DNA of 64,000 bases from Armatimonadota bacterium (lineage in GTDB: Bacteria > Armatimonadota > JADLDR01): NCBI GenBank assembly GCA_020846535.1, contig JADLDR010000118.1:62001-126000 (forward strand). Direction: 5' to 3'. Made by a program: the position numbers and the translations under genes. Below, piece by piece: positions 1 through 64,000 of the stretch; within the stretch, counting starts at the first letter, position 1; each line of letters begins with the position of its first letter. Under the pieces are notes generated by a model. That model ran no database searches and was not told the origin of the DNA. It saw only the letters and a program-made list of their open reading frames with translations.

Positions 1-21
1 ACCCGATGGATCGCCCCGCCC

Positions 22-246
22 TCACAGATATTTCGAGAATTTATTCTGTAGCCGCATCATTTCGGCCCACTCCTCCGTGTCTTCGATGTGCCGATTCAGG
101 TCTTTCACTGCCAGCAGGAGAGTCTCCCTGTCGGCCCGCGCTTTTTCCAGTTCGCGGGCGATGCGGCGTTCTTTCGCTTCCCGCGCCCACCAGTAAGCGA
201 CGCCGGCGGCCACCGGAAGAAGCATCAGCAGAATATCGGATAGCAT
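22..246 (-). CDS. small hypothetical protein with N-terminal TM helix and coiled coil
   Basis: ORF re-started at internal Met: MLSDILLMLLPVAAGVAYWWAREAKERRIARELEKARADRE... Confidence 0.5.
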   Translation of the reverse strand: MLSDILLMLLPVAAGVAYWWAREAKERRIARELEKARADRETLLLAVKDLNRHIEDTEEWAEMMRLQNKFSKYL

Positions 247-269
247 GGAAACTCCTTGAAAAGCGACAG

Positions 270-890
270 CTATTCCACAATCGCCCCATAGCACTGGGCA
301 AAGTGGGCGGCTTGAGCAATATCCAGCCACGCGCCTCGGATATCGGCATCCCGAAGATCGGCTCCGGTCAGGTCGGCCCCTCTCAGGTCGGTTCCAGCCA
401 GCCGGGTCCCGGTGAGGTTGGATCGGGACAGGTCGGCGTCGCGGAGGTCGCATTCGAGCAGACAGGCTCCGTAGAGGTCGGCCTCTATCAGCTTCAGGCC
501 CTGAAGGTCAAGCCCTTTCAATGTTTGATGCCGCAGGATCGCCCACGACCAGTTGCCGCCGGAAACCTTCAGCCCGTCCAGGTTGGCCTCGATAAAGGTT
601 GCGCCCAGCATCCGGCAATTCTCGAATTGCGCCATAAAGAGATTGGCATGATCGAACAGGCTGCCGGTAAAGGAGCATACTTCAAAAGAGGCCGAGTTGA
701 TGCGGGCCTGAGTGAAATCGCATTCTTCGAACCGGCAGTGTCTGGCCCTGACCTCGCTCAGCCGCGCCCCGACGAAACGGCAGGCTGTAAACGAGCAGCG
801 CGCCCATTCTGCTTCGGAAAAATCCGCCTCCTCAAAGGATTCGTTTTCATAGACGGCTTCTGTCCATACGTTATCCTCTTGCCGTTTCAT
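270..890 (-). CDS. pentapeptide-repeat protein (Qnr/McbG-like repeats)
   Basis: Repeated A(D/N)LxX units: DLRDADLSRSNLTGTRLAGTDLRGADLTGADLRDADIRG; likely start MKRQEDN. Confidence 0.85.
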   Translation of the reverse strand: MKRQEDNVWTEAVYENESFEEADFSEAEWARCSFTACRFVGARLSEVRARHCRFEECDFTQARINSASFEVCSFTGSLFDHANLFMAQFENCRMLGATFIEANLDGLKVSGGNWSWAILRHQTLKGLDLQGLKLIEADLYGACLLECDLRDADLSRSNLTGTRLAGTDLRGADLTGADLRDADIRGAWLDIAQAAHFAQCYGAIVE

Positions 891-1062
891 CGCCTTTCCT
901 TTCTTGGCCGGGATACCGTCTTTCATTTCCCTGGTTCCAGGCGAATTTCCTTCGGAACCGGAAGCCGCAGGCATCATGCGGCCCGGCTCACCCTGAAACC
1001 ATCGGGGATGCGGTTTGTTCCACATAATAGAGGGAACGAATCGGCAGACATGAGGAGGTGCG

Positions 1063-1544
1063 ATGAAACGGACGGACTCTAACGACAGCGGGCAGCCTGC
1101 CTACCCCGACCTGGTCCCCCGGCACCGGTCGTGGGCACAGATCAGCACCCGCAATTCGCTGATCGGGGCTGCAATCTTTCTCGGTTTTATCCTGCTGCTC
1201 TATCTTGCGGTCGAGCATGGAGGGGCCGCCACCGGAGTGCTGGCTGTCGTGGCTTTTGTCGCCCTGACCGTCGGCGCATTCTCGGTGATCGGGCTGATCT
1301 TCAAGCCCGCGCAAAAGACGGCTCTCACCACTAACCAGAAACTGGAGCAATCCGTTAGGGAGGCTCTGGACGCCGATCCCCGCGTGAACGCCAACCTGGT
1401 CCTCGTCCGAATTGAAAACGGCATCGCCTATCTGACCGGGCGGCAGGAAACCGTCGATGCCCGCGATGCGGCCACCGAAATCGTCGCTCACATTCCGGAC
1501 TCCAAGCTGTCTCCAACGATATCGAGATCATGCCCAGCGTTTGA
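1063..1544 (+). pseudogene. BON-domain membrane protein, frameshifted near the 3' end
   Basis: VREALDADPRVNANLVLVRIENGIAYLTGRQETVDARDAATEIVAHIP in frame; expected BON ending QAVSNDIEIMPSV* is in another frame. Confidence 0.7.
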
Positions 1545-1566
1545 CAGAGACCTATCCACCGCATCG

Positions 1567-1598
1567 AAAGCCCCGACCTGACATCAGGCCGGGGCTTT
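1567..1598. terminator. intrinsic terminator-like hairpin
   Basis: aaagccccgacctgacatcaggccggggcttt inverted repeat after the BON gene. Confidence 0.6.
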
Positions 1599-1975
1599 GT
1601 GTTGGGCCAGGTAGGAGTAAAGGCGGCCTGCATGGAATGTTGTAGGGGCGCGATTTATCACGCCCCATAGCGATCCAGATAAGGTAAAACATCCTCCGCT
1701 CCTGGGGGCGGGGGGACCGCTCTCCCCTGGCCTGGGTTGCCTCTCTCCCCTAACCCCTCTCCCCGAAACGGGGAGAGGGGGAGAGAGGGTGCGGTGCTTG
1801 ACCATCCCATCTCCTCCCCCTGCCTGTTTCGGGAAGGGGGAGGGGGGGTTAGGGAACAATCTATCAAAGGCCCGCACCCCGCCCCGGCGGGACAGTCACC
1901 CTGATCTGGATCGCGATGGGGCGAACCTTGTGTTCGCTCCTGAAAAAGCCCTTGCAGAAAGGAATCTATCCGATC

Positions 1976-2902
1976 ATGAAGCTCCGCTTTCTCGGCACTT
2001 CCGCCGGGGAACTCTACCCGGGACTCTGGTGCCGCTGCCGGGCCTGTCAGACGGCCCGCGAGGGAACAGAACGGGACAGGCGGCAGAGCGCCACACTATA
2101 TATCGTTCCTTCGGCTGGCAAGTCGTCCCTTCACGATAAGGAAGAGGCCGTGTTGGTGGATTTTCCCCCCGAAATCGCCCATCAGGCGTTTCGCCACCGC
2201 GTCGACCTGGCCGGCCTTCGATACCTTCTGATGACCCACTCGCACGGAGACCACTGGTTTCCCTACCTGCTGCGCTGGCGGCACAGGGCGGAGGTGATTT
2301 CCGAGGATCCGCCCACGAACATCGGCGGGCCTCGCTTTACGGCCCTGCCCACCCTGCACATCTACGGCAACGCCGCAGTCGAAGCCGTCCTGCAAAGAGA
2401 GTTGGGAAGCAACCTGGCCCCTTACGACCTGGAATACCACTGCATTCATCCCGGAGACAGCTTCCGCGCGGGCGCGGTGTCCGTGACCGCTGTAAGGGCC
2501 AATCACGATGTCGGCAGCGAGGAGGCGCTTCACTATATCTGCCAGGACGTCCGCGCGACCGTCCTCTACGGGCTGGACGGCAGCACCTTCCTTTCCGAAA
2601 CGCGGGAAAGGCTGCGGGATTTTCGCTTCGACGCCGTGGTTCTGGAAAGCACTTTCGGCCAAGGCGAAGGGGGCGGCCACCGCAACTTCGCCCGGCTCAC
2701 AGAGGAAGCAGACTGGTTTCGTCAGGAAAAGCTGCTGACCGGCGGCGGGATCATCGTCGCCACCCATTTTTCTCCCCACCACTGCCCTCCCCACCGGCAG
2801 ACCGAAGCGTATTTGCGGCCATTCGACATCATCGCCGCCTGGGACGGCATGGAAATAGAGGTGGGGCGCAGCGGTAAAGGAGAAAAGGAGGATTCCCGAT
2901 GA
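1976..2902 (+). CDS. MBL-fold metallo-hydrolase
   Basis: MKLRFLGTSAGE...LLMTHSHGDHWF...VATHFSPHH. Confidence 0.85.
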   Translation: MKLRFLGTSAGELYPGLWCRCRACQTAREGTERDRRQSATLYIVPSAGKSSLHDKEEAVLVDFPPEIAHQAFRHRVDLAGLRYLLMTHSHGDHWFPYLLRWRHRAEVISEDPPTNIGGPRFTALPTLHIYGNAAVEAVLQRELGSNLAPYDLEYHCIHPGDSFRAGAVSVTAVRANHDVGSEEALHYICQDVRATVLYGLDGSTFLSETRERLRDFRFDAVVLESTFGQGEGGGHRNFARLTEEADWFRQEKLLTGGGIIVATHFSPHHCPPHRQTEAYLRPFDIIAAWDGMEIEVGRSGKGEKEDSR

Positions 2903-3213
2903 CGGCAGGGGCTGAGACGAGGGTGATATTTCTGGGAACCTCGGCAGCGGTGCCGGACGACGGGCGCGATTCGGCCTGTCTGCTCATTAACGAGGCCTCC
3001 TATGGCCCCGATCCCGCGCCCTCCGACAGCCCATCCCTCTATTCAGGAGCGCCGGAGGCCGTCCGGGCCGCCCCGGAAGCCGGGGCCGGTCGCCTGGCCC
3101 TGATCCACTGCCCGGAGAATCGCCAGTCCGCCGCGCTCGCCGCCCGGGCTATCTTCCCGGAAACCTTCTGGCCCGAAGAGGGCGATACGGCTGTGGTGGC
3201 CGCTCCGAGATAG
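2899..3213 (+). pseudogene. internally deleted MBL-fold hydrolase remnant
   Basis: N-terminal VIFLGTSAAVPDDGRDSACLLIN and C-terminal LALIHCPENRQSAALAARAIFPETFWPEEGD remain, but there is no HxHxDH core. Confidence 0.55.
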
Positions 3214-3296
3214 GCCAACGGCCCGCAAGAAATACCGCTTTAACCACCTACACCTCGGGGAATATCAAGAGATGGCTCCCCTATTTATAAGGCGTC

Positions 3297-4064
3297 TTAC
3301 CCCCCGTCCGTGCCCTCCGGTGGCGCTTCCTCGCCCTGGAGGGCTTCCTCGTCTTTGGCTTTCTGCTGAGCCTCTTTTTCCGCCTTCAGGCGGGCGATAT
3401 CCTCGAAGACAGGCGGGGGATATCGCTCCTCGGTCAGCATGCCGTAGATGGCGAAGGGTTTGCCCAGGCGGCAGGCCCAGCCGCTGTCGCCGTAGGACCA
3501 ATGCCACCACTCGTCATAGCAATTGCTGAAACCGGCCCGGCTCATAGCCTCGATCAGCATCCTGCGGTTCTCCTTCGCCTGGGGAGCGAGGAAAAGGGCA
3601 TAGGTGGGCTGGGTGTTTTTCCCTTCCCGGGAGGCGGAGGAGAGATCCAGATCATTGCCCTCGGGATCCAGGATGCCGATATCGACGGCCCCGCCGGTAC
3701 AGTGGCCGGGCGGGGTCGGGGTGTCGGGGGGATGAAAGAATTTGTTGGCCTGACGGCGCATAATCGAGTAGGGCCATTCAGGATGCTTTTCCTTGAGGCC
3801 GTTAAAGTAATTCCAGTAGCCTCCGGCCTGTATCTCCAGGGTGCGGAGGGCTGTTCCGATTTTCAGGCGGTAGCCGGTGGACAGATTGCATTGCGCCTCG
3901 TTCAGCATCCCGGCCACCGTGCGGCGGAGCCAGGGCAGTTTGGTGATGAGAACGACATCCGGGCAAAACGTTCGGAGGTCTACCAGTTCCTCCCCGCATT
4001 CGCGAATAGGCACGCGGTTCAACTGGCAGATGCCCGGCTCCCGCGGGGCGTGAGGCTCTCTCAT
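3297..4064 (-). CDS. VanX/DdpX-type D-Ala-D-Ala dipeptidase family protein
   Basis: PPGHCTGGAVDIGI and DEWWHWSYGD zinc-site motifs. Confidence 0.75.
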   Translation of the reverse strand: MREPHAPREPGICQLNRVPIRECGEELVDLRTFCPDVVLITKLPWLRRTVAGMLNEAQCNLSTGYRLKIGTALRTLEIQAGGYWNYFNGLKEKHPEWPYSIMRRQANKFFHPPDTPTPPGHCTGGAVDIGILDPEGNDLDLSSASREGKNTQPTYALFLAPQAKENRRMLIEAMSRAGFSNCYDEWWHWSYGDSGWACRLGKPFAIYGMLTEERYPPPVFEDIARLKAEKEAQQKAKDEEALQGEEAPPEGTDGG

Positions 4065-4324
4065 GGGCTGATGGGAACTCCTTGGCAGTGATCGTTATGC
4101 TAAGCAGCCTGTTGGAGCAAGAGGGCGCTTTTGCCCGCGACCAGGTCGTAGGGGCGAACCTCGTGTTCGCCTTCAAACACGCCCTATGTTGGAGGGCAGG
4201 GCGATCACAAGGATCGCCCCTACGGATCTATCCTGCACAACGGAACGTTTACTCCAACGACCTGCTTAGAGTTCGTACCCGTTCCGAGATATTCCTTCTG
4301 TGAGATGGTGCGGGGGAAGCCACC

Positions 4325-4600
4325 CTACCCTCCCAGCTTTCCCCTCACCTCATCCTCCGACAGCCCTATGATCTCCAGCACCTTTTCGCGGCTCTTGTGG
4401 CCCTGGACGACCGAAACCTGGGATTTGCGAAGACCCAGAACACCGGCGAGGAACGATTCGAGGGCGCGGTTGGCGGCTCCTTCCACAGGAGGGGCGGTCA
4501 CTTTCAGGTGGAGAGCGCCTTCTTTGAAACCGATGATTTCGCTGCGGGAGGCTTTGGGCTGGAGGCGCACGAAGAGGGTGGCGCGTTTGGCGGCGCTCAT
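4325..4600 (-). CDS. DUF167 (YggU) family protein
   Basis: LFVRLQPKASRSEIIGFKEGALHLKVTAPPVEGAANRALESFLA. Confidence 0.9.
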   Translation of the reverse strand: MSAAKRATLFVRLQPKASRSEIIGFKEGALHLKVTAPPVEGAANRALESFLAGVLGLRKSQVSVVQGHKSREKVLEIIGLSEDEVRGKLGG

Positions 4601-6078
4601 TTAGGGAAAAGGGTTGTCACGAACAGAAAGGCGATCCCGTTGTTGATGCCGTGGGCGACCATGGAGGGGATCAGGGAATGGGTGTGTTCGTAGAGGAGAG
4701 CAAAGGAGACACCCAGGACGAAAATCGGCAGGAACCCGAGCGGAAGTTGCGGATGGACGATGGCGAAAAGGCCGGCGCTGAGCAACACCCCGGCGGTCAC
4801 CCCGAAGCGCATCCGGAGCGCCTGGTAGAGAACGCCGCGGAAGAAGATCTCCTCAAAGAACGGGGCCGCCACCGAAACCAGTAACAGGGAAAGGAGGCGC
4901 ATGATGAACCCTTCCGACTGGGCCATCATCGGGACTGCCGGGTTCATGGGGGTGGGGAGAGAGCGGAAATAGGTGCGGAAGATGATGGTGGAGATAATAG
5001 TGCCCAAGGCCAGGACGGGCAGGGTCGCCAAGTAGCCGCCCGCGCCCCAGGCAAGCTCCTTCCAGGCATTTTTCAGGCTCAGGCCGATCTCGCTCAGGCG
5101 GCTTTCCTGGCCTTCGGCCCGGACGGCCAGGAGCCGGAGGCCGCAAACACCAGCCAGCGCGTAAAGGCCCAGGGAGACGAGCAGACGGCCCGAGGCGGAT
5201 AGCGAATCCGGTGACAGGAGGCCGACGATCTGAGATTCGAGAACGGTCAGCAAAAAAATCCAGAAGATGAAGCTTTCCAGCAGGTCGAGCCGGGTCAGGC
5301 GCAGGTTCCAGGGAATCGGGGCCGGGCGCAGGCTGTAGCGGGCGACGAAATAGATGAGCCCGATCACCAGTCCCATCAGCCCCAGAAGTCCCAGGGCGAT
5401 AAAGAGGATGAAGAGCTTCATCACCGGGCGGGAGGCTTCGCGCTCCAGGATTCGCTGTTCGGCAAGGGAGCGGTCGTGCATGCCCGCCTTCCGGTAAAGC
5501 TGCGCCAGGGCGATATGCCGATACCAGGACAGGTTGAGACTCAGGGCCGTCTCCGCCAGAGCGCCGGCCTGATTCCGATTCACCGGTGCCTGGCCGCACA
5601 CCGCCTGCCAGAAAGCGCGTTCCCTTTGCAGAGGAACCCGCCGATCCTGAACCACCGCAGCCCCACTTTCGAAGGCTTTCAGGGCTTCCTCCCGGCGGCC
5701 CATCAGAAGGTGCGAAAACCCGATCATCCGGAAGGCGCGGGAGCTTTGCGGAACGAGCCGGGAGGCCGCAAGGGCCTGGGGCAGCACCTGCCGGTCGACC
5801 ACCATCCGCTGGTCCTGCTGGCCCGAAGCACCGAAATACCGGCGCATAATCGAGGAGCTGAAATAGTAGCTGCGGAGGCTGAGGTCGGCCTGTATGATCT
5901 TTTCAAAAGCTTCGGATCGCGGGGAGACCTCCCGGACCAACCTCAAACGGCTTACACCGAAGTTCACCAGGAGGGCGAACACCATCAGGCCGATCCACCG
6001 GTATCGCCACGGCGAGGGTGAAGGCAGTGGCGGCGGGGGCGGAAGCGACGGTTCCACGGGTTCTTCAGGGAGTGTCAT
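4597..6078 (-). CDS. CPBP intramembrane metalloprotease with TPR-like region
   Basis: FFEEIFFRGVLYQALR ... FAIVHPQLPLGFLPIFVLGVSFALLYEHTHSLIPSMVAHGINN. Confidence 0.9.
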   Translation of the reverse strand: MTLPEEPVEPSLPPPPPLPSPSPWRYRWIGLMVFALLVNFGVSRLRLVREVSPRSEAFEKIIQADLSLRSYYFSSSIMRRYFGASGQQDQRMVVDRQVLPQALAASRLVPQSSRAFRMIGFSHLLMGRREEALKAFESGAAVVQDRRVPLQRERAFWQAVCGQAPVNRNQAGALAETALSLNLSWYRHIALAQLYRKAGMHDRSLAEQRILEREASRPVMKLFILFIALGLLGLMGLVIGLIYFVARYSLRPAPIPWNLRLTRLDLLESFIFWIFLLTVLESQIVGLLSPDSLSASGRLLVSLGLYALAGVCGLRLLAVRAEGQESRLSEIGLSLKNAWKELAWGAGGYLATLPVLALGTIISTIIFRTYFRSLPTPMNPAVPMMAQSEGFIMRLLSLLLVSVAAPFFEEIFFRGVLYQALRMRFGVTAGVLLSAGLFAIVHPQLPLGFLPIFVLGVSFALLYEHTHSLIPSMVAHGINNGIAFLFVTTLFPK

Positions 6079-6569
6079 CAGAGTTTTACGGCGGCGGACG
6101 TTTCTTCCGCCGGGCAGTCTTTCCGGCGGTCGCGCAGCATTTCCATATGCGCTTGCAGGAGGGCTTCGAGTTCCAGGGTGAACCGTTCCCGCTCACGCTT
6201 CAGGCTCTCGATCTCGACCTGAACCTGTCTGCGCTGGGACGCAGCCCCGTCCAGGATATCGCGAGCCTCCTGCCGGGCCTGCTGCAAGATCAGTTCGGCC
6301 TCTTTGTTGGCAGCGTGGCGGCGGTCTTCGGCGGTCTTTTCGGCTAGGAGCAGGGCGTTCTGGAGAGTGCTTTCGGTCAGATTGTAGTACTCCACCTTCC
6401 GGGTAAGGGTTTCGGCCTCGCTGAGCAGGGCGGCCCGCTCCTGGAGCAGCGATTCGAGCGCCGAGGACACCTCACCGCGAAACGCCTCCACATCTCCGAT
6501 ATGGTATCCCCGGAACACATGCCGGAATATGCGGTTCTCGATATCGACAGGCGTCAGGCGCACGATCAT
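6078..6569 (-). CDS. DivIVA-domain protein
   Basis: MIVRLTPVDIENRIFRHVFRGYHIGDVEAFRGEVSSALE plus coiled coil; next to yggT. Confidence 0.8.
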   Translation of the reverse strand: MIVRLTPVDIENRIFRHVFRGYHIGDVEAFRGEVSSALESLLQERAALLSEAETLTRKVEYYNLTESTLQNALLLAEKTAEDRRHAANKEAELILQQARQEARDILDGAASQRRQVQVEIESLKRERERFTLELEALLQAHMEMLRDRRKDCPAEETSAAVKL

Positions 6570-6572
6570 ATC

Positions 6573-6833
6573 CTAGGCGATGATCAGAGAGATGACGACC
6601 CGCTCCACGAATCCCAGCACGAAGAACAGGAGGATCGGGGAGATATCGATCCCGATCTGCTTCGTCAAAGGCCAGAGAAGCCGCCGGAACGGGGCCAGGA
6701 TGGGGTTCACCACCGAATCGATGAACTTGACCACCGGATGCTGCCTGTCCAGCACCGGAACCCAGCTCAGCAGAACGTGAATCAAGACAAAGAGTTCCAG
6801 CACTTGAAAGACCAGATGAATCACAGAAACCAC
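6573..6833 (-). CDS. YggT family protein
   Basis: Two hydrophobic segments; LSWVPVLDRQHPVVKFIDSVVNPILAPFRRLL. Confidence 0.85.
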   Translation of the reverse strand: MVSVIHLVFQVLELFVLIHVLLSWVPVLDRQHPVVKFIDSVVNPILAPFRRLLWPLTKQIGIDISPILLFFVLGFVERVVISLIIA

Positions 6834-6954
6834 GACACCTCACCCTTCGTTGTTATGGGATTGTTGCTCAGGTGATATGTAGGGGCAGGGTATGCCGTGC
6901 CCTGGACTTCACCGGACCGGCTACCAGGTAGCTCGTTCCCGGGCGTAAATCCCG

Positions 6955-7776
6955 TTATTTGTTCTCCCGCCCCAGTTCTTGGGAGCGCCGGGCGGCGGCT
7001 TCCACGGCTTCGATGAGGGCGGATCGGAAGGCCCGGGACTCCATGGCAGCGATCCCGGCGATGGTCGTGCCGCCCGGGGAGGCGACCATATCCTTGAGCT
7101 GGCCCGGGTGCTTGCCTGATTCCAGCACCATCCGGGCCGCGCCCAGGACGGTCTGGGCCGCCAGGTCGGTCGCAATCGCCCGCGGCAGGCCCGCTTTCAC
7201 ACCGCCGTCGCTTAACGCTTCGATGAGAATATAGATATAGGCCGGGCCGCTCCCGCTGAGGCCGGTCACAGCGTCCATCAGTTTTTCCTCGACGACTACC
7301 GCCCTGCCGACCGCCTCGAAGATGCTCCGGGCTTGGCTCAGATGATCCTCGGAGGCGTGGGTTCCCCGGCAAAGCGCGGATGCCCCGGCACCGATCAAAG
7401 CCGGGGTGTTGGGCATGACGCGCACCACCGGAACCGGGGCCTGAATCCCGGCCTCGATGGCCGCGGTGGAAATGCCTGCCGCTATCGAGATCACCAGTTG
7501 TTCGGACGTCAGGAGGGAGCCGATATCGCGCAGGGCGAGGGGCATCACCTGGGGCTTGACCGCCAGAAGGACGAACTCGGCCCCGGCGACCGCTTCCCGG
7601 TTTTCGGCAGTCGCCGCGATATGGAGCGCATCCGACAGGAAAGACCTCCGACCGTGATCGATATCGGAGGCGACGATCTCCTCCGGGGCGAAAAGCCCTG
7701 CTCCGAGTGCGCCTCTTATCAGGGCTTCGGCCATCATGCCGCCCCCGACAAAGGCCGCCTTTTTATGGGCGCTCAT
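6955..7776 (-). CDS. proC: pyrroline-5-carboxylate reductase
   Basis: FVGGGMMAEALIRG...VVRVMPNTPALIGAGAS...LSGSGPAYIYILIEALSDGGVKAGLPR. Confidence 0.95.
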   Translation of the reverse strand: MSAHKKAAFVGGGMMAEALIRGALGAGLFAPEEIVASDIDHGRRSFLSDALHIAATAENREAVAGAEFVLLAVKPQVMPLALRDIGSLLTSEQLVISIAAGISTAAIEAGIQAPVPVVRVMPNTPALIGAGASALCRGTHASEDHLSQARSIFEAVGRAVVVEEKLMDAVTGLSGSGPAYIYILIEALSDGGVKAGLPRAIATDLAAQTVLGAARMVLESGKHPGQLKDMVASPGGTTIAGIAAMESRAFRSALIEAVEAAARRSQELGRENK

Positions 7777-7782
7777 GGCAGT

Positions 7783-8247
7783 CTATCGCTTGTCGAAGGG
7801 GAACGCCCCGCTTTTCGGCTCGGTCGGCTTGGCGTCATCCTCTACGGTCACGATGGTGTTGCTGGGCGCGAAGAGGAAGACCTTGTCCCCGACCTTCTCA
7901 TGGGAGCCGTCGAGCGCGTAGGTCACGCCGGACACGAAATCGACGATCCGGCGGGCCACGTCCTCGGAGGCCTTTTCCAGATTGATGATCACCTGGCGGT
8001 TATCCTTGAGGCTGTCCGCCGCCCGGCGGGCGTCCTCTAGGGAGGTGGCCGCGAGGCGCACGGAGATGTAGCTTGTCTTCGGAGACTGCATCCTCAGAAA
8101 GCTGTTCCTGCGGCGCACGGGATAGGCTACTTCCGCTTCCTCTTCGTGATCATCTTCGTAGTCGTCGAGTCCCATAATTTTTGCCCTGACACGAGCGAAC
8201 CAACCCTCTCGCGGCTCGTATTCTTCCGCCGCTGAATCTCTGCTCAC
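7783..8247 (-). CDS. sepF: cell division protein SepF
   Basis: TSYISVRLAATSLEDARRAADSLKDNRQVIINLEKASEDVARRIVDFVSGVTYALDGSHEKVGDKVFLFAPSN. Confidence 0.9.
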   Translation of the reverse strand: MSRDSAAEEYEPREGWFARVRAKIMGLDDYEDDHEEEAEVAYPVRRRNSFLRMQSPKTSYISVRLAATSLEDARRAADSLKDNRQVIINLEKASEDVARRIVDFVSGVTYALDGSHEKVGDKVFLFAPSNTIVTVEDDAKPTEPKSGAFPFDKR

Positions 8248-8270
8248 CAGTGCAACCTCCTTAGCGTCTT

Positions 8271-8945
8271 TCAGGTTCGAGGCCCGAAGATGGCCGTCCC
8301 GATGCGAACCATCGTAGATCCCTCCTCGACAGCCGCCTCGAAATCGCCGGTCATCCCCATTGAAAGATATATCTGATGCTCTTTCGGCAAAGCATCGAAT
8401 ATATCCTTCAATTTTCTAAAAAAGGGGCGCGTTTCTTCGGTTTTTTTCAGAAATGGGGGCATTCCCATCAGCCCGGCCAGCTCCAGGCTGGGCAGGGAGG
8501 CCACCTCGCCGGCCAGATCGACCGCCGCCTCGGGCTGCACGCCCGATTTCTGCTCTTCCGCCGCTATATTGACTTCGATCAACACCTCGATGTTCCTTCC
8601 CACGGCCTCCGCTTTTCGGGAAAGATTCCGGGCGACCTTCAGGTCATCTACGGTCTGCACCATGTCGAAGTGCAGCGCGGCGAAGCGGGCCTTGTTGGTT
8701 TGCAGATGGCCGATGAAGTGCCACTTCACCCCATGCCCGACAGCCTCGATTTTGGGGACGGCCTCCTGAATATAATTTTCCCCCAGGTTGTTCGCCCCAG
8801 CCGCTATCGCCTCCCGGATGCGCTCCGGGTCAATGGTTTTGGTCACGGCAACCAGGGTGACGGCCCCGGGAGGGCGGCCACTGCGCCGGGCGGCGTTCGC
8901 GATCCGCTCCTGGACAGCGAGGATGTTTTCCCGAATCGTTGGCAT
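8271..8945 (-). CDS. YggS family PLP homeostasis protein
   Basis: LVAVTKTIDPERIREAIAAGANNLGENYIQEAVPK...WHFIGHLQTNKA...LSMGMTGDFEAAVEEGSTMVRIGTAIFG. Confidence 0.95.
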   Translation of the reverse strand: MPTIRENILAVQERIANAARRSGRPPGAVTLVAVTKTIDPERIREAIAAGANNLGENYIQEAVPKIEAVGHGVKWHFIGHLQTNKARFAALHFDMVQTVDDLKVARNLSRKAEAVGRNIEVLIEVNIAAEEQKSGVQPEAAVDLAGEVASLPSLELAGLMGMPPFLKKTEETRPFFRKLKDIFDALPKEHQIYLSMGMTGDFEAAVEEGSTMVRIGTAIFGPRT

Positions 8946-9000
8946 GGGTCTCTCTTTTTATTATTGCCACAAATAGGCGCGTGCATGCGCGGGAAGGTCG

Positions 9001-9900
9001 TTATTGAAACGCCTCCGGGTGGATGGTGCGGGCCAGCAGCTTCAAGCCGTCCATCAGGCGGGGGGTCGGACGCACCAGGATGTCCAGATTGAGAGCATAG
9101 ATTCTGCCGTTCCGGACGGCGGGGATCGTCCGGTAGCCCGGCCTCCGCCTGATTTTGGCGACCGTGCTGCCGTTGCGGGCGAACAGATACACTTCGGGCG
9201 CGGCGGCGATGAGCGATTCCAGAGAGTAGGTCGGAAAAGGTTTGTTCAGGTGTTTTGCGATACTGGTTCCGCCCGCCAGGGCGATCAGGTCGTCCACCAC
9301 GGTGTGGTTGCCGGCGGTCATCAAAGGGTCGCCCCATATCTCCATAAATACCTTCGGCCTGGGGCGACCGGACACCTGCCTGCGGACGGAATCCATCGTC
9401 CGGTTCATGGAGGCCAGGAGCCGGGCGGCCGGGCGTTCGGCTCCGAGCAACTGGCCCACCTGCTTCACGGAACGTAAAACATCCTTCAGGGTAGAGGGCC
9501 TCTGCACGAAAACGGGGATCGGGGGAAGAACCGCGGTCAGGTCTTTCAAGGAGCGGGCGTCGATGGTGGCGCTGGACATGATGATCAGGTCAGGCTGGAG
9601 AGAGATCATTTTCTCGACATTGGGCCGCAGGAAATCGCCCACCCTTGGCAATTTGCGGGTTGCGGGCGGATAATCCGAAGCGGTATCGACCGCCGCCAGT
9701 TGTCGCCCGGCCTGAAGCGCAAACACGATCTCGGTGACGCTGGGGGCCAGGGAGATGACGCGCTGAGGCCGGGCGTTCAACCTGATAGAACGACCCAGGT
9801 CATCTTTCACCGAACGGGGAAACCCGAAGGCATGGAGAGGAAAGATCCAACCCCATAGAAACAGGCCGGACATGATTCTCAATAAATGCGTTTTCTTCAA
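9001..9900 (-). CDS. BtuF-like ABC transporter substrate-binding protein
   Basis: Signal peptide; RPQRVISLAPSVTEIVFALQAGRQLAAVDTASDYP. Confidence 0.8.
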   Translation of the reverse strand: MKKTHLLRIMSGLFLWGWIFPLHAFGFPRSVKDDLGRSIRLNARPQRVISLAPSVTEIVFALQAGRQLAAVDTASDYPPATRKLPRVGDFLRPNVEKMISLQPDLIIMSSATIDARSLKDLTAVLPPIPVFVQRPSTLKDVLRSVKQVGQLLGAERPAARLLASMNRTMDSVRRQVSGRPRPKVFMEIWGDPLMTAGNHTVVDDLIALAGGTSIAKHLNKPFPTYSLESLIAAAPEVYLFARNGSTVAKIRRRPGYRTIPAVRNGRIYALNLDILVRPTPRLMDGLKLLARTIHPEAFQ

Positions 9901-9931
9901 AAGAGCTGCTCCTTTGTCCGATATACCGGGT

Positions 9932-10055
9932 ATCGATGTAGTCTGCGGAGAGCGCAATGACGCGGCAATCTCCAGCGTGACAAAGACAAGAGAAGGCTTT
10001 GTCCTTGGGCGATAGCCTGGAGATTGCCACGTCGCTACGCTCTTCGCAGATGGCA
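9932..10055. repeat. palindromic dispersed repeat, copy A (ERSDVAIS type)
   Basis: gcaatgacgcggcaatctccag...cctggagattgccacgtcgctacgctcttcgca; reverse translation gives CEERSDVAISRL. Confidence 0.8.
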
Positions 10056-10105
10056 GTGGATTGCAATGATCAGACTGCCTCAGTTTTCAAACGAAATACC
10101 ACCGC

Positions 10106-11161
10106 TCAGAAAAAATGTTTGGCGATGCTCAGGATTCCCTGCTTCCAGGGGACGCGGTGGGAGATGCCGGACTGACGGGCGAAGCGGTCGTAGTTCGCCA
10201 GATACCAGCGGTAGTTGCGGATCAGGGCTTCCCGGTTGGAATACTTCGACTGCCAGCCCAGAACGTTTACAGCCTTCTCGATAGAGACGAAGGAGTCCTT
10301 GGCGGCGGTCTCGTAGACCCATTTGTAAAGCGGGGACAGCCTGAGCTTTTCCAGGACTCTCAGGAGGAAGACGGCAGGCCCGGCGGGGATGCCCTTGATC
10401 TTTTTACCGTAACCGGCTTCGTCCAGAACGGCTTGGTAGTCCTCCCGCATCGTTCCGAACTCCGCAGCCCCGATATTGAAGGTGTCGTTGACAGTCTCCC
10501 GGTCCAGGATCAGGCAGAGGAAGATGGCTTCACAGAGGTCTTCGACATCGAGCAACTGGTAGCGGTTGCCGCCTCTGCCGATCATGGGAAAGCCGTGTCC
10601 CTCCTTGGCCCAGTTGTAGAGCAGGGCGAAAACTCCCAGGCGCTCCGGCCCGATGAAGGATTTCGGGCGCAAAATGGGAACGCACATCCCTCTGGCGCGA
10701 TATTTGAGGCACTCGTATTCGGCGAGGATTTTGGCCTCCCCGTAAGGGCCGACCCCATCGAGCCGGTCGTCCTCATAGATGGGATGGTGGTCGGGGATGC
10801 CGTAAACAGCGGTGGAGGAGATATGCGCCACCCGCTCGATGCCGCTCTGCCGGGCCGCTTCCAGGACGTTCCGGGTTCCGAGAACATCGGTGGTGTAAAT
10901 ATCCTCCGGCGTATAGAGCGGCAGGGCGGCGGCGGTATGCGCCACTATGTCCGCCTCGCCCGCCGCCGCCTTCAGCCGGTCCGGATCGCGGATATCCCCG
11001 GACACCTCCACAATCCGGCTCCGCTCCGGGTAATCGAAAGGGGCGATATCGTAGGAGATGACGCGCCAGCCTTTTTTCAGAAGATAGCGCGTCAGATTGA
11101 TCCCCAGAAAGCCCGCCCCGCCGGTGATCAGCACGGTCGGGCCGGATCGTTCGATGCTCAT
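10106..11161 (-). CDS. NAD-dependent epimerase/dehydratase
   Basis: VLITGGAGFLGINLTRYLLKKG...HISSTAVYG...YGEAK. Confidence 0.9.
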   Translation of the reverse strand: MSIERSGPTVLITGGAGFLGINLTRYLLKKGWRVISYDIAPFDYPERSRIVEVSGDIRDPDRLKAAAGEADIVAHTAAALPLYTPEDIYTTDVLGTRNVLEAARQSGIERVAHISSTAVYGIPDHHPIYEDDRLDGVGPYGEAKILAEYECLKYRARGMCVPILRPKSFIGPERLGVFALLYNWAKEGHGFPMIGRGGNRYQLLDVEDLCEAIFLCLILDRETVNDTFNIGAAEFGTMREDYQAVLDEAGYGKKIKGIPAGPAVFLLRVLEKLRLSPLYKWVYETAAKDSFVSIEKAVNVLGWQSKYSNREALIRNYRWYLANYDRFARQSGISHRVPWKQGILSIAKHFF

Positions 11162-11521
11162 AAGGTTCCCCTCAAAGCGAGCGGCGGAATTTTGCTTGCT
11201 TATTTTATGTTATATCATGCAAAGAGAGGATATGTCAAATAGGATAAGGGCGTGGGTGCTTGGCAAGCGACCGCCCTCGCTTTGGCAAGAGGGCTTCGCG
11301 CTGAAAATATTTTCAGATTTTACAGGGAAAAATAGCGCTTTCCAGAATCTATCTTTGCAGGGATGTGTATGTTCTTATTTATAGCATAAGCCCGTTGTGC
11401 CGGAGTTTCCCGGAGAAAATGGGCCGGAAAGGGGCGGAATATGGGGCGAACGGACTAGGCGGCCCGGGAGGCAATCGGTTATAATGAAAACAATACTCCA
11501 ACAGATCAAGAGGTTTCGCAG

Positions 11522-13309
11522 ATGAGCGAAAAAACGGTTATCAGCATGTTTTACGACACGGCGGCGCGGGTGAACGGCCATCCGGCCCTCTCCTACAAGG
11601 CGGACGGAGCCTACCGGGACATCTCCTATCAGGAGCTGGAACGGCAGGCGCGGGCGTTCAGCCGGGGTCTGACGGCGCTGGGCCTGGAGCGTGGGAAGCG
11701 GGCGGCGATACTTTCGGAGAACCGCCCGGAGTGGGTGGTGGCGGACCTGGCGGTATTGGCTGCGGGCGGGGCCGATGTGCCGATCTTTCCGACGCTTCCC
11801 CCAGGCCAGATCGCCTACATCCTGGAAGACTCCGGGGCGGTGGCGGTGGTCGTGTCCAACGATAAGCAGTTCAAGAAAGTGGCGGCGGTGCGCTCTCAAC
11901 TGTCCTCCCTGCGTCATGTGATTGTCATGGATGGTTGCAAGGAGGCAGGAGAAGGCGTCCTGACCATGGAGCAGGTCTGCGAGATGGGCCGGGCGCTGAA
12001 TGAGGATACTGGGGCCTACGAGCGGCGCTGGCAGTCCGTCACTCCGGACGACTTGGCGACGATCATCTATACCTCCGGAACCACCGGCGATCCGAAAGGG
12101 GCCATGCTGTCTCACAGCAACTTTATAGCGAATATCGAGGCCATCGTGGAGATGGTGCATATTAATGAGGATGACCTGCTCCTCTCCTTTTTACCGCTCT
12201 GTCACGTCTTTGAGCGCACCGCCGGCTATTATTCGGCGTTCCGGGTGGGAGCGCGTATCGCTTACTGTGAGAGCATCTTTTCGGTGCAGAAAAACATGGA
12301 GGAAACGAGGCCGACTCTCATGCTGGCCGTCCCGCGCCTCTATGAGAGCATCCAGGAGCGCATCCGGGAATCGGGTAAATCACTGAAAGGGTTCCGAAAG
12401 GCAGCCTTCGAGAAAGCGATGGAGGCCGCCGAGTCAGGAAGCCCCTCCTCTCTGCCGGACCGGCTGCGGCGTCTTGTGTTCGACAAGCTGATCTACAGCA
12501 AAATCCGGACCAAAACCGGCGGGCGTATCCGCTTCCTGGTTTCCGGAGGAGCGCCCCTACCGATGAACACCGCCCTCTTCTTCCAGGGCGTCGGGCTACT
12601 GATTCTGGAGGGTTACGGCCTGACCGAAACCAGCCCGGCCATCTCCTTCAACCGTCCGGAGCGATTCAAATTCGGGACGGTCGGCAGGGCGCTGCCCGGG
12701 GTCGAGATCAAAATTGCGCCGGACGGGGAGATCCTCTGCAAAGGCGGCCTGGTGATGAAGGGCTACTGGAAGAAGCCGGAGGAGACCGCAGAGGCTATCG
12801 ACAGCGAGGGTTGGTTCCATACCGGCGATATCGGGGAGATGGATGCGGAAGGGTTCCTGAAGATCACGGACCGGAAGAAAAACCTGCTGGTGCTGGCAAA
12901 CGGGAAGAAGGTGGCCCCTTCCCCCATTGAGGCGAATCTGAAAAACAGCCCCTACATCTCCGAAGCCGTGCTGATCGGAGACCACCAGAACACGGTTTCG
13001 GCCTTGATCGTCCCCGCCTTCGACAGCGTGCAGGAATGGGCCAGGGCCAACAGCATCGGGACCGACTCCCCCGCTGCCCTGGCCGCCCACCCGCTTGTCA
13101 AAAAGCTTATCAAGTCGGAGATCGACCGCTTCTCCGACAACCTGGCCGATTTCGAGAAGGTGAAGAGATTCGCCCTGCTTGATCGCCCCTTCAGCGAGGA
13201 GGGCGGAGAACTCACCCCCACCCTGAAGATCAAGCGCAAGTTCATCCAGGAGGAATACCGGGACATCATCCAGGGCCTCTATAGCCGGGAGGCGGAGGCC
13301 GTGGCTTAG
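11522..13309 (+). CDS. long-chain acyl-CoA synthetase (AMP-binding)
   Basis: IIYTSGTTGDPKGAMLSHSN, GYGLTETSPAISFN, GWFHTGDIGEMDAEGFLKITDRKKNLLVLANGKKVAP. Confidence 0.95.
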   Translation: MSEKTVISMFYDTAARVNGHPALSYKADGAYRDISYQELERQARAFSRGLTALGLERGKRAAILSENRPEWVVADLAVLAAGGADVPIFPTLPPGQIAYILEDSGAVAVVVSNDKQFKKVAAVRSQLSSLRHVIVMDGCKEAGEGVLTMEQVCEMGRALNEDTGAYERRWQSVTPDDLATIIYTSGTTGDPKGAMLSHSNFIANIEAIVEMVHINEDDLLLSFLPLCHVFERTAGYYSAFRVGARIAYCESIFSVQKNMEETRPTLMLAVPRLYESIQERIRESGKSLKGFRKAAFEKAMEAAESGSPSSLPDRLRRLVFDKLIYSKIRTKTGGRIRFLVSGGAPLPMNTALFFQGVGLLILEGYGLTETSPAISFNRPERFKFGTVGRALPGVEIKIAPDGEILCKGGLVMKGYWKKPEETAEAIDSEGWFHTGDIGEMDAEGFLKITDRKKNLLVLANGKKVAPSPIEANLKNSPYISEAVLIGDHQNTVSALIVPAFDSVQEWARANSIGTDSPAALAAHPLVKKLIKSEIDRFSDNLADFEKVKRFALLDRPFSEEGGELTPTLKIKRKFIQEEYRDIIQGLYSREAEAVA

Positions 13310-13377
13310 AAAAGATGCCTCTCCGCCGGGTTGGGAGCGATCCGGCGGCAGCCTGAAGCTGCTGTTGTTTAAAAAGC

Positions 13378-13515
13378 ACCTCACCCACCCCGGCCCTCCC
13401 TCTCCGGGGCACAGAGGGAGGGAGCCTGGCGACGGCAGCGGGGTAGGCAAGCCCAAACACCCCCTCTCCTAGCGGCGCAGCCGCGTCCAGGAGAGGGGGC
13501 AAGGGGTGAGGCGCT
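13378..13515. repeat. low-complexity intergenic repeat (ccctctcc/ggagaggg type)
   Basis: ccctccctctccggggcacagagggaggg and cccctctcctagcggcgcagccgcgtccaggagaggggg inverted repeats. Confidence 0.5.
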
Positions 13516-13567
13516 TTACCGCCCAACCAATGCCTTTGCAACAGCCCTGTCCCGCACCAGCCCTTTC

Positions 13568-13596
13568 TTGAGTTTTCCGCAATATTGTGATATAAT
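13568..13596 (+). promoter_or_regulatory. sigma70-type promoter
   Basis: TTGAGT - 17 nt - TATAAT upstream of the cytidylate-kinase-like CDS. Confidence 0.65.
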
Positions 13597-13651
13597 AGAC
13601 ATAGAGGCATCCTTTGCCTGAAGGCTCCGGAGCGTGCCGGGGTGAAAAGCG

Positions 13652-14374
13652 ATGAGTACCAGGGGAGGGATCGATATGGCAACAGTGGAGCGGTTTATCG
13701 AGGCGATGATCGACCGGCAGATGCGCCAGAGAGAGATCAATTTGAGCCGGGGAGCGCGCCCGGCGGAGCCGGAGCAGCCGGGGCATGCGCCCCTGGTCAC
13801 CGTCTCCCGGGAGCATGGGAGCGGCGGGACGGAGATCGCCCGGACGGTGGCCCGGCAGTTGGGCTGGCATCTTCTGGACAGAGAGCTGGTGGAGCGGATG
13901 GCGAAGGAAGCGCATGTCCGCCATTCCCTGATCGAAACACTGGACGAGAAGACACAGACGAATATCGACTACTGGATCAAGGAGTTCATCGGGGCCAACT
14001 TCTTGGCCCAGTCGGACTACCTGAAATACCTGATGCGGGTGCTGCTGGCAGTGGGGCATCACGGGGAAGTGGTGATCGTGGGACGCGGGGCCAATTTCGT
14101 TTTCCCGCGCCAGCAGGGACTGCACGTGCGGGTCATCGCCCCTCTGGAACGGCGGGTGGAGCGCATCGCCCGGCTGGAAGGTCTTTCCACAAGAGACGCG
14201 CGGGTCGCCGTCCAGAAAGCCGATGCGGAGAGGGCAGCCTTCGTGCGCCTTCACTTCCACCGGGATATCAACGACCCGTTCGCCTACGACCTCATAATCA
14301 ACACCCAGGGGCTTCCCTTCCAGGCGGCGGCAGATGGCATCGCCGCCGCCGTGCCCGCCAAGAGCGGAAAGTGA
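13652..14374 (+). CDS. cytidylate kinase-like family protein
   Basis: VTVSREHGSGGTEIARTVARQLGWHLLDRELVERMAKEAHV...VIVGRGANFVFPRQQGLHVRVIAPLERRVERIA. Confidence 0.8.
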   Translation: MSTRGGIDMATVERFIEAMIDRQMRQREINLSRGARPAEPEQPGHAPLVTVSREHGSGGTEIARTVARQLGWHLLDRELVERMAKEAHVRHSLIETLDEKTQTNIDYWIKEFIGANFLAQSDYLKYLMRVLLAVGHHGEVVIVGRGANFVFPRQQGLHVRVIAPLERRVERIARLEGLSTRDARVAVQKADAERAAFVRLHFHRDINDPFAYDLIINTQGLPFQAAADGIAAAVPAKSGK

Positions 14375-15511
14375 TCACGCCCTGCGGAGCATCTGCCTGA
14401 GTTCTGCGGCGTTCCCGGCGTTGGCGATGGCGTCCTCGTAGGAGATCATCTTTTCGTGGTAGAGCTTTTCCAGCGACTGGTTCATGGTGTGCATCCCGAA
14501 GTGGTAGCCGTCGCGCATGCTGGTATACAACTCTGAGGTTTCGCCGTCCTCGATGAATTTCTTGGTGGTGGGCGAGCTTGTCAGGATTTCGGTTGCCACG
14601 ATGCGACCGATGCCGCCGGCCCGCGGCACGAGGCGCTGGGAGATCACCCCGGTCAGACTGTTGGCAAGCTGGGTGCAGACCTGCTGCTTCTGGTAGGGCG
14701 GGAAGCTGTTCACGATCCGGTCGATGGTGGAGGCCGCGGAGGTGGTGTGCAGGGTGGAGAGTACCAGATGCCCCACTTCGGCGGCGGTCATGGCGACATT
14801 CATGGTTTCGACATCGCGCATCTCGCCGATCATGATGACATCCGGCGTCTGCCTCAGTACGCTCCTCAACGCCGCGGCGAAGCTCTTGGTGTCGGTTCCG
14901 ATCTCGCGCTGGTTGACGATACTCTTTTTGTCCTCGAAAACATATTCGACAGGGTCTTCGACGGTGACGATGTTGGCCTGGCGGGAGGAATTGATGAAAT
15001 CGATGATGGCGGCCAGGGTCGTGGATTTGCCGCAGCCGGTCGGCCCGGTCACCAGCATCAGCCCCTGCGGCTGAGTGGCAAGGTCCTTCAGAACCGCTGG
15101 CAGCCCCAGTTGCTCGATGGTATGGGGCTTGAGGGGGATGATCCGCAGCACCGCCCCGATGGAGCCGCGCTGGATGTAGAGATTCGCCCGCACCCGGACG
15201 AGGTTGGGGATGGTGAAAATGACATCCACCTCCTCGCGGTCGCGCAGCAGCTTCATCTTCGCTTCCGCCGGGTCATACCCCAGCACTTCCTCATTCACCT
15301 TGGTCATCCGGTGCTGGAGGAGAAAATCGCGGGTGGCGCTGTCGATGATATCGCGCGCCAATTGCTCGGTGTCGTCCGAATAGGGGACATCCAGAGTGGT
15401 GATAGCGATCTTGCCGTCCACTCTCAGGGCAGGAGGGCTTCCCGCCTTGATCAGCAGGTCCGAAGCCCGCTTCTGAATGGCGACCTCCAGCAATTCATGA
15501 ATGCTCTTCAA
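14375..15511 (-). CDS. pilT: type IV pilus retraction ATPase PilT-like
   Basis: GLMLVTGPTGCGKSTTLAAIIDFIN, VTVEDPVEYVFEDKKSIVNQREIGTDTKSFAAALRSVLRQTPDVIMIGEMRD. Confidence 0.93.
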   Translation of the reverse strand: MKSIHELLEVAIQKRASDLLIKAGSPPALRVDGKIAITTLDVPYSDDTEQLARDIIDSATRDFLLQHRMTKVNEEVLGYDPAEAKMKLLRDREEVDVIFTIPNLVRVRANLYIQRGSIGAVLRIIPLKPHTIEQLGLPAVLKDLATQPQGLMLVTGPTGCGKSTTLAAIIDFINSSRQANIVTVEDPVEYVFEDKKSIVNQREIGTDTKSFAAALRSVLRQTPDVIMIGEMRDVETMNVAMTAAEVGHLVLSTLHTTSAASTIDRIVNSFPPYQKQQVCTQLANSLTGVISQRLVPRAGGIGRIVATEILTSSPTTKKFIEDGETSELYTSMRDGYHFGMHTMNQSLEKLYHEKMISYEDAIANAGNAAELRQMLRRA

Positions 15512-15716
15512 CCCTTTTGCCTCCTGAAACCCCGTAATACTCTTTCCTCCAGATGATTATACCACATTCGGAGGCGGAAAAGCACTCCACCGCAGCCGGG
15601 GCAATACTCCACAATCTCAAAGCGCTCCTGCGGAGATGGGCCGCCAGGGATCGCCTATAGGCTGGCTAACGGCCAGCCCCTGAACGACCTGCCTATAAGC
15701 GGCCTCTCAAGGGGAG

Positions 15717-16030
15717 TTGAATCCCCGGTATGTGGTCACCAGCCAAGCGGGGGATCGGGAGAACCGGATCAAGGAGATGAAGCTGGGAATGGGCAGTGGC
15801 CGCACGAGTGGTCATCGGTTCCGGACCAACCGAGTGCGTCTGTCGCTCACCACCGCTGCCAGGGCGCTGATGGCGTCCTTCAGGAAGCTGCGGAGGGCAG
15901 CCGCTGGGCCAAGACGCAAGCGGCGACCTTGCGCCTGCGCTTGCCGAAGGCGGGGGCTTCGGTCGTGATGGCTTGCCGGAAGACCTGGCTGCATTTACCG
16001 ACAGCCTACCCCGACCAGGCCACCTGGTAG
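15717..16030 (+). mobile_element. degenerate C-terminal fragment of an IS1380-family transposase
   Basis: NPRYVVTSQAGDRENRIKEMKLGMGSGRTSGHRFRTNRVRLSLTTAARALMASFRKL, then frameshifted RWAKTQAATLRLRLPKAGASVVMACRKTWLHLPTAYPDQATW*. Confidence 0.65.
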
Positions 16031-16341
16031 CACCTCTTGGTGGCATGGATTCCCAGTTCCCTGCAATCGAACCCAAGGGCTTCACGGTATCCGGGGCACC
16101 GGCCGGGCGGAGTTCGCAGGGAGACATGAGCCTCAAGCCGCAAGGCAGCGGTCGATCTTCGGCAAAGGAGGTCGGGGTCTGCCTTCAACCTCGGTGGCGC
16201 GTCAAAAGCCTCCTCATGCCCCTATCCGGCCGGCCCTTGCCTTCACGCGGGGACGGTTAAGAGACCCCGATTCACTTCATGAATAATCCGGGCTAACCCT
16301 CCGGCCCTTTTCCGAAAAGGGGAGGGGGAGCAGATGGGGCT

Positions 16342-16380
16342 GTTGACACTCCCGCGACTAAAGCGTGTGGGGTTCTCGGC
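16342..16380 (-). mobile_element. IS200/IS605-type right-end hairpin (possible omega-RNA 3' scaffold)
   Basis: Reverse strand: gccgagaaccccacacgctttagtcgcgggagtgtcaac, immediately 3' of the TnpB fragment. Confidence 0.55.
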
Positions 16381-16382
16381 TC

Positions 16383-16679
16383 TCAGCCAGAGGCTACTGC
16401 CAGCGGCTCCCCGAAGGTGATGCCCTCGCCCTTCTTATGGCTGTTCAGGGCGGCGTTGATGTCCCGATGCACCTCCACCTCGCAATAGGGACAAGAGCGC
16501 CAGCGCACCGGGAGAGGCTTGGGAGCCCTTTCGCCGCAGCCGGAACAGACCTGGGACGTGGAGCGGGGGTCGGCTGCCACCATTGGACGGACGGCCCTCT
16601 CAGCCTTGCTCTTCAGGACCGACAGGAAGCTTCCCCAACCCGCGCCGGCAATGCTCTTGGCTAACGGATGGCGCTTCAT
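16383..16679 (-). pseudogene. TnpB (IS605 OrfB) C-terminal fragment with zinc ribbon
   Basis: LAKSIAGAGWGSFLSVLKSKAERAVRPMVAADPRSTSQVCSGCGERAPKPLPVRWRSCPYCEVEVHRDINAALN; only 98 aa. Confidence 0.85.
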
Positions 16680-16758
16680 CTATGGCCGACCGGGGCCTTC
16701 CTTCCCTACCCTCGCAAGCTGGCTAAAAAGGATTGAGGGGTCTGTCTCCCCCGAATCC

Positions 16759-18174
16759 CTACCACTTGAACCTCACCCGATACGTCACCTTCGCTTCCCC
16801 ATCCTTGTCGACCTTGACAGGGAATTCCACGGTGCTAGCGTCCTTTTTGCGGTGAGGAACGCTGCTCTGGAGGATTTCCCAGTCGCCCCAGAGCTTTTCG
16901 ACGGCCACGATCTCCACCGCCTCATCCTTGTGGTTACGGAAAGTGATCTCGACGGTCTCCTCGCGCACGCGGTCGCTAATCTGCTGGACATTCATCTGCT
17001 TGCGCTCGCCCACCAGGTCGAAGGCGTCCCCTACATAAAGGCGCAGCGTCTCGTCCTTGGGGGTGTGGTCGATCTCGTCCTCTCCGACAAACTGGAGGCT
17101 GCCGTCCGTGTCAGCCTTGTAGACCCGCACCTTTCCCTTCGGCAGCGGCATGCCCAGATGATTTTCCTTCGAGTTCTTGAACTCCAGCTTAACCTGCACC
17201 TTCGTTTCGGGATTGCTGCCAGGACGAATATTCCAGGTGCGCCGGACGGTCGGCTCGAAGACGTAAACCTTCTGAACAGGCACGCCCGCCGCCTCCAGGA
17301 GTGCGATCTGCTTGGTCTCGTTCTCCCGGATCGTCGCCTTGCGCTGGAGGGTATACATATGGTACTCGAAAAACGACTTCTCTTCGAACTGGGGAGCCGC
17401 CTTGGCGGCACTATCAACAAAGCCGCCCCTTGCAGCCATCATCTCCCGGACTTCCGGCTGGATCAGGTTGATATCCCCGGCGATCAGCTTGACCGAGGCA
17501 TCCTTGTAGGCCGCGCCGCTGTTGTTGTTGAGGGTGACCCAGCCGTTCAGGTCGGTCTGGGTATCCTTCGCATTGACCACCACCACATAATCGGCTTTCC
17601 ATGAAATACCGTGGGTCAGATAGGACAGTTCGGTTTGGTGTTCCCCGCCTTTGTCAGCCTGAACCTGCCAGAAGAGAGTCGGCTTGCTGATCAGCCCCTC
17701 CGGGAGTTCGGGAAATTCGACCAGCCGGGAGGCGTTGGGGACGATCACGATCTTCTCGGCGGTGCGGATCACCAGCCCGTCACCCTGTACGGAGAGGAGG
17801 GTTCCCGTCAGAACCGTGTCCTGCTTCTCCCCGATCTTGACGGTGATCTCCTTTCCGATGTACTTCTCCATCAGCTTCTGAGGGCTGATGAGGTCGTATT
17901 CGTAGTTCTGTTCCAGGATCGAGACCCCGTTGGGGTCGGTCAGGCTCTTGAAGTGAACCGATGTGGGATCGATCTGCGCCGCGACATCGCTTAAGCGAAT
18001 CTCATTGAAGCCCTTTTGCAGCGTCATCGTCCGCCGGTCCTTGACCAGCCCCAGATTTTGGTTGTAGACTGTGATCTCCATGCCGCTCTTTTCCGCCGTT
18101 TTCGCCGGCTGCGCGAAGCCCGCCGCCGCTAAAACCAGCAAGACGCCGGTTGCATACAGTTGTTTTGCGATCAA
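16759..18174 (-). CDS. DUF4139 domain-containing secreted protein
   Basis: Signal peptide; MEITVYNQNLGLVKDRRTMTLQKGFNEIRLSDVAAQIDPTSVHFKSL...GISWKADYVVVVN. Confidence 0.8.
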   Translation of the reverse strand: MIAKQLYATGVLLVLAAAGFAQPAKTAEKSGMEITVYNQNLGLVKDRRTMTLQKGFNEIRLSDVAAQIDPTSVHFKSLTDPNGVSILEQNYEYDLISPQKLMEKYIGKEITVKIGEKQDTVLTGTLLSVQGDGLVIRTAEKIVIVPNASRLVEFPELPEGLISKPTLFWQVQADKGGEHQTELSYLTHGISWKADYVVVVNAKDTQTDLNGWVTLNNNSGAAYKDASVKLIAGDINLIQPEVREMMAARGGFVDSAAKAAPQFEEKSFFEYHMYTLQRKATIRENETKQIALLEAAGVPVQKVYVFEPTVRRTWNIRPGSNPETKVQVKLEFKNSKENHLGMPLPKGKVRVYKADTDGSLQFVGEDEIDHTPKDETLRLYVGDAFDLVGERKQMNVQQISDRVREETVEITFRNHKDEAVEIVAVEKLWGDWEILQSSVPHRKKDASTVEFPVKVDKDGEAKVTYRVRFKW

Positions 18175-18305
18175 AGAAGTCTCCTCCTTGGTGGGGTGTA
18201 GGGGTCAGGGGATAGGGTGTAGGGAGGCGGCGCGTTTGGCGCTGCCTGGAGTCTTTGCCCTGCGACCTGACCTATTATAAGAGAGTCTCATGGTCTCTTT
18301 TGCCT

Positions 18306-18671
18306 TCAATCGGCCTTTTCCAGGATCAGATGATCGCCGGGGGCGGCGGCGCTGGCCCGGAGGACGCCGGCGGGGAGTTCGATGACATGGGTGGCGTTCC
18401 GGACGGGGAGGCAGATGCGGAACGGGGGAACCGAATGGAGGCAGCGGAGAATTTGCCAGGAAGGGCCGACAAAGACAATATCGACCGGGAAACGAAGGCC
18501 GGCGGTGTGGACGGCGTTGCAGCCGGGCAGCCAGAGGCCCGACCCGGGCGGCAGGTAGGGCCTTCCGATCAGCCCCACCAACTGCCGACCGAGTGCAGCC
18601 GCCGTCTCCAGCCTTTCGGCCAGCACGATGCGGCGAGTTTCATCCGTCAAGCGGTAGCAGGTTGTGTTCAA
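18306..18671 (-). CDS. DUF192 family protein
   Basis: LVGLIGRPYLPPGSGLWLPGCNAVHTAGLRFPVDIVFVGPSWQIL. Confidence 0.85.
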   Translation of the reverse strand: MNTTCYRLTDETRRIVLAERLETAAALGRQLVGLIGRPYLPPGSGLWLPGCNAVHTAGLRFPVDIVFVGPSWQILRCLHSVPPFRICLPVRNATHVIELPAGVLRASAAAPGDHLILEKAD

Positions 18672-18979
18672 GCGCCCGGCGCGGGCGGCTGCACCTCCCC
18701 GAGCGGGCAGACCCGGAAAGAGCCGCCGTCCTCCTCATCGTCGTAATCGATCAGGCTGCCGTTCAGGACCTGCGCGGCGGCAGGCTCGACAGCCACATAG
18801 ATTTCTTCCACCTCCATCACCTGATCTCCTTCCCGGATGCCGTACTCCAACTTCATATGGAGTTGAAGGGATCCATCCCTTTCCTCGGTCGCCCAGAGCC
18901 GCAGACAGGCCGGGCGGTCGGGATCGGCGGGGACGACACTCTTCACCATGTCTGCCGCCTGTTTCGTTAAAGCAATCAT
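18668..18979 (-). CDS. HesB/IscA-fold-like protein lacking the canonical C-terminal CxC
   Basis: MIALTKQAADMVKSVVPADPDRPACLRLW...; overlaps the DUF192 gene by 4 nt. Confidence 0.5.
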   Translation of the reverse strand: MIALTKQAADMVKSVVPADPDRPACLRLWATEERDGSLQLHMKLEYGIREGDQVMEVEEIYVAVEPAAAQVLNGSLIDYDDEEDGGSFRVCPLGEVQPPAPGA

Positions 18980-19037
18980 CGCTCTCCTTTCGTCGAATAT
19001 GCTTCGGGACTCGGGGTTGGCTGCAAAGATAAAGCCG

Positions 19038-19170
19038 TATCGATGCAGTCTGCAAGGAGCGAAAGCTCCGCGGCCATCTCCAGCGTCACAAAGAAACGAG
19101 AAGGCTCTGCTCGTTGGGCACTACCCAGGAGATTGCTTCGTCGCTATGCTCCTCGCAGGCGGCATCGATA
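19038..19170. repeat. palindromic dispersed repeat, copy B
   Basis: 9-bp perfect terminal inverted repeat TATCGATGC/GCATCGATA; internal ccatctccagcg...ccaggagattgcttcgtcgctatgctcctcgcag. Confidence 0.75.
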
Positions 19171-19354
19171 CCGCGCCGAAAGGACAACCAAGCCGCAACC
19201 CTGGATATCTTCACCCTTGTAAGAATCACCTTTTTACTTCCACTTCATTACAACGCCCTTTCCCTGGAGAGGTGCCCGGCTCAGGGCAGGAGGGAGAACC
19301 GTCTTTCCAGCGAATAGGAGGGCTTGCCCGCTTTCGGGCGGAAGAGGAGGGCTC

Positions 19355-21019
19355 ATGATGCGGGTTTTGAGTCCGGTCCTGATCGGGCTGATGTTATTGT
19401 CTGTCCATACGGAGAAAACGATGAAACTCACACTGGAGAAAAACTTCCTCAACATCCCTGTCAAGGCCGGCGCGGATAAAGGCTGGCTGAGCCTGACGGT
19501 GGATGGTAAGGCCGTTAAAACATTCGAGGTGGAGATTGCTCCCGGAAAGCCGGATTTCTGGGCGAACGTGGACATCCGTGCCTATAAGGGAAAAGAGGCC
19601 GTCCTGAGAATGGATCAGCTGCCGGAGGACTCCGAAGCCCTTGAAGGCACCACCCAGAGCGATGAAGCGAAGAGCCTGGAAGGGGCCTATCAGGAGTCGC
19701 TCCGCCCGCAGTTCCATTTCTCCCCCCGGCGCGGCTGGACGAACGACCCGAACGGCTTGGTCTATTATAAGGGGGAATACCACCTCTTTTTCCAGCACAA
19801 CCCTTTCGGGACCGGCTGGGGGAATATGACCTGGGGCCACGCCGTCAGCCGTAACCTGGTTCACTGGCAGGAACTGCCCCCGGCCATCGAGCCGGACAAT
19901 CTGGGCGCGATCTTTTCCGGCTCCGCCGTGGTGGATACCGACAACACGGCCGGCTTTCAGAAAGGGGCGGAAAAGCCTATCGTCGCCATCTACACGGCAG
20001 CGGGCGGCTCCTCGCCCGAATCGGAAGGCCAGCCCTTTACACAGTGCCTCGCCTACAGCACAGACCGGGGCAGGACGTGGAGCAAATACGAGGGCAACCC
20101 GGTTCTGAAGCACATCGTAGGGGCGAACCGGGATCCGAAGGTGGCATGGCACGCGCCGACCCGCCGGTGGGTCATGGCCCTCTTCCTGGACGGCCATGAA
20201 TATGGCTTCTTCGCCTCCCCTGACCTGAAGGAATGGGACCACCTCCACAATATCGCCGTGCCCGGCTGCGGCGAATGTCCGGACTTCTTCGAGACGCCGG
20301 TGGACGGCGAGAGCGATAACCGCAAATGGGTTTGGACGGCGGCCAACGGGATGTACCTGGTCGGCTCCTTCGACGGGCAGAAATTCGTTTCGGAGACGCC
20401 TTTACAGCAGGCGGACTACGGAGCCAATTATTACGCCGTGCAGAGCTACAGCGATATGCCCCCTTCCGACGGGCGGCGCATCCAGATCGCCTGGATGAAC
20501 GGTGGAAGCTATCCGGGGATGCCCTTCAACCAGCAGATGAGCTTCCCCTGTGAGTTGACCCTCCGCGCCGCCCCGGACGGCCTGCGCCTCTTCCGCTGGC
20601 CGGTGAAGGAGATCCGGCGGCTCTACCGGAAAACCCACCGCTGGAAAAATATTCCGCTGAATCCGGACGAGCCGTTCCTGCCCGGGCTTTCCGGCAGCCT
20701 CTTCGATATCCGTGCCGAATTCGAGGCTGGAGACGCCGCCGGGTTCGGGTTCCGCATCGGCGGGGCGAGCGTTCTCTACCGGGTTCAGGAGAAAACCCTG
20801 TCCTGCCTGAGCAGGTCGGCCCCGCTGGAGCCTGAGAAGGGCCGCATCCGCCTGCGTCTCCTGGTAGACCGCGCTTCCCTGGAGCTTTTCGGGAACGGGG
20901 GCCGCGTCTCCATGACCTCCTGCTTTCTGCCCGGCGAGGGCGGCCTGGAAATGATCGCCTCAGGCGGCCCGGCGAAGGTCGTTTCCCTGGAAATCAGCGA
21001 GATGCACAGCGCGTGGTAA
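19355..21019 (+). CDS. glycoside hydrolase family 32 (levanase/fructanase-like)
   Basis: FHFSPRRGWTNDPNGLVYYKGEYHLFFQHNPFGTGWGNMTWGHAVSRNLVHW...RDPKV...ECPDFF. Confidence 0.93.
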   Translation: MMRVLSPVLIGLMLLSVHTEKTMKLTLEKNFLNIPVKAGADKGWLSLTVDGKAVKTFEVEIAPGKPDFWANVDIRAYKGKEAVLRMDQLPEDSEALEGTTQSDEAKSLEGAYQESLRPQFHFSPRRGWTNDPNGLVYYKGEYHLFFQHNPFGTGWGNMTWGHAVSRNLVHWQELPPAIEPDNLGAIFSGSAVVDTDNTAGFQKGAEKPIVAIYTAAGGSSPESEGQPFTQCLAYSTDRGRTWSKYEGNPVLKHIVGANRDPKVAWHAPTRRWVMALFLDGHEYGFFASPDLKEWDHLHNIAVPGCGECPDFFETPVDGESDNRKWVWTAANGMYLVGSFDGQKFVSETPLQQADYGANYYAVQSYSDMPPSDGRRIQIAWMNGGSYPGMPFNQQMSFPCELTLRAAPDGLRLFRWPVKEIRRLYRKTHRWKNIPLNPDEPFLPGLSGSLFDIRAEFEAGDAAGFGFRIGGASVLYRVQEKTLSCLSRSAPLEPEKGRIRLRLLVDRASLELFGNGGRVSMTSCFLPGEGGLEMIASGGPAKVVSLEISEMHSAW

Positions 21020-21037
21020 GGCCGAAAGGATAAGGAT

Positions 21038-22639
21038 ATGTTCTCTACGGGCAGTATGATCGCCGGGCTGGCGGCTGCGGTTCTGGGGGCGTCGGGCGGC
21101 CCGGCGCTGGATTGGGAGAGATTCCGGCCCTATGTGGAGGGCTTCAACCGGAACGACCGGGAAACGGTGGTCAACGCTATCGATAACGCCTCCGCCTGGG
21201 AGTGGATGAAGGCCAATATCCCCTTCTTCGAGTGCCCGGAAAAGGAGATCGAGGAGATTTACTATTTCCGCTGGTGGACTTACCGGAAGCATATCCGGCA
21301 GACTCCGGACGGCTTCGTGGTCACCGAGTTCCTGCCCGATGTGCCCTGGGCGAAAAAATACAATACCATCGACTGCCCTGCCGGGCACCACTTCCGGGAG
21401 GGCCGGTGGATCCGGGAGCCCCGCTACCTGGACGATTATTCGCCCTTCTGGTTCCGCAAGGGGGGTGATCCGCTCCAATACAGCTTCTGGGCCGCCGATT
21501 CCATCTACCAGCGATACCTGGTCACCGGAGGCCGCGATCTGACCTGCGGACTCCTGGACGATCTGGTTCAAAACTACGGCGAGTGGGAGAAGAAGCACCT
21601 CCTGGAAAGCGGGATCTTCTGGCAGATCGACAGCCACGAGGGGGGCGAGTTCTCCATCGGCGGGAACGGCTGCCGCCCGATGATCAATGCCTATATGTAC
21701 GGCGACGCCGGGGCCATCGCACGCATCGCCGCCCTCGCGGGCCAGGAAAAGACCGCCAGAGAGTTCCGAGACAAAGCCAGGCGACTCAAGCGGCTCGTCC
21801 AGGAGAAGCTGTGGGACAAAGAAGCGCGCTTTTTCAAGACCCTGCGGGCGGAGGGAACAGGCGGCGACTACGGCAACACCGCCGAAACCGACTGCAAGCC
21901 GGGCGACCTAGTGGATGTGCGCGAGATTTTCGGGTACGTGCCCTGGTATTTCCACCTTCCCGACCGGGGGAAAGGCTATGAATCGGCCTGGAAGCAGCTT
22001 TTCGACCGGCAGGGCTTTTACGCACCTTACGGCCCTATCTCGGCGGAGAGGCGGCACCGAAAATTCATGAGTCCGCACGCCCACGAATGCCTCTGGAACG
22101 GCCCGAGCTGGCCTTTTTCCACCTCCCAGACGCTCACGGCCCTGGCGAACCTCCTCAGCGACTACCCGCAGAAGGTCATGGCGAAAAAGGATTACCTGGA
22201 ACTGCTCCACACCTACACCCGCTCCCACCGCCTCCGCCTGCCGGACGGCTCCATCCTTCCCTGGATCGATGAGAACCTCCATCCCGACACCGGCGAGTGG
22301 CTGGCCCGTTCCATTCTCCACAAAGCGGGCCGCCCCGACCGGGACCGCGGCAAGGACTACAACCATTCCACCTTCTGCGATCTGGTGATCACCGGCCTGG
22401 CCGGCCTGCGCCCCCGCCCGGACGATATCGTGGAGGTGAACCCCCTCGTGCCCGCCGGGACCTGGGACTATTTCTGCCTGGACGGCATTCCCTACCACGG
22501 CTCTACCCTCACCGTCCTCTACGACCGCACCGGAGGCCGCTACCGCCGCGGCAAGGGGCTGCGGGTTTTCGCAGGGAGCCGCGAGATCGCCGCCTCCCCG
22601 AAGCTGGGGAGGGGGCGGGGAAAGCTGGAGAGACCATGA
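21038..22639 (+). CDS. (alpha/alpha)6 barrel glycosidase, MGH1/trehalase-like
   Basis: YYFRWWTYRKHIRQTPDGFVVTEFLPDV...SYLWNGPSWPFSTSQTLTALANLL-like segment (HECLWNGPSWPFSTSQTLTALANLL). Confidence 0.7.
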   Translation: MFSTGSMIAGLAAAVLGASGGPALDWERFRPYVEGFNRNDRETVVNAIDNASAWEWMKANIPFFECPEKEIEEIYYFRWWTYRKHIRQTPDGFVVTEFLPDVPWAKKYNTIDCPAGHHFREGRWIREPRYLDDYSPFWFRKGGDPLQYSFWAADSIYQRYLVTGGRDLTCGLLDDLVQNYGEWEKKHLLESGIFWQIDSHEGGEFSIGGNGCRPMINAYMYGDAGAIARIAALAGQEKTAREFRDKARRLKRLVQEKLWDKEARFFKTLRAEGTGGDYGNTAETDCKPGDLVDVREIFGYVPWYFHLPDRGKGYESAWKQLFDRQGFYAPYGPISAERRHRKFMSPHAHECLWNGPSWPFSTSQTLTALANLLSDYPQKVMAKKDYLELLHTYTRSHRLRLPDGSILPWIDENLHPDTGEWLARSILHKAGRPDRDRGKDYNHSTFCDLVITGLAGLRPRPDDIVEVNPLVPAGTWDYFCLDGIPYHGSTLTVLYDRTGGRYRRGKGLRVFAGSREIAASPKLGRGRGKLERP

Positions 22640-23945
22640 CACACCAACACCTTCCCACCCTTCTGCTGCTTTTGGCATCCGCAGGGGCGGCTTTTGGCGC
22701 GAAAGGAGAGGCCATGCTGGCGAAACCGACCCCGAGCAGTCGGCCTGGCAGGATATGGAACTGGAGATGTTCCTCTGCCTGGATCCCTGCACCTGGCAAA
22801 ATACCGAGTATGACAACCACACCATCCCGCTCAGCGCCATCAATCCGGATAAGCTGGATACCGACCAGTGGGCGCGGGTGGCGAAATCCTTCGGGGCCAA
22901 GCAGATTCTTTTTGTCGCCAAGCATACCGGTGGCTTCTGCTGGTGGCAGACCCAAACCAGCGATTACGGCGTCCGCCAACTGCCCTGGCGGGGCGGCAAG
23001 GGGGATGTGGTGGCCGACCTGGCCGCCTCCTGCCGCAAATACCGCCTGAAGCTGGCCCTCTACCTCAGCCCGTGCGACGATGTTCACGGGGCCGCGGTCG
23101 GGGGCAGGTGCAAAACGACCGCGGCCCAGGAAGCCTACAACAGAGTGTACCGCCAGCAGCTCACCGAACTTCTGAGCCGCTACGGCCCGGTCGGCGAGGT
23201 CTGGTTTGACGGGATCTGCGTCATCGAGGTAGGCGATATCCTCAAGCGGCATGCGCCGAAGGCCATGATCTTCCAGGGGCCTCATGCCACGATCCGCTGG
23301 GCGGGCAGCGAGGAGGGCTACATCCCCTACCCCGCCTGGAACGCCGTTCCCGAGACCGACGCCCGCACCGGCACAGCTACCGCGCAGCACGGCAGCCTGG
23401 AAGGGGCTGTCTGGCTGCCCCTGGAGGTCAACACGGTCAATGTCCGCCCGCACTGCTGGTTCTGGAAAAGCGCCCCGGAGCGCAGGCTGAAATCCCTCGA
23501 TGAATTGATGGACTGCTACCATCGCTCCGTCGGGCACGGCGGGGTCTTCCTGCTGAATCAGACGCCCGACACCACCGGCCTCATCCCTGCGGAGGACGCC
23601 CGCCAGGCGGCGGAGTTTGGGAAGGAACTCCGCCGCAGGTTCGGCAGGGCTGTAGCCTCCACCCGCGGGCGCGGCGATGTGGTGGAACTGGCCCTCCCTC
23701 ACCCGGCCCGGATAGATCACATCATCACCATGGAGGATATCCGCCAGGGGGAGCGCGTCCGGGATTACGTTCTGGAAGGGCTTGCAGGCGGGGAATGGAG
23801 GCCGCTCTGCCGGGGAACCGCTATCGGCCACAAAAAGATAGACCGCTTCCCGGCGGTGGAGGTATCGAGGGTGCGCTTCCGCTGCCTGCGCTCCGCCGCT
23901 CCGCCCCTCATCCGGAAGCTGGCGGCGTATGCGGCGGGGGAGTAA
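22636..23945 (+). pseudogene. GH29 alpha-L-fucosidase, signal peptide separated from the catalytic domain by a frameshift
   Basis: Signal peptide MTHQHLPTLLLLLASAGAAFGAKGEAMLAKPTP in frame 1; EQSAWQDMELEMFLCLDPCTWQNTEYDN... in another frame. Confidence 0.75.
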
Positions 23946-23957
23946 GGCCGGGCCCTT

Positions 23958-24091
23958 GGCGATCTGCGTGACTGTGATCCGGCTGCCTTCGATGCGGGCG
24001 ATGCCGTCCTCGCCCACCACGATCCCTGACGATATGGCCGCCATCGAAACCGCCCCCTTTCTTTGCGTATTATACCATAAAAACGTTATTA
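23958..24091 (-). repeat. 134-bp direct repeat copy 1: promoter and first 29 codons of a DUF433 gene (truncated)
   Basis: 131/134 identical by eye to 25274-25407; MAAISSGIVVGEDGIARIEGSRITVTQIA, then homology ends. Confidence 0.9.
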
Positions 24092-24101
24092 TCTCTATAG
24101 G

Positions 24102-24182
24102 CTGTGCCGGATCATCGATCTGATCGTCTACCGGCTCTACGGCCTGGCAGAAGAGGAGATTGCAGTGGTGGAAGGGAGATGA
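24102..24182 (+). pseudogene. C-terminal tail of an N6-adenine methylase / type IIG R-M-like gene
   Basis: RIIDLIVYRLYGLAEEEIAVVEGR* resembles the common '(I/L)DxLVYxLYGLTEEEIxIVEG' tail. Confidence 0.55.
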
Positions 24183-24197
24183 ACGCCGGAATCTGTT

Positions 24198-24614
24198 TCA
24201 AGATCGGTATATCAGAACAGCGAAGCCTTCCTGTGTGAAGTGGTGATCGTGGGTCAGAATAGAGGTAATACTCAATTGGCGCATGGCGTTCATCGAGATG
24301 CAATCTACCAGACTATAGGCTTTGTCAGGGCGGCTCTCATATAAACCCAATCCTGCCATGAAAGAGCTATGCGTTTGATGTAGAACAGTTACATGATCGC
24401 TTTTCAGGATGGCCTGCACAACTCTGGTGGCTTGGCGACGCAGGTAATCTCCCCGACCGGAAAAGGCCGACAAAACTTCGCCCAGTACCTCTTCCGTTGT
24501 TACCAGATGGGCGTTTTTCAATTCTGCCATAGCCTGGACCGCAGGAGCATGCCACGGGTCGTCGGGCAGGATACTTGCCACCCAGTATAGGGTATCGGCA
24601 AAAACGAAGTTCAT
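24198..24614 (-). CDS. PIN-domain toxin (VapC-like)
   Basis: FVFADTLYWVASILPDDPWH...SLVDCISMNAMRQLSITSILTHDHHFTQEGF. Confidence 0.85.
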   Translation of the reverse strand: MNFVFADTLYWVASILPDDPWHAPAVQAMAELKNAHLVTTEEVLGEVLSAFSGRGDYLRRQATRVVQAILKSDHVTVLHQTHSSFMAGLGLYESRPDKAYSLVDCISMNAMRQLSITSILTHDHHFTQEGFAVLIYRS

Positions 24615-24865
24615 CTCTTCGGGGTATCGTAAAGATAGTGATCAAGCTGGTCGGTGAAATCGGAGGGCAGCTTTGCCAGTTCGTCTGCCGGAATTTCCGC
24701 AGCGATTTCCGCCAGCACATCGGCAATAGGCCGGGCATCTGTCCATTCCACTTTTTCTTCATCAGCAGGAAAAACGATCACTCGCAGCTTCCGATCCGAA
24801 AAATCGGGAACACTCGCTGTGATCTCTTCCCACTTTCCTTCCATATCAAGCAGCGGCATAGCCAT
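24611..24865 (-). CDS. cognate antitoxin-like protein
   Basis: 84-aa ORF overlapping the PIN gene start by 4 nt (ATGA); order typical of antitoxin-toxin operons. Confidence 0.65.
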   Translation of the reverse strand: MAMPLLDMEGKWEEITASVPDFSDRKLRVIVFPADEEKVEWTDARPIADVLAEIAAEIPADELAKLPSDFTDQLDHYLYDTPKR

Positions 24866-25036
24866 TGGAATCGCCTCCTGGCCTCATTATAGCATAAATT
24901 GCGTGCTTCGGAAATGCTCCACCGTTCTTCTGTTCAAAGGAGCCTCAACAGGAGGATACGGTTATATATATTCTCATGGATCGAAACAGTTGTTAAATAG
25001 TTCTCGGGAAATGTTCGTCCATATAGAAGCGGACGC

Positions 25037-25360
25037 TCATGCAGAGCGTTCCTGCCGGTGCCGCTTTCGTTCCCGGATCGTCTCCACCCACGCCTGGCGC
25101 GCCGGGTCCGCCTGCTGCGCTTCCCAGGCGGCTCGATGGGCCCGGTCATCGGCCTCCATCCGGACATCCTTATGGTCATGATAATAGGCCAGCACCGCTT
25201 CAACCTGCCCCAGCGCCAAGTGCGTATGATTGCGTTGAATCTCTTCAGGACTCCAGTCGCCGTTATGTTCACAGGCGATCTGCGTGACTGTGATCCGGCT
25301 GCCCTCAATGCGGGCGATGCCGTCTTCGCCCACCACGATCCCTGACGATATGGCCGCCAT
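25037..25360 (-). CDS. DUF433 domain protein (VapB-like)
   Basis: GIARIEGSRITVTQIACEHNGDWSPEEIQRNHTHLALGQVEAVLAYYHDHKDVRMEADDRA. Confidence 0.8.
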   Translation of the reverse strand: MAAISSGIVVGEDGIARIEGSRITVTQIACEHNGDWSPEEIQRNHTHLALGQVEAVLAYYHDHKDVRMEADDRAHRAAWEAQQADPARQAWVETIRERKRHRQERSA

Positions 25361-25407
25361 CGAAACCGCCCCCTTTCTTTGCGTATTATACCATAAAAAC
25401 GTTATTA
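25274..25407 (-). repeat. 134-bp direct repeat copy 2 (within and upstream of the intact DUF433 gene)
   Basis: Same sequence as 23958-24091 with 3 substitutions. Confidence 0.9.
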
Positions 25408-25416
25408 CTTCCATCG

Positions 25417-25560
25417 TAAGGGCCGGAGGAAAGCCGTTTGACAAGCATGATCCCGATAGCAAGTTCTGGCTGCCTGCCGACGCTACGAAGAGTTCGGCAG
25501 GCGCATCCCCGCCCACTTCCGCAGCGACATGGAGCCCATCCGCGCCACCGGCGCGATATC
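25417..25560 (+). pseudogene. scrambled remnant resembling GH29 fucosidase segments
   Basis: GGKPFDKHDPDSKFWLPAD in one frame and RRYEEFGRRIPAHFRSDMEPIRA in another. Confidence 0.35.
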
Positions 25561-25652
25561 CGCCTCCCCTTCTGAAAAACCTGGAACTTTAAGCGGCCCC
25601 AGGCGTTTTACTGTAATGGCAGTATTGCAAATCCACCGAACGGAGGGAAACT

Positions 25653-26645
25653 ATGGAGTATCGTTCTCTGGGGCGAACCGGGGCGCAGGTAAGTATGCTG
25701 TGCCTGGGCTGCATGAATTTCGGCTGGGGCACGGAAGAGGCCGATGCCATCGCCGTCATCCACCGCGCGCTGGACGCCGGGATCAACTTTCTGGACACCG
25801 CCAATGTCTACGCCCGGGGCTCCAGCGAGCAGATGACTGGCAAGGCCCTGACCAACGGGCGGCGGGACAGAGTGTTCCTCGCCACCAAAGTACACGGCAA
25901 GATGGGGGAGGAGCCGAATGACTGGGGCAACCACCGCTTCCACATCATGCGCCAGTGTGAGGAATCTCTGAAGCGGCTGGGAACCGACCATATCGATCTC
26001 TACCAGATACATCGCCCCCAGCCCTCGGTGCCCATCGATGAAACGCTCCGGGCACTCGACGACCTGGTACGCCAGGGTAAAATCCGCTATATCGGGACCA
26101 GCACCTTCGCCGCCTGGCAGTTGTGCGAATCGCTCTGGGTCTCCAAGGAACTTGGCCTGAACCGCTTCGCCTGCGAGCAGCCGCCCTACCACATCCTGGA
26201 CAGGCGCATCGAAAGGGAACTGATTCCTTTTTGCCAGACTTACGGCTTCGGGATCATCCCCTGGTCTCCCCTGGCAGGCGGGCTGCTGACCGGCAAATAC
26301 CGGCGCGGCGGGACAGGCCCCGAAGGCTCCCGCTACGAAAAGGGTGGCCCGGAGCAGCGTTTCACCGAAGCGGCCCTGAATATCGTGGACGCCCTCCGCC
26401 CTATCGTAGAAGAGAAAGGCTGTTCCATGAGCCAGTTCGCCCTGGCCTGGTGCGCCCGCCAGCCCGGAGTCACCAGCCCCATCATCGGCCCGCGCACCAT
26501 GGAGCAGCTCGAAGACAACCTCAAGGCCGCCGAAATCGCCATCACCGACGAAGACCGGCAAAAAATCGACTCCCTGGTCAAGCCCGGAACCCATGTCAGC
26601 GAATACTACGAAGCGGACTTCGGCCCTCACCCGCACCGGTGGTAG
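25653..26645 (+). CDS. aldo/keto reductase
   Basis: MEYRSLGRTGAQVSMLCLGCMNFGWG...NFLDTANVYARGSSEQMTGKAL...GIIPWSPLAGGLLTGKY. Confidence 0.95.
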   Translation: MEYRSLGRTGAQVSMLCLGCMNFGWGTEEADAIAVIHRALDAGINFLDTANVYARGSSEQMTGKALTNGRRDRVFLATKVHGKMGEEPNDWGNHRFHIMRQCEESLKRLGTDHIDLYQIHRPQPSVPIDETLRALDDLVRQGKIRYIGTSTFAAWQLCESLWVSKELGLNRFACEQPPYHILDRRIERELIPFCQTYGFGIIPWSPLAGGLLTGKYRRGGTGPEGSRYEKGGPEQRFTEAALNIVDALRPIVEEKGCSMSQFALAWCARQPGVTSPIIGPRTMEQLEDNLKAAEIAITDEDRQKIDSLVKPGTHVSEYYEADFGPHPHRW

Positions 26646-26744
26646 GAGGGACCGCCTTCGGGGAAAGGGGCTTATTCACGGAAGGGGCGATGAATCGCTC
26701 CCTTCCGTCTCAACACTCTCCTCTCAGAGAAAGGAACTCCTCTC

Positions 26745-28662
<1,918 letters not shown>

Positions 28663-28670
28663 TGAAAAGC

Positions 28671-28810
28671 ACCCCTCGGCCCTCCTTGCTAAGAGGGGCT
28701 GAGACCGTGCGCTCTCTTGGTACTCTCTCAAAGTCCCCCAGGGCCGCTCCCCCCGCCGAAGTCTGGCGGGAGGCCGGGGGGAAGGTTGCTTCGGGGGCCA
28801 GGGGCCGGTT
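28671..28810 (+). repeat. dispersed intergenic repeat, inverted relative to 40311-40447
   Basis: gaccgtgcgctctcttggtactctctcaaagtcccccagggccgctccccccgccgaagtctggcgggagg. Confidence 0.65.
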
Positions 28811-28860
28811 GCCTACCCCCCATCTCTCATAAATCACATTCATTTCAAGGACAGGCATTC

Positions 28861-30006
28861 ATGATTCGAGAGGCATTCGAAAAGCATTTCGGTTTCGCAC
28901 CCGATGCGGCTGTGCGCGCTCCCGGGCGGGTGAACCTGATCGGGGAGCATACCGATTATAACGACGGGTTCGTGCTGCCAGTCGCCATCGATTTTCAGGT
29001 GGTGATGGCGGTCCGGCCCCGTGCGGGCAGGCAGGTGCGCCTCTATTCCGCCAACTTCGAGCGTGAGTCTGCCTTCTCGCTCGATAATATAGCGCCCGAC
29101 CGCCATGAAAAGTGGAGCGACTATGTGCGGGGCGTGGCTCTCTATCTGCTGGAGGCGGGCTTCTCTTTAGGCGGGATGGATGCGGCTATCTACGGGGACG
29201 TGCCCATCGGATCCGGGCTTAGCTCCTCTGCGGCGCTGGAGGTGGCGGCGGCGACCGCCTTCGAGCGGTTGAACGGGTTCCGGATGGACGGGGCGCAGAA
29301 GGCGAAGCTCTGTCAGAAGGCGGAAAACGCCTTTGTGGGGATGAATTGCGGCATCATGGACCAGTTCATCTCCTGCCTGGGGCAGGCGGAACACGCGCTG
29401 CTCATCGATTGCCGCTCCCTGGGCTACGAGCAGGTTCCACTCGATCTGGGGGGCTACCGCATCGTGATCGGGGATACGGGCAAGCGGCGCGGGCTGGTGG
29501 ATTCGGAATACAACGCCCGACGCAAGGAGTGCGAGGAGGCCGCCGCCTTTTTCGCCGGCCTCTACCCCCGGGTCAGGGCGCTCCGGGACGTGACCTACGA
29601 GCAGTATGCAAAACATGCCGACTCTCTGCCTTCCACGGTTCGAAAGCGGGCCGGGCACGTCGTTTCTGAGAACGAGCGGGTTCTCCGGGCCGTTTCCGCC
29701 CTCCGGGAAGGCGACCTGGGGGCGTTCGGCAGGCTGATGGACGAATCCCACGAATCGCTCCGCGATCTCTATGAGGTCAGTTGCCCGGAACTGGATGTCA
29801 TGGTCGAGCTGGCCCGGGCCGTCCCCGGGGTTCCGGGTTCCCGCATGACGGGCGCAGGCTTCGGCGGCTGCACCGTCAGTCTGGTCAGCGCCGAAAGCCT
29901 GGATCATTTCCAAAAGGAGGTGGCCGCCGCCTACCGCGCCCGGACAGGGCTTGAGCCGAAATTCTATGTCTGCCGCGCCTGCGACGGGGCGGGCCCGATA
30001 GAGTAG
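28861..30006 (+). CDS. galK: galactokinase
   Basis: VRAPGRVNLIGEHTDYNDGFVLPVAID, PIGSGLSSSAALEVA, GCGIMDQF-like MNCGIMDQFISCLG, MTGAGFGGCTVSLV. Confidence 0.96.
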   Translation: MIREAFEKHFGFAPDAAVRAPGRVNLIGEHTDYNDGFVLPVAIDFQVVMAVRPRAGRQVRLYSANFERESAFSLDNIAPDRHEKWSDYVRGVALYLLEAGFSLGGMDAAIYGDVPIGSGLSSSAALEVAAATAFERLNGFRMDGAQKAKLCQKAENAFVGMNCGIMDQFISCLGQAEHALLIDCRSLGYEQVPLDLGGYRIVIGDTGKRRGLVDSEYNARRKECEEAAAFFAGLYPRVRALRDVTYEQYAKHADSLPSTVRKRAGHVVSENERVLRAVSALREGDLGAFGRLMDESHESLRDLYEVSCPELDVMVELARAVPGVPGSRMTGAGFGGCTVSLVSAESLDHFQKEVAAAYRARTGLEPKFYVCRACDGAGPIE

Positions 30007-30058
30007 CTTCTTTTGCACCGACGCCGATACGCTTCATCTTCAGAAGGAGGCAACCGGG

Positions 30059-31018
30059 ATGGATAAAATTCGCATCGCCGTGATCGGATGCGGCTCGCTG
30101 GCGAATGCGGTCCACTATCCTTCGCTGGCCGAAATGGAGGATGTGGAGCTGTGCAGCATCTGTGATCTCAGTGAGGAGCGGCTTTGCAGCACCGCCGAAC
30201 GCTTTCATGTGGAGAACATCTACACCGATTACCGGAAGATGATCGATGAGGAAGAGCCGGACGGGGTGTTTATCCTGATGCCGCCCCATCACCTGTACGA
30301 CCTGGTGATCCAGTGCCTCAACCGGAGGCGCAATGTCTTTATCGAAAAGCCCCCGGGCGTGACCGCGGAGCAAACCCGCAACATGGCCCGCGCCGCCGAA
30401 CGGAACGGCTGCCTTTCGATGGTCGGCTTCAACCGGCGCTTCATCCCCTTGATGGATGAGGCCCGCAACCGCATCGAGGCGCATGGGCCGATCATCCAGT
30501 GCGTCGCCACCTTCTACAAAAACACGGTCGGGGCAGGCCCCTATTACGACGGGGCCATCGACATCCTCACCTGCGACGCCATCCATGCGGTCGATATGCT
30601 GCGGTGGGTGGGTGGGGAGGTCAGGAGCGTCGCCAGCGATGTCCGCTCCCTGCATGCCGACTACCACAACAGCTTCAATGCCCTGATGTCTTTCGAAAGC
30701 GGCGCGACCGGGGTTCTGCTGACCAACTGGGTGGTCGGCAAGCGGGTGCATACCTTCGAGATGCACGCCAAGGGGATGTCCGCTTTCATCAACCCGGACG
30801 TTTCGGCCACCCTCTACCTCAACAACGACAACGAGGGCAAAACCATCACCACCCAGCAGGCCGCCGAAAGCGACAAGCAGTATTGCTACTACGGCTTCTA
30901 CCACGAAGACCGCTACTTCGTGGACTGCATCCGGGAAGGCCACGAGCCGCAAACCCACTTCGGGGATGCGGCCAAAACGATGGAACTTGTGGAGAGGATC
31001 TACAGAGGACAGATATAA
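30059..31018 (+). CDS. Gfo/Idh/MocA family oxidoreductase
   Basis: IRIAVIGCGSLANAVHYPSLAEMEDVELCSICDL...RRNVFIEKPPGVTAEQ. Confidence 0.93.
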   Translation: MDKIRIAVIGCGSLANAVHYPSLAEMEDVELCSICDLSEERLCSTAERFHVENIYTDYRKMIDEEEPDGVFILMPPHHLYDLVIQCLNRRRNVFIEKPPGVTAEQTRNMARAAERNGCLSMVGFNRRFIPLMDEARNRIEAHGPIIQCVATFYKNTVGAGPYYDGAIDILTCDAIHAVDMLRWVGGEVRSVASDVRSLHADYHNSFNALMSFESGATGVLLTNWVVGKRVHTFEMHAKGMSAFINPDVSATLYLNNDNEGKTITTQQAAESDKQYCYYGFYHEDRYFVDCIREGHEPQTHFGDAAKTMELVERIYRGQI

Positions 31019-31023
31019 AGCAA

Positions 31024-31055
31024 AAAGGGGCGAATCCCAGGGGATTCGCCCCTTT
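31024..31055. terminator. bidirectional intrinsic terminator
   Basis: AAAGGGGCGAATCC cagg GGATTCGCCCCTTT followed by T-rich DNA. Confidence 0.8.
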
Positions 31056-31107
31056 CCCATTTTATCATTCAGCCCGGATTGAACTGAGGCATCCGGGCCA
31101 TTTCAGG

Positions 31108-31836
31108 TTAAAACTCGCCGGGAGGATTGGCGACAGCGGTTTTAGCCTGCTCGGCTGCGCTGGGCCACCAACCGGGCCACTTCTGGGTGTCGTATTTGTT
31201 GGAATAGCGCATCCTCATATACTTGACATGCCCATCGGCGAAAGCCACGTTCCCGCCTTCCTGATGCCAGTAAGGCAGATTGCTGTAGCCCTTGCCCGGA
31301 GGTCCGTCCGGGTTGTGTTCGTCCCAGTTGGGTCCCAGACAGGAATCATGTGTTCTCAGCGGCCAGGCGACCGCGTCCATATAAAGGACGCACTGGGCGG
31401 GCTTGTCGATGCCTGCCTCATTTGAGATGCCGGACATGTGGCAGTTATAGCCATAGCTCCAATACCATTTCGGGTCGATGGGCGGCCAGGAAAACCAGTT
31501 GCCCGCATCCGGAACCGGGCGGCTCGGGCACTGGTAGGCCCCGACGCTCTTGACATACGGGTGCAGCAGGCCCCAATACATAAAACAGCCCCCTGCGCCC
31601 TGGCTTCCGTTGATGGTGACGCAGCAGCCGTAGCAACTCGGCATCATGTTGCCGTCATAATCCTGGTTGTACATGAGCCAGGCGTTGGCGAGCTGCTTGA
31701 GGTTCGAAGCGCAACTGATGGCGCGTGCCTTTTCGCGTGCCTGCGCGAAAACAGGGAAAAGAATGGCGGCAAGGATTGCGATGATCGCAATAACCACAAG
31801 CAACTCAATCAGTGTGAAACCTTTTCTGCGATACAT
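31108..31836 (-). CDS. DUF1559 pseudopilin (prepilin-type N-terminal methylation motif, H-X9-DG domain)
   Basis: [36 protein letters not shown]...[17 protein letters not shown]. Confidence 0.95.
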
Positions 31837-31968
31837 CTGTTGATTCTCCTTTCGATAATAGCGTCCGAGCTTCTTTCAGGTGATCGTTCACCCGACAATA
31901 ACGATAAAGGCCAGAATCAATCGCCACCTCCTGCATTTTACTCTTTTATAGAGGAGCTTATCCATCAT

Positions 31969-31997
31969 ATTATAACAATTTCTCATGGTGATGTCAA
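31969..31997 (-). promoter_or_regulatory. near-consensus sigma70 promoter of the DUF1559 gene
   Basis: Minus strand TTGACA - 17 nt - TATAAT. Confidence 0.8.
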
Positions 31998-32063
31998 TAA
32001 TTTTTTTAGGATTTCGATACTTTTATTCACAACTTTGACTTTGAAGAACGCTTTCAGAACAAA

Positions 32064-32091
32064 AAGCGGCCTCCCGATTGGAAGGCCGCTT
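32064..32091. terminator. intrinsic terminator-like hairpin
   Basis: aagcggcctcccgattggaaggccgctt. Confidence 0.65.
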
Positions 32092-32123
32092 CAATGACTG
32101 CCGGGCTGTCGCCCATTTGTTAT

Positions 32124-32745
32124 TTATAGAGGGCGGTCTACGCCGTCAGGGTAGTAGATGCCGCTGCCTGCGCCCTTGTAATTGTTGATCCTCTCGATCT
32201 TGTTCCACTTCACATGCCCGTCGCAGTAGGAGAGGTTGCCCCTGCCCTGGTGGCGGGCCTCGATCCAGTCGATGCGGTTCGGGAAGTTAGGATTGTTATT
32301 GGGGGGTGGCCGGGCCGTATTTGGATTCGAAGAACAGACCTACCGATGCCGGAGCCTGAATCGCGGCTAGAGAGCCGAAGCCGAGGGCGCAGCAGTTATA
32401 GCCATAGTCGCCATAGTAAGTGCCGGCAGGCCAGCAGGTCGGAGCGCACCGCTCGCTTCCGCGGCTGGGGCATTTGAACATATCGTTGTTCTTGGTATAA
32501 GGGTTCAGCAAAGCCTTCTGGTAGAAGCATGCGCCCCCGATGCAGTAGGGCATCGCCTTTTCGTCATAATCCTGGGCATACATGACCCAGGCCGTGCCGA
32601 CCTGTCTGAGGTTGCTCGCACAACTGATCGAGCGGGCCTTCTCCCTTGCCTGCGCGAAAACGGGGAAGAGAATCGCCGCCAGAATCGCGATGATCGCGAT
32701 GACGACGAGCAGTTCGATCAGCGTGAAACCGTTCCGGCGTTGCAT
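32124..32745 (-). pseudogene. second DUF1559 pseudopilin, frameshifted in a G6/C6 run
   Basis: [15 protein letters not shown]...[11 protein letters not shown] | frameshift | [58 protein letters not shown]. Confidence 0.85.
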
Positions 32746-33030
32746 TGAGTGTTCCCTCCTCATCAAGATAACGGATACATTGCCTGTTTCCTGACAGGGA
32801 ACAGGCGCACGAATGCCGCCGGATCTGGTAAATAGCGCGGGATGAGAAGACATTATGCTGATGCTGGCATGGGATAAGAGATATCCAGATGTTCAGATAG
32901 CCGGAGAGCCGAGGGGAATATATGAACGATCTTGCCAGGTGCGCTTCGGGTTACTTTCCAGGGCATTCGAAGATAGGGCGGATCGGTTCACCTCCTTTAC
33001 CTGTGATAACTGATTGCTTTCTTGCTTTTA

Positions 33031-33059
33031 ATATAACCAAAAGCGGAACGTTTTATCAA
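33031..33059 (-). promoter_or_regulatory. sigma70-type promoter of the second DUF1559 gene
   Basis: Minus strand TTGATA - 17 nt - TTATAT. Confidence 0.55.
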
Positions 33060-33120
33060 TGTCTGAGTATTTATTCACAATCGTCTGCAAGTGAGGGAGA
33101 ATGGTGAACGGAGATGTCTT

Positions 33121-34827
33121 TTAGATTGCCGGGGGCGGCCCTTTGACACAGTTTTTACCGCTTTGCTTGGCCTCGTACATACGCATATCAGCCTGATGGA
33201 CAAGACCCTCCTGATCCGTTCCGTCCTGGGGATAGACGGCGACCCCGATGCTGACCGTCACGGCGGCCCGGCTCTTGTATTCATGTTCCAGGGATTCCAT
33301 CAGGGCGCGCAGTTTTTCCCCGACGACCATCCCGCCCCCGGCGTCTGTATTGGGGAGGATGACGGCGAACTCTTCCCCGCCGGAGCGGGCGACGGTATCC
33401 ATCGCCCTTACGTTCTCCCGCACAGTCTGGGCGATGACTTTCAGCACATGATCCCCGGCCAGGTGGCCCAGGGTGTCGTTGATCATCTTGAAATTGTCCA
33501 CATCGAAGACGATCAATGCCAGGGGCGTATCGGTGCGGCGCGCTCGTTCGATTTCTTCGCCGAGCCGCTGGAAGAAGAAAGTGTGGTTGTAGAGCCTGGT
33601 GAGCGGGTCACGAAGCGACATATCCCTCACCTGCTCGAAGAGGATGGCCCGTTGGATCGCCATGGCCGCCTGATCGACAATGACTTCGAAAAGCCGGATC
33701 TGCTCCACGCTGAAGGCATCGGGCTGGGCGCTGGTCATAGTGATGACTCCCTCGATCCGCCCGGCGGGGGTCAGGGGAGCGCAGATATAGGACCGGATAT
33801 CGCTTGCTTGCTCGGTGCAGGGGCAAAGCGGATCGGTGTCCCGGTTGGTCATGATGAACATCTCGCCCGTCCGGGCAGCGATGCAGTCCTCTTCGGGGCA
33901 GGAATCTCCTTCCCGCAAGCACGAACAGGTCCTGGACGAGTCGCCCCAGGAGGCCATTGTGAGCAGATCGGCGGACTCGGGGTCGAAAAGGCGTACCATG
34001 ATGGCAACGCCCTCGAATATCTGGGTTAATTGCAGGAGGGTGCAGTTGATCACGAACTCCAGGTTGTCGCCCGCGCTCATGGTGCGAGCCACATTGAAGA
34101 GGATGCTTCTTTCGGCATCGCTTTTTTCCAGGGCGGCTTTTTTTCGCTCCAATTGCTCCACCGTTTGCTGGAGGTCGTTGTTCAGGTCTTCCAGGGAGGC
34201 CGCCTGGCTTTCGATGGTGGCGTTCTGGCTGGCGAGTTCGTCATAGGCGCGGCTCAGATCGTTCAGCAGTTGCTGGCGTCTCGCGCTCTCCCCCTCAATG
34301 GCGATGCGGTAGCCCGCCAGCCGGGAGATCAGCCACCCGCTGACCGACAGGATCGCCAGGCGAGTCACGATCAGCGCCGAGTTGAGGCTTTCCGGATCCG
34401 GCCTGCTCGGATAGAGCAAGATCGCCCCGATATACATGATCATGGCGAGCAACGTCAGCAGGAGCGCAACGGTGGAGGAGTACAGAACGGACGACAGAAA
34501 AAGAACGAGGATGTAAACAATAAAAAAAGGGCTTTCATGTCCGCGGGTAAAAAACACCAGCAACGAGGTGGCTGCGATCAGCAGAATGACCGCGCCCAGC
34601 ACCAGGCGCGGATCCGATTTCCGAAAGGAGGCGTAGTAGAAATAGAGGATCGGAAGCCCTGCGAGCGCAAGCGACAGCAGCGTTCCGGGCAGACGATAGA
34701 TAATCTGCGGCTGCCAGGCCAACAAGATCAGCAGGCTGCCGACCGCCAGCACAATGCTGTGAGCCGTCCAGCGTAGGGCCGGAACCAATGGCGTATGGGA
34801 GGTTGGTTCGATAGGGCGGTCAGGCAT
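33121..34827 (-). CDS. diguanylate cyclase (TM, GAF, GGDEF)
   Basis: LIVFDVDNFKMINDTLGHLAGDHVLKVIA...RSGGEEFAVILPNTD; N-terminal TM segments and GAF-like region. Confidence 0.93.
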   Translation of the reverse strand: MPDRPIEPTSHTPLVPALRWTAHSIVLAVGSLLILLAWQPQIIYRLPGTLLSLALAGLPILYFYYASFRKSDPRLVLGAVILLIAATSLLVFFTRGHESPFFIVYILVLFLSSVLYSSTVALLLTLLAMIMYIGAILLYPSRPDPESLNSALIVTRLAILSVSGWLISRLAGYRIAIEGESARRQQLLNDLSRAYDELASQNATIESQAASLEDLNNDLQQTVEQLERKKAALEKSDAERSILFNVARTMSAGDNLEFVINCTLLQLTQIFEGVAIMVRLFDPESADLLTMASWGDSSRTCSCLREGDSCPEEDCIAARTGEMFIMTNRDTDPLCPCTEQASDIRSYICAPLTPAGRIEGVITMTSAQPDAFSVEQIRLFEVIVDQAAMAIQRAILFEQVRDMSLRDPLTRLYNHTFFFQRLGEEIERARRTDTPLALIVFDVDNFKMINDTLGHLAGDHVLKVIAQTVRENVRAMDTVARSGGEEFAVILPNTDAGGGMVVGEKLRALMESLEHEYKSRAAVTVSIGVAVYPQDGTDQEGLVHQADMRMYEAKQSGKNCVKGPPPAI

Positions 34828-34982
34828 CCAGAGACCTCACCTCAGCGGAGGGCAGATGTCAGGCAGGGCTCATTGAATGCCTCTCTCATGAAGGTTTCTT
34901 AGGGGAGAAGCATCGCTTGAAGGCAATTTTTATCAGGTTAACCCGAGTTGCTACCTAACCCGGGATCGGTGCCGTTTTCCAC

Positions 34983-35045
34983 TGTAGGGGCGCGATGAAT
35001 CGCGCCCTGCCAGGCCGTTGGGCGCGATGAATCGCGCCCCTACCC
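34983..35045. repeat. two adjacent copies of the GGGCGCGATGAATCGCGCCC palindrome
   Basis: gtaggggcgcgatgaatcgcgccctgccaggccgttgggcgcgatgaatcgcgcccctac. Confidence 0.85.
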
Positions 35046-35130
35046 CCCCCGAAGACTCGATATTCGGTAGCGAGCGTGTTCATGTATATATTATTCCATA
35101 AACGGCGCGAAGCGATACATAACGCTTCCT

Positions 35131-36039
35131 TCAGGGTGTAAAAAAGCCCGGTCTGACAACCGCGTCGGACATGCGGGCCACGCGGGACATGGCCCTGACA
35201 TCGTGGACGCGCACCATATCCGCTCCGCCCGCGATGCCCAGCGCCACCGTGGCCGCCGTTCCCTCCAGGCGGCCATCGACGGGCAGGTTCAGCACCGTTC
35301 CGATAGTCGTTTTGCGGGACGTGCCCAGCAGAAGAGGGTATCCCGGACTTTTAAGACGGCGCAGATCGCGCAAAAGTTCCAGATTATGCTCCGGGCGCTT
35401 CCCGAACCCGATGCCGGGATCGATAATGATAGCCTCCGGCGCTATCCCCGCCGCTTGAGCCGCCTCCGCCCGTTCCGTCAGAAAATCCCGCACTTCCGCA
35501 ACCACATCGATGTACCGGGGGTTTTGCTGCATGTCCTTTGGGGATCCTTTTTTGTGCATCAGCACCACCGCAGCGCCGAACGAAGCGACGACATCGGCCA
35601 TCTCCGGATCGTCCAGGAGGGCGCTCACATCGTTGACAACGCCCGCCCCGGCCTCCAGCGCGGCGCAGGCGACAGAGGCTTTGCGGGTGTCGATGGAAAG
35701 GGGAACCGGCAGAACCGCGACCAGCCGCTCGATGACCGGCAGCACGCGCCTCATCTCCTCTTCGGCGGAAACGGGTGCGGAGCCGGGGCGGGTGGATTCT
35801 CCCCCGATGTCGATGACATCCGCGCCCTCCTCCACCATCCGCAGAGCGTGGCGAACCGCCTCCTCCGCCTGCTCAAAGCACCCGCCGTCCGAGAAGGAAT
35901 CCGGGGTGACATTCAGGATGCCCATGACGAGGGTGCGGCCCGGAGCCGGACCGGCCCGGTATCGGAGGGTGGAGCGACCCCTGCCATCAGGGAGGACGGC
36001 AAGAGGGTGATGAAGAGGGGCAGGGGCGGAATTCATCAT
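35131..36039 (-). CDS. folP: dihydropteroate synthase
   Basis: LVMGILNVTPDSFSDGG, DIGGESTRPGS, LSIDTRKASVA, DPGIGFGK. Confidence 0.96.
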   Translation of the reverse strand: MMNSAPAPLHHPLAVLPDGRGRSTLRYRAGPAPGRTLVMGILNVTPDSFSDGGCFEQAEEAVRHALRMVEEGADVIDIGGESTRPGSAPVSAEEEMRRVLPVIERLVAVLPVPLSIDTRKASVACAALEAGAGVVNDVSALLDDPEMADVVASFGAAVVLMHKKGSPKDMQQNPRYIDVVAEVRDFLTERAEAAQAAGIAPEAIIIDPGIGFGKRPEHNLELLRDLRRLKSPGYPLLLGTSRKTTIGTVLNLPVDGRLEGTAATVALGIAGGADMVRVHDVRAMSRVARMSDAVVRPGFFTP

Positions 36040-37346
36040 CAGTTGTATAGGGGGCTGGTCGGCCAGAGGGGCGGGAAGGCGGGAATCTCCTGTAAGAAGT
36101 CGCCCAGCTCATCCAGCCCTTCGGGGCTGAGATAGAATCCTTTTTCCTGGAGCGTTTCCTCCAGGTGGCGCATCAGGCCCAGCCTGAAGGCGGTGTCGTC
36201 GGTGGCGAGAAGAAGGATCTGCTGGATCTGGTACTGGTCCAGCAGTTCCAGCGCATCCGCTGCGTCCTCGGCCATCTCGTTTTCGGGATCCAACATGACC
36301 ACCCGCCCGAACTCGTAGACGGCATGGGCCACATCCCCGATATGCTGGTAGAGAACCGCCAGCTTGAAATGGTAGGTCGCCTCGAAGGGATTCATCAGCA
36401 CCAGCTCATTGAGTACCTGGATCGCCTCCCGCAGCCTGCCGCACTGGAAGCAGGCGATGCTCAGCATATCCATGATGACCGGGCTGCGCGGGCACGCTGT
36501 CAGGCCGGCCTGGGCCGTTTCGACCGCCTTCCCGAAATCCCCCTGCGTGAGCCGCACTTCCATCAGAGATTCATGAAAGATGCGCTCGTGCGGGCTGAGG
36601 CTGATGGCCTTCAGAAGGGATCCGGCAGCCTTGTCCATATTGTTATAGCTGCGGTAAAGCAGCCCCAGGTGGTAATGGTGGTAGGGGTTGTCCGGGGCGA
36701 GGCGCAGCGCCTTTTTCATGGCGGCGATGGCCTGCCTGCCGTTCCCCTTCTTGTCGTAGGCCGCCGCCAGATCGAGGTATGCCTGTTCGTAGCCGGGGTC
36801 AAGGCGGATGGCCTGCTTGCAGAGGGCGATGCCGTTTTCCACATCGTCGCGCTCGATGCAGAAGAAGCCCAGACTTTTGTAGGCGCGGGCGCAGTCCGGA
36901 TGGCGCTCGATGGTCTTGCGGAAGATGGCCTCCGCCTGAGTGCCTTCTCCTTTCAGGCCGTAGATATAGCCCAGCTCGCAGAGGGCGTCCGCGCAGTTCG
37001 GGTTGACGCTGATGGCGGAGAGAAGAATCTGGATGGCCTGGTCGAGGCGGATCTGCTCCACATAGCAGTAGGCCAGGCTCAGGGAAGCCTCCACGTAAAG
37101 CCTCTGCGTCGAGGTGAGGGGCGCGGGCAGTCTGGGCTGGCTCAGCAGGGTTCTGAGGGTTCTCAGGATATCGAACCCCGGCCCCATGCGCCAGGCGTGG
37201 CGCTTCTGAGCCGGGCTGACCCGGATCACCTGCTTGAGCTTCCGGATGGCGGCATCGTATTCCCCCTGCTCGATGAACACACGGCCTTCCTGGTAGATGC
37301 CCCATATATCGGCTTTGTCCGGCCCTCCGTTTTTACGGATGGTCAT
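36039..37346 (-). CDS. TPR-repeat protein
   Basis: Multiple TPR units, e.g. ADALCELGYIYGLKGEGTQAEAIFRKTIERHPDCARAYKSLGFFCIERDD. Confidence 0.85.
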   Translation of the reverse strand: MTIRKNGGPDKADIWGIYQEGRVFIEQGEYDAAIRKLKQVIRVSPAQKRHAWRMGPGFDILRTLRTLLSQPRLPAPLTSTQRLYVEASLSLAYCYVEQIRLDQAIQILLSAISVNPNCADALCELGYIYGLKGEGTQAEAIFRKTIERHPDCARAYKSLGFFCIERDDVENGIALCKQAIRLDPGYEQAYLDLAAAYDKKGNGRQAIAAMKKALRLAPDNPYHHYHLGLLYRSYNNMDKAAGSLLKAISLSPHERIFHESLMEVRLTQGDFGKAVETAQAGLTACPRSPVIMDMLSIACFQCGRLREAIQVLNELVLMNPFEATYHFKLAVLYQHIGDVAHAVYEFGRVVMLDPENEMAEDAADALELLDQYQIQQILLLATDDTAFRLGLMRHLEETLQEKGFYLSPEGLDELGDFLQEIPAFPPLWPTSPLYN

Positions 37347-37367
37347 GCTTTCCTCCGAAACTGCGGG

Positions 37368-39311
37368 TTATCGCACCTTGCTGCCGGGCGGAACGTCCCG
37401 GTCCGGCATCAGCAGGATGGCCTCACCGCCCACATCGGCGGCCAGCAGCATCCCCTGGGATTCAACCCCGCGGATCTTCGCCGGGGCGAGGTTGACGATC
37501 AGAACGACCGTCTTATCGATCAGCGCGTCGGGCGCATAATACTGGGCGATCCCGGCCACGACAGTGCGAACTTCGGAGCCGATATCCACGCTCAGCTTGA
37601 GCAGTTTGTCGGCCCCGGCCACCTTCTCCGCGCTCTTGATCTGCCCGGTCCGCAGATCCAGTTTTTTGAACTCATCGAAGGATATGTATGGGGTTTCCCC
37701 GGCAGGCTCGTTCACGGCGGGAGTCTCCTCTTTCCTGGGGGTCTCTTTGGCGGTGATGCGCGGGAAGATGGGGGCGACATCGCGCACGCGAGTTCCGGCT
37801 TTCAGCCCGCCCCAAACGGCGGCCCTGTCCCAGACCTGGCCGGAAAGCGCCTCCTCGATGCCGAGTTGATGCCAGATGATCTTCGCCACGGTCGGCATGA
37901 AGGGCGCGACGCCTACCGCCGCAATCCGCACGCTTTCCAGGGCGGTATAGAGGACATTCGCCAGGTCTTCGATTTTTCCTTCCCGGGCCAGCACCCAAGG
38001 GGCCTTCTCGTCCGCATATTTGTTCATCCGGGCGATAAATCGCCACAGGGCGGCAAGAGCCTGCGGGAATTGAAGGGACTCGAAAGCCTCCTCCACCTCG
38101 CAGCATATTTGGGCGGCCAGATCCCGGATCTCGCTGTCGGGCGGTGACTGCTGGGGGACGACGCCCTCGAAATAGCGGGTCAGCATTTGCAGATTCCGGT
38201 TCAGGAGATTCCCCAGGTCGTTGGCGAGGTCGGCGTTGAAGCGGCGGATCAGCCCCTGCATGGAGAAATCGCTGTCGCTGGAGACAGGCAGCTCGCGCAT
38301 CACGAAATAGCGGATGGCGTCCACACAGACATCCACCTCGGCCCCGGAGATGTCCGCCAACTGCCGGGCGAGGGTCGCGGGCGGGACAGCGTTGCCTTTA
38401 GATTTGGATATCTTTTCCCCCTCGATAGTCCAGAAGCCGTGCCCGAAGAGTCGTTTGGGCAGGGGCAGATCGAGGGCCATCAGCATGGCGGGCCAGAGCG
38501 TCGAATGGAAGCGGACGAAGATATCCTTCGCCATGAACTCCACGTCCGGCGGCCAGGTCTGGTTATACTTTTCGGCATCCTCCGGCCAGCCGGTGACGGT
38601 GAGGTAGTTCAGGAGAGCGTCGAACCAAACATAGACCACCTGCTGCGGGTCTTCCCGGACGGGGATCCCCCACCCGTACCCGGAGCGGCTGATGGAGGCG
38701 TCCCGCAGCCCCCCCTCGATGAAGCGCAGCACTTCGTTCCGGCGCACTTCCGGGGTCAGGAATTCGGGATTTTCCTCGATATGCCGCTTCAGGCGGTCGG
38801 TATATCGGCTGAGCCGGAAGAAATAGTTCTCCTCCTCCACCCATTTGAGCGGCTTGCGGCACTCCGGGTTGGGGCAGAGATTGTCCGTCACCTCGGAGGC
38901 GGCGAAAAAGGTCTCATCCGAAAGGCAGTACCATCCGGCATAGGTTCCCTTATAGACATCCCCGGAGGCGATCAAGCGCGAAAGGAACTCCTGCACCACC
39001 CGGATGTGTCGCTCCTCGGTAGTCCGGATAAAATCGTCGTAGGAGATATTCAGCTTGCCCCAGATATCCTTGAACTGGGCGGCGATCTCGTCGGTGAACG
39101 TTTGAGGGTCTTTGCCGCGCTCGCGGGCAGCCTCCAGCACCTTGGGGCCGTTCTCGTCGGTTCCGGTAGCGAATATGACCTTTCGCCCCTTCAGGCGCAT
39201 AAAGCGGGCCATCACATCGGAGACAATGGTGGTGGAGGCGTTCCCCACATGGGGCACATCGTTCACATAATAGATCGGGGTGGTGATATAAAAGGTTTTC
39301 TCGTCGCTCAT
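37368..39311 (-). CDS. metG: methionyl-tRNA synthetase with C-terminal tRNA-binding domain
   Basis: FYITTPIYYVNDVPHVGNASTTIVSD, KISKSKGN, EFKKLDLRTGQIKSAEKVAGADKLLKLSVDIG. Confidence 0.97.
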   Translation of the reverse strand: MSDEKTFYITTPIYYVNDVPHVGNASTTIVSDVMARFMRLKGRKVIFATGTDENGPKVLEAARERGKDPQTFTDEIAAQFKDIWGKLNISYDDFIRTTEERHIRVVQEFLSRLIASGDVYKGTYAGWYCLSDETFFAASEVTDNLCPNPECRKPLKWVEEENYFFRLSRYTDRLKRHIEENPEFLTPEVRRNEVLRFIEGGLRDASISRSGYGWGIPVREDPQQVVYVWFDALLNYLTVTGWPEDAEKYNQTWPPDVEFMAKDIFVRFHSTLWPAMLMALDLPLPKRLFGHGFWTIEGEKISKSKGNAVPPATLARQLADISGAEVDVCVDAIRYFVMRELPVSSDSDFSMQGLIRRFNADLANDLGNLLNRNLQMLTRYFEGVVPQQSPPDSEIRDLAAQICCEVEEAFESLQFPQALAALWRFIARMNKYADEKAPWVLAREGKIEDLANVLYTALESVRIAAVGVAPFMPTVAKIIWHQLGIEEALSGQVWDRAAVWGGLKAGTRVRDVAPIFPRITAKETPRKEETPAVNEPAGETPYISFDEFKKLDLRTGQIKSAEKVAGADKLLKLSVDIGSEVRTVVAGIAQYYAPDALIDKTVVLIVNLAPAKIRGVESQGMLLAADVGGEAILLMPDRDVPPGSKVR

Positions 39312-39403
39312 GAAAGTTGCATCCGCCTTTTTGATGATACTCGTTTATTCGACGCATTTTCGCATAATTCCTGCTCTACGCTCTTTTACCGGAGCGCGGC
39401 AGC

Positions 39404-39432
39404 TTGACTTTCCGGCTATGGAATGATACAAT
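39404..39432 (+). promoter_or_regulatory. sigma70 promoter for the kdsB transcript
   Basis: TTGACT - 17 nt - TACAAT. Confidence 0.7.
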
Positions 39433-39466
39433 GAAGGCCGCGAGCGGACGAAGGCTCTAATAAACT

Positions 39467-39554
39467 AAGGGAGCCATCAGTGCGATTGTCGGAGGCATGG
39501 GGAACCGGGTGCGGACGGTGAAAGCGCGCCGTCCGGCATAGCGCGGCTCCCTTT
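39467..39554 (+). ncRNA. structured 5' leader candidate upstream of kdsB
   Basis: Perfect 9-bp long-range stem AAGGGAGCC/GGCTCCCTT enclosing a 7-bp hairpin CGGACGG/CCGTCCG, inside a ~135-nt 5' UTR. Confidence 0.5.
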
Positions 39555-39572
39555 TCGTCGAGGGAGGATCTT

Positions 39573-40307
39573 TTGAGCGTTGCAGGCATTATCCCGGCGC
39601 GTTATGCGTCCACCCGGCTCCCGGGCAAGGCGCTTGCCAACCTGTGCGGCAAGCTGCTCATCCAGCACGTTTACGAGCGGACGGCGAGGGCCGAAACGCT
39701 GGACGAGGTGATCGTCGCCACCGATGACGAGCGCATCCTGGAGGCCGTCCGGTCATTCGGGGGACGGGCGGAGATGACCTCTCCGGAACACCGCTCCGGC
39801 ACCGACCGGATCGCCGAGGTCGCGGCAAGGCTGGACGCCGATATCATCGCCAACATCCAGGGCGACGAACCGCTGATCGAGCCGAAAATGATCGATACCG
39901 CAGTCCGGGCGCTTCTGGAAGACAAAAGCGTCGAGATGTCTACCCTGAAATCACTCATCCACGACGAGAAGGACATCACCAATCCCAACGTGGTCAAGGT
40001 GGTCACCGATCTCTCTGGCTACGCGCTCTACTTTTCGCGCCTGCCCATCCCCTACTGCCGCGATCCCCGGCAGTCCGGCCCGGTGCGCCACTACCGGCAT
40101 ATCGGCCTCTACGCCTACCGCCGCAGCCTCCTGCTGCGCTATCCTCACCTGCCGCAGACCCCTCTGGAACAACTCGAAATGCTGGAACAACTCCGCGCCC
40201 TGGAGAACGGCTGCCGCATCCGCGTGGCCGAAACCGATTTCGAATCCCTGGGCGTCGACACCCGGGAGGAGTTGGAGCGGGTGCGTCGTATTCTGGAAGG
40301 GGATTGA
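39573..40307 (+). CDS. kdsB: 3-deoxy-manno-octulosonate cytidylyltransferase
   Basis: [32 protein letters not shown]...GTDRIAEVA...[15 protein letters not shown]. Confidence 0.95.
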
Positions 40308-40310
40308 CGG

Positions 40311-40447
40311 GGAGGCAACCGCCCCCCAGCCCCCGCCGGGCTTCGGCGGAGGGGAGCGGTCTTGGGATGCTTTGACCAAATTACCAAGAGAACGCACCAT
40401 CTCAGCCCCCCCGAAGCCCAGGAGGTTGGAGGGTGTTTTACACGCTA
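40311..40447 (-). repeat. dispersed intergenic repeat, inverted relative to 28671-28810
   Basis: Reverse complement contains ggctgagatggtgcgttctcttggtaatttggtcaaagcatcccaagaccgctcccctccgccgaagcccggcgggg. Confidence 0.65.
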
Positions 40448-40482
40448 TCCCACACCCTACCATTCACAACGGACGAAAAACC

Positions 40483-41304
40483 ATGTCTCAAGAAATCTAT
40501 ATAGATTCTATTCCCATCGGCGAGGGGCATCCCTTTGTCCTCATTGCGGGGCCTTGCGTGATGGAGGGGGAGGCGTTTTGCCTGGATCTGGCGGCTTCCC
40601 TTCGCGATATCGCCTCGGGGGTGGGCCTTTCCTTCATCTTCAAAGCGTCGTTAGACAAGGCGAACCGCACCTCCATTCGTTCTTACCGGGGGCCTGGGCT
40701 GGAGGAAGGGCTGAGGGTTCTGCAAGCCGTGAAGAAGCGGCTGAGCGTTCCCGTGCTGACCGATATTCACGAATCGGCCCAGGCGGGGCCTGTGGCGCTG
40801 GTGGCGGATATCTTGCAGATACCGGCCTTCCTGTGCAGGCAGACCGATCTTCTGGTGGCCGCCGCCCGGACCGGCAGGCCGGTGAATGTCAAAAAAGGCC
40901 AGTTTCTATCGCCCTGGGATATGAGAAACGTGGCCGACAAGATCGTGGAGGCCGGCAACAGCCGGGTACTCCTGACCGAGCGGGGCTACAGCTTCGGGTA
41001 TAACAACCTGGTGGTGGACTTCCGGAGCCTGCCCATCTTGCGATCCCTGGGCTTTCCGGTGGTCTATGACGCCACGCACAGTCTTCAGATGCCCGGCGGC
41101 AGGGGCGATGCCTCCGGCGGGCAGCGAGAATACCTGCCGGAACTCGCCCGCGCCGCGGTCGCCGTCGGGATCGATGCCCTTTTCATGGAAGTCCATCCCG
41201 ACCCCGATGCGGCGCTCTCCGACTCAGCCACCCAGTGGCCTCTTCACGAACTCCCGCCTCTTCTGGGAAAGCTGAAAGCCATCGATACCCTGGTAAAAGG
41301 ATAG
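40483..41304 (+). CDS. kdsA: 3-deoxy-8-phosphooctulonate synthase
   Basis: [15 protein letters not shown]...[25 protein letters not shown]...[14 protein letters not shown]...[14 protein letters not shown]. Confidence 0.96.
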
Positions 41305-41309
41305 GCCCT

Positions 41310-41573
41310 ATGGCTGTCCCTGCTGAGAGACAAACCGCAGGCGAGTGGGAGATCACGCCTGTTTATCGGGTTCGTAAATGGAGCCGATCCGTAGGGCAGG
41401 CCCGCCTTCTCCTGCTGCATGCAGCGCCCCGGGGTGTGCGCCTGCGCCGGGGAGAAGAAACTCTTTTCTTTCCGATCAGGGATGTGACTTTGCGGATCGT
41501 TTTGTGTCTGCTGGCGCTGGGGCTTTTGCTGCCCCTCCTGTTCTTCAGGAGCAAGGAGCGACATCATGGATAA
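41310..41573 (+). CDS. hypothetical protein with C-terminal TM
   Basis: ORF between kdsA and the GerW-like gene, overlapping the latter by 8 nt. Confidence 0.5.
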   Translation: MAVPAERQTAGEWEITPVYRVRKWSRSVGQARLLLLHAAPRGVRLRRGEETLFFPIRDVTLRIVLCLLALGLLLPLLFFRSKERHHG

Positions 41574-41952
41574 CGGGTCTACGGACGAGGCCGCAAGGAA
41601 AGTGGCGGAGATCATCGAGCGAATCACGGCCTCTACTCAGGCCGGGGCCACGGTCGGCCCGCCTCATTCGGTCGGGAACCGGACGCTCATCGTCCTCTCC
41701 GAAATCCTATACGGCGGCGGCTTCGGCCTGGGATCCAAAGTGTCCCCAGGCCCGGATGGAGCGCCTCCCCATTTCGGGGGCGGAGGCGGCGGGGGAGGCC
41801 GCAGCCGCCCGGTCGCCGTGGTGGAGGCCTCCCCCGATGATGTCCGCGTGCGCCCGGTCATCGATTTCACCCAGATCGGTCTGGCCGCCCTGGGAGCCGC
41901 CGTCATGGGCTTCTCCCTGTGGCGCAGGCTGGCTGATCGTCAGAGAAGATAG
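41566..41952 (+). CDS. GerW/YtfJ-family-like protein
   Basis: TVGPPHSVGNRTLIVLSEILYGGGFGLGSK...FGGGGGGGGRSRPVAVVEASPDDVRVRPVID. Confidence 0.65.
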   Translation: MDNGSTDEAARKVAEIIERITASTQAGATVGPPHSVGNRTLIVLSEILYGGGFGLGSKVSPGPDGAPPHFGGGGGGGGRSRPVAVVEASPDDVRVRPVIDFTQIGLAALGAAVMGFSLWRRLADRQRR

Positions 41953-42094
41953 CTGTTTTTTCAACATAGATGAACACAGATCGGAATGGATGAACACCGA
42001 TAAAAAAGGATATAAAAATCATCTGTGTTCATCCGCTTTTATCCGTGTCCATCTGTATCAAAAAGAAACAACCCCCAATTCCAGGAGGTCACCA

Positions 42095-43348
42095 TTGAAT
42101 ACGCCGGTCAGGGTCGGGATTATCGGGATGGGAGGGTTCGCGGGGACTCATCATCAGGTGATCAGGCAACTGGAGGCCAGCCGGGAATGCAGGCTCGTCT
42201 GCACGTGCGACCCCGCCCTTTCCGCCTTCAGGCAGCAGATGATGGCCTGGAACTTCGCGGAGCGCGGGGTGCGAGTCTTCGATGGCTATGAGGAAATGCT
42301 GGACGAGTGCGAGGGCGAACTGGATCTCGTCACCGCTCCGACGCCGGTTCCGCTTCATGCCGCGATGCACCGGGCCTGTGTCGAAAGGAAGCTGCCCGTC
42401 TATCTGGAGAAGCCGCCCACCCTCGACATCGCGGAACTGGAGGAGATGCTTACCGTCGAAAGCCGCGCCGCCCGGCTGACCCAGGTGGGCTTCAACTTCA
42501 TCATCGAAAAGCCCCGGCAGGCGATCAAGAAGCGCATACTGGACGGGGAGTTCGGCGCGGTGAAGGAGGTTTGCTTCTGCGGGCTGTGGCCGCGCCCGGC
42601 CTCCTATTTCACGCGCAACAACTGGGCCGCCCGCCTGATGCTGGATGGCCGCCTGGTGCTGGACTCCTGTATGGGAAACGCCATGGCCCACTACACTCAC
42701 AACATCCTTTACTGGGCCGGGCTGAAGGAACTGCACGACTGGAGCGAGGTCGGGCGCGTGGAGGCCGAACTCTACCGCGGGCACCGCATCGAGGGAACCG
42801 ATACCGTCTTCCTGAAAGCCGAAACCCCGGGCGGGCCGGTGATCCGGATGGCCCTCACCCACGCCTGCGATGGCAGCCAGAGCCACAGGGAATGGCTGGT
42901 CTGCGAGAAAGCGACCATCTCCTATATCACCTACCAGGATTACACCATTGAATGGGCGGACGGGCGCACCGAGAGCGGGGAAACCGACCGGCGCGATCTG
43001 CTGAAGGAAAACTTCCGGGCCTACATCCACTACCTGCGCCGCAGGGAGCGTCGCCCTCCCACCCGCCTCATCGACTCCCGGCCCTTCGTGCAGCTTTGCG
43101 ATCTGGCCTATCTGGCCTCCGGCGATATCGCCACCGTCCCCGATGAGGCGATGGCCGTCACCCCTACTGCGGAGGAAGAGAGCGAGCAGAGGGCTATCCG
43201 GGATATCCAGCCCATTTTCACCGAGTTTTTCGCCAGCGGACTATTCCCGAGTCAGCAAGGGGTTGCATGGGCCAGGCCGGGCGGGTCGGCTGCGCCGGAA
43301 GACCTGCCGCGCCTGCCGGGGGTCATCGCAGGAATGATCGAACGCTGA
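42095..43348 (+). CDS. Gfo/Idh/MocA family oxidoreductase (TTG start)
   Basis: VRVGIIGMGGFAGTHHQVIRQLEASRECRLVCTCDPA...LPVYLEKPPTL; SD ccaggaggtc upstream. Confidence 0.92.
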   Translation: MNTPVRVGIIGMGGFAGTHHQVIRQLEASRECRLVCTCDPALSAFRQQMMAWNFAERGVRVFDGYEEMLDECEGELDLVTAPTPVPLHAAMHRACVERKLPVYLEKPPTLDIAELEEMLTVESRAARLTQVGFNFIIEKPRQAIKKRILDGEFGAVKEVCFCGLWPRPASYFTRNNWAARLMLDGRLVLDSCMGNAMAHYTHNILYWAGLKELHDWSEVGRVEAELYRGHRIEGTDTVFLKAETPGGPVIRMALTHACDGSQSHREWLVCEKATISYITYQDYTIEWADGRTESGETDRRDLLKENFRAYIHYLRRRERRPPTRLIDSRPFVQLCDLAYLASGDIATVPDEAMAVTPTAEEESEQRAIRDIQPIFTEFFASGLFPSQQGVAWARPGGSAAPEDLPRLPGVIAGMIER

Positions 43349-43365
43349 AACTTACGGAGGAACCT

Positions 43366-44229
43366 ATGGAACCTGAACTGATTGCCGATTACCGCTGCGT
43401 GGTGGGAGAGGGGCCGATGTGGCATCCCCAGGAAAAGCGGCTTTACTGGGTGGATATCGACACCGGGCGGATGTTCCGCTACGACCCTCGAACCGGCCAG
43501 CACGAGCAGTTCTACCAGGGCGAGGTGGTGGGCGGCTTCACCATCCAGGAGGACGGCGCTCTCCTGCTCTTCATGGACAGGGGCGCGGTCAAGATATGGC
43601 GAGGCGGGCGGCTTACCCCCATTATCGATGAAATCCCCCAGGAAAGGGATTCCCGCTTCAATGACGTGATCGCCGACCCGGAGGGGCGCGTCTTTTGCGG
43701 CACGATGGCCGTGGGGGAGCGACCGGGCAGGCTCTACCGGCTCGATACCGACGGGTCATTGACGCAGGTGCTGGACGGCGTGGAATGCTCCAACGGGATG
43801 GGCTTCACCCCCGACCTCAAGCGAATGTATTACACCGATTCCCTCAAGCTGGAGATGTATCTCTTCGATTACGACCGCGCCACCGGGGACATCGCCAACC
43901 GGCGGCTCTTCGCGCGCGTCCCCGAATCCGATGAGGAGGGCCTGCCGGACGGCATGACCGTAGATGCCGAGGGCTATGTCTGGTCCGCCCGCTGGGGCGG
44001 CAACTGTCTGGTGCGCTACACCCCGGACGGCTTTGAGGAGCGCCGCATCCGCTTCCCGGCCACGCGCGTCTCCAGCCTCACCTTCGGCGGCGAGGACGAC
44101 ACCGATATTTACGTCACCACCGCAGGCGGCGACAACAAGGAAGAATGCGGCCCCGGTGCCGGCGCTCTCTTCCGCGTCAATGCCGGCATCCGCGGCGTAA
44201 AGGAATTCTATTCGAAGGTTTGTCTGTAG
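43366..44229 (+). CDS. SMP-30/gluconolactonase family protein
   Basis: CVVGEGPMWHPQEKRLYWVDIDTGRMFRYD...SRFNDVIADPEGRVFCGTM...GVECSNGMGFTPDLKRMYYTDS. Confidence 0.95.
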   Translation: MEPELIADYRCVVGEGPMWHPQEKRLYWVDIDTGRMFRYDPRTGQHEQFYQGEVVGGFTIQEDGALLLFMDRGAVKIWRGGRLTPIIDEIPQERDSRFNDVIADPEGRVFCGTMAVGERPGRLYRLDTDGSLTQVLDGVECSNGMGFTPDLKRMYYTDSLKLEMYLFDYDRATGDIANRRLFARVPESDEEGLPDGMTVDAEGYVWSARWGGNCLVRYTPDGFEERRIRFPATRVSSLTFGGEDDTDIYVTTAGGDNKEECGPGAGALFRVNAGIRGVKEFYSKVCL

Positions 44230-44252
44230 AGTATCGCGAGGAGCGCAGCAAA

Positions 44253-44312
44253 GACGATGCAGTCTGCGAGGAGCGAAAGCTCCGCGACAATCTCCAGTCT
44301 CACTCCAACGGG
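44253..44312. repeat. half copy of the palindromic dispersed repeat (copy C)
   Basis: gatgcagtctgcgaggagcgaaagctccgcgacaatctccag matches the left arm of copy B. Confidence 0.7.
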
Positions 44313-44345
44313 CAAATCTCTCATCAACACGAAAAGAGGGAACCC

Positions 44346-45335
44346 ATGAAAATCTGTATTGTGGGCGGCACAGGCAATATCAGCGCCAGCATCGTCCGGC
44401 GGATCCTGGCGCTGGGTCATGAGGTGGTCTGCTTCAACCGGGGAAAGAGCGGGAGCGTTCCCGAGGGGGTGCGCGAGATTCACGGCGACAGGAGCGACCG
44501 GGAGGCGTTCGAGAAGGCGATGCAGGCCGAGAAGTTCGATGCGGCCATCGATATGATCTGTTTCAATAAAGCCGACGCGGAAAGCAGCATCCGGGCGTTT
44601 CGGGGAGTGGGCCAGTTCGTGCAGTGCTCCACGGTCTGCACTTATGGGGTTCAATACGACTGGCTGCCCGCCGGAGAGGATCATCCCCTTCGCCCGATCA
44701 CCGACTACGGGCGCGGCAAGGTGGAGGCCGACGCCGCCTATATGGAAGCCTACTACCGGGAGGGCTTTCCGGCCACGATCATCAAGCCTTCCACCACTTA
44801 CGGGCCGAGAATCGGGCTGCTCCGTCAGGTGGCCTGGGAGTTCGGATGGGTGGACCGGGTGCGAAAAGGCAAGCCCATTCTGATCTGCGGCGACGGGCAG
44901 GCCATTCACCAGTTTCTCCATGTGGACGATGCCGCCCTCTGCTTTGCCGGCGTGCTGGGCAAGCCGAACTGCATCGGCCAGACCTACAACATGGTGCGGC
45001 GAGGGTTCACCACATGGGCCGATTTTCATCGCACGGCCATGAAGGTTCTAGGGCGCGAGGTGGAGATGGTAGGCGTTCCTCTTGCCGACCTGCTGGCCCT
45101 GAATGTCCCGAATGTCTCTATCTGCCGCGATATCTTCGCCCACAACGTCTGCTACAGCGCCGAAAAGCTCTTCCGGGATGTGCCCGAATTCGTCCCGGCG
45201 GTCTCTTTAGAGAACGGGATGCGCCAGGTGGTAGAGACTATGGACAGGGAGGGCCGCGTTCCCGACTCCGACCAAGAAACCTGGGAGGATGCCGTGGTCG
45301 AGGCGCAGCGTTCGGTCAGAAAGGCGAAAATCTGA
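44346..45335 (+). CDS. NAD-dependent epimerase/dehydratase
   Basis: MKICIVGGTGNISASIVRRILALGHEVVCFNRG. Confidence 0.9.
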   Translation: MKICIVGGTGNISASIVRRILALGHEVVCFNRGKSGSVPEGVREIHGDRSDREAFEKAMQAEKFDAAIDMICFNKADAESSIRAFRGVGQFVQCSTVCTYGVQYDWLPAGEDHPLRPITDYGRGKVEADAAYMEAYYREGFPATIIKPSTTYGPRIGLLRQVAWEFGWVDRVRKGKPILICGDGQAIHQFLHVDDAALCFAGVLGKPNCIGQTYNMVRRGFTTWADFHRTAMKVLGREVEMVGVPLADLLALNVPNVSICRDIFAHNVCYSAEKLFRDVPEFVPAVSLENGMRQVVETMDREGRVPDSDQETWEDAVVEAQRSVRKAKI

Positions 45336-46063
45336 TGCCCTCGCTTGAAGGAAAGATTGCCCTGGTGACCGGGGCCGGGCGGGGCATCGGCCAGGCGGTC
45401 GCCCGCCTGCTGGCCGAACAGGGCGCGGAAACCGTCTGCGCGGCCCGGACGGAGGCGCAACTGGAGGAAACGGTGGCCTCCATTCGCCAGGCAGGCGGCA
45501 AAGCGTTATCTCTTGCGGGGGATATCACCCAGGAAGCCTTTGTGGGCAGGCTGTTCGAGAGCATCCGGGGCCGGTTCGGCAGGCTCGATATCCTGGTCAA
45601 CAATGCGGGCATGGCCCCTTTCGGCCCGGTGGAGGAGCTTTCCGCCGAGAAATTCCGGCAATGTCTGGAGCTGAATGTCCTGGCCGTCTTCATATGCCTG
45701 CAGCAGGCGGTACGCCTGATGAAAGCAACCGGGGGCGAGGGCAAGATTATCAATATCGGCTCCGTCCGCTCCCACTGGACGGAAGCAGGCGATGGCGGGG
45801 CCTACAATGCCAGCAAATACGCTGTGCTGGGCCTGACCGAATCGGTGGCCCGCCAACTGCACGGCTCCGGCTGCCGGATCGCGGTCGGGATGGTCTGTCC
45901 CGGCGTTGCGGACACCCCGCTCACCAACCCCGCCCGCGAGCCGCGTCCCGACTGGCTGGCTCCCGAAACCGTCGCCCGGGCCGTCCTCCACGCCCTCACC
46001 GCCCCGCCCGATGTGAATGTCTTCGACACCACCCTCTTTCCGATGAGCCAGAGGCCGTGGTAG
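45335..46063 (+). CDS. SDR family oxidoreductase
   Basis: KIALVTGAGRGIGQAVARLLAEQGAETV...LVNNAGMAPFG...YNASKYAVLGLTES. Confidence 0.95.
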   Translation: MPSLEGKIALVTGAGRGIGQAVARLLAEQGAETVCAARTEAQLEETVASIRQAGGKALSLAGDITQEAFVGRLFESIRGRFGRLDILVNNAGMAPFGPVEELSAEKFRQCLELNVLAVFICLQQAVRLMKATGGEGKIINIGSVRSHWTEAGDGGAYNASKYAVLGLTESVARQLHGSGCRIAVGMVCPGVADTPLTNPAREPRPDWLAPETVARAVLHALTAPPDVNVFDTTLFPMSQRPW

Positions 46064-46192
46064 TGGCAAGGGCCACCGTATCCGGGGTATAATGGGGTAA
46101 AGATGAAGAGGCAGCGCGTCTTTTAGAACAGCATAGAGGCAGCGGCTCCTTCTCGTCAGCCGCATAAATGCAATCCCATCCAGGAGGCGTCC

Positions 46193-46588
46193 ATGAGCGA
46201 GCAGGATAACGTCCGATTGATTCAGGAAATTTATGCCGCGTTCGGGCGGGGCGATGTGTCCGCCCTGCTGGAGATGCTGGCCCCGGATGTCGAATGGCTC
46301 TACGACGGGCCGGACACCATCCCCTGGGGCGGCCATCGGAGCGGCAGGGAGGAGGCCGCCCGCTTCTTCTCCAGCCTGGCCGAATCTGTGGATGTGAAGG
46401 AGTTCGGCGTCCACGAGTTCATCGCTCAGGCCGATAAGGTGGTCGCTGTCGGCCATGAAAAGATGCACGTAAAGGCCACAGGCCGCTCCTATCTGGCCCA
46501 CTGGGCGCACGTTTTCACCGTCCGGGACGGCAAGGTGGCCCGCTTCCGCGAATATACCGACACGGCGGCGGTTGCAGCGGCTGTATAA
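46193..46588 (+). CDS. SnoaL/NTF2-like protein
   Basis: NVRLIQEIYAAFGRGDVSALLEMLAPDVEWLYDGPDTIPWGGHRSGREEAARFFSSLAE. Confidence 0.9.
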   Translation: MSEQDNVRLIQEIYAAFGRGDVSALLEMLAPDVEWLYDGPDTIPWGGHRSGREEAARFFSSLAESVDVKEFGVHEFIAQADKVVAVGHEKMHVKATGRSYLAHWAHVFTVRDGKVARFREYTDTAAVAAAV

Positions 46589-46670
46589 ACCCCGGCTGCC
46601 GCCCACAAACGCAGGGGCGACCCGATGGGTCGCCCCTGCCATGCAAACGGCCTGCTCATAAGGGCATGTC

Positions 46671-48062
46671 TTACCCGAATACCTCCCCCAGCACGCCTAC
46701 CGCCCCATCCACCGCCATATCCAGGGCCTCCGGGACCAGTTTGGCCCAGTAGCGGGTGTTGGCTTCGTGGCCGCCGCGCCGGAGGGCCTCCCGGGTGGGG
46801 AGGTAGCCGACATAGTGGCTTGTGCAGTGGGCGATGTAAGTGGGGTACGCGGGCGAGGCCATCTTGATGCGAAGCTGCCCTTCCACGAACGGCTCCCCGG
46901 GAAGGCCGACCAGGGCAATATCGCCGATACGAAGGGCCTGGATTTCATAATCGAGGTTGGGGCTGCGCCGGCGCATGAGATGAACGCTGATGACACTGGC
47001 AGCGCTGACCCATTCCCAAGTGGTCGCCGTTTTGCTCTCATCGCTCCAGACCGGCTGGGGATACTCCCTCAGGACGCGGGCCGCCTCCTCCATCTCTTGC
47101 GGCTCCAATTCGCGTAAGGGGATGGCGATCTCCTTGATCCGCGAATCCAGGGCCGCCCTGTCGGTGAAGGCCAGCGATTCTATCACCTTGAAGACGGTTT
47201 GCGCCAGCGCCCGGCCCATCCGCCGGTGGTCTTCCACATAATCCGGGTCGAAGGGAGGCCAGGGATTGATATTGCCGCAGGCCCCGTTCAGCACGAGCGC
47301 CACGCAATCCGGCCCGTAAGCCGCCCGGATCTCTTCCGAGAGCGCCCCGGGCCAGTCGGCGGAGACGATGGGCCTGGGGAAGACGTGTACCGGATGGCAG
47401 GTGTAGTGCGCGATGACGGCCACCATTTTCATCCGGTCCGTCCGCAGGCATATCACCCCGAGTTCGGGGTCTATCGGGCCTTCGATATAGCGGATGCCGG
47501 TCGGGCCGAGAGGCTGGGGCCATGTCGGGCCGGGCATGGATATCGTGCCGTCGCGCATGACCGCTCGCCGGTTGAAGGCCCACCGGCCCTCGATGCCGCT
47601 GCCCGATCCCACCTGCACCGGCTGGAGAGACTCCAGCGCCCGGCGGATCGCCTCCACTGCGCGGGCAGCGGCCCACTCGCTGTAGCGGTCGTTCCCGCCG
47701 AGCAGCCATTCGTGTTCCCGGGGGACGCCATCAAAATCCTCGTCCACCATGAAGTGGCCCAGCGAGGGCGCGGAATGGGTCTGCGTGGCATGAACCATCA
47801 CCGCCTCCGGCTCCAGCCCGAACCGCTCCCGGGCGGCCTGACGGATCTGCCGGGTATAGGGTTCGGTCACGATGGTCACATCCAGGGCCAGGATGCAGAG
47901 CCGTTTCCCGCCGCTTTCGAGGACAAGGGCTTTCGCATAGAGCGGATCCCACACCAGTTTCGCGGGCCGATAGGCCCCGACCGCCCCGGCCAGATGCACC
48001 CCGGCCTCCGGCGTGATCTCCACTTGCGCCGCCCCGGCCCTCAATATCGCCTGATCCGTCAT
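46671..48062 (-). CDS. neutral/alkaline non-lysosomal ceramidase N-terminal domain protein
   Basis: LRAGAAQVEITPEAGVHLAG...LVLESGGKRLCILALDVTIV...VMVHATQTHSAPSLG...LNGACGNINPW. Confidence 0.85.
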   Translation of the reverse strand: MTDQAILRAGAAQVEITPEAGVHLAGAVGAYRPAKLVWDPLYAKALVLESGGKRLCILALDVTIVTEPYTRQIRQAARERFGLEPEAVMVHATQTHSAPSLGHFMVDEDFDGVPREHEWLLGGNDRYSEWAAARAVEAIRRALESLQPVQVGSGSGIEGRWAFNRRAVMRDGTISMPGPTWPQPLGPTGIRYIEGPIDPELGVICLRTDRMKMVAVIAHYTCHPVHVFPRPIVSADWPGALSEEIRAAYGPDCVALVLNGACGNINPWPPFDPDYVEDHRRMGRALAQTVFKVIESLAFTDRAALDSRIKEIAIPLRELEPQEMEEAARVLREYPQPVWSDESKTATTWEWVSAASVISVHLMRRRSPNLDYEIQALRIGDIALVGLPGEPFVEGQLRIKMASPAYPTYIAHCTSHYVGYLPTREALRRGGHEANTRYWAKLVPEALDMAVDGAVGVLGEVFG

Positions 48063-48120
48063 CGTTGTCCGCCTCCTCGATAAAGCCGCCGCCATAAGCG
48101 GTTTCGGCTGAGGCGTCTTT

Positions 48121-48924
48121 CTACGGCTGCAAGGCTTCCTCCTTCCGGCGGGCGGCGCGAGCGCGTTCTTGCCGGGGGGTCTGCTTCTGGCGGTTCCAGT
48201 AGAAATCCCTCGGTTCGGATCGCAGGACGCCGGGCAAGCCCAGCACCAGGACCAGGGCGCGGCGCGGGGTGTCTGAAAGATTCGGGCCGGTGTAATGCAG
48301 GGTGCGGTGGTGGTGGGCGGTCGCGCCGCCCGCGGGCAGAGGGCAGGCCACCGCAGTCGATATATCCGCTTCATCCATCTCCAGGCCGTGTACCTGGGGA
48401 TTGTGGCCGATACAGTGGTGGGGCAGCACCTCCCAGCGGTGGCTGCCCGGCACGAACTGCATGCACCCGTTCTCCGGGGTGGCGGGCTGGAGCGGGATCC
48501 ATATGCTGATCGAGGGATAATCCATCGCCCCGTCGCCGTAGGCTTCGTCCTGATGCCAGGGCGTCGCCGCGCCCGTCCGGGCCGGTTTCAGGATGGCGTG
48601 GTCGAACTGGAAAGCGGCCTCCTCCCCCATCAACTGCCGGGCAATCCCTGAGGCGCTGGCGTAAAACGATCCCTGTCTCATCTCCGGTGCGTACCTGGAC
48701 GGATTCAGGATTTGTGGCAGGACCGCGTCCTTTCCCTCTTCATCCGTCCCGCCGAGGTCGAACTGGTCTCCCACCTCCCGACCGGCCTTTCTCTCGAACA
48801 GCCGGTCATAGATATCCTTCAGCCAGTCCACCTCCTCAGGTGTCATAATAGCGCCCAGCGCCAGGTAGCCCTCCCGGTGAAAGAAAGCGGTCTGTTCCGG
48901 TGTCAATCGAACCGCAGGCGTCAT
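48121..48924 (-). CDS. phytanoyl-CoA dioxygenase family protein
   Basis: TPWHQDEAYGDGAMDYPSISIWIPLQPATPENGCMQFVPGSHRWEVLPHH...GGATAHHHRTLHYTGPN. Confidence 0.93.
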   Translation of the reverse strand: MTPAVRLTPEQTAFFHREGYLALGAIMTPEEVDWLKDIYDRLFERKAGREVGDQFDLGGTDEEGKDAVLPQILNPSRYAPEMRQGSFYASASGIARQLMGEEAAFQFDHAILKPARTGAATPWHQDEAYGDGAMDYPSISIWIPLQPATPENGCMQFVPGSHRWEVLPHHCIGHNPQVHGLEMDEADISTAVACPLPAGGATAHHHRTLHYTGPNLSDTPRRALVLVLGLPGVLRSEPRDFYWNRQKQTPRQERARAARRKEEALQP

Positions 48925-49169
48925 TTTCTCCCTCCTTCCGCTCGATCAATGGCGGTTGTTTTGCATCCAGGATAAAGGTTCGGCTAAAATGACAAAAATT
49001 CCTTTTAGAAATATATCCGCACCGGGTGCCTCCATTGCGTCAAAATCCATCTCAAACAAACAGTTCATTTATGGAAAAACATTTTTATAGAACCCATGCC
49101 AGGAATATTCCGGTCGGGAGGGACCGCATCACAGGCGCTGGCAGTGTTCGAAGAAAGGAGTGCCGGCTG

Positions 49170-49649
49170 ATGGGGGGCTATCGAGAGCTTTTCCAGGAGC
49201 TGCTCGGTCAGATGGATATCTTGAAGGAGCTTGCCGGGGATGAGCAGCCGGAGCTGGAAGACTTCATCCTGTTGGCCCAGGCCCGGCTCGATTTTACCGT
49301 TCTCGAAAATCTACTCGCACTTATCGATGAATACACCTATTTCGAGTTCGACCGGAGGCGGCAGAACGCCTCCCGTAAGGAGGAGTCCGAAGCCAGGCCG
49401 CCCCGCCACTGCGTCACCTGCGGCAAGCTGCTGACCGGAGCCAAGCGCAAATACTGCTCACGCATCTGCCAGTACGGGGGCGTTATCAACATCGCCCGCC
49501 CGGAGTGCATCAACTGCGGCCAGCCTCTGAAGCGCAAAGCCAAGTGGTGCGCCGCCTGCCGCAAAGAGCACCTTCGCGAATACAACCGCGAATACGCCCG
49601 TGCCCGCCGCGCCCGCGCCAAAGGCGACCGGATGAAACGCGCCGCCTGA
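49170..49649 (+). CDS. hypothetical protein with two C4 zinc-ribbon-like motifs and a basic tail
   Basis: HCVTCGKLLTGAKRKYCSRICQYGG and ECINCGQPLKRKAKWCAACRKEHLREYNREYARARRARAKG. Confidence 0.65.
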   Translation: MGGYRELFQELLGQMDILKELAGDEQPELEDFILLAQARLDFTVLENLLALIDEYTYFEFDRRRQNASRKEESEARPPRHCVTCGKLLTGAKRKYCSRICQYGGVINIARPECINCGQPLKRKAKWCAACRKEHLREYNREYARARRARAKGDRMKRAA

Positions 49650-49697
49650 AATTCAATCGGCCCGGTCCGATTCGGATAGGCCTTTTCTTTTGAAGGT

Positions 49698-49813
49698 GTC
49701 GGTGCCGCCTGCGAGCGAAGCGATCTCCAGGCTAACAAAAGCACAAAGCTCTCTCAGATTGAAGGGTCTGGAGATTGCTGCCTCGCTCCGCTCCTCGCAA
49801 GGACAGCGATACC
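49698..49813. repeat. palindromic dispersed repeat, copy D
   Basis: cctgcgagcgaagcgatctccaggc...gggtctggagattgctgcctcgctccgctcctcgcaagg. Confidence 0.75.
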
Positions 49814-49854
49814 TTCTTCTCATACTGGCATCCGGCCACAATCACCCGTCTCCT

Positions 49855-49884
49855 TTGACGCCCTGCCGCGCTGTATGCTATACT
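49855..49884 (+). promoter_or_regulatory. sigma70-type promoter
   Basis: TTGACG - 18 nt - TATACT upstream of the Gate-domain gene. Confidence 0.6.
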
Positions 49885-49899
49885 CTCTGAGGGTGATTT

Positions 49900-50349
49900 G
49901 TGGTGTTAGAGGATGCTTGGTTCGGTTCGCTGAAGCTGCTTTTACAGATCATCGTGATTGTCGTGCCGCTGATGATCGTCCTGGAGGTGTTGAAGGGGAT
50001 TCACGCCTTCGAGTGGCTGGCGGAGCGTCTCCAGCCTGTCATGAGGAGGACGCCCCTTTCCACCAACGCTCTTTTTCCGCTGATCGTGGGGCTTGCCTTC
50101 GGGCTGACCTACGGGGCCGGGGTGCTGATTCAGGTGGCTCGCGAGGGGAGGCTGGGCCGTCGGGAGCTGCGGCTGATCCTGGCCTTCCTGGCGATGAGCC
50201 ATGCGATGATCGAGGATACCATCTGGTTCGTGGCGCAGGGGGCGGGCTGGCTCTGGATGGTCTTCGGGCGGGTGGCGGTTTCTCTCCTCATCCTGGCCGC
50301 CCTGGGTCGGTGGCTGGGCGGCAGCGATGAGGCGGACCCGCAAGATTAG
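49900..50349 (+). CDS. nucleoside-recognition (Gate) domain membrane protein
   Basis: IIVIVVPLMIVLEVLKGI...PLIVGLAFGLTYGAGVLIQVAREGRL...LAMSHAMIEDTIWFV. Confidence 0.85.
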   Translation: MVLEDAWFGSLKLLLQIIVIVVPLMIVLEVLKGIHAFEWLAERLQPVMRRTPLSTNALFPLIVGLAFGLTYGAGVLIQVAREGRLGRRELRLILAFLAMSHAMIEDTIWFVAQGAGWLWMVFGRVAVSLLILAALGRWLGGSDEADPQD

Positions 50350-50681
50350 GGGTTCCTGCGGGTCCGGATCTCCTGGTTGTCCGCTGTCTCCTGCCGGACG
50401 CGGGCAGTATCGTAGTCCGGGCGAGTCTCAGCCTGCCTGTCCTCCAGCTTGCTCAGGCGCGAGTCGAGGCGTTTGAGGGTGGCGTCGAACCCCAGCAGGA
50501 ATTCCTCGTAGTCGTTCTGAAGCTTTCTCAACTGATCGTTGGTCTGCCTCTGCTCCCGGATGGCCTCTTCCATATGCAGCCTTTGAAGCTTATAGCGGAG
50601 GATAAGCCAGACTGCCAGCAGCGGCGTTGAGACCGCCAGCAGAATCACCAGCACAAACAGCATTACGATAGTTTCCGTCAT
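50346..50681 (-). CDS. TM plus coiled-coil small protein, paralog 3 of a tandem triplet
   Basis: WLILRYKLQRLHMEEAIREQRQTNDQLRKLQNDYEEFLLGFDATLKRLDSRLSKLEDRQ. Confidence 0.75.
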   Translation of the reverse strand: MTETIVMLFVLVILLAVSTPLLAVWLILRYKLQRLHMEEAIREQRQTNDQLRKLQNDYEEFLLGFDATLKRLDSRLSKLEDRQAETRPDYDTARVRQETADNQEIRTRRNP

Positions 50682-50695
50682 TATGGCTCCTGAAA

Positions 50696-51016
50696 CTACG
50701 CCTCGATGCGGCGGACGGAAACCTTTTCCGGCTCCGCCGATACCGCCGCATCGGGCGCAGGGGAAAGCGTCTGGTTCGCCTGGGACTCGACCCGCGAGAG
50801 GCGGCCTTCGATCCGTTTAAGCCGGGCGTCGAACCCCAGGATAAACTGCTCGTAATCTTTGCGAAGTTCGTCGAGCTTGCGCTCCAGATCCTCCCCGGCC
50901 CGCATTTTGGATTCCATTCGCATCTTCTCCAGCTTGAAACGCTGGCTCATGTAAACGATTGCCACCACCATGATAAACGGTGCCAGAGGAATCATGAGCG
51001 CCAGTTCGTTCTCCAT
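50696..51016 (-). CDS. TM plus coiled-coil small protein, paralog 2 of a tandem triplet
   Basis: MSQRFKLEKMRMESKMRAGEDLERKLDELRKDYEQFILGFDARLKRIEGRLSRVESQ. Confidence 0.75.
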   Translation of the reverse strand: MENELALMIPLAPFIMVVAIVYMSQRFKLEKMRMESKMRAGEDLERKLDELRKDYEQFILGFDARLKRIEGRLSRVESQANQTLSPAPDAAVSAEPEKVSVRRIEA

Positions 51017-51059
51017 CCGCCTCTCCTCACTCAACCCAACGAAACGCCTGCCGCCTGCT

Positions 51060-51374
51060 TTACCGCCCGGCCCGCCCCACCTGGACTTCTTCATTCCCGG
51101 CCTTTTCCACGGGCACGAACCGGGCCGAGGGTTCGGAATCGCCGATCATCTGCTGGCGCTCGGACTCCAGTCGGGCGATCCGGCTCTCCAGGCGCTTGAG
51201 GGTGGCGTCGAACCCCAGGATGAACTGCTGGTACTCCTCGTGCCAGGCATCGATTTTGCGCTCCACATCCTGATTGTTGCGCTGGGCCGTGGTCAGCTTC
51301 AGGCTTTCCAGTTTATACCAGTGAACGATAGCGACGATTGCCACCACCATCGCAAAAAGAGCGAATGCTGCCAA
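51060..51374 (-). CDS. TM plus coiled-coil small protein, paralog 1 of a tandem triplet
   Basis: VHWYKLESLKLTTAQRNNQDVERKIDAWHEEYQQFILGFDATLKRLESRIARLESERQ. Confidence 0.75.
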   Translation of the reverse strand: MAAFALFAMVVAIVAIVHWYKLESLKLTTAQRNNQDVERKIDAWHEEYQQFILGFDATLKRLESRIARLESERQQMIGDSEPSARFVPVEKAGNEEVQVGRAGR

Positions 51375-51465
51375 TACTATTCACCTTCCTCCTTCATCAT
51401 GCTGTCCGCAGAGGCGTTCCCCCGCTTCCTTCTTTCATAACGGAGAGCGCCCCTTGAAGGTTACG

Positions 51466-51810
51466 CTACCCGGGCGGCCATTTCATCTGTCGGCCCGCGA
51501 GAAGATGGATGTGTAGATGGTCGACGCTCTGTCCCCCGTGCGCGTTGCAGTTGATGACCAGGCGGAAACCGTCCTCTGCGAAGCCCTTGTCCGCCGCGAC
51601 CCGGTTGGCCGCCAGCAGCATTCGGCCCAGGAGCCCGGCCTCGCTCTCGCCCACAGCCAATATATTCTCGAAATGGCTTCTCGGGATGATCAGGATATGC
51701 GCCGGCGACTGCGGGTTGATATCGTAAAACGCCAGGATATCCTTATCCTCATAGACCGTCTGAGGGACGATTTCCTTCGCCGCCATCTTGCAGAAAACAC
51801 AATCGGACAT
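51466..51810 (-). CDS. HIT family (histidine triad) protein
   Basis: CVFCKMAAKEIVPQTVYEDKDILAFYDINPQSPAHILIIPRSH...GGQSVDHLHIHLLAGRQMKWPPG. Confidence 0.96.
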   Translation of the reverse strand: MSDCVFCKMAAKEIVPQTVYEDKDILAFYDINPQSPAHILIIPRSHFENILAVGESEAGLLGRMLLAANRVAADKGFAEDGFRLVINCNAHGGQSVDHLHIHLLAGRQMKWPPG

Positions 51811-53152
51811 CTTCGGCTCCTTGGGATTGATTTTCGACAACCGACCCCCGGATTCCCTCGCCTGCCGCTTTTTCGGCTCGGACGGGCACGATGGCCCCGC
51901 GCCGGGCCGTTCTCGCCTCGAAGGAGACGCGCAGGTAGTTGGGGGAAAGGCCGGAGGCCACGCCGGTTTCCGGGTCAAACTCCTCCACCAGCACATCCAG
52001 GACGCGCCCGGTCTGGCTTTCCGCAAAACGGCAGCCCATCTCGGCGCTCAGGCGGATCAGGCGCTTGCTGCGGGCGGCCTTCACCGGCTCCGGCACGCTG
52101 TCGGGCAGGGAGGCGGCTGCCGTTCCGGGGCGCGGGGAATAGCGGAAAACGTGGATTTTCGCAAACCCCATTTCCTCCGCGAAGCGGAAGCTATTTTCAA
52201 AGGCTTCCTCGCTTTCCGCCGGGAAGCCCGCCATCATATCGGTAGTGATCGAAACGTCCGGCAGCCGCTCTCGCAAGCGGTCGGCAAGAGCGCGGAAAGA
52301 TGCGGTGGTGTAGCGCCGGCGCATGGCCCTGAGAACCGTATCGTCTCCGCACTGCAAGGGCAGGTGGAAGTGCGGGCAGACCTTCGGGCAGGAGACAGCC
52401 GCCTCGATGATGCCATCGGAAACGTCCTTCGGATCTATCGAACTCAGGCGGATGCGCTCCAGCCCATCGATGGCGGCCAGGCCGGTCATCAGGCTGGCAA
52501 GGTTACGGTAGGCCCCCAGGCGGATGCCGGTCAGTACCACTTCCTGATAGCCGCTTTCCACCAGCCGCCGCGTTTCCTCGAACAGTTCCTTCGCCGGGCG
52601 GAGCATGTTGCCGGGCCGGGAATAAGGGATGATGCAGTAGCTGCATTTCAGGGTGCAGCCGTCTTGAACCTTCAGGGTGGCCCGGGTGCGCTCGTATGGG
52701 TTTCCCTCACGGCCTAAAACGTCCGTGCAGCCGATTTCCGGGTTGGCCGGCAGCAGGGGCAGGTTCAGCACATCCCGGATATAGGCCCCTACCTCGTCTG
52801 CCAGGCGATCCTTTTCCCCGTGCCCCAGCGCCAGGGTGACGCCGGGCATGTGAAACAGGGCGTCCTTCTCCACATGGGCCAGGCAGCCGGTCGCAACCAC
52901 AATCGGGCCGTTCTCGCCCCTTGTGCCGCGCCGGAGGGCGTATCTGGATTTCTGGCTGGCTTCCCCGGTCACCGCGCAGGTATTGACGATATATACATCC
53001 GCCTCTTCGGGCCGGGCTACCACCTGAAACCCCAGAGCGCGAAACTGCTGCAATATCTGCTGGGACTCATACTGGTTCACCTTGCAGCCCAGGGTCGAGA
53101 CGGCGACCGTCCGCGGCGCTTTTCGTTCCGGCATCCGATGCTCCTGTTCCAA
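51749..53152 (-). CDS. mtaB: tRNA (t6A37) methylthiotransferase MtaB-like
   Basis: VAVSTLGCKVNQYESQQI...VQDGCTLKCSYCIIPYSRP...HFHLPLQCGDDTVLRAMRRRYT. Confidence 0.93.
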   Translation of the reverse strand: MEQEHRMPERKAPRTVAVSTLGCKVNQYESQQILQQFRALGFQVVARPEEADVYIVNTCAVTGEASQKSRYALRRGTRGENGPIVVATGCLAHVEKDALFHMPGVTLALGHGEKDRLADEVGAYIRDVLNLPLLPANPEIGCTDVLGREGNPYERTRATLKVQDGCTLKCSYCIIPYSRPGNMLRPAKELFEETRRLVESGYQEVVLTGIRLGAYRNLASLMTGLAAIDGLERIRLSSIDPKDVSDGIIEAAVSCPKVCPHFHLPLQCGDDTVLRAMRRRYTTASFRALADRLRERLPDVSITTDMMAGFPAESEEAFENSFRFAEEMGFAKIHVFRYSPRPGTAAASLPDSVPEPVKAARSKRLIRLSAEMGCRFAESQTGRVLDVLVEEFDPETGVASGLSPNYLRVSFEARTARRGAIVPVRAEKAAGEGIRGSVVENQSQGAEDVRLCFLQDGGEGNRPSDGL

Positions 53153-53410
53153 AACCCTTCCACCAGGCCCCTTCCCGGTGATGCTTAAAGATTATCCTCA
53201 TTTTACTACACCCGTCCCGCCCCCGTCAATATCGCGTATCTCGGTCTAATGGCGTAGTTCTTCCTCCTCCTAAAGAGGCAAACAAAAATCCGCCCCTTGC
53301 CTGTATTGATATCCAGGGAAAACGCCTATAATAAAGGTGATCAATGTAAAACCTTGCCTCTTCGTAATAGGGGACCCGTCGCCCGGCCACTTGGGCGGCG
53401 GTTTTGTTTT

Positions 53411-54286
53411 TCAGGGGCGTCGGGCTGCGTGGACGGCGTCGGCAAGGCGGGCCAATTCGGGGAGGGAGAGCGTTTCGCCGCGCGTCATGGGGCCGATGCC
53501 GGCCTTTGCCAGAACCGCGCAAACCTCATCTCGGGAGAGACCAATGCCTGCCGCCCCGGACAGAGCGTTGAGGAGGGTCTTGCGGCGCATCTGGAAGATG
53601 CCTCGCACGACCGCAAAAAAGAGGGACTCATCGGCGACCTGCACAGACGGCTCCGGGAGCGTCTCGAAGCGCACCACGGAGGAATCCACCTGCGGGGCGG
53701 GCATGAATACCGTTCGCGGGACCTCCAGGGCGATCCGGGGCCGTACGGCGTACTGGACGAACACGGTCAGGGCCCCGTAATCCTTTGTGCCCGGCCCGGC
53801 GATCAGCCTGCGGGCCACTTCCTTCTGCACCAGGAGCGTCCATGTCGAGAAATGTCGGCGGTGGGCCAGCAGCTTTTCCAGGACAGGGCTGGTGATATAG
53901 TAGGGCAGGTTCGCCGCCACATGTACCGGATCGCCCCCGAAATGCTCCTTCGCCAAGGCCGGCAGGTCCGCCGTCAGGAAATCCTGATGGATGATCCGCA
54001 CATTGGGCAAATCTCCCACGGTTTTCTCCAGCACGGGGAGCAAGACGGCGTCGATCTCCAGCGAAACGACCTTCCGGGCGGCCCCGGCCAGCGCCCGGGT
54101 GAGGGTTCCGATCCCGGCCCCGATCTCCAGCACACCGTCCTCCGACCCGATATCCGTCACCTCCACGATCCGCTTGAGTACATTGACATCCACCAAAAAA
54201 TTCTGCCCGAGTGCCTTCTTGAGGCGCAGGCCGTGCCGATCCATCAGGGAGCGCACATATGCGGGCGAAGTGAGGGAAGGTGTCAT
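53411..54286 (-). CDS. rsmA: 16S rRNA (adenine1518-N6/adenine1519-N6)-dimethyltransferase
   Basis: LKKALGQNFLVDVNVLKRIVEVTDIGSEDGVLEIGAGIGTLTRALA...ANLPYYITSPVLEKLL. Confidence 0.95.
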   Translation of the reverse strand: MTPSLTSPAYVRSLMDRHGLRLKKALGQNFLVDVNVLKRIVEVTDIGSEDGVLEIGAGIGTLTRALAGAARKVVSLEIDAVLLPVLEKTVGDLPNVRIIHQDFLTADLPALAKEHFGGDPVHVAANLPYYITSPVLEKLLAHRRHFSTWTLLVQKEVARRLIAGPGTKDYGALTVFVQYAVRPRIALEVPRTVFMPAPQVDSSVVRFETLPEPSVQVADESLFFAVVRGIFQMRRKTLLNALSGAAGIGLSRDEVCAVLAKAGIGPMTRGETLSLPELARLADAVHAARRP

Positions 54287-54311
54287 GGACTCTCGCAAAC
54301 GAAAATAAAAT

Positions 54312-54335
54312 GGAGCCGCTGCGTTGAGCGGCTCC
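54312..54335 (-). terminator. intrinsic terminator downstream of the cold-shock gene
   Basis: GGAGCCGCT gcgttg AGCGGCTCC followed on the minus strand by attttatttt. Confidence 0.8.
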
Positions 54336-54423
54336 GTACACAGAACGCGGGAAACAGCCGTTTCTTGAGGTGCCCGGGCGGCTGTCTTACGCTGTCCCGG
54401 ATTTTGGCAAAAGGTTTTGCGGA

Positions 54424-54624
54424 CTAGAGAACTACCACGTTGGCAGCTTGCAGCCCTTTCGGCCCTTGCACTACTTCGAACTCAACCTGCTGGCCCTCGG
54501 CTAAGGTCTTGAACCCGTCCTTTTGAACTGCCGAGTAATGCACGAATACATCCTTGCCTTCTATGGTTTCGATGAAGCCATAACCCTTGGCATCATTGAA
54601 CCATTTAACTCGTCCGGTCGCCAC
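54424..54624 (-). CDS. cold-shock protein (GTG start)
   Basis: [67 protein letters not shown] aaaggaggt. Confidence 0.95.
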
Positions 54625-54746
54625 TCTCCAACCTCCTTTGGGTACTTCTAAGTCGAAAGTCAGGAGGTTCGAAGGCTGACTTCTCACGACACCATCCTTC
54701 AGACTTAGACTCTTGTGAGTTTCTTTGTATGCGGCACCTGTGACGC

Positions 54747-54775
54747 ATTATAACACAATTGTTGAGCTTTGTAAA
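54747..54775 (-). promoter_or_regulatory. sigma70 promoter of the cold-shock gene
   Basis: Minus strand TTTACA - 17 nt - TATAAT. Confidence 0.7.
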
Positions 54776-54953
54776 GACCCTTTGTGCATAATACGGGCAG
54801 AATTTCTCAAAAAAGTCGCCCGCCCTGTGCGAAATTTTTTCACGCAAGCAGGAATAAACCGCCCGACAGCTAAAACCCATAGAAGAAACACGCCCGTTTC
54901 GAGTTCTTCCGGCCCGCCTCGTCCGCCGGAGGCTCTACTGATAAGGAGGCATC

Positions 54954-55715
54954 ATGTCCGATTTAACCCCCTGCGTCCTGGCTTTCATGGCCCATCCGGA
55001 CGACATCGAATTCACCTGCGCCGGAACGCTCGCCCGGCTTTACAAGGAGTACGGCTGGCGCGTCGCGATGGGAACTTCCACGCCCGGAGACTGCGGCTCG
55101 ATGGAGCTGCGGCCCGAGGATATCTCGCGCACCCGCCTGGGCGAAGCCCGCCGCTCCGCCGCCATGCTGGACGCGGACTTCTACTGCATCGGTGGCCGCG
55201 ACCTCTTCGTCTTCTACGACCGCCCGCACCTCCAGAGGGTCATCGAGGTGGTGCGAACGGTGCGCCCCACCATGGTCGTCACCCACAGTCCCAGCGATTA
55301 TCTGCTGGATCATGAGGTGACCAGCACCCTGGTACGGGCCGCCGTTTTCTGTGCCTCGTGCCCGAATATCTTCACCGACGCCGCGGATCCGCAGCCCGCC
55401 ACCCGGTTTGTTCCCCATGTCTATTACGCCGACCCGATGGAAGGCCACGACATTTTCGGCAAGGATATCACCCCCGATTTCGTGGTCGATATCACGAACA
55501 CCATCGATCTGAAGGAGCAAATGCTCTGCTGCCACGCTTCCCAGCGCGAATGGCTCCGCGCCCAGCACGGCCTGGACGAGTATGTGATGGGTATGCGAAG
55601 CTGGGCCGCCGAACGCGGCAAAACCATCGGTAGGCCCTTCGGCGAGGGCTTCCGGCTCCACCAGGGACACGGCTATCCCCATGAGGATATCTTGCGGAAA
55701 CTGCTGGTCCCGTGA
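54954..55715 (+). CDS. PIG-L (LmbE-like) deacetylase
   Basis: VLAFMAHPDDIEFTCAGTLARLYKEYGWRVAMGTSTPGDCGS...THSPSDYLLDHEVTS. Confidence 0.95.
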   Translation: MSDLTPCVLAFMAHPDDIEFTCAGTLARLYKEYGWRVAMGTSTPGDCGSMELRPEDISRTRLGEARRSAAMLDADFYCIGGRDLFVFYDRPHLQRVIEVVRTVRPTMVVTHSPSDYLLDHEVTSTLVRAAVFCASCPNIFTDAADPQPATRFVPHVYYADPMEGHDIFGKDITPDFVVDITNTIDLKEQMLCCHASQREWLRAQHGLDEYVMGMRSWAAERGKTIGRPFGEGFRLHQGHGYPHEDILRKLLVP

Positions 55716-55787
55716 GGACCGATTGTAACGTATGCGCCCTTCCCAGCCACCGGAACTTTCGCTTGAGCAGGAACACACCTTAAATCG

Positions 55788-55905
55788 ATGTCCTTACGAG
55801 GGGCATAGCGACGCGGCAATTTCCAGTGCCACAAATGTCCAAGAAGGCTCGCCCATTAGTGTGATCCTGGAGATTGCCGCGTCACTATGCTCCTCGTAAG
55901 GACAT
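55788..55905. repeat. palindromic dispersed repeat, copy E
   Basis: 14-bp perfect terminal inverted repeat ATGTCCTTACGAGG/CCTCGTAAGGACAT; internal gcggcaatttccag...cctggagattgccgc. Confidence 0.85.
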
Positions 55906-55964
55906 ATGCGCCAAAGCCTTGAACCCAGGAACCATGCCTTCTCTACTTTGTCCGGAGGCATTAT

Positions 55965-56834
55965 ATGTTTCGCCTCGCTCTCAAATCGTTAATTTTCATT
56001 CCCCTTATCCTCCTTGCCTCCGCCGCCCGGAGCCAAAGCCTTGTAGCTACCGCCTCCCCGGAGGCCGCCCAGCCGGGCGGCATTGCCGTCATTACGGTTT
56101 CCTCCCCGGCTGCGGATGCGATCCAGAAGATGGCGGTTCGCCTGCGAAACGAGTCGTTTGCAGGCTATCGCCTCGGGAGCGTCTGGAAAGCCGTTGTCGC
56201 CGTGCGCGCCCTGACGAAGCCAGGGGTCTTTCCGGCTGCTGTGACGGTCACAGGCCGGGACGGAAGCGAGACCGGAACGGCGGTGAATGTGCGCGTCCTC
56301 CCTAGAGCCTTCCCGACGCAAAAAATCAGGGTGGCCCCTTCTAAATCGGGCCTCATGTCGCGGGATATCCTGGCCCGGGAATGGGAGATTCTGGTCGCCG
56401 CGATGAAGGAAAGCCGCCCGGAGCCTCTCTGGGGGGGGAAATTTACCCTCCCCGTCGCCAGCCGGGTCACCTCCGATTACGGCAAGAAACGCTACCTCAA
56501 CGGGCGGCTCTGGGGCCAGCACTCCGGCATCGACCTTACGGGCAGCGCGGGCGTTCCAGTGAAGGCCCCGGCCCCCGGGCGCGTGGCCTATGCGGGCAAG
56601 CTCTGGATGCGCGGCAACACCATGATTATCGATCACGGCTTCGGCGTTTTCTCCCTTTTCAACCACCTGTCCGCATTTGATGCGGCCATGGGGGAGAGTG
56701 TCCGGGCCGGCCAGCCGGTCGCCCGCGTGGGCGCTACCGGGCTGGTCACCGGACCGCACCTCCACTGGGAGGTTCGCATCGGAACGGTTCCCGTCAATCC
56801 CTGGCCCCTCGTCCGAAACGGCCTGCCCCTTTAG
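55965..56834 (+). CDS. M23 family metallopeptidase
   Basis: SDYGKKRYLNGRLWGQHSGIDLTGSAGVPVKAPAPGRVAYAGKL...GPHLHWEVRIGTVPVNPWPLV. Confidence 0.93.
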   Translation: MFRLALKSLIFIPLILLASAARSQSLVATASPEAAQPGGIAVITVSSPAADAIQKMAVRLRNESFAGYRLGSVWKAVVAVRALTKPGVFPAAVTVTGRDGSETGTAVNVRVLPRAFPTQKIRVAPSKSGLMSRDILAREWEILVAAMKESRPEPLWGGKFTLPVASRVTSDYGKKRYLNGRLWGQHSGIDLTGSAGVPVKAPAPGRVAYAGKLWMRGNTMIIDHGFGVFSLFNHLSAFDAAMGESVRAGQPVARVGATGLVTGPHLHWEVRIGTVPVNPWPLVRNGLPL

Positions 56835-56843
56835 GCGGAGAAT

Positions 56844-59105
56844 ATGCCCATGAAATCCGGCCTACCGCTGCTTATCCTGCTGCTCTTTTCCGCTCCCGGA
56901 TTCGCCTGGGGCAAGGAGGCACGCATGAACGAAGCATCGTCCTATCCCGATCCCTTCAATGTCGTCTGGACGGACCCCGGCCCGGACAGTTCGGCCTCCA
57001 TGCCGCTCGGCAGCGGCGATGTGGGGCTGAATGTGTGGGTGGAGGCAGGTGGAGACCTCCTCTTTTACATCGGCAAAGCCGACGCCTGGAGCGGGCAGAA
57101 CCAACTGCTTAAGCTGGGCCGGGTGCGCCTCTCCCTGGCCCCCAACCCCTACCGGCAAGGGCTACCCTTTCGCCAGACGCTCCGGCTGAGGCAGGGCGAT
57201 ATCGAGGTGCAGGCGGGAGAGCCGGATTCCACCATCTTGACCCGCATCCGGGCCGACGTGATCCTTCCGGTCGTATTTCTGGAGGTCGAGAGCCGCAAGC
57301 CGGTGGAGGTCCGGGTCAGCCTGGAAATGTGGCGCGAGACGGCGTCCCTTTCCGGAGAGGATCCGAATGTCGCCCTTCCCGCAGGCTCGGAAGATGCCGT
57401 TGTGCCCGGCAAAGACCGCATCCTCTGGTTTCACCGGAACCGGACATCGATTTATCCGGCCTCCATGCGCCTGCAAGGGCTGGGGAGTCTCCTCTCCGGC
57501 CTTCCCGATACGCTGATCCACCGCACCTTCGGGGGTATGATCCGAGGGGAGGGCTTTGTCGGCGAGACGCCTTATTCCCTGAAATCCGTGCAGCCGGGGA
57601 AGCGTTTCATCCTGGCGGTTCACCTCCTCACCATGCAGACCGATACGGCCCAAGAGTGGGCCGACCGGCTGGAGAAGCAGGCCGAGCGGGTGGAAGCTGT
57701 TCCCGCTGGAAAGGCGCGGAACGCCCACAATCGCTGGTGGGGCGATTTCTGGAAGCGGAGCCGGATCGGGGTGTCCGGGCCGGAGCCGGAGATCGAAACC
57801 CTGAACCGGGGGTACGCCTTGCAGCGGTTCATCAGCGCATGCGCGGGCCGGGGAGCCTATCCGATCAAATTCAACGGCTCGCTCTTCACGGTCGATGCCC
57901 GGGAGCCGGGTGAGACGGGCGATGCCGACTACCGGCGCTGGGGCGGCTGCTACTGGTTCCAGAATACCCGGTTGGCCTACTGGCCGATGCTGGCCTCCGG
58001 CGACTTCGACCTGATGCCGCCTCTTTTCAGGATGTACCGGGCTATGCTGCCCCTCGCCCGGGAGCGCACCCGCCTCTACTTCGGCCATTCCGGGACCTTC
58101 TTCCCTGAAACCCTCGCCTTCTGGGGCCTCTACGCTGACGACAACTACGGGATGGAACGGGAAGGCAAGCCCGTCTCCCATGTCGATAACACCTACATCC
58201 GGCACTATCATTCTGGCGCTCTGGAACTTCTTGCTATCCTGCTGGACTATTACGCCCACACGCGGGACGCCGAATTCATCCGGGAGACGATCCTGCCCCT
58301 GGCGGGCGGGATTCTCGATTTCTACGATAAGCATTATCCCCGCGCCGATGGGAAGCTGCGCTTCGAACCGGCCCAGGCCCTCGAAACATGGCAGGAGGCC
58401 GTCAATCCCCTCCCGGAAATCGCGGGGCTGAAGTGGGTTCTGGACGGGCTGCTGAATCTCCCGCCCGCGCAGACCGGGGCCGACCGGCGGGCCGCGTGGA
58501 AGCGGCTCCTCTCCGAACTCCCGCCCCTGCCCGCAGGCCGGGAAAACGGCCAGCCGTTCCTGAAGGCCGCCTCGGATATCCTGGCCCCGGCCATGAACTC
58601 CGAAAACCCTGAGCTTTACGCCGTCTTCCCCTATCGCCTCTACGGGGTCGGGAAGCCGGAGATCGCCGCCGCGGTCGAAACGTTCCGCCGGCGCATCTAT
58701 CAGGGCAACGAGGGCTGGCGGCAGGATCCCATTCAGGCCGCCCTCCTGGGCCTGGCCGAACCGGCCCGGCAGATGGTACTGCAGCGATTTTCCACCAAAC
58801 ACCCGGGCAGCCGCTTTCCCGCCTTCTGGGGACCGAACGCAGACTGGATCCCGGATCAGGATCACGGCACGGTCGGCCTCATGGCCCTTCAAACCATGCT
58901 TCTCCAGGCTGAGGGCCGCAAAATCCTGCTCTTCCCCGCCTGGCCTGAAAATTGGGATGTCTCCTTCCGCCTGCACGCCCCCTATAAAACCACGGTGGAA
59001 GGCGTCTGCCGCCGGGGCAAGCTGGAATCCCTTCAGGTAACCCCCGCCAGCCGGAGGAAGGATGTTGTGCTGGGAAGCGGGATAGAAACGGAAAAACCTT
59101 TGTGA
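56844..59105 (+). CDS. DUF5703/GH95-like (alpha/alpha)6 glycoside hydrolase
   Basis: WTDPGPDSSASMPLGSGDVGLNVWVEAGGDLLFYIGKADAWSGQNQLLKLGRVRL... Confidence 0.75.
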   Translation: MPMKSGLPLLILLLFSAPGFAWGKEARMNEASSYPDPFNVVWTDPGPDSSASMPLGSGDVGLNVWVEAGGDLLFYIGKADAWSGQNQLLKLGRVRLSLAPNPYRQGLPFRQTLRLRQGDIEVQAGEPDSTILTRIRADVILPVVFLEVESRKPVEVRVSLEMWRETASLSGEDPNVALPAGSEDAVVPGKDRILWFHRNRTSIYPASMRLQGLGSLLSGLPDTLIHRTFGGMIRGEGFVGETPYSLKSVQPGKRFILAVHLLTMQTDTAQEWADRLEKQAERVEAVPAGKARNAHNRWWGDFWKRSRIGVSGPEPEIETLNRGYALQRFISACAGRGAYPIKFNGSLFTVDAREPGETGDADYRRWGGCYWFQNTRLAYWPMLASGDFDLMPPLFRMYRAMLPLARERTRLYFGHSGTFFPETLAFWGLYADDNYGMEREGKPVSHVDNTYIRHYHSGALELLAILLDYYAHTRDAEFIRETILPLAGGILDFYDKHYPRADGKLRFEPAQALETWQEAVNPLPEIAGLKWVLDGLLNLPPAQTGADRRAAWKRLLSELPPLPAGRENGQPFLKAASDILAPAMNSENPELYAVFPYRLYGVGKPEIAAAVETFRRRIYQGNEGWRQDPIQAALLGLAEPARQMVLQRFSTKHPGSRFPAFWGPNADWIPDQDHGTVGLMALQTMLLQAEGRKILLFPAWPENWDVSFRLHAPYKTTVEGVCRRGKLESLQVTPASRRKDVVLGSGIETEKPL

Positions 59106-60259
59106 TCGAATCCCGACGGGATGCTGCTGCCGTGGTCAGCCTGGTGATGGGGTGGATGTTTTTGTCCGGCATGATCGGAACCGGCATGATCGGCCCCAAC
59201 CGTTCCTCCATCGAGGGGGAATACGGGGTCAGCCATACCCTTTTCGGCCTGACGGTCGCGCTGATTCAGATCGGCAGCGCTGCAGGCGTGCTGCTGGCTG
59301 CCCCGCGCCTGCGTCGCTTCCCTCGCGTAAACCTCCTGATGGGCGGACTGGCCTTTCAGGTGGCGGGCTTTGTCTCGGCCTGCGCCACCCGCAGCGTCTG
59401 GGGCGCGGTGGCCGGGTGGACGCTCATCACCCTGGACACGATCCTGAAGGCCATCACCAACTCCATCAGCGCCCGGCTCTGGGCGGACAATCCCCGCAAG
59501 GGAGTGACCCTCCTGCATGGCTCCAACGGCATCGGGAAGGTCTTCGGCCCCCTGATCGCCTTCGCCTGCCTTTTCTTCTACTGGCGCTGGAGCTTCGCCG
59601 CGGTAGGGGTCATTACCGCGCTGGTGCTGCTGGCCTTATTCGCCCGCTACCGCAGCTTCAACGGGCTGGGGGCGCAGGAGAACCGGGAACCCTCCCGTGC
59701 GGACAGGGCGGTCCTGAAGCGCCCCTTCTACTGGCTCTGCGTTATGCCCTTCGGGATGATCTCCGGCGGGGAGCTTGCCTTCGTGACCCTCCTGCCCCTC
59801 TTCTGTGAAAAGCAAAAGGACATGTCCCCCGAGGCGGCCAGCCTGATGCTGACTGTCCATCTCACCGGTCTGGCCGCAGGGCGCTTCATCTCCGCCCTCT
59901 CCGGCGGGAAAGCCAGTAATGCGACCATTATCGCCGTCTGCCTGTCAAGCGGGCTGTTCGCCGCTCTCGCCCTGCTGACGGACAGCATTCTTCTGCGGGC
60001 CGCCTGTCTTTTCTTCTGCGGCGGCCCCTTTTCCAGCACGTGGCCCACCTATTACGCCCAGGTCTCTCGCCTCCTGACCGGCCACCGGGAAATGCTCGAT
60101 TTCGGCAGCAGCCTGAGCAACACGGTCGGCATCTCGATCTGCATCTTCGCCAGCAGCAAAATTGTCGATATCAACCTGATGGCCGCCATACTCTTCGGCC
60201 CTGCTGTGCTATGGCTTTTCGGGATTCTCTTTTATTTAGGGCCGTATCTGAGAGGATAA
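59102..60259 (+). CDS. MFS transporter
   Basis: About 12 hydrophobic segments; FLSGMIGTGMIGPNRSSIEGEYGVSHTLFGLTVALIQIGSAAGVLLA. Confidence 0.9.
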   Translation: MIESRRDAAAVVSLVMGWMFLSGMIGTGMIGPNRSSIEGEYGVSHTLFGLTVALIQIGSAAGVLLAAPRLRRFPRVNLLMGGLAFQVAGFVSACATRSVWGAVAGWTLITLDTILKAITNSISARLWADNPRKGVTLLHGSNGIGKVFGPLIAFACLFFYWRWSFAAVGVITALVLLALFARYRSFNGLGAQENREPSRADRAVLKRPFYWLCVMPFGMISGGELAFVTLLPLFCEKQKDMSPEAASLMLTVHLTGLAAGRFISALSGGKASNATIIAVCLSSGLFAALALLTDSILLRAACLFFCGGPFSSTWPTYYAQVSRLLTGHREMLDFGSSLSNTVGISICIFASSKIVDINLMAAILFGPAVLWLFGILFYLGPYLRG

Positions 60260-60645
60260 GGTGGTTTCGTAGGGGCGCGCCTGCGTGCTTGCCCCATACG
60301 CATCCAGATCAGGTCTTCTGTCCCACCGAGGCGGGATTCGGGGCTTTGATAGACCGTTACCTAACCCCCCTGCCCCCTTCCCGAAGCGGGCAGGGGGAGG
60401 AGATGGCACCGTAAATGACCACACAATCTACTCCCCTCTCCCCGAAACGGGGAGAGGGGTTAGAGGAGAGAGGTAACCCCGCCCCCATGACCGGAGGATC
60501 TTTCCCCTTATCTTGTCCCTATGGGGCAACCCATCGGGTCGTCCTCCCAGGCGAAAGTCCTGGTAGCATCATGGCGGCGAGGCGGCCACCTACAGGCCCC
60601 CTGGTATGACCCGACAAACAGAAATCCCCCCTAGCGAGGTGACAT

Positions 60646-62460
60646 ATGCCCGACCGGAACTCTCAAATCCATCTTCTGCTCCACGGCCAGGAAGTCCCGC
60701 CTCCCGAACGCATCCCGCTTCGCGCCGGGCCGGTCTCTCTGCGCTACGAGGGCGGCGACTTGCGCTATCTCAGGGTCGGTGGCAAGGAAGTTCTCCGGCG
60801 CATTTACGGCGCGGTCCGGGACGAAAACTGGCGCACCGTTCCGATGGAACTCCGGGAGGTGGAGCGCGATATCCGCCCCGATTCCTTCAGGATCGCCTAC
60901 GATGCCCGCCACCGGCAGGGCGCGGTGGATTTCGCCTGGCGGTGCGTCCTTCAGGGCAGCCCCGATGGAACGGTGACCGTGGGCTTCGACGGCAGGGCGC
61001 TTGCCTCGTTTTTGAAGAACCGCATCGGATTGTGCGTACTGCATCCCGTGCGCGAGTGTTCGGGGCGGCCCTGCACGGTTCGCCATCCGGACGGCTCTGC
61101 GGAGGAAAGCCGTTTCCCGGAGCGGATCTCGCCGCACCAGCCCTTTTTCGAGGTGGCGGCCCTCACCCATGAAGCGATGCCCGGCCTGCGGGCCGAGGTG
61201 AGTTTCGCAGGGGAGGTTTTCGAGACGGAGGATCAGCGCAACTGGACGGACGCCTCCAATAAAACCTATTCCATCCCGCTTTCGGTGCCCTACCCGGCCC
61301 TTATCGAAGCCGGAACGCGAATTCACCAGACCGTTACCTTTACATTGCGCGGCCCGATCCCCGAAGAACCACCGCCCGCAAGGGAATGCATTCTGGCTGT
61401 CGGGGAGTCCTCGGTCGGGCGATTTCCGGGAATCGGCGTTCGCCTGCCCTTCCCGCCGGTGGAATTGACCGACTTCGAGCGGGATTCCCTGCGCTCGCTG
61501 CATTTGACCCATCTCTGGGCCGATGTCGAAGGGGCAGACCCGGAATCACTCCGCCAGACGGCAGCCGCATCGGCGACTCTGGGTGTTCCTCTGCGGGTCT
61601 GTCTGCGTCTGTCGGAATTCCTGGCGGAAAGCCAACTGCGGGCCGTCCGCGCCCTCTATGACGAGATCGAACCGGCGGCAGCCGACTGGGTGGTTTTCCC
61701 CTCTTCCGGGCCGGTCGTCGCCCTGGCCCGCGCCATTCTGCCGAAAGGATCGCGCATCGGGGGAGGGAGCGACCGGGATTTCACGGAACTCAACCGCAAC
61801 CGCCCCGCGCCCGGGCTGCTCGATTTCCTCTGCTATGGCATCCATCCGCAGGTTCATGCCTTCGACGACACCTCCATCATGGAGACCGCAGAAACCCACG
61901 GCGAAACCCTTCGCACAGCCCATACCTTCGCCACAGGCGCTCCCGTATCCCCCGGCCCGATCCGCCTGGCCCCCGGCAGACCCGATCCCCGGCTCGACTC
62001 TCTTCTTGCCGCCGCCTGGACGGTGGGCAGCCTCCAGCAACTTGCCGAAAACGGGGCGGAATCCGCCACCTATTTCGAGGCTGCCGGAACGAACGGGATC
62101 CTCCGGGATGGCCGGATCGTCCCCCTCTACCCCGTTCTGGCTCAGGCCGCCTCCTGGAAAGGCGCGGAAACGCTGCCGGTGTCGGTCAGCGATCCCCTGG
62201 CCTTCGCCGCCGCAGCCGTGCGGCAGGAGGGGCGACTCAGACTCCTCATCGCCAACCTGTCCCCGGATGAAAAGCAGGCCGCCCTCCGCTTGCCTGGCAA
62301 GGTTTCCGCAAAGGAATACCGCCTCTCGGCGGAGAATGCTCTCCGTATCATGCGGGAGCCACAAAGTTTCCGGCAGAACCCGCGAACAGTCGACGGAGAG
62401 GCAATGGAGCTTTCATTGTCGCCCTACGGGGTGGCGCTGTTGGAGGAAGATCATGCCTGA
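60646..62460 (+). CDS. D-apionate lactonase-like protein (ApnL-like, recalled family)
   Basis: LRAGPVSLRYEGGDLRYLRVGGKEVLRRIYGAVRDENWRTVP...NRIGLCVLHPVRECSGRPCTV...RFPERISPHQPFFEVAALTHE...EDQRNWTDASNKTYSIPLSVPYP. Confidence 0.6.
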   Translation: MPDRNSQIHLLLHGQEVPPPERIPLRAGPVSLRYEGGDLRYLRVGGKEVLRRIYGAVRDENWRTVPMELREVERDIRPDSFRIAYDARHRQGAVDFAWRCVLQGSPDGTVTVGFDGRALASFLKNRIGLCVLHPVRECSGRPCTVRHPDGSAEESRFPERISPHQPFFEVAALTHEAMPGLRAEVSFAGEVFETEDQRNWTDASNKTYSIPLSVPYPALIEAGTRIHQTVTFTLRGPIPEEPPPARECILAVGESSVGRFPGIGVRLPFPPVELTDFERDSLRSLHLTHLWADVEGADPESLRQTAAASATLGVPLRVCLRLSEFLAESQLRAVRALYDEIEPAAADWVVFPSSGPVVALARAILPKGSRIGGGSDRDFTELNRNRPAPGLLDFLCYGIHPQVHAFDDTSIMETAETHGETLRTAHTFATGAPVSPGPIRLAPGRPDPRLDSLLAAAWTVGSLQQLAENGAESATYFEAAGTNGILRDGRIVPLYPVLAQAASWKGAETLPVSVSDPLAFAAAAVRQEGRLRLLIANLSPDEKQAALRLPGKVSAKEYRLSAENALRIMREPQSFRQNPRTVDGEAMELSLSPYGVALLEEDHA

Positions 62461-63493
62461 GAAGCTCCGTTTTGCGGTGCTGGGGGCCGGGTTCTGGGCG
62501 CACTACCAGATAGCCGCCTGGCGCGAGCAGCAGGGCGTCGAATGCGTCGCCGTCTACAACCGCCGCCGGGAGCGGGCGGAGGCCCTTGCCTCCGCCTTCG
62601 GCATTCCCCGGGTCTACGACAATCCCGATGAGATTCTGGACCAGGAGGCCCTGGATTTTGTGGATATTGTGACCGCGGTGGAGACCCACCCGGCCTTCGT
62701 CGGCCTCTGCGCCAAGCGCAGGCTTCCGGTTATCTGTCAGAAGCCCATGGCCTCCACCCTGGAGGAGGCCGAAGGGATGGTCGCGACCTGCCGGTCGGCG
62801 GAGGTTCTCTTTCTGGTGCATGAGAACTGGCGCTGGCAGGCTCCCATCCGCGCCCTGGCCGCCGTCCTGAACGAAGGCCGGATCGGGCGGCCCTTCCGCG
62901 GGCGGGTCAGCTTTGTCTGCTCCTTCCCTGTGCTCGACAACCAGCCTTTTTTGAAGGAGCTAGATCAGTTCATTCTGACCGATATCGGCAGCCACATCCT
63001 GGATACGGCCCGCTTCCTCTTTGGGGAGGCCGACCGGCTCTACTGCGAGACGGCCCGTATCCATACCGACATCCGGGGCGAGGATGTCGCCACCGTGCTG
63101 CTGCACACCGAAAGGGGAGCCGCCGTCACCTGCGAGATGAGCTATGCAAGTCGCACCGAACAGGAGCGGTTCCCCCAGACCTTCATCTTTATCGAGGGAG
63201 AGAAGGGGTCGGCGGAACTGGCCCCCGATCACTGGGTGCGGGTCACCACCGCGGAAGGGACACACTCTCGCCGCTATCCCCCGCCCCGCTATCCCTGGGC
63301 CGACCCCACCTACGACCTGGTGCAGTCCAGCATGGTTCCCTGCCAGGCCGACCTCCTGCGGGCCGTCCGAGGGAAGGGCAACGCCGAAACGACCGGCCCG
63401 GATAACCTCAAAACCATGAGGCTGGTCTTCGCCGCCTACGAATCCGCCCGCATAGGCCAGGCGGTGGCGATCAGCCGGGAGGAACCCCTATGA
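62453..63493 (+). CDS. Gfo/Idh/MocA oxidoreductase, D-apiose dehydrogenase (ApsD)-like
   Basis: LRFAVLGAGFWAHYQIAAWREQQGVECVAVYNRRRERAEALASAFGIPRVYD...FLVHENWRWQAPIRAL...QFILTDIGSHILDTARFLFGE. Confidence 0.75.
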   Translation: MPEKLRFAVLGAGFWAHYQIAAWREQQGVECVAVYNRRRERAEALASAFGIPRVYDNPDEILDQEALDFVDIVTAVETHPAFVGLCAKRRLPVICQKPMASTLEEAEGMVATCRSAEVLFLVHENWRWQAPIRALAAVLNEGRIGRPFRGRVSFVCSFPVLDNQPFLKELDQFILTDIGSHILDTARFLFGEADRLYCETARIHTDIRGEDVATVLLHTERGAAVTCEMSYASRTEQERFPQTFIFIEGEKGSAELAPDHWVRVTTAEGTHSRRYPPPRYPWADPTYDLVQSSMVPCQADLLRAVRGKGNAETTGPDNLKTMRLVFAAYESARIGQAVAISREEPL

Positions 63494-64000
63494 AAACCGC
63501 TCTTTTCGGGGCCGGGGGCAAGATGGGCCGCCGCCTGACCCGAAACCTGAAGGACTCGGCCTATGAGATGCTTTATGTGGAGGTCAGCGAGCCGGGCATC
63601 CGGGCTCTGAGAGAGGCCGGGCTGGAACCCACCCCTCAGGCGGAAGTCCTGGCCGCCGCCGATGCCGTTATCCTGGCCGTTCCGGACCGGCTGATAGGCC
63701 GCATCGCGGACGAGATCGTTCCCGCGCTCCGGCCGGGCGCGATGGTCGCGCTCCTCGATCCCGCAGCGCCCCGGGCCGGAGATCTTCCCGGACGGGAGGA
63801 TATCGCCTATTTCGTCACCCATCCCTGCCATCCGCCTGTCTTCAACGAGGAGAACGACCCCGAGGCCCGGAAGGACTACTTCGGGGGTGTCCGGGCCAGG
63901 CAGAACATCGTTTGCGCCCTCATGCAGGGGACGGAGGCGGATTACGCCCGCGGGGAAGCCCTGGCGAAGACGATGTTCGCCCCTGTAATGCGGGCGCACC
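63490..64000 (+). CDS. PGDH_C-family protein, D-apionate oxidoisomerase (ApnO)-like, truncated by the window end
   Basis: Translated by hand: MKTALFGAGGKMGRRLTRNLKDSAYEMLYVEVSEPGIRAL...AVPDRLIGRIADEIVPALRPGAMVALLDPAAPRAG...YFVTHPCHPPVFNEE; no stop before 64000, so absent from the ORF track. Confidence 0.65.
   Translation, partial: MKTALFGAGGKMGRRLTRNLKDSAYEMLYVEVSEPGIRALREAGLEPTPQAEVLAAADAVILAVPDRLIGRIADEIVPALRPGAMVALLDPAAPRAGDLPGREDIAYFVTHPCHPPVFNEENDPEARKDYFGGVRARQNIVCALMQGTEADYARGEALAKTMFAPVMRAH

Follow-up and report, generated by a model that had tools for sequence, protein, structure and literature searches.

The gap between two metabolic genes, encoding a GH29 alpha-L-fucosidase and an aldo/keto reductase, is occupied by toxin-antitoxin remnants. 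We consider it likely that these represent a decayed and rearranged toxin-antitoxin locus, in which one apparently live VapBC-like module lies beside one orphaned antitoxin of the DUF433 family. All parts are of known kinds, and ordinary decay and rearrangement suffice, with no new system required. Coordinates refer to the window, i.e. the whole stretch of 64,000 nucleotides that was analysed, which comes from a metagenome draft genome of 6.1 Mb (253 contigs, 8.4% estimated contamination). The initial annotation of the locus had overlooked the stub of a DUF5615 toxin gene (24993-25040), the tail of a restriction-enzyme gene (24093-24182) and the nature of DUF433 as an antitoxin. The following features were assigned:

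22755-23945, plus strand: GH29 alpha-L-fucosidase gene, left flank (PF01120, E 1.3e-28)
23958-24091, minus strand: left copy of the repeat, holding the promoter region and codons 1-29 of a truncated DUF433 gene with its ATG at 24044 (98% to the right copy over 134 bp)
24093-24182, plus strand: last 29 aa (C-terminal tail) of a type IIG restriction enzyme-methyltransferase, the rest missing (PADLOC models)
24198-24614, minus strand: PIN-domain toxin, VapC-like, 138 aa (VapC20 in PDB, E 5e-5)
24611-24865, minus strand: 84-aa putative antitoxin of the PIN toxin, overlapping the PIN gene by 4 bp (pairing with PIN homologues)
24993-25040, minus strand: DUF5615 toxin gene stub, 15 codons then TAA, overlapping the DUF433 stop by 4 bp (paralogue and HMM match)
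25037-25360, minus strand: complete DUF433 antitoxin gene, 107 aa (PF04255; full-length alignment with paralogues of the same genome)
25274-25407, minus strand: right copy of the repeat, with the promoter region and codons 1-29 of the DUF433 gene (134-bp alignment with the left copy)
25653-26645, plus strand: aldo/keto reductase gene, right flank (PF00248, E 1.6e-85)

The segment has a G+C content of about 50%, whereas the flanks reach 62-67%. No convincing gene was recognised at 25408-25652, which separates the DUF433 promoter from the reductase gene; this stretch may contain another gene remnant, and its matches elsewhere in the genome are only 32 and 30 bp long. A 511-codon ORF (22509-24044) running antisense through the GH29 gene from the left DUF433 start was attributed to G+C-rich coding DNA and rejected.

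A DUF433 antitoxin gene with a truncated toxin partner

The DUF433 gene had been described as intact, which holds for its 107 codons; its role is that of the antitoxin of a DUF433/DUF5615 module whose toxin is reduced to a stub. The protein scores 34.3 bits against PF04255 (E 2.1e-8, cut-off 23.6 bits), and no relative of solved structure was found for it by sequence. Directly downstream, where a complete DUF5615 toxin gene was sought, there is an ORF of only 15 codons consisting of the ATG opening MSVRFYMDEHFPRTI followed by TAA. This region resembles the DUF5615 toxin at C70 (52% over 25 aa, E 6.4e-6), and the DUF5615 HMM matches at 25040-24966 (i-E 0.0012), revealing weak homology past the stub to about 24966. 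The stub is short and the match modest, so that, judged from the sequence, the assignment is convincing mainly by the position, the overlap and the start motif, which agree with those of the paralogues. The remainder of the DUF5615 gene was not found elsewhere in the region, and the DUF5615 toxin gave no match in a plasmid collection.

The genome contains four further DUF433 genes of this long-tailed type, at C131, C70, C232 and C214. At C131 and C70 the DUF433 gene is followed by an intact DUF5615 (PF18480) gene with a 4-bp overlap. The DUF433 gene at C232 is also intact and overlaps a downstream DUF5615 gene by 4 bp, and two stops, TAG (codon 68) and TGA (codon 92), interrupt the frame of this toxin gene. 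At C214 the antitoxin gene is broken and no toxin was found. Ordered by state, these loci form a within-genome series running from both genes intact (C131 and C70), through a toxin with stops (C232) and a stub (the window), to an antitoxin that is broken as well (C214). This order is what one would expect if the toxin must fail before its antitoxin; it is suggestive only, since sequencing errors may account for some of the stops and frameshifts in metagenome genomes. Within the phylum sample, DUF433 lies upstream in 17 of the 19 DUF5615 loci, the exceptions being one locus at a contig end and one fragment matched over 45 codons. No complete toxin clearly devoid of an antitoxin was seen in the genome itself or among these 19 loci, and antitoxins without a complete toxin do occur.

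Three further observations concern this family. The C232 pair is seen at L058 (2850-3209) and L027 (1824-2171). Another genome of the phylum carries an array of DUF433, DUF5615 and DUF433 (L065, 1402-2594), with no DUF5615 detected after the second DUF433. At C131, a gene that resembles a type IIG restriction enzyme, when its sequence is read by eye, has its 3′ end facing the DUF433/DUF5615 pair.

PIN-COG2442 (DUF433) toxin-antitoxin systems were predicted by Makarova et al. 2009 (PMC2701414), and vapBC10 of Synechocystis is a studied example (PMC3834315). The present family resembles them in that the DUF433 gene lies upstream of and overlaps a PIN-like toxin gene, as in the intact pairs at C131 and C70, but differs in its partner family, DUF5615 (Mut7-C/PIN-like), and, in the window, in a toxin cut down to a 15-codon stub. 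Stand-alone DUF433 antitoxins have been listed for Synechocystis (PMC4963859). Like the locus in the window, these have a complete DUF433 gene that lacks a complete toxin partner; in the window, however, vestiges of the lost toxin can still be recognised. The DUF433 protein of the window is probably an orphan antitoxin, either idle or at most neutralising the DUF5615 toxins of its paralogues.

The PIN/antitoxin pair

Both ORFs of the PIN/antitoxin pair that had been reported between the repeats were found there. The closest solved relative of the PIN protein is the toxin VapC20 (5wzf), and its match to NCBIfam TIGR00028 (E 0.0018) falls under the cut-off. The acidic residues D7, E46, D104 and D123 are invariant in 17 aligned sequences. 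For the 84-aa protein, a search for a recognised DNA-binding domain gave no Pfam match at E<=1 and no NCBIfam match. A PIN homologue nevertheless stands beside a homologue of this small protein in 17 of 22 phylum loci. The pair thus shares with VapBC systems the order of a small antitoxin and then a PIN toxin, the 4-bp overlap, the conserved acidic residues and its retention as a pair in the phylum, and departs from them in an antitoxin without a Pfam family at that threshold and a toxin under the NCBIfam subfamily cut-off. By its sequence features the module is VapBC-like and complete, its two genes are kept together across the phylum, and it probably functions today as ordinary VapBC systems do: the small protein, translated just before PIN, would bind and silence this ribonuclease. 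Within about 1.5 kb on each side of the antitoxin/PIN homologues, DUF433 of the window type was found at none of the 22 phylum loci, which indicates that the neighbourhood seen in the window is local.

The 134-bp direct repeat

The two 134-bp direct repeats of the initial annotation were verified at their exact coordinates and with their three differences (left/right: 23988 T/C, 23991 G/A and 24009 C/T), as was their content, a promoter region and the first 29 codons of DUF433. The part in front of the ATG measures 47 bp and contains an extended -10 (TATGGTATAAT). The DUF433 HMM matches the left copy at 24050-23958. As had been claimed, this copy breaks off after TQIA (codon 29) near the GH29 end, precisely 12 bp beyond the GH29 stop, and the right copy runs on into the full 107-codon gene. 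The match between the copies (E 1.8e-60 in the 6.1-Mb genome) is far above chance, and their longest exact common stretch is 82 bp. The draft genome of 6.1 Mb yielded no third copy, its next-best match (78% over 64 bp) lying in a paralogous DUF433 gene; a mobile repeat element was rejected, as the repeat occurs in two copies only.

All three differences are synonymous transitions. For three substitutions placed at random in the 134-bp repeat, the probability of all being synonymous is about 0.005, or about 0.008 if only transitions are considered. The changes therefore probably arose in a copy under selection, which would have been either the right-hand gene, complete as it is, or one of the two copies at a time when the left one was not yet truncated.

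Other repeats occur in the window. A near-perfect inverted repeat at 55788-55905 (46-nt arms, 26-nt loop) belongs to a dispersed hairpin family with 61 matches at about 40 places in the genome, and a 49-nt direct repeat (19041-19089 and 44255-44303, 90% identical) resembles this family by eye. The 197-nt direct repeat at 31640-31836 and 32549-32745 (77% identical, 909 bp apart) probably reflects tandem paralogous genes. A 194-nt inverted repeat (80% complementary) has one arm near each window end, at 1729-1922 and 60291-60484.

Joints and history of the locus

Four joints were recognised, at 23957/23958 (GH29 end to DUF433 codon 29), at 24091/24092 (DUF433 promoter to restriction-enzyme tail), at roughly 24966-24940 (toxin stub to antitoxin leader) and at 25407/25408 (right repeat border). 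The 29-aa tail is matched by three PADLOC IIG models (PDLC03612 and others) at their last 20-25 or so positions, with a best E of 0.0013. It is like type IIG restriction enzyme-methyltransferases at these last residues and unlike them in that the tail alone is left, the methylase and nuclease parts being absent; no source or relative of it was found in the same genome. The recognisable tail starts no more than about 20 bp from the left repeat border, so that the joint near 24091/24092 cut through a restriction-enzyme gene.

From the directly observed identity and order of these parts, a likely course of events can be proposed. A DUF433/DUF5615 operon would have lost its toxin except for the first 15 codons, the antitoxin staying at full length, with a separate VapBC-like antitoxin/PIN operon lying directly downstream. 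If the unit 24092-25407 (about 1.3 kb) was duplicated in tandem, the joint 24091/24092 would arise directly, and a later deletion of the left unit down to its final 134 bp would have joined these to the GH29 end (23957/23958). Tandem duplication followed by deletion, one of the two histories put forward initially, is compatible with this anatomy and likely fits best; it is our preferred reading and is unproven. In the 60 relatives compared, which share only the phylum, the better matches lay in the flanking enzyme genes, and a search of a named genome collection returned one distant Acidobacteria match; no close relative showing the intermediate states was thus among the genomes compared.

The other history, repeat-mediated insertion of a toxin-antitoxin cassette, found no positive support. 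The right end of the PIN/antitoxin segment adjoins the truncated DUF5615 gene rather than the repeat border, an unrelated restriction-enzyme tail lies inside, the repeat has no other copies, and no recombinase or transposase is encoded between the repeats, where the ORFs comprise the body of the DUF433 gene, the toxin stub, the antitoxin and PIN. The feature gives no evidence for an excisable cassette. Homologous (Campbell-type) insertion, in which a circle carrying a DUF433 allele, the antitoxin/PIN pair and the restriction tail recombined at the 5′ end of a resident DUF433 gene, is in our estimation unlikely. It would account for the layout of repeat, insert and repeat, for the lower G+C of the insert and for antitoxin/PIN pairs elsewhere not standing beside DUF433, the three synonymous differences would suit two alleles of different lineages, and the segment could then also excise. 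However, the resident site would have needed an already truncated DUF433 gene 12 bp past GH29, the toxin stub reveals a joint inside the insert too, and there is neither a recombinase-like ORF nor a third repeat copy.

An assembly chimera, with two strain variants or contigs joined at the 134-bp repeat, appears distinctly improbable. The draft status and contamination of the genome are in keeping with such an error, and the 3-base difference is of the kind expected between two strain alleles; however, the exact stretch of 82 bp is short enough for ordinary paired reads, and the joints at the stub and to the left of the left copy do not lie at repeat ends where repeat collapse could have made them.

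The promoter sequences bear on two functional readings. The antitoxin/PIN operon has its own promoter-like site upstream, TATGCTATAAT, and the left repeat copy offers a candidate promoter (10/12 matches) in which TATAAT, preceded by TG, is separated by a 17-bp spacer from a -35-like TAGAGA that the junction contributes. A functional three-gene unit, with DUF433 as an extra regulator or second antitoxin of PIN and the left promoter copy as operator, would draw on the intact extended -10 of that copy, the common orientation of the three genes and the established place of DUF433 (COG2442) among the antitoxin families of PIN toxins (PMC2701414). We regard it as very improbable: no other sampled antitoxin/PIN locus adjoins DUF433 of the window type, which pairs with DUF5615, the PIN operon has the site of its own, and the DUF433 gene still carries the start of its own toxin. 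Very improbable, too, is that the left repeat serves as a captured promoter, directed antisense into the fucosidase 3′ end and regulating the fucosidase, with the orphan DUF433 acting on it and on the promoters of its paralogues.

On the preferred reading of decay and rearrangement, the account of this locus is corrected in that DUF433 is an antitoxin with a truncated toxin. The locus is otherwise ordinary; together with its paralogues it makes up a small series of decay stages of one toxin-antitoxin family within a single genome.
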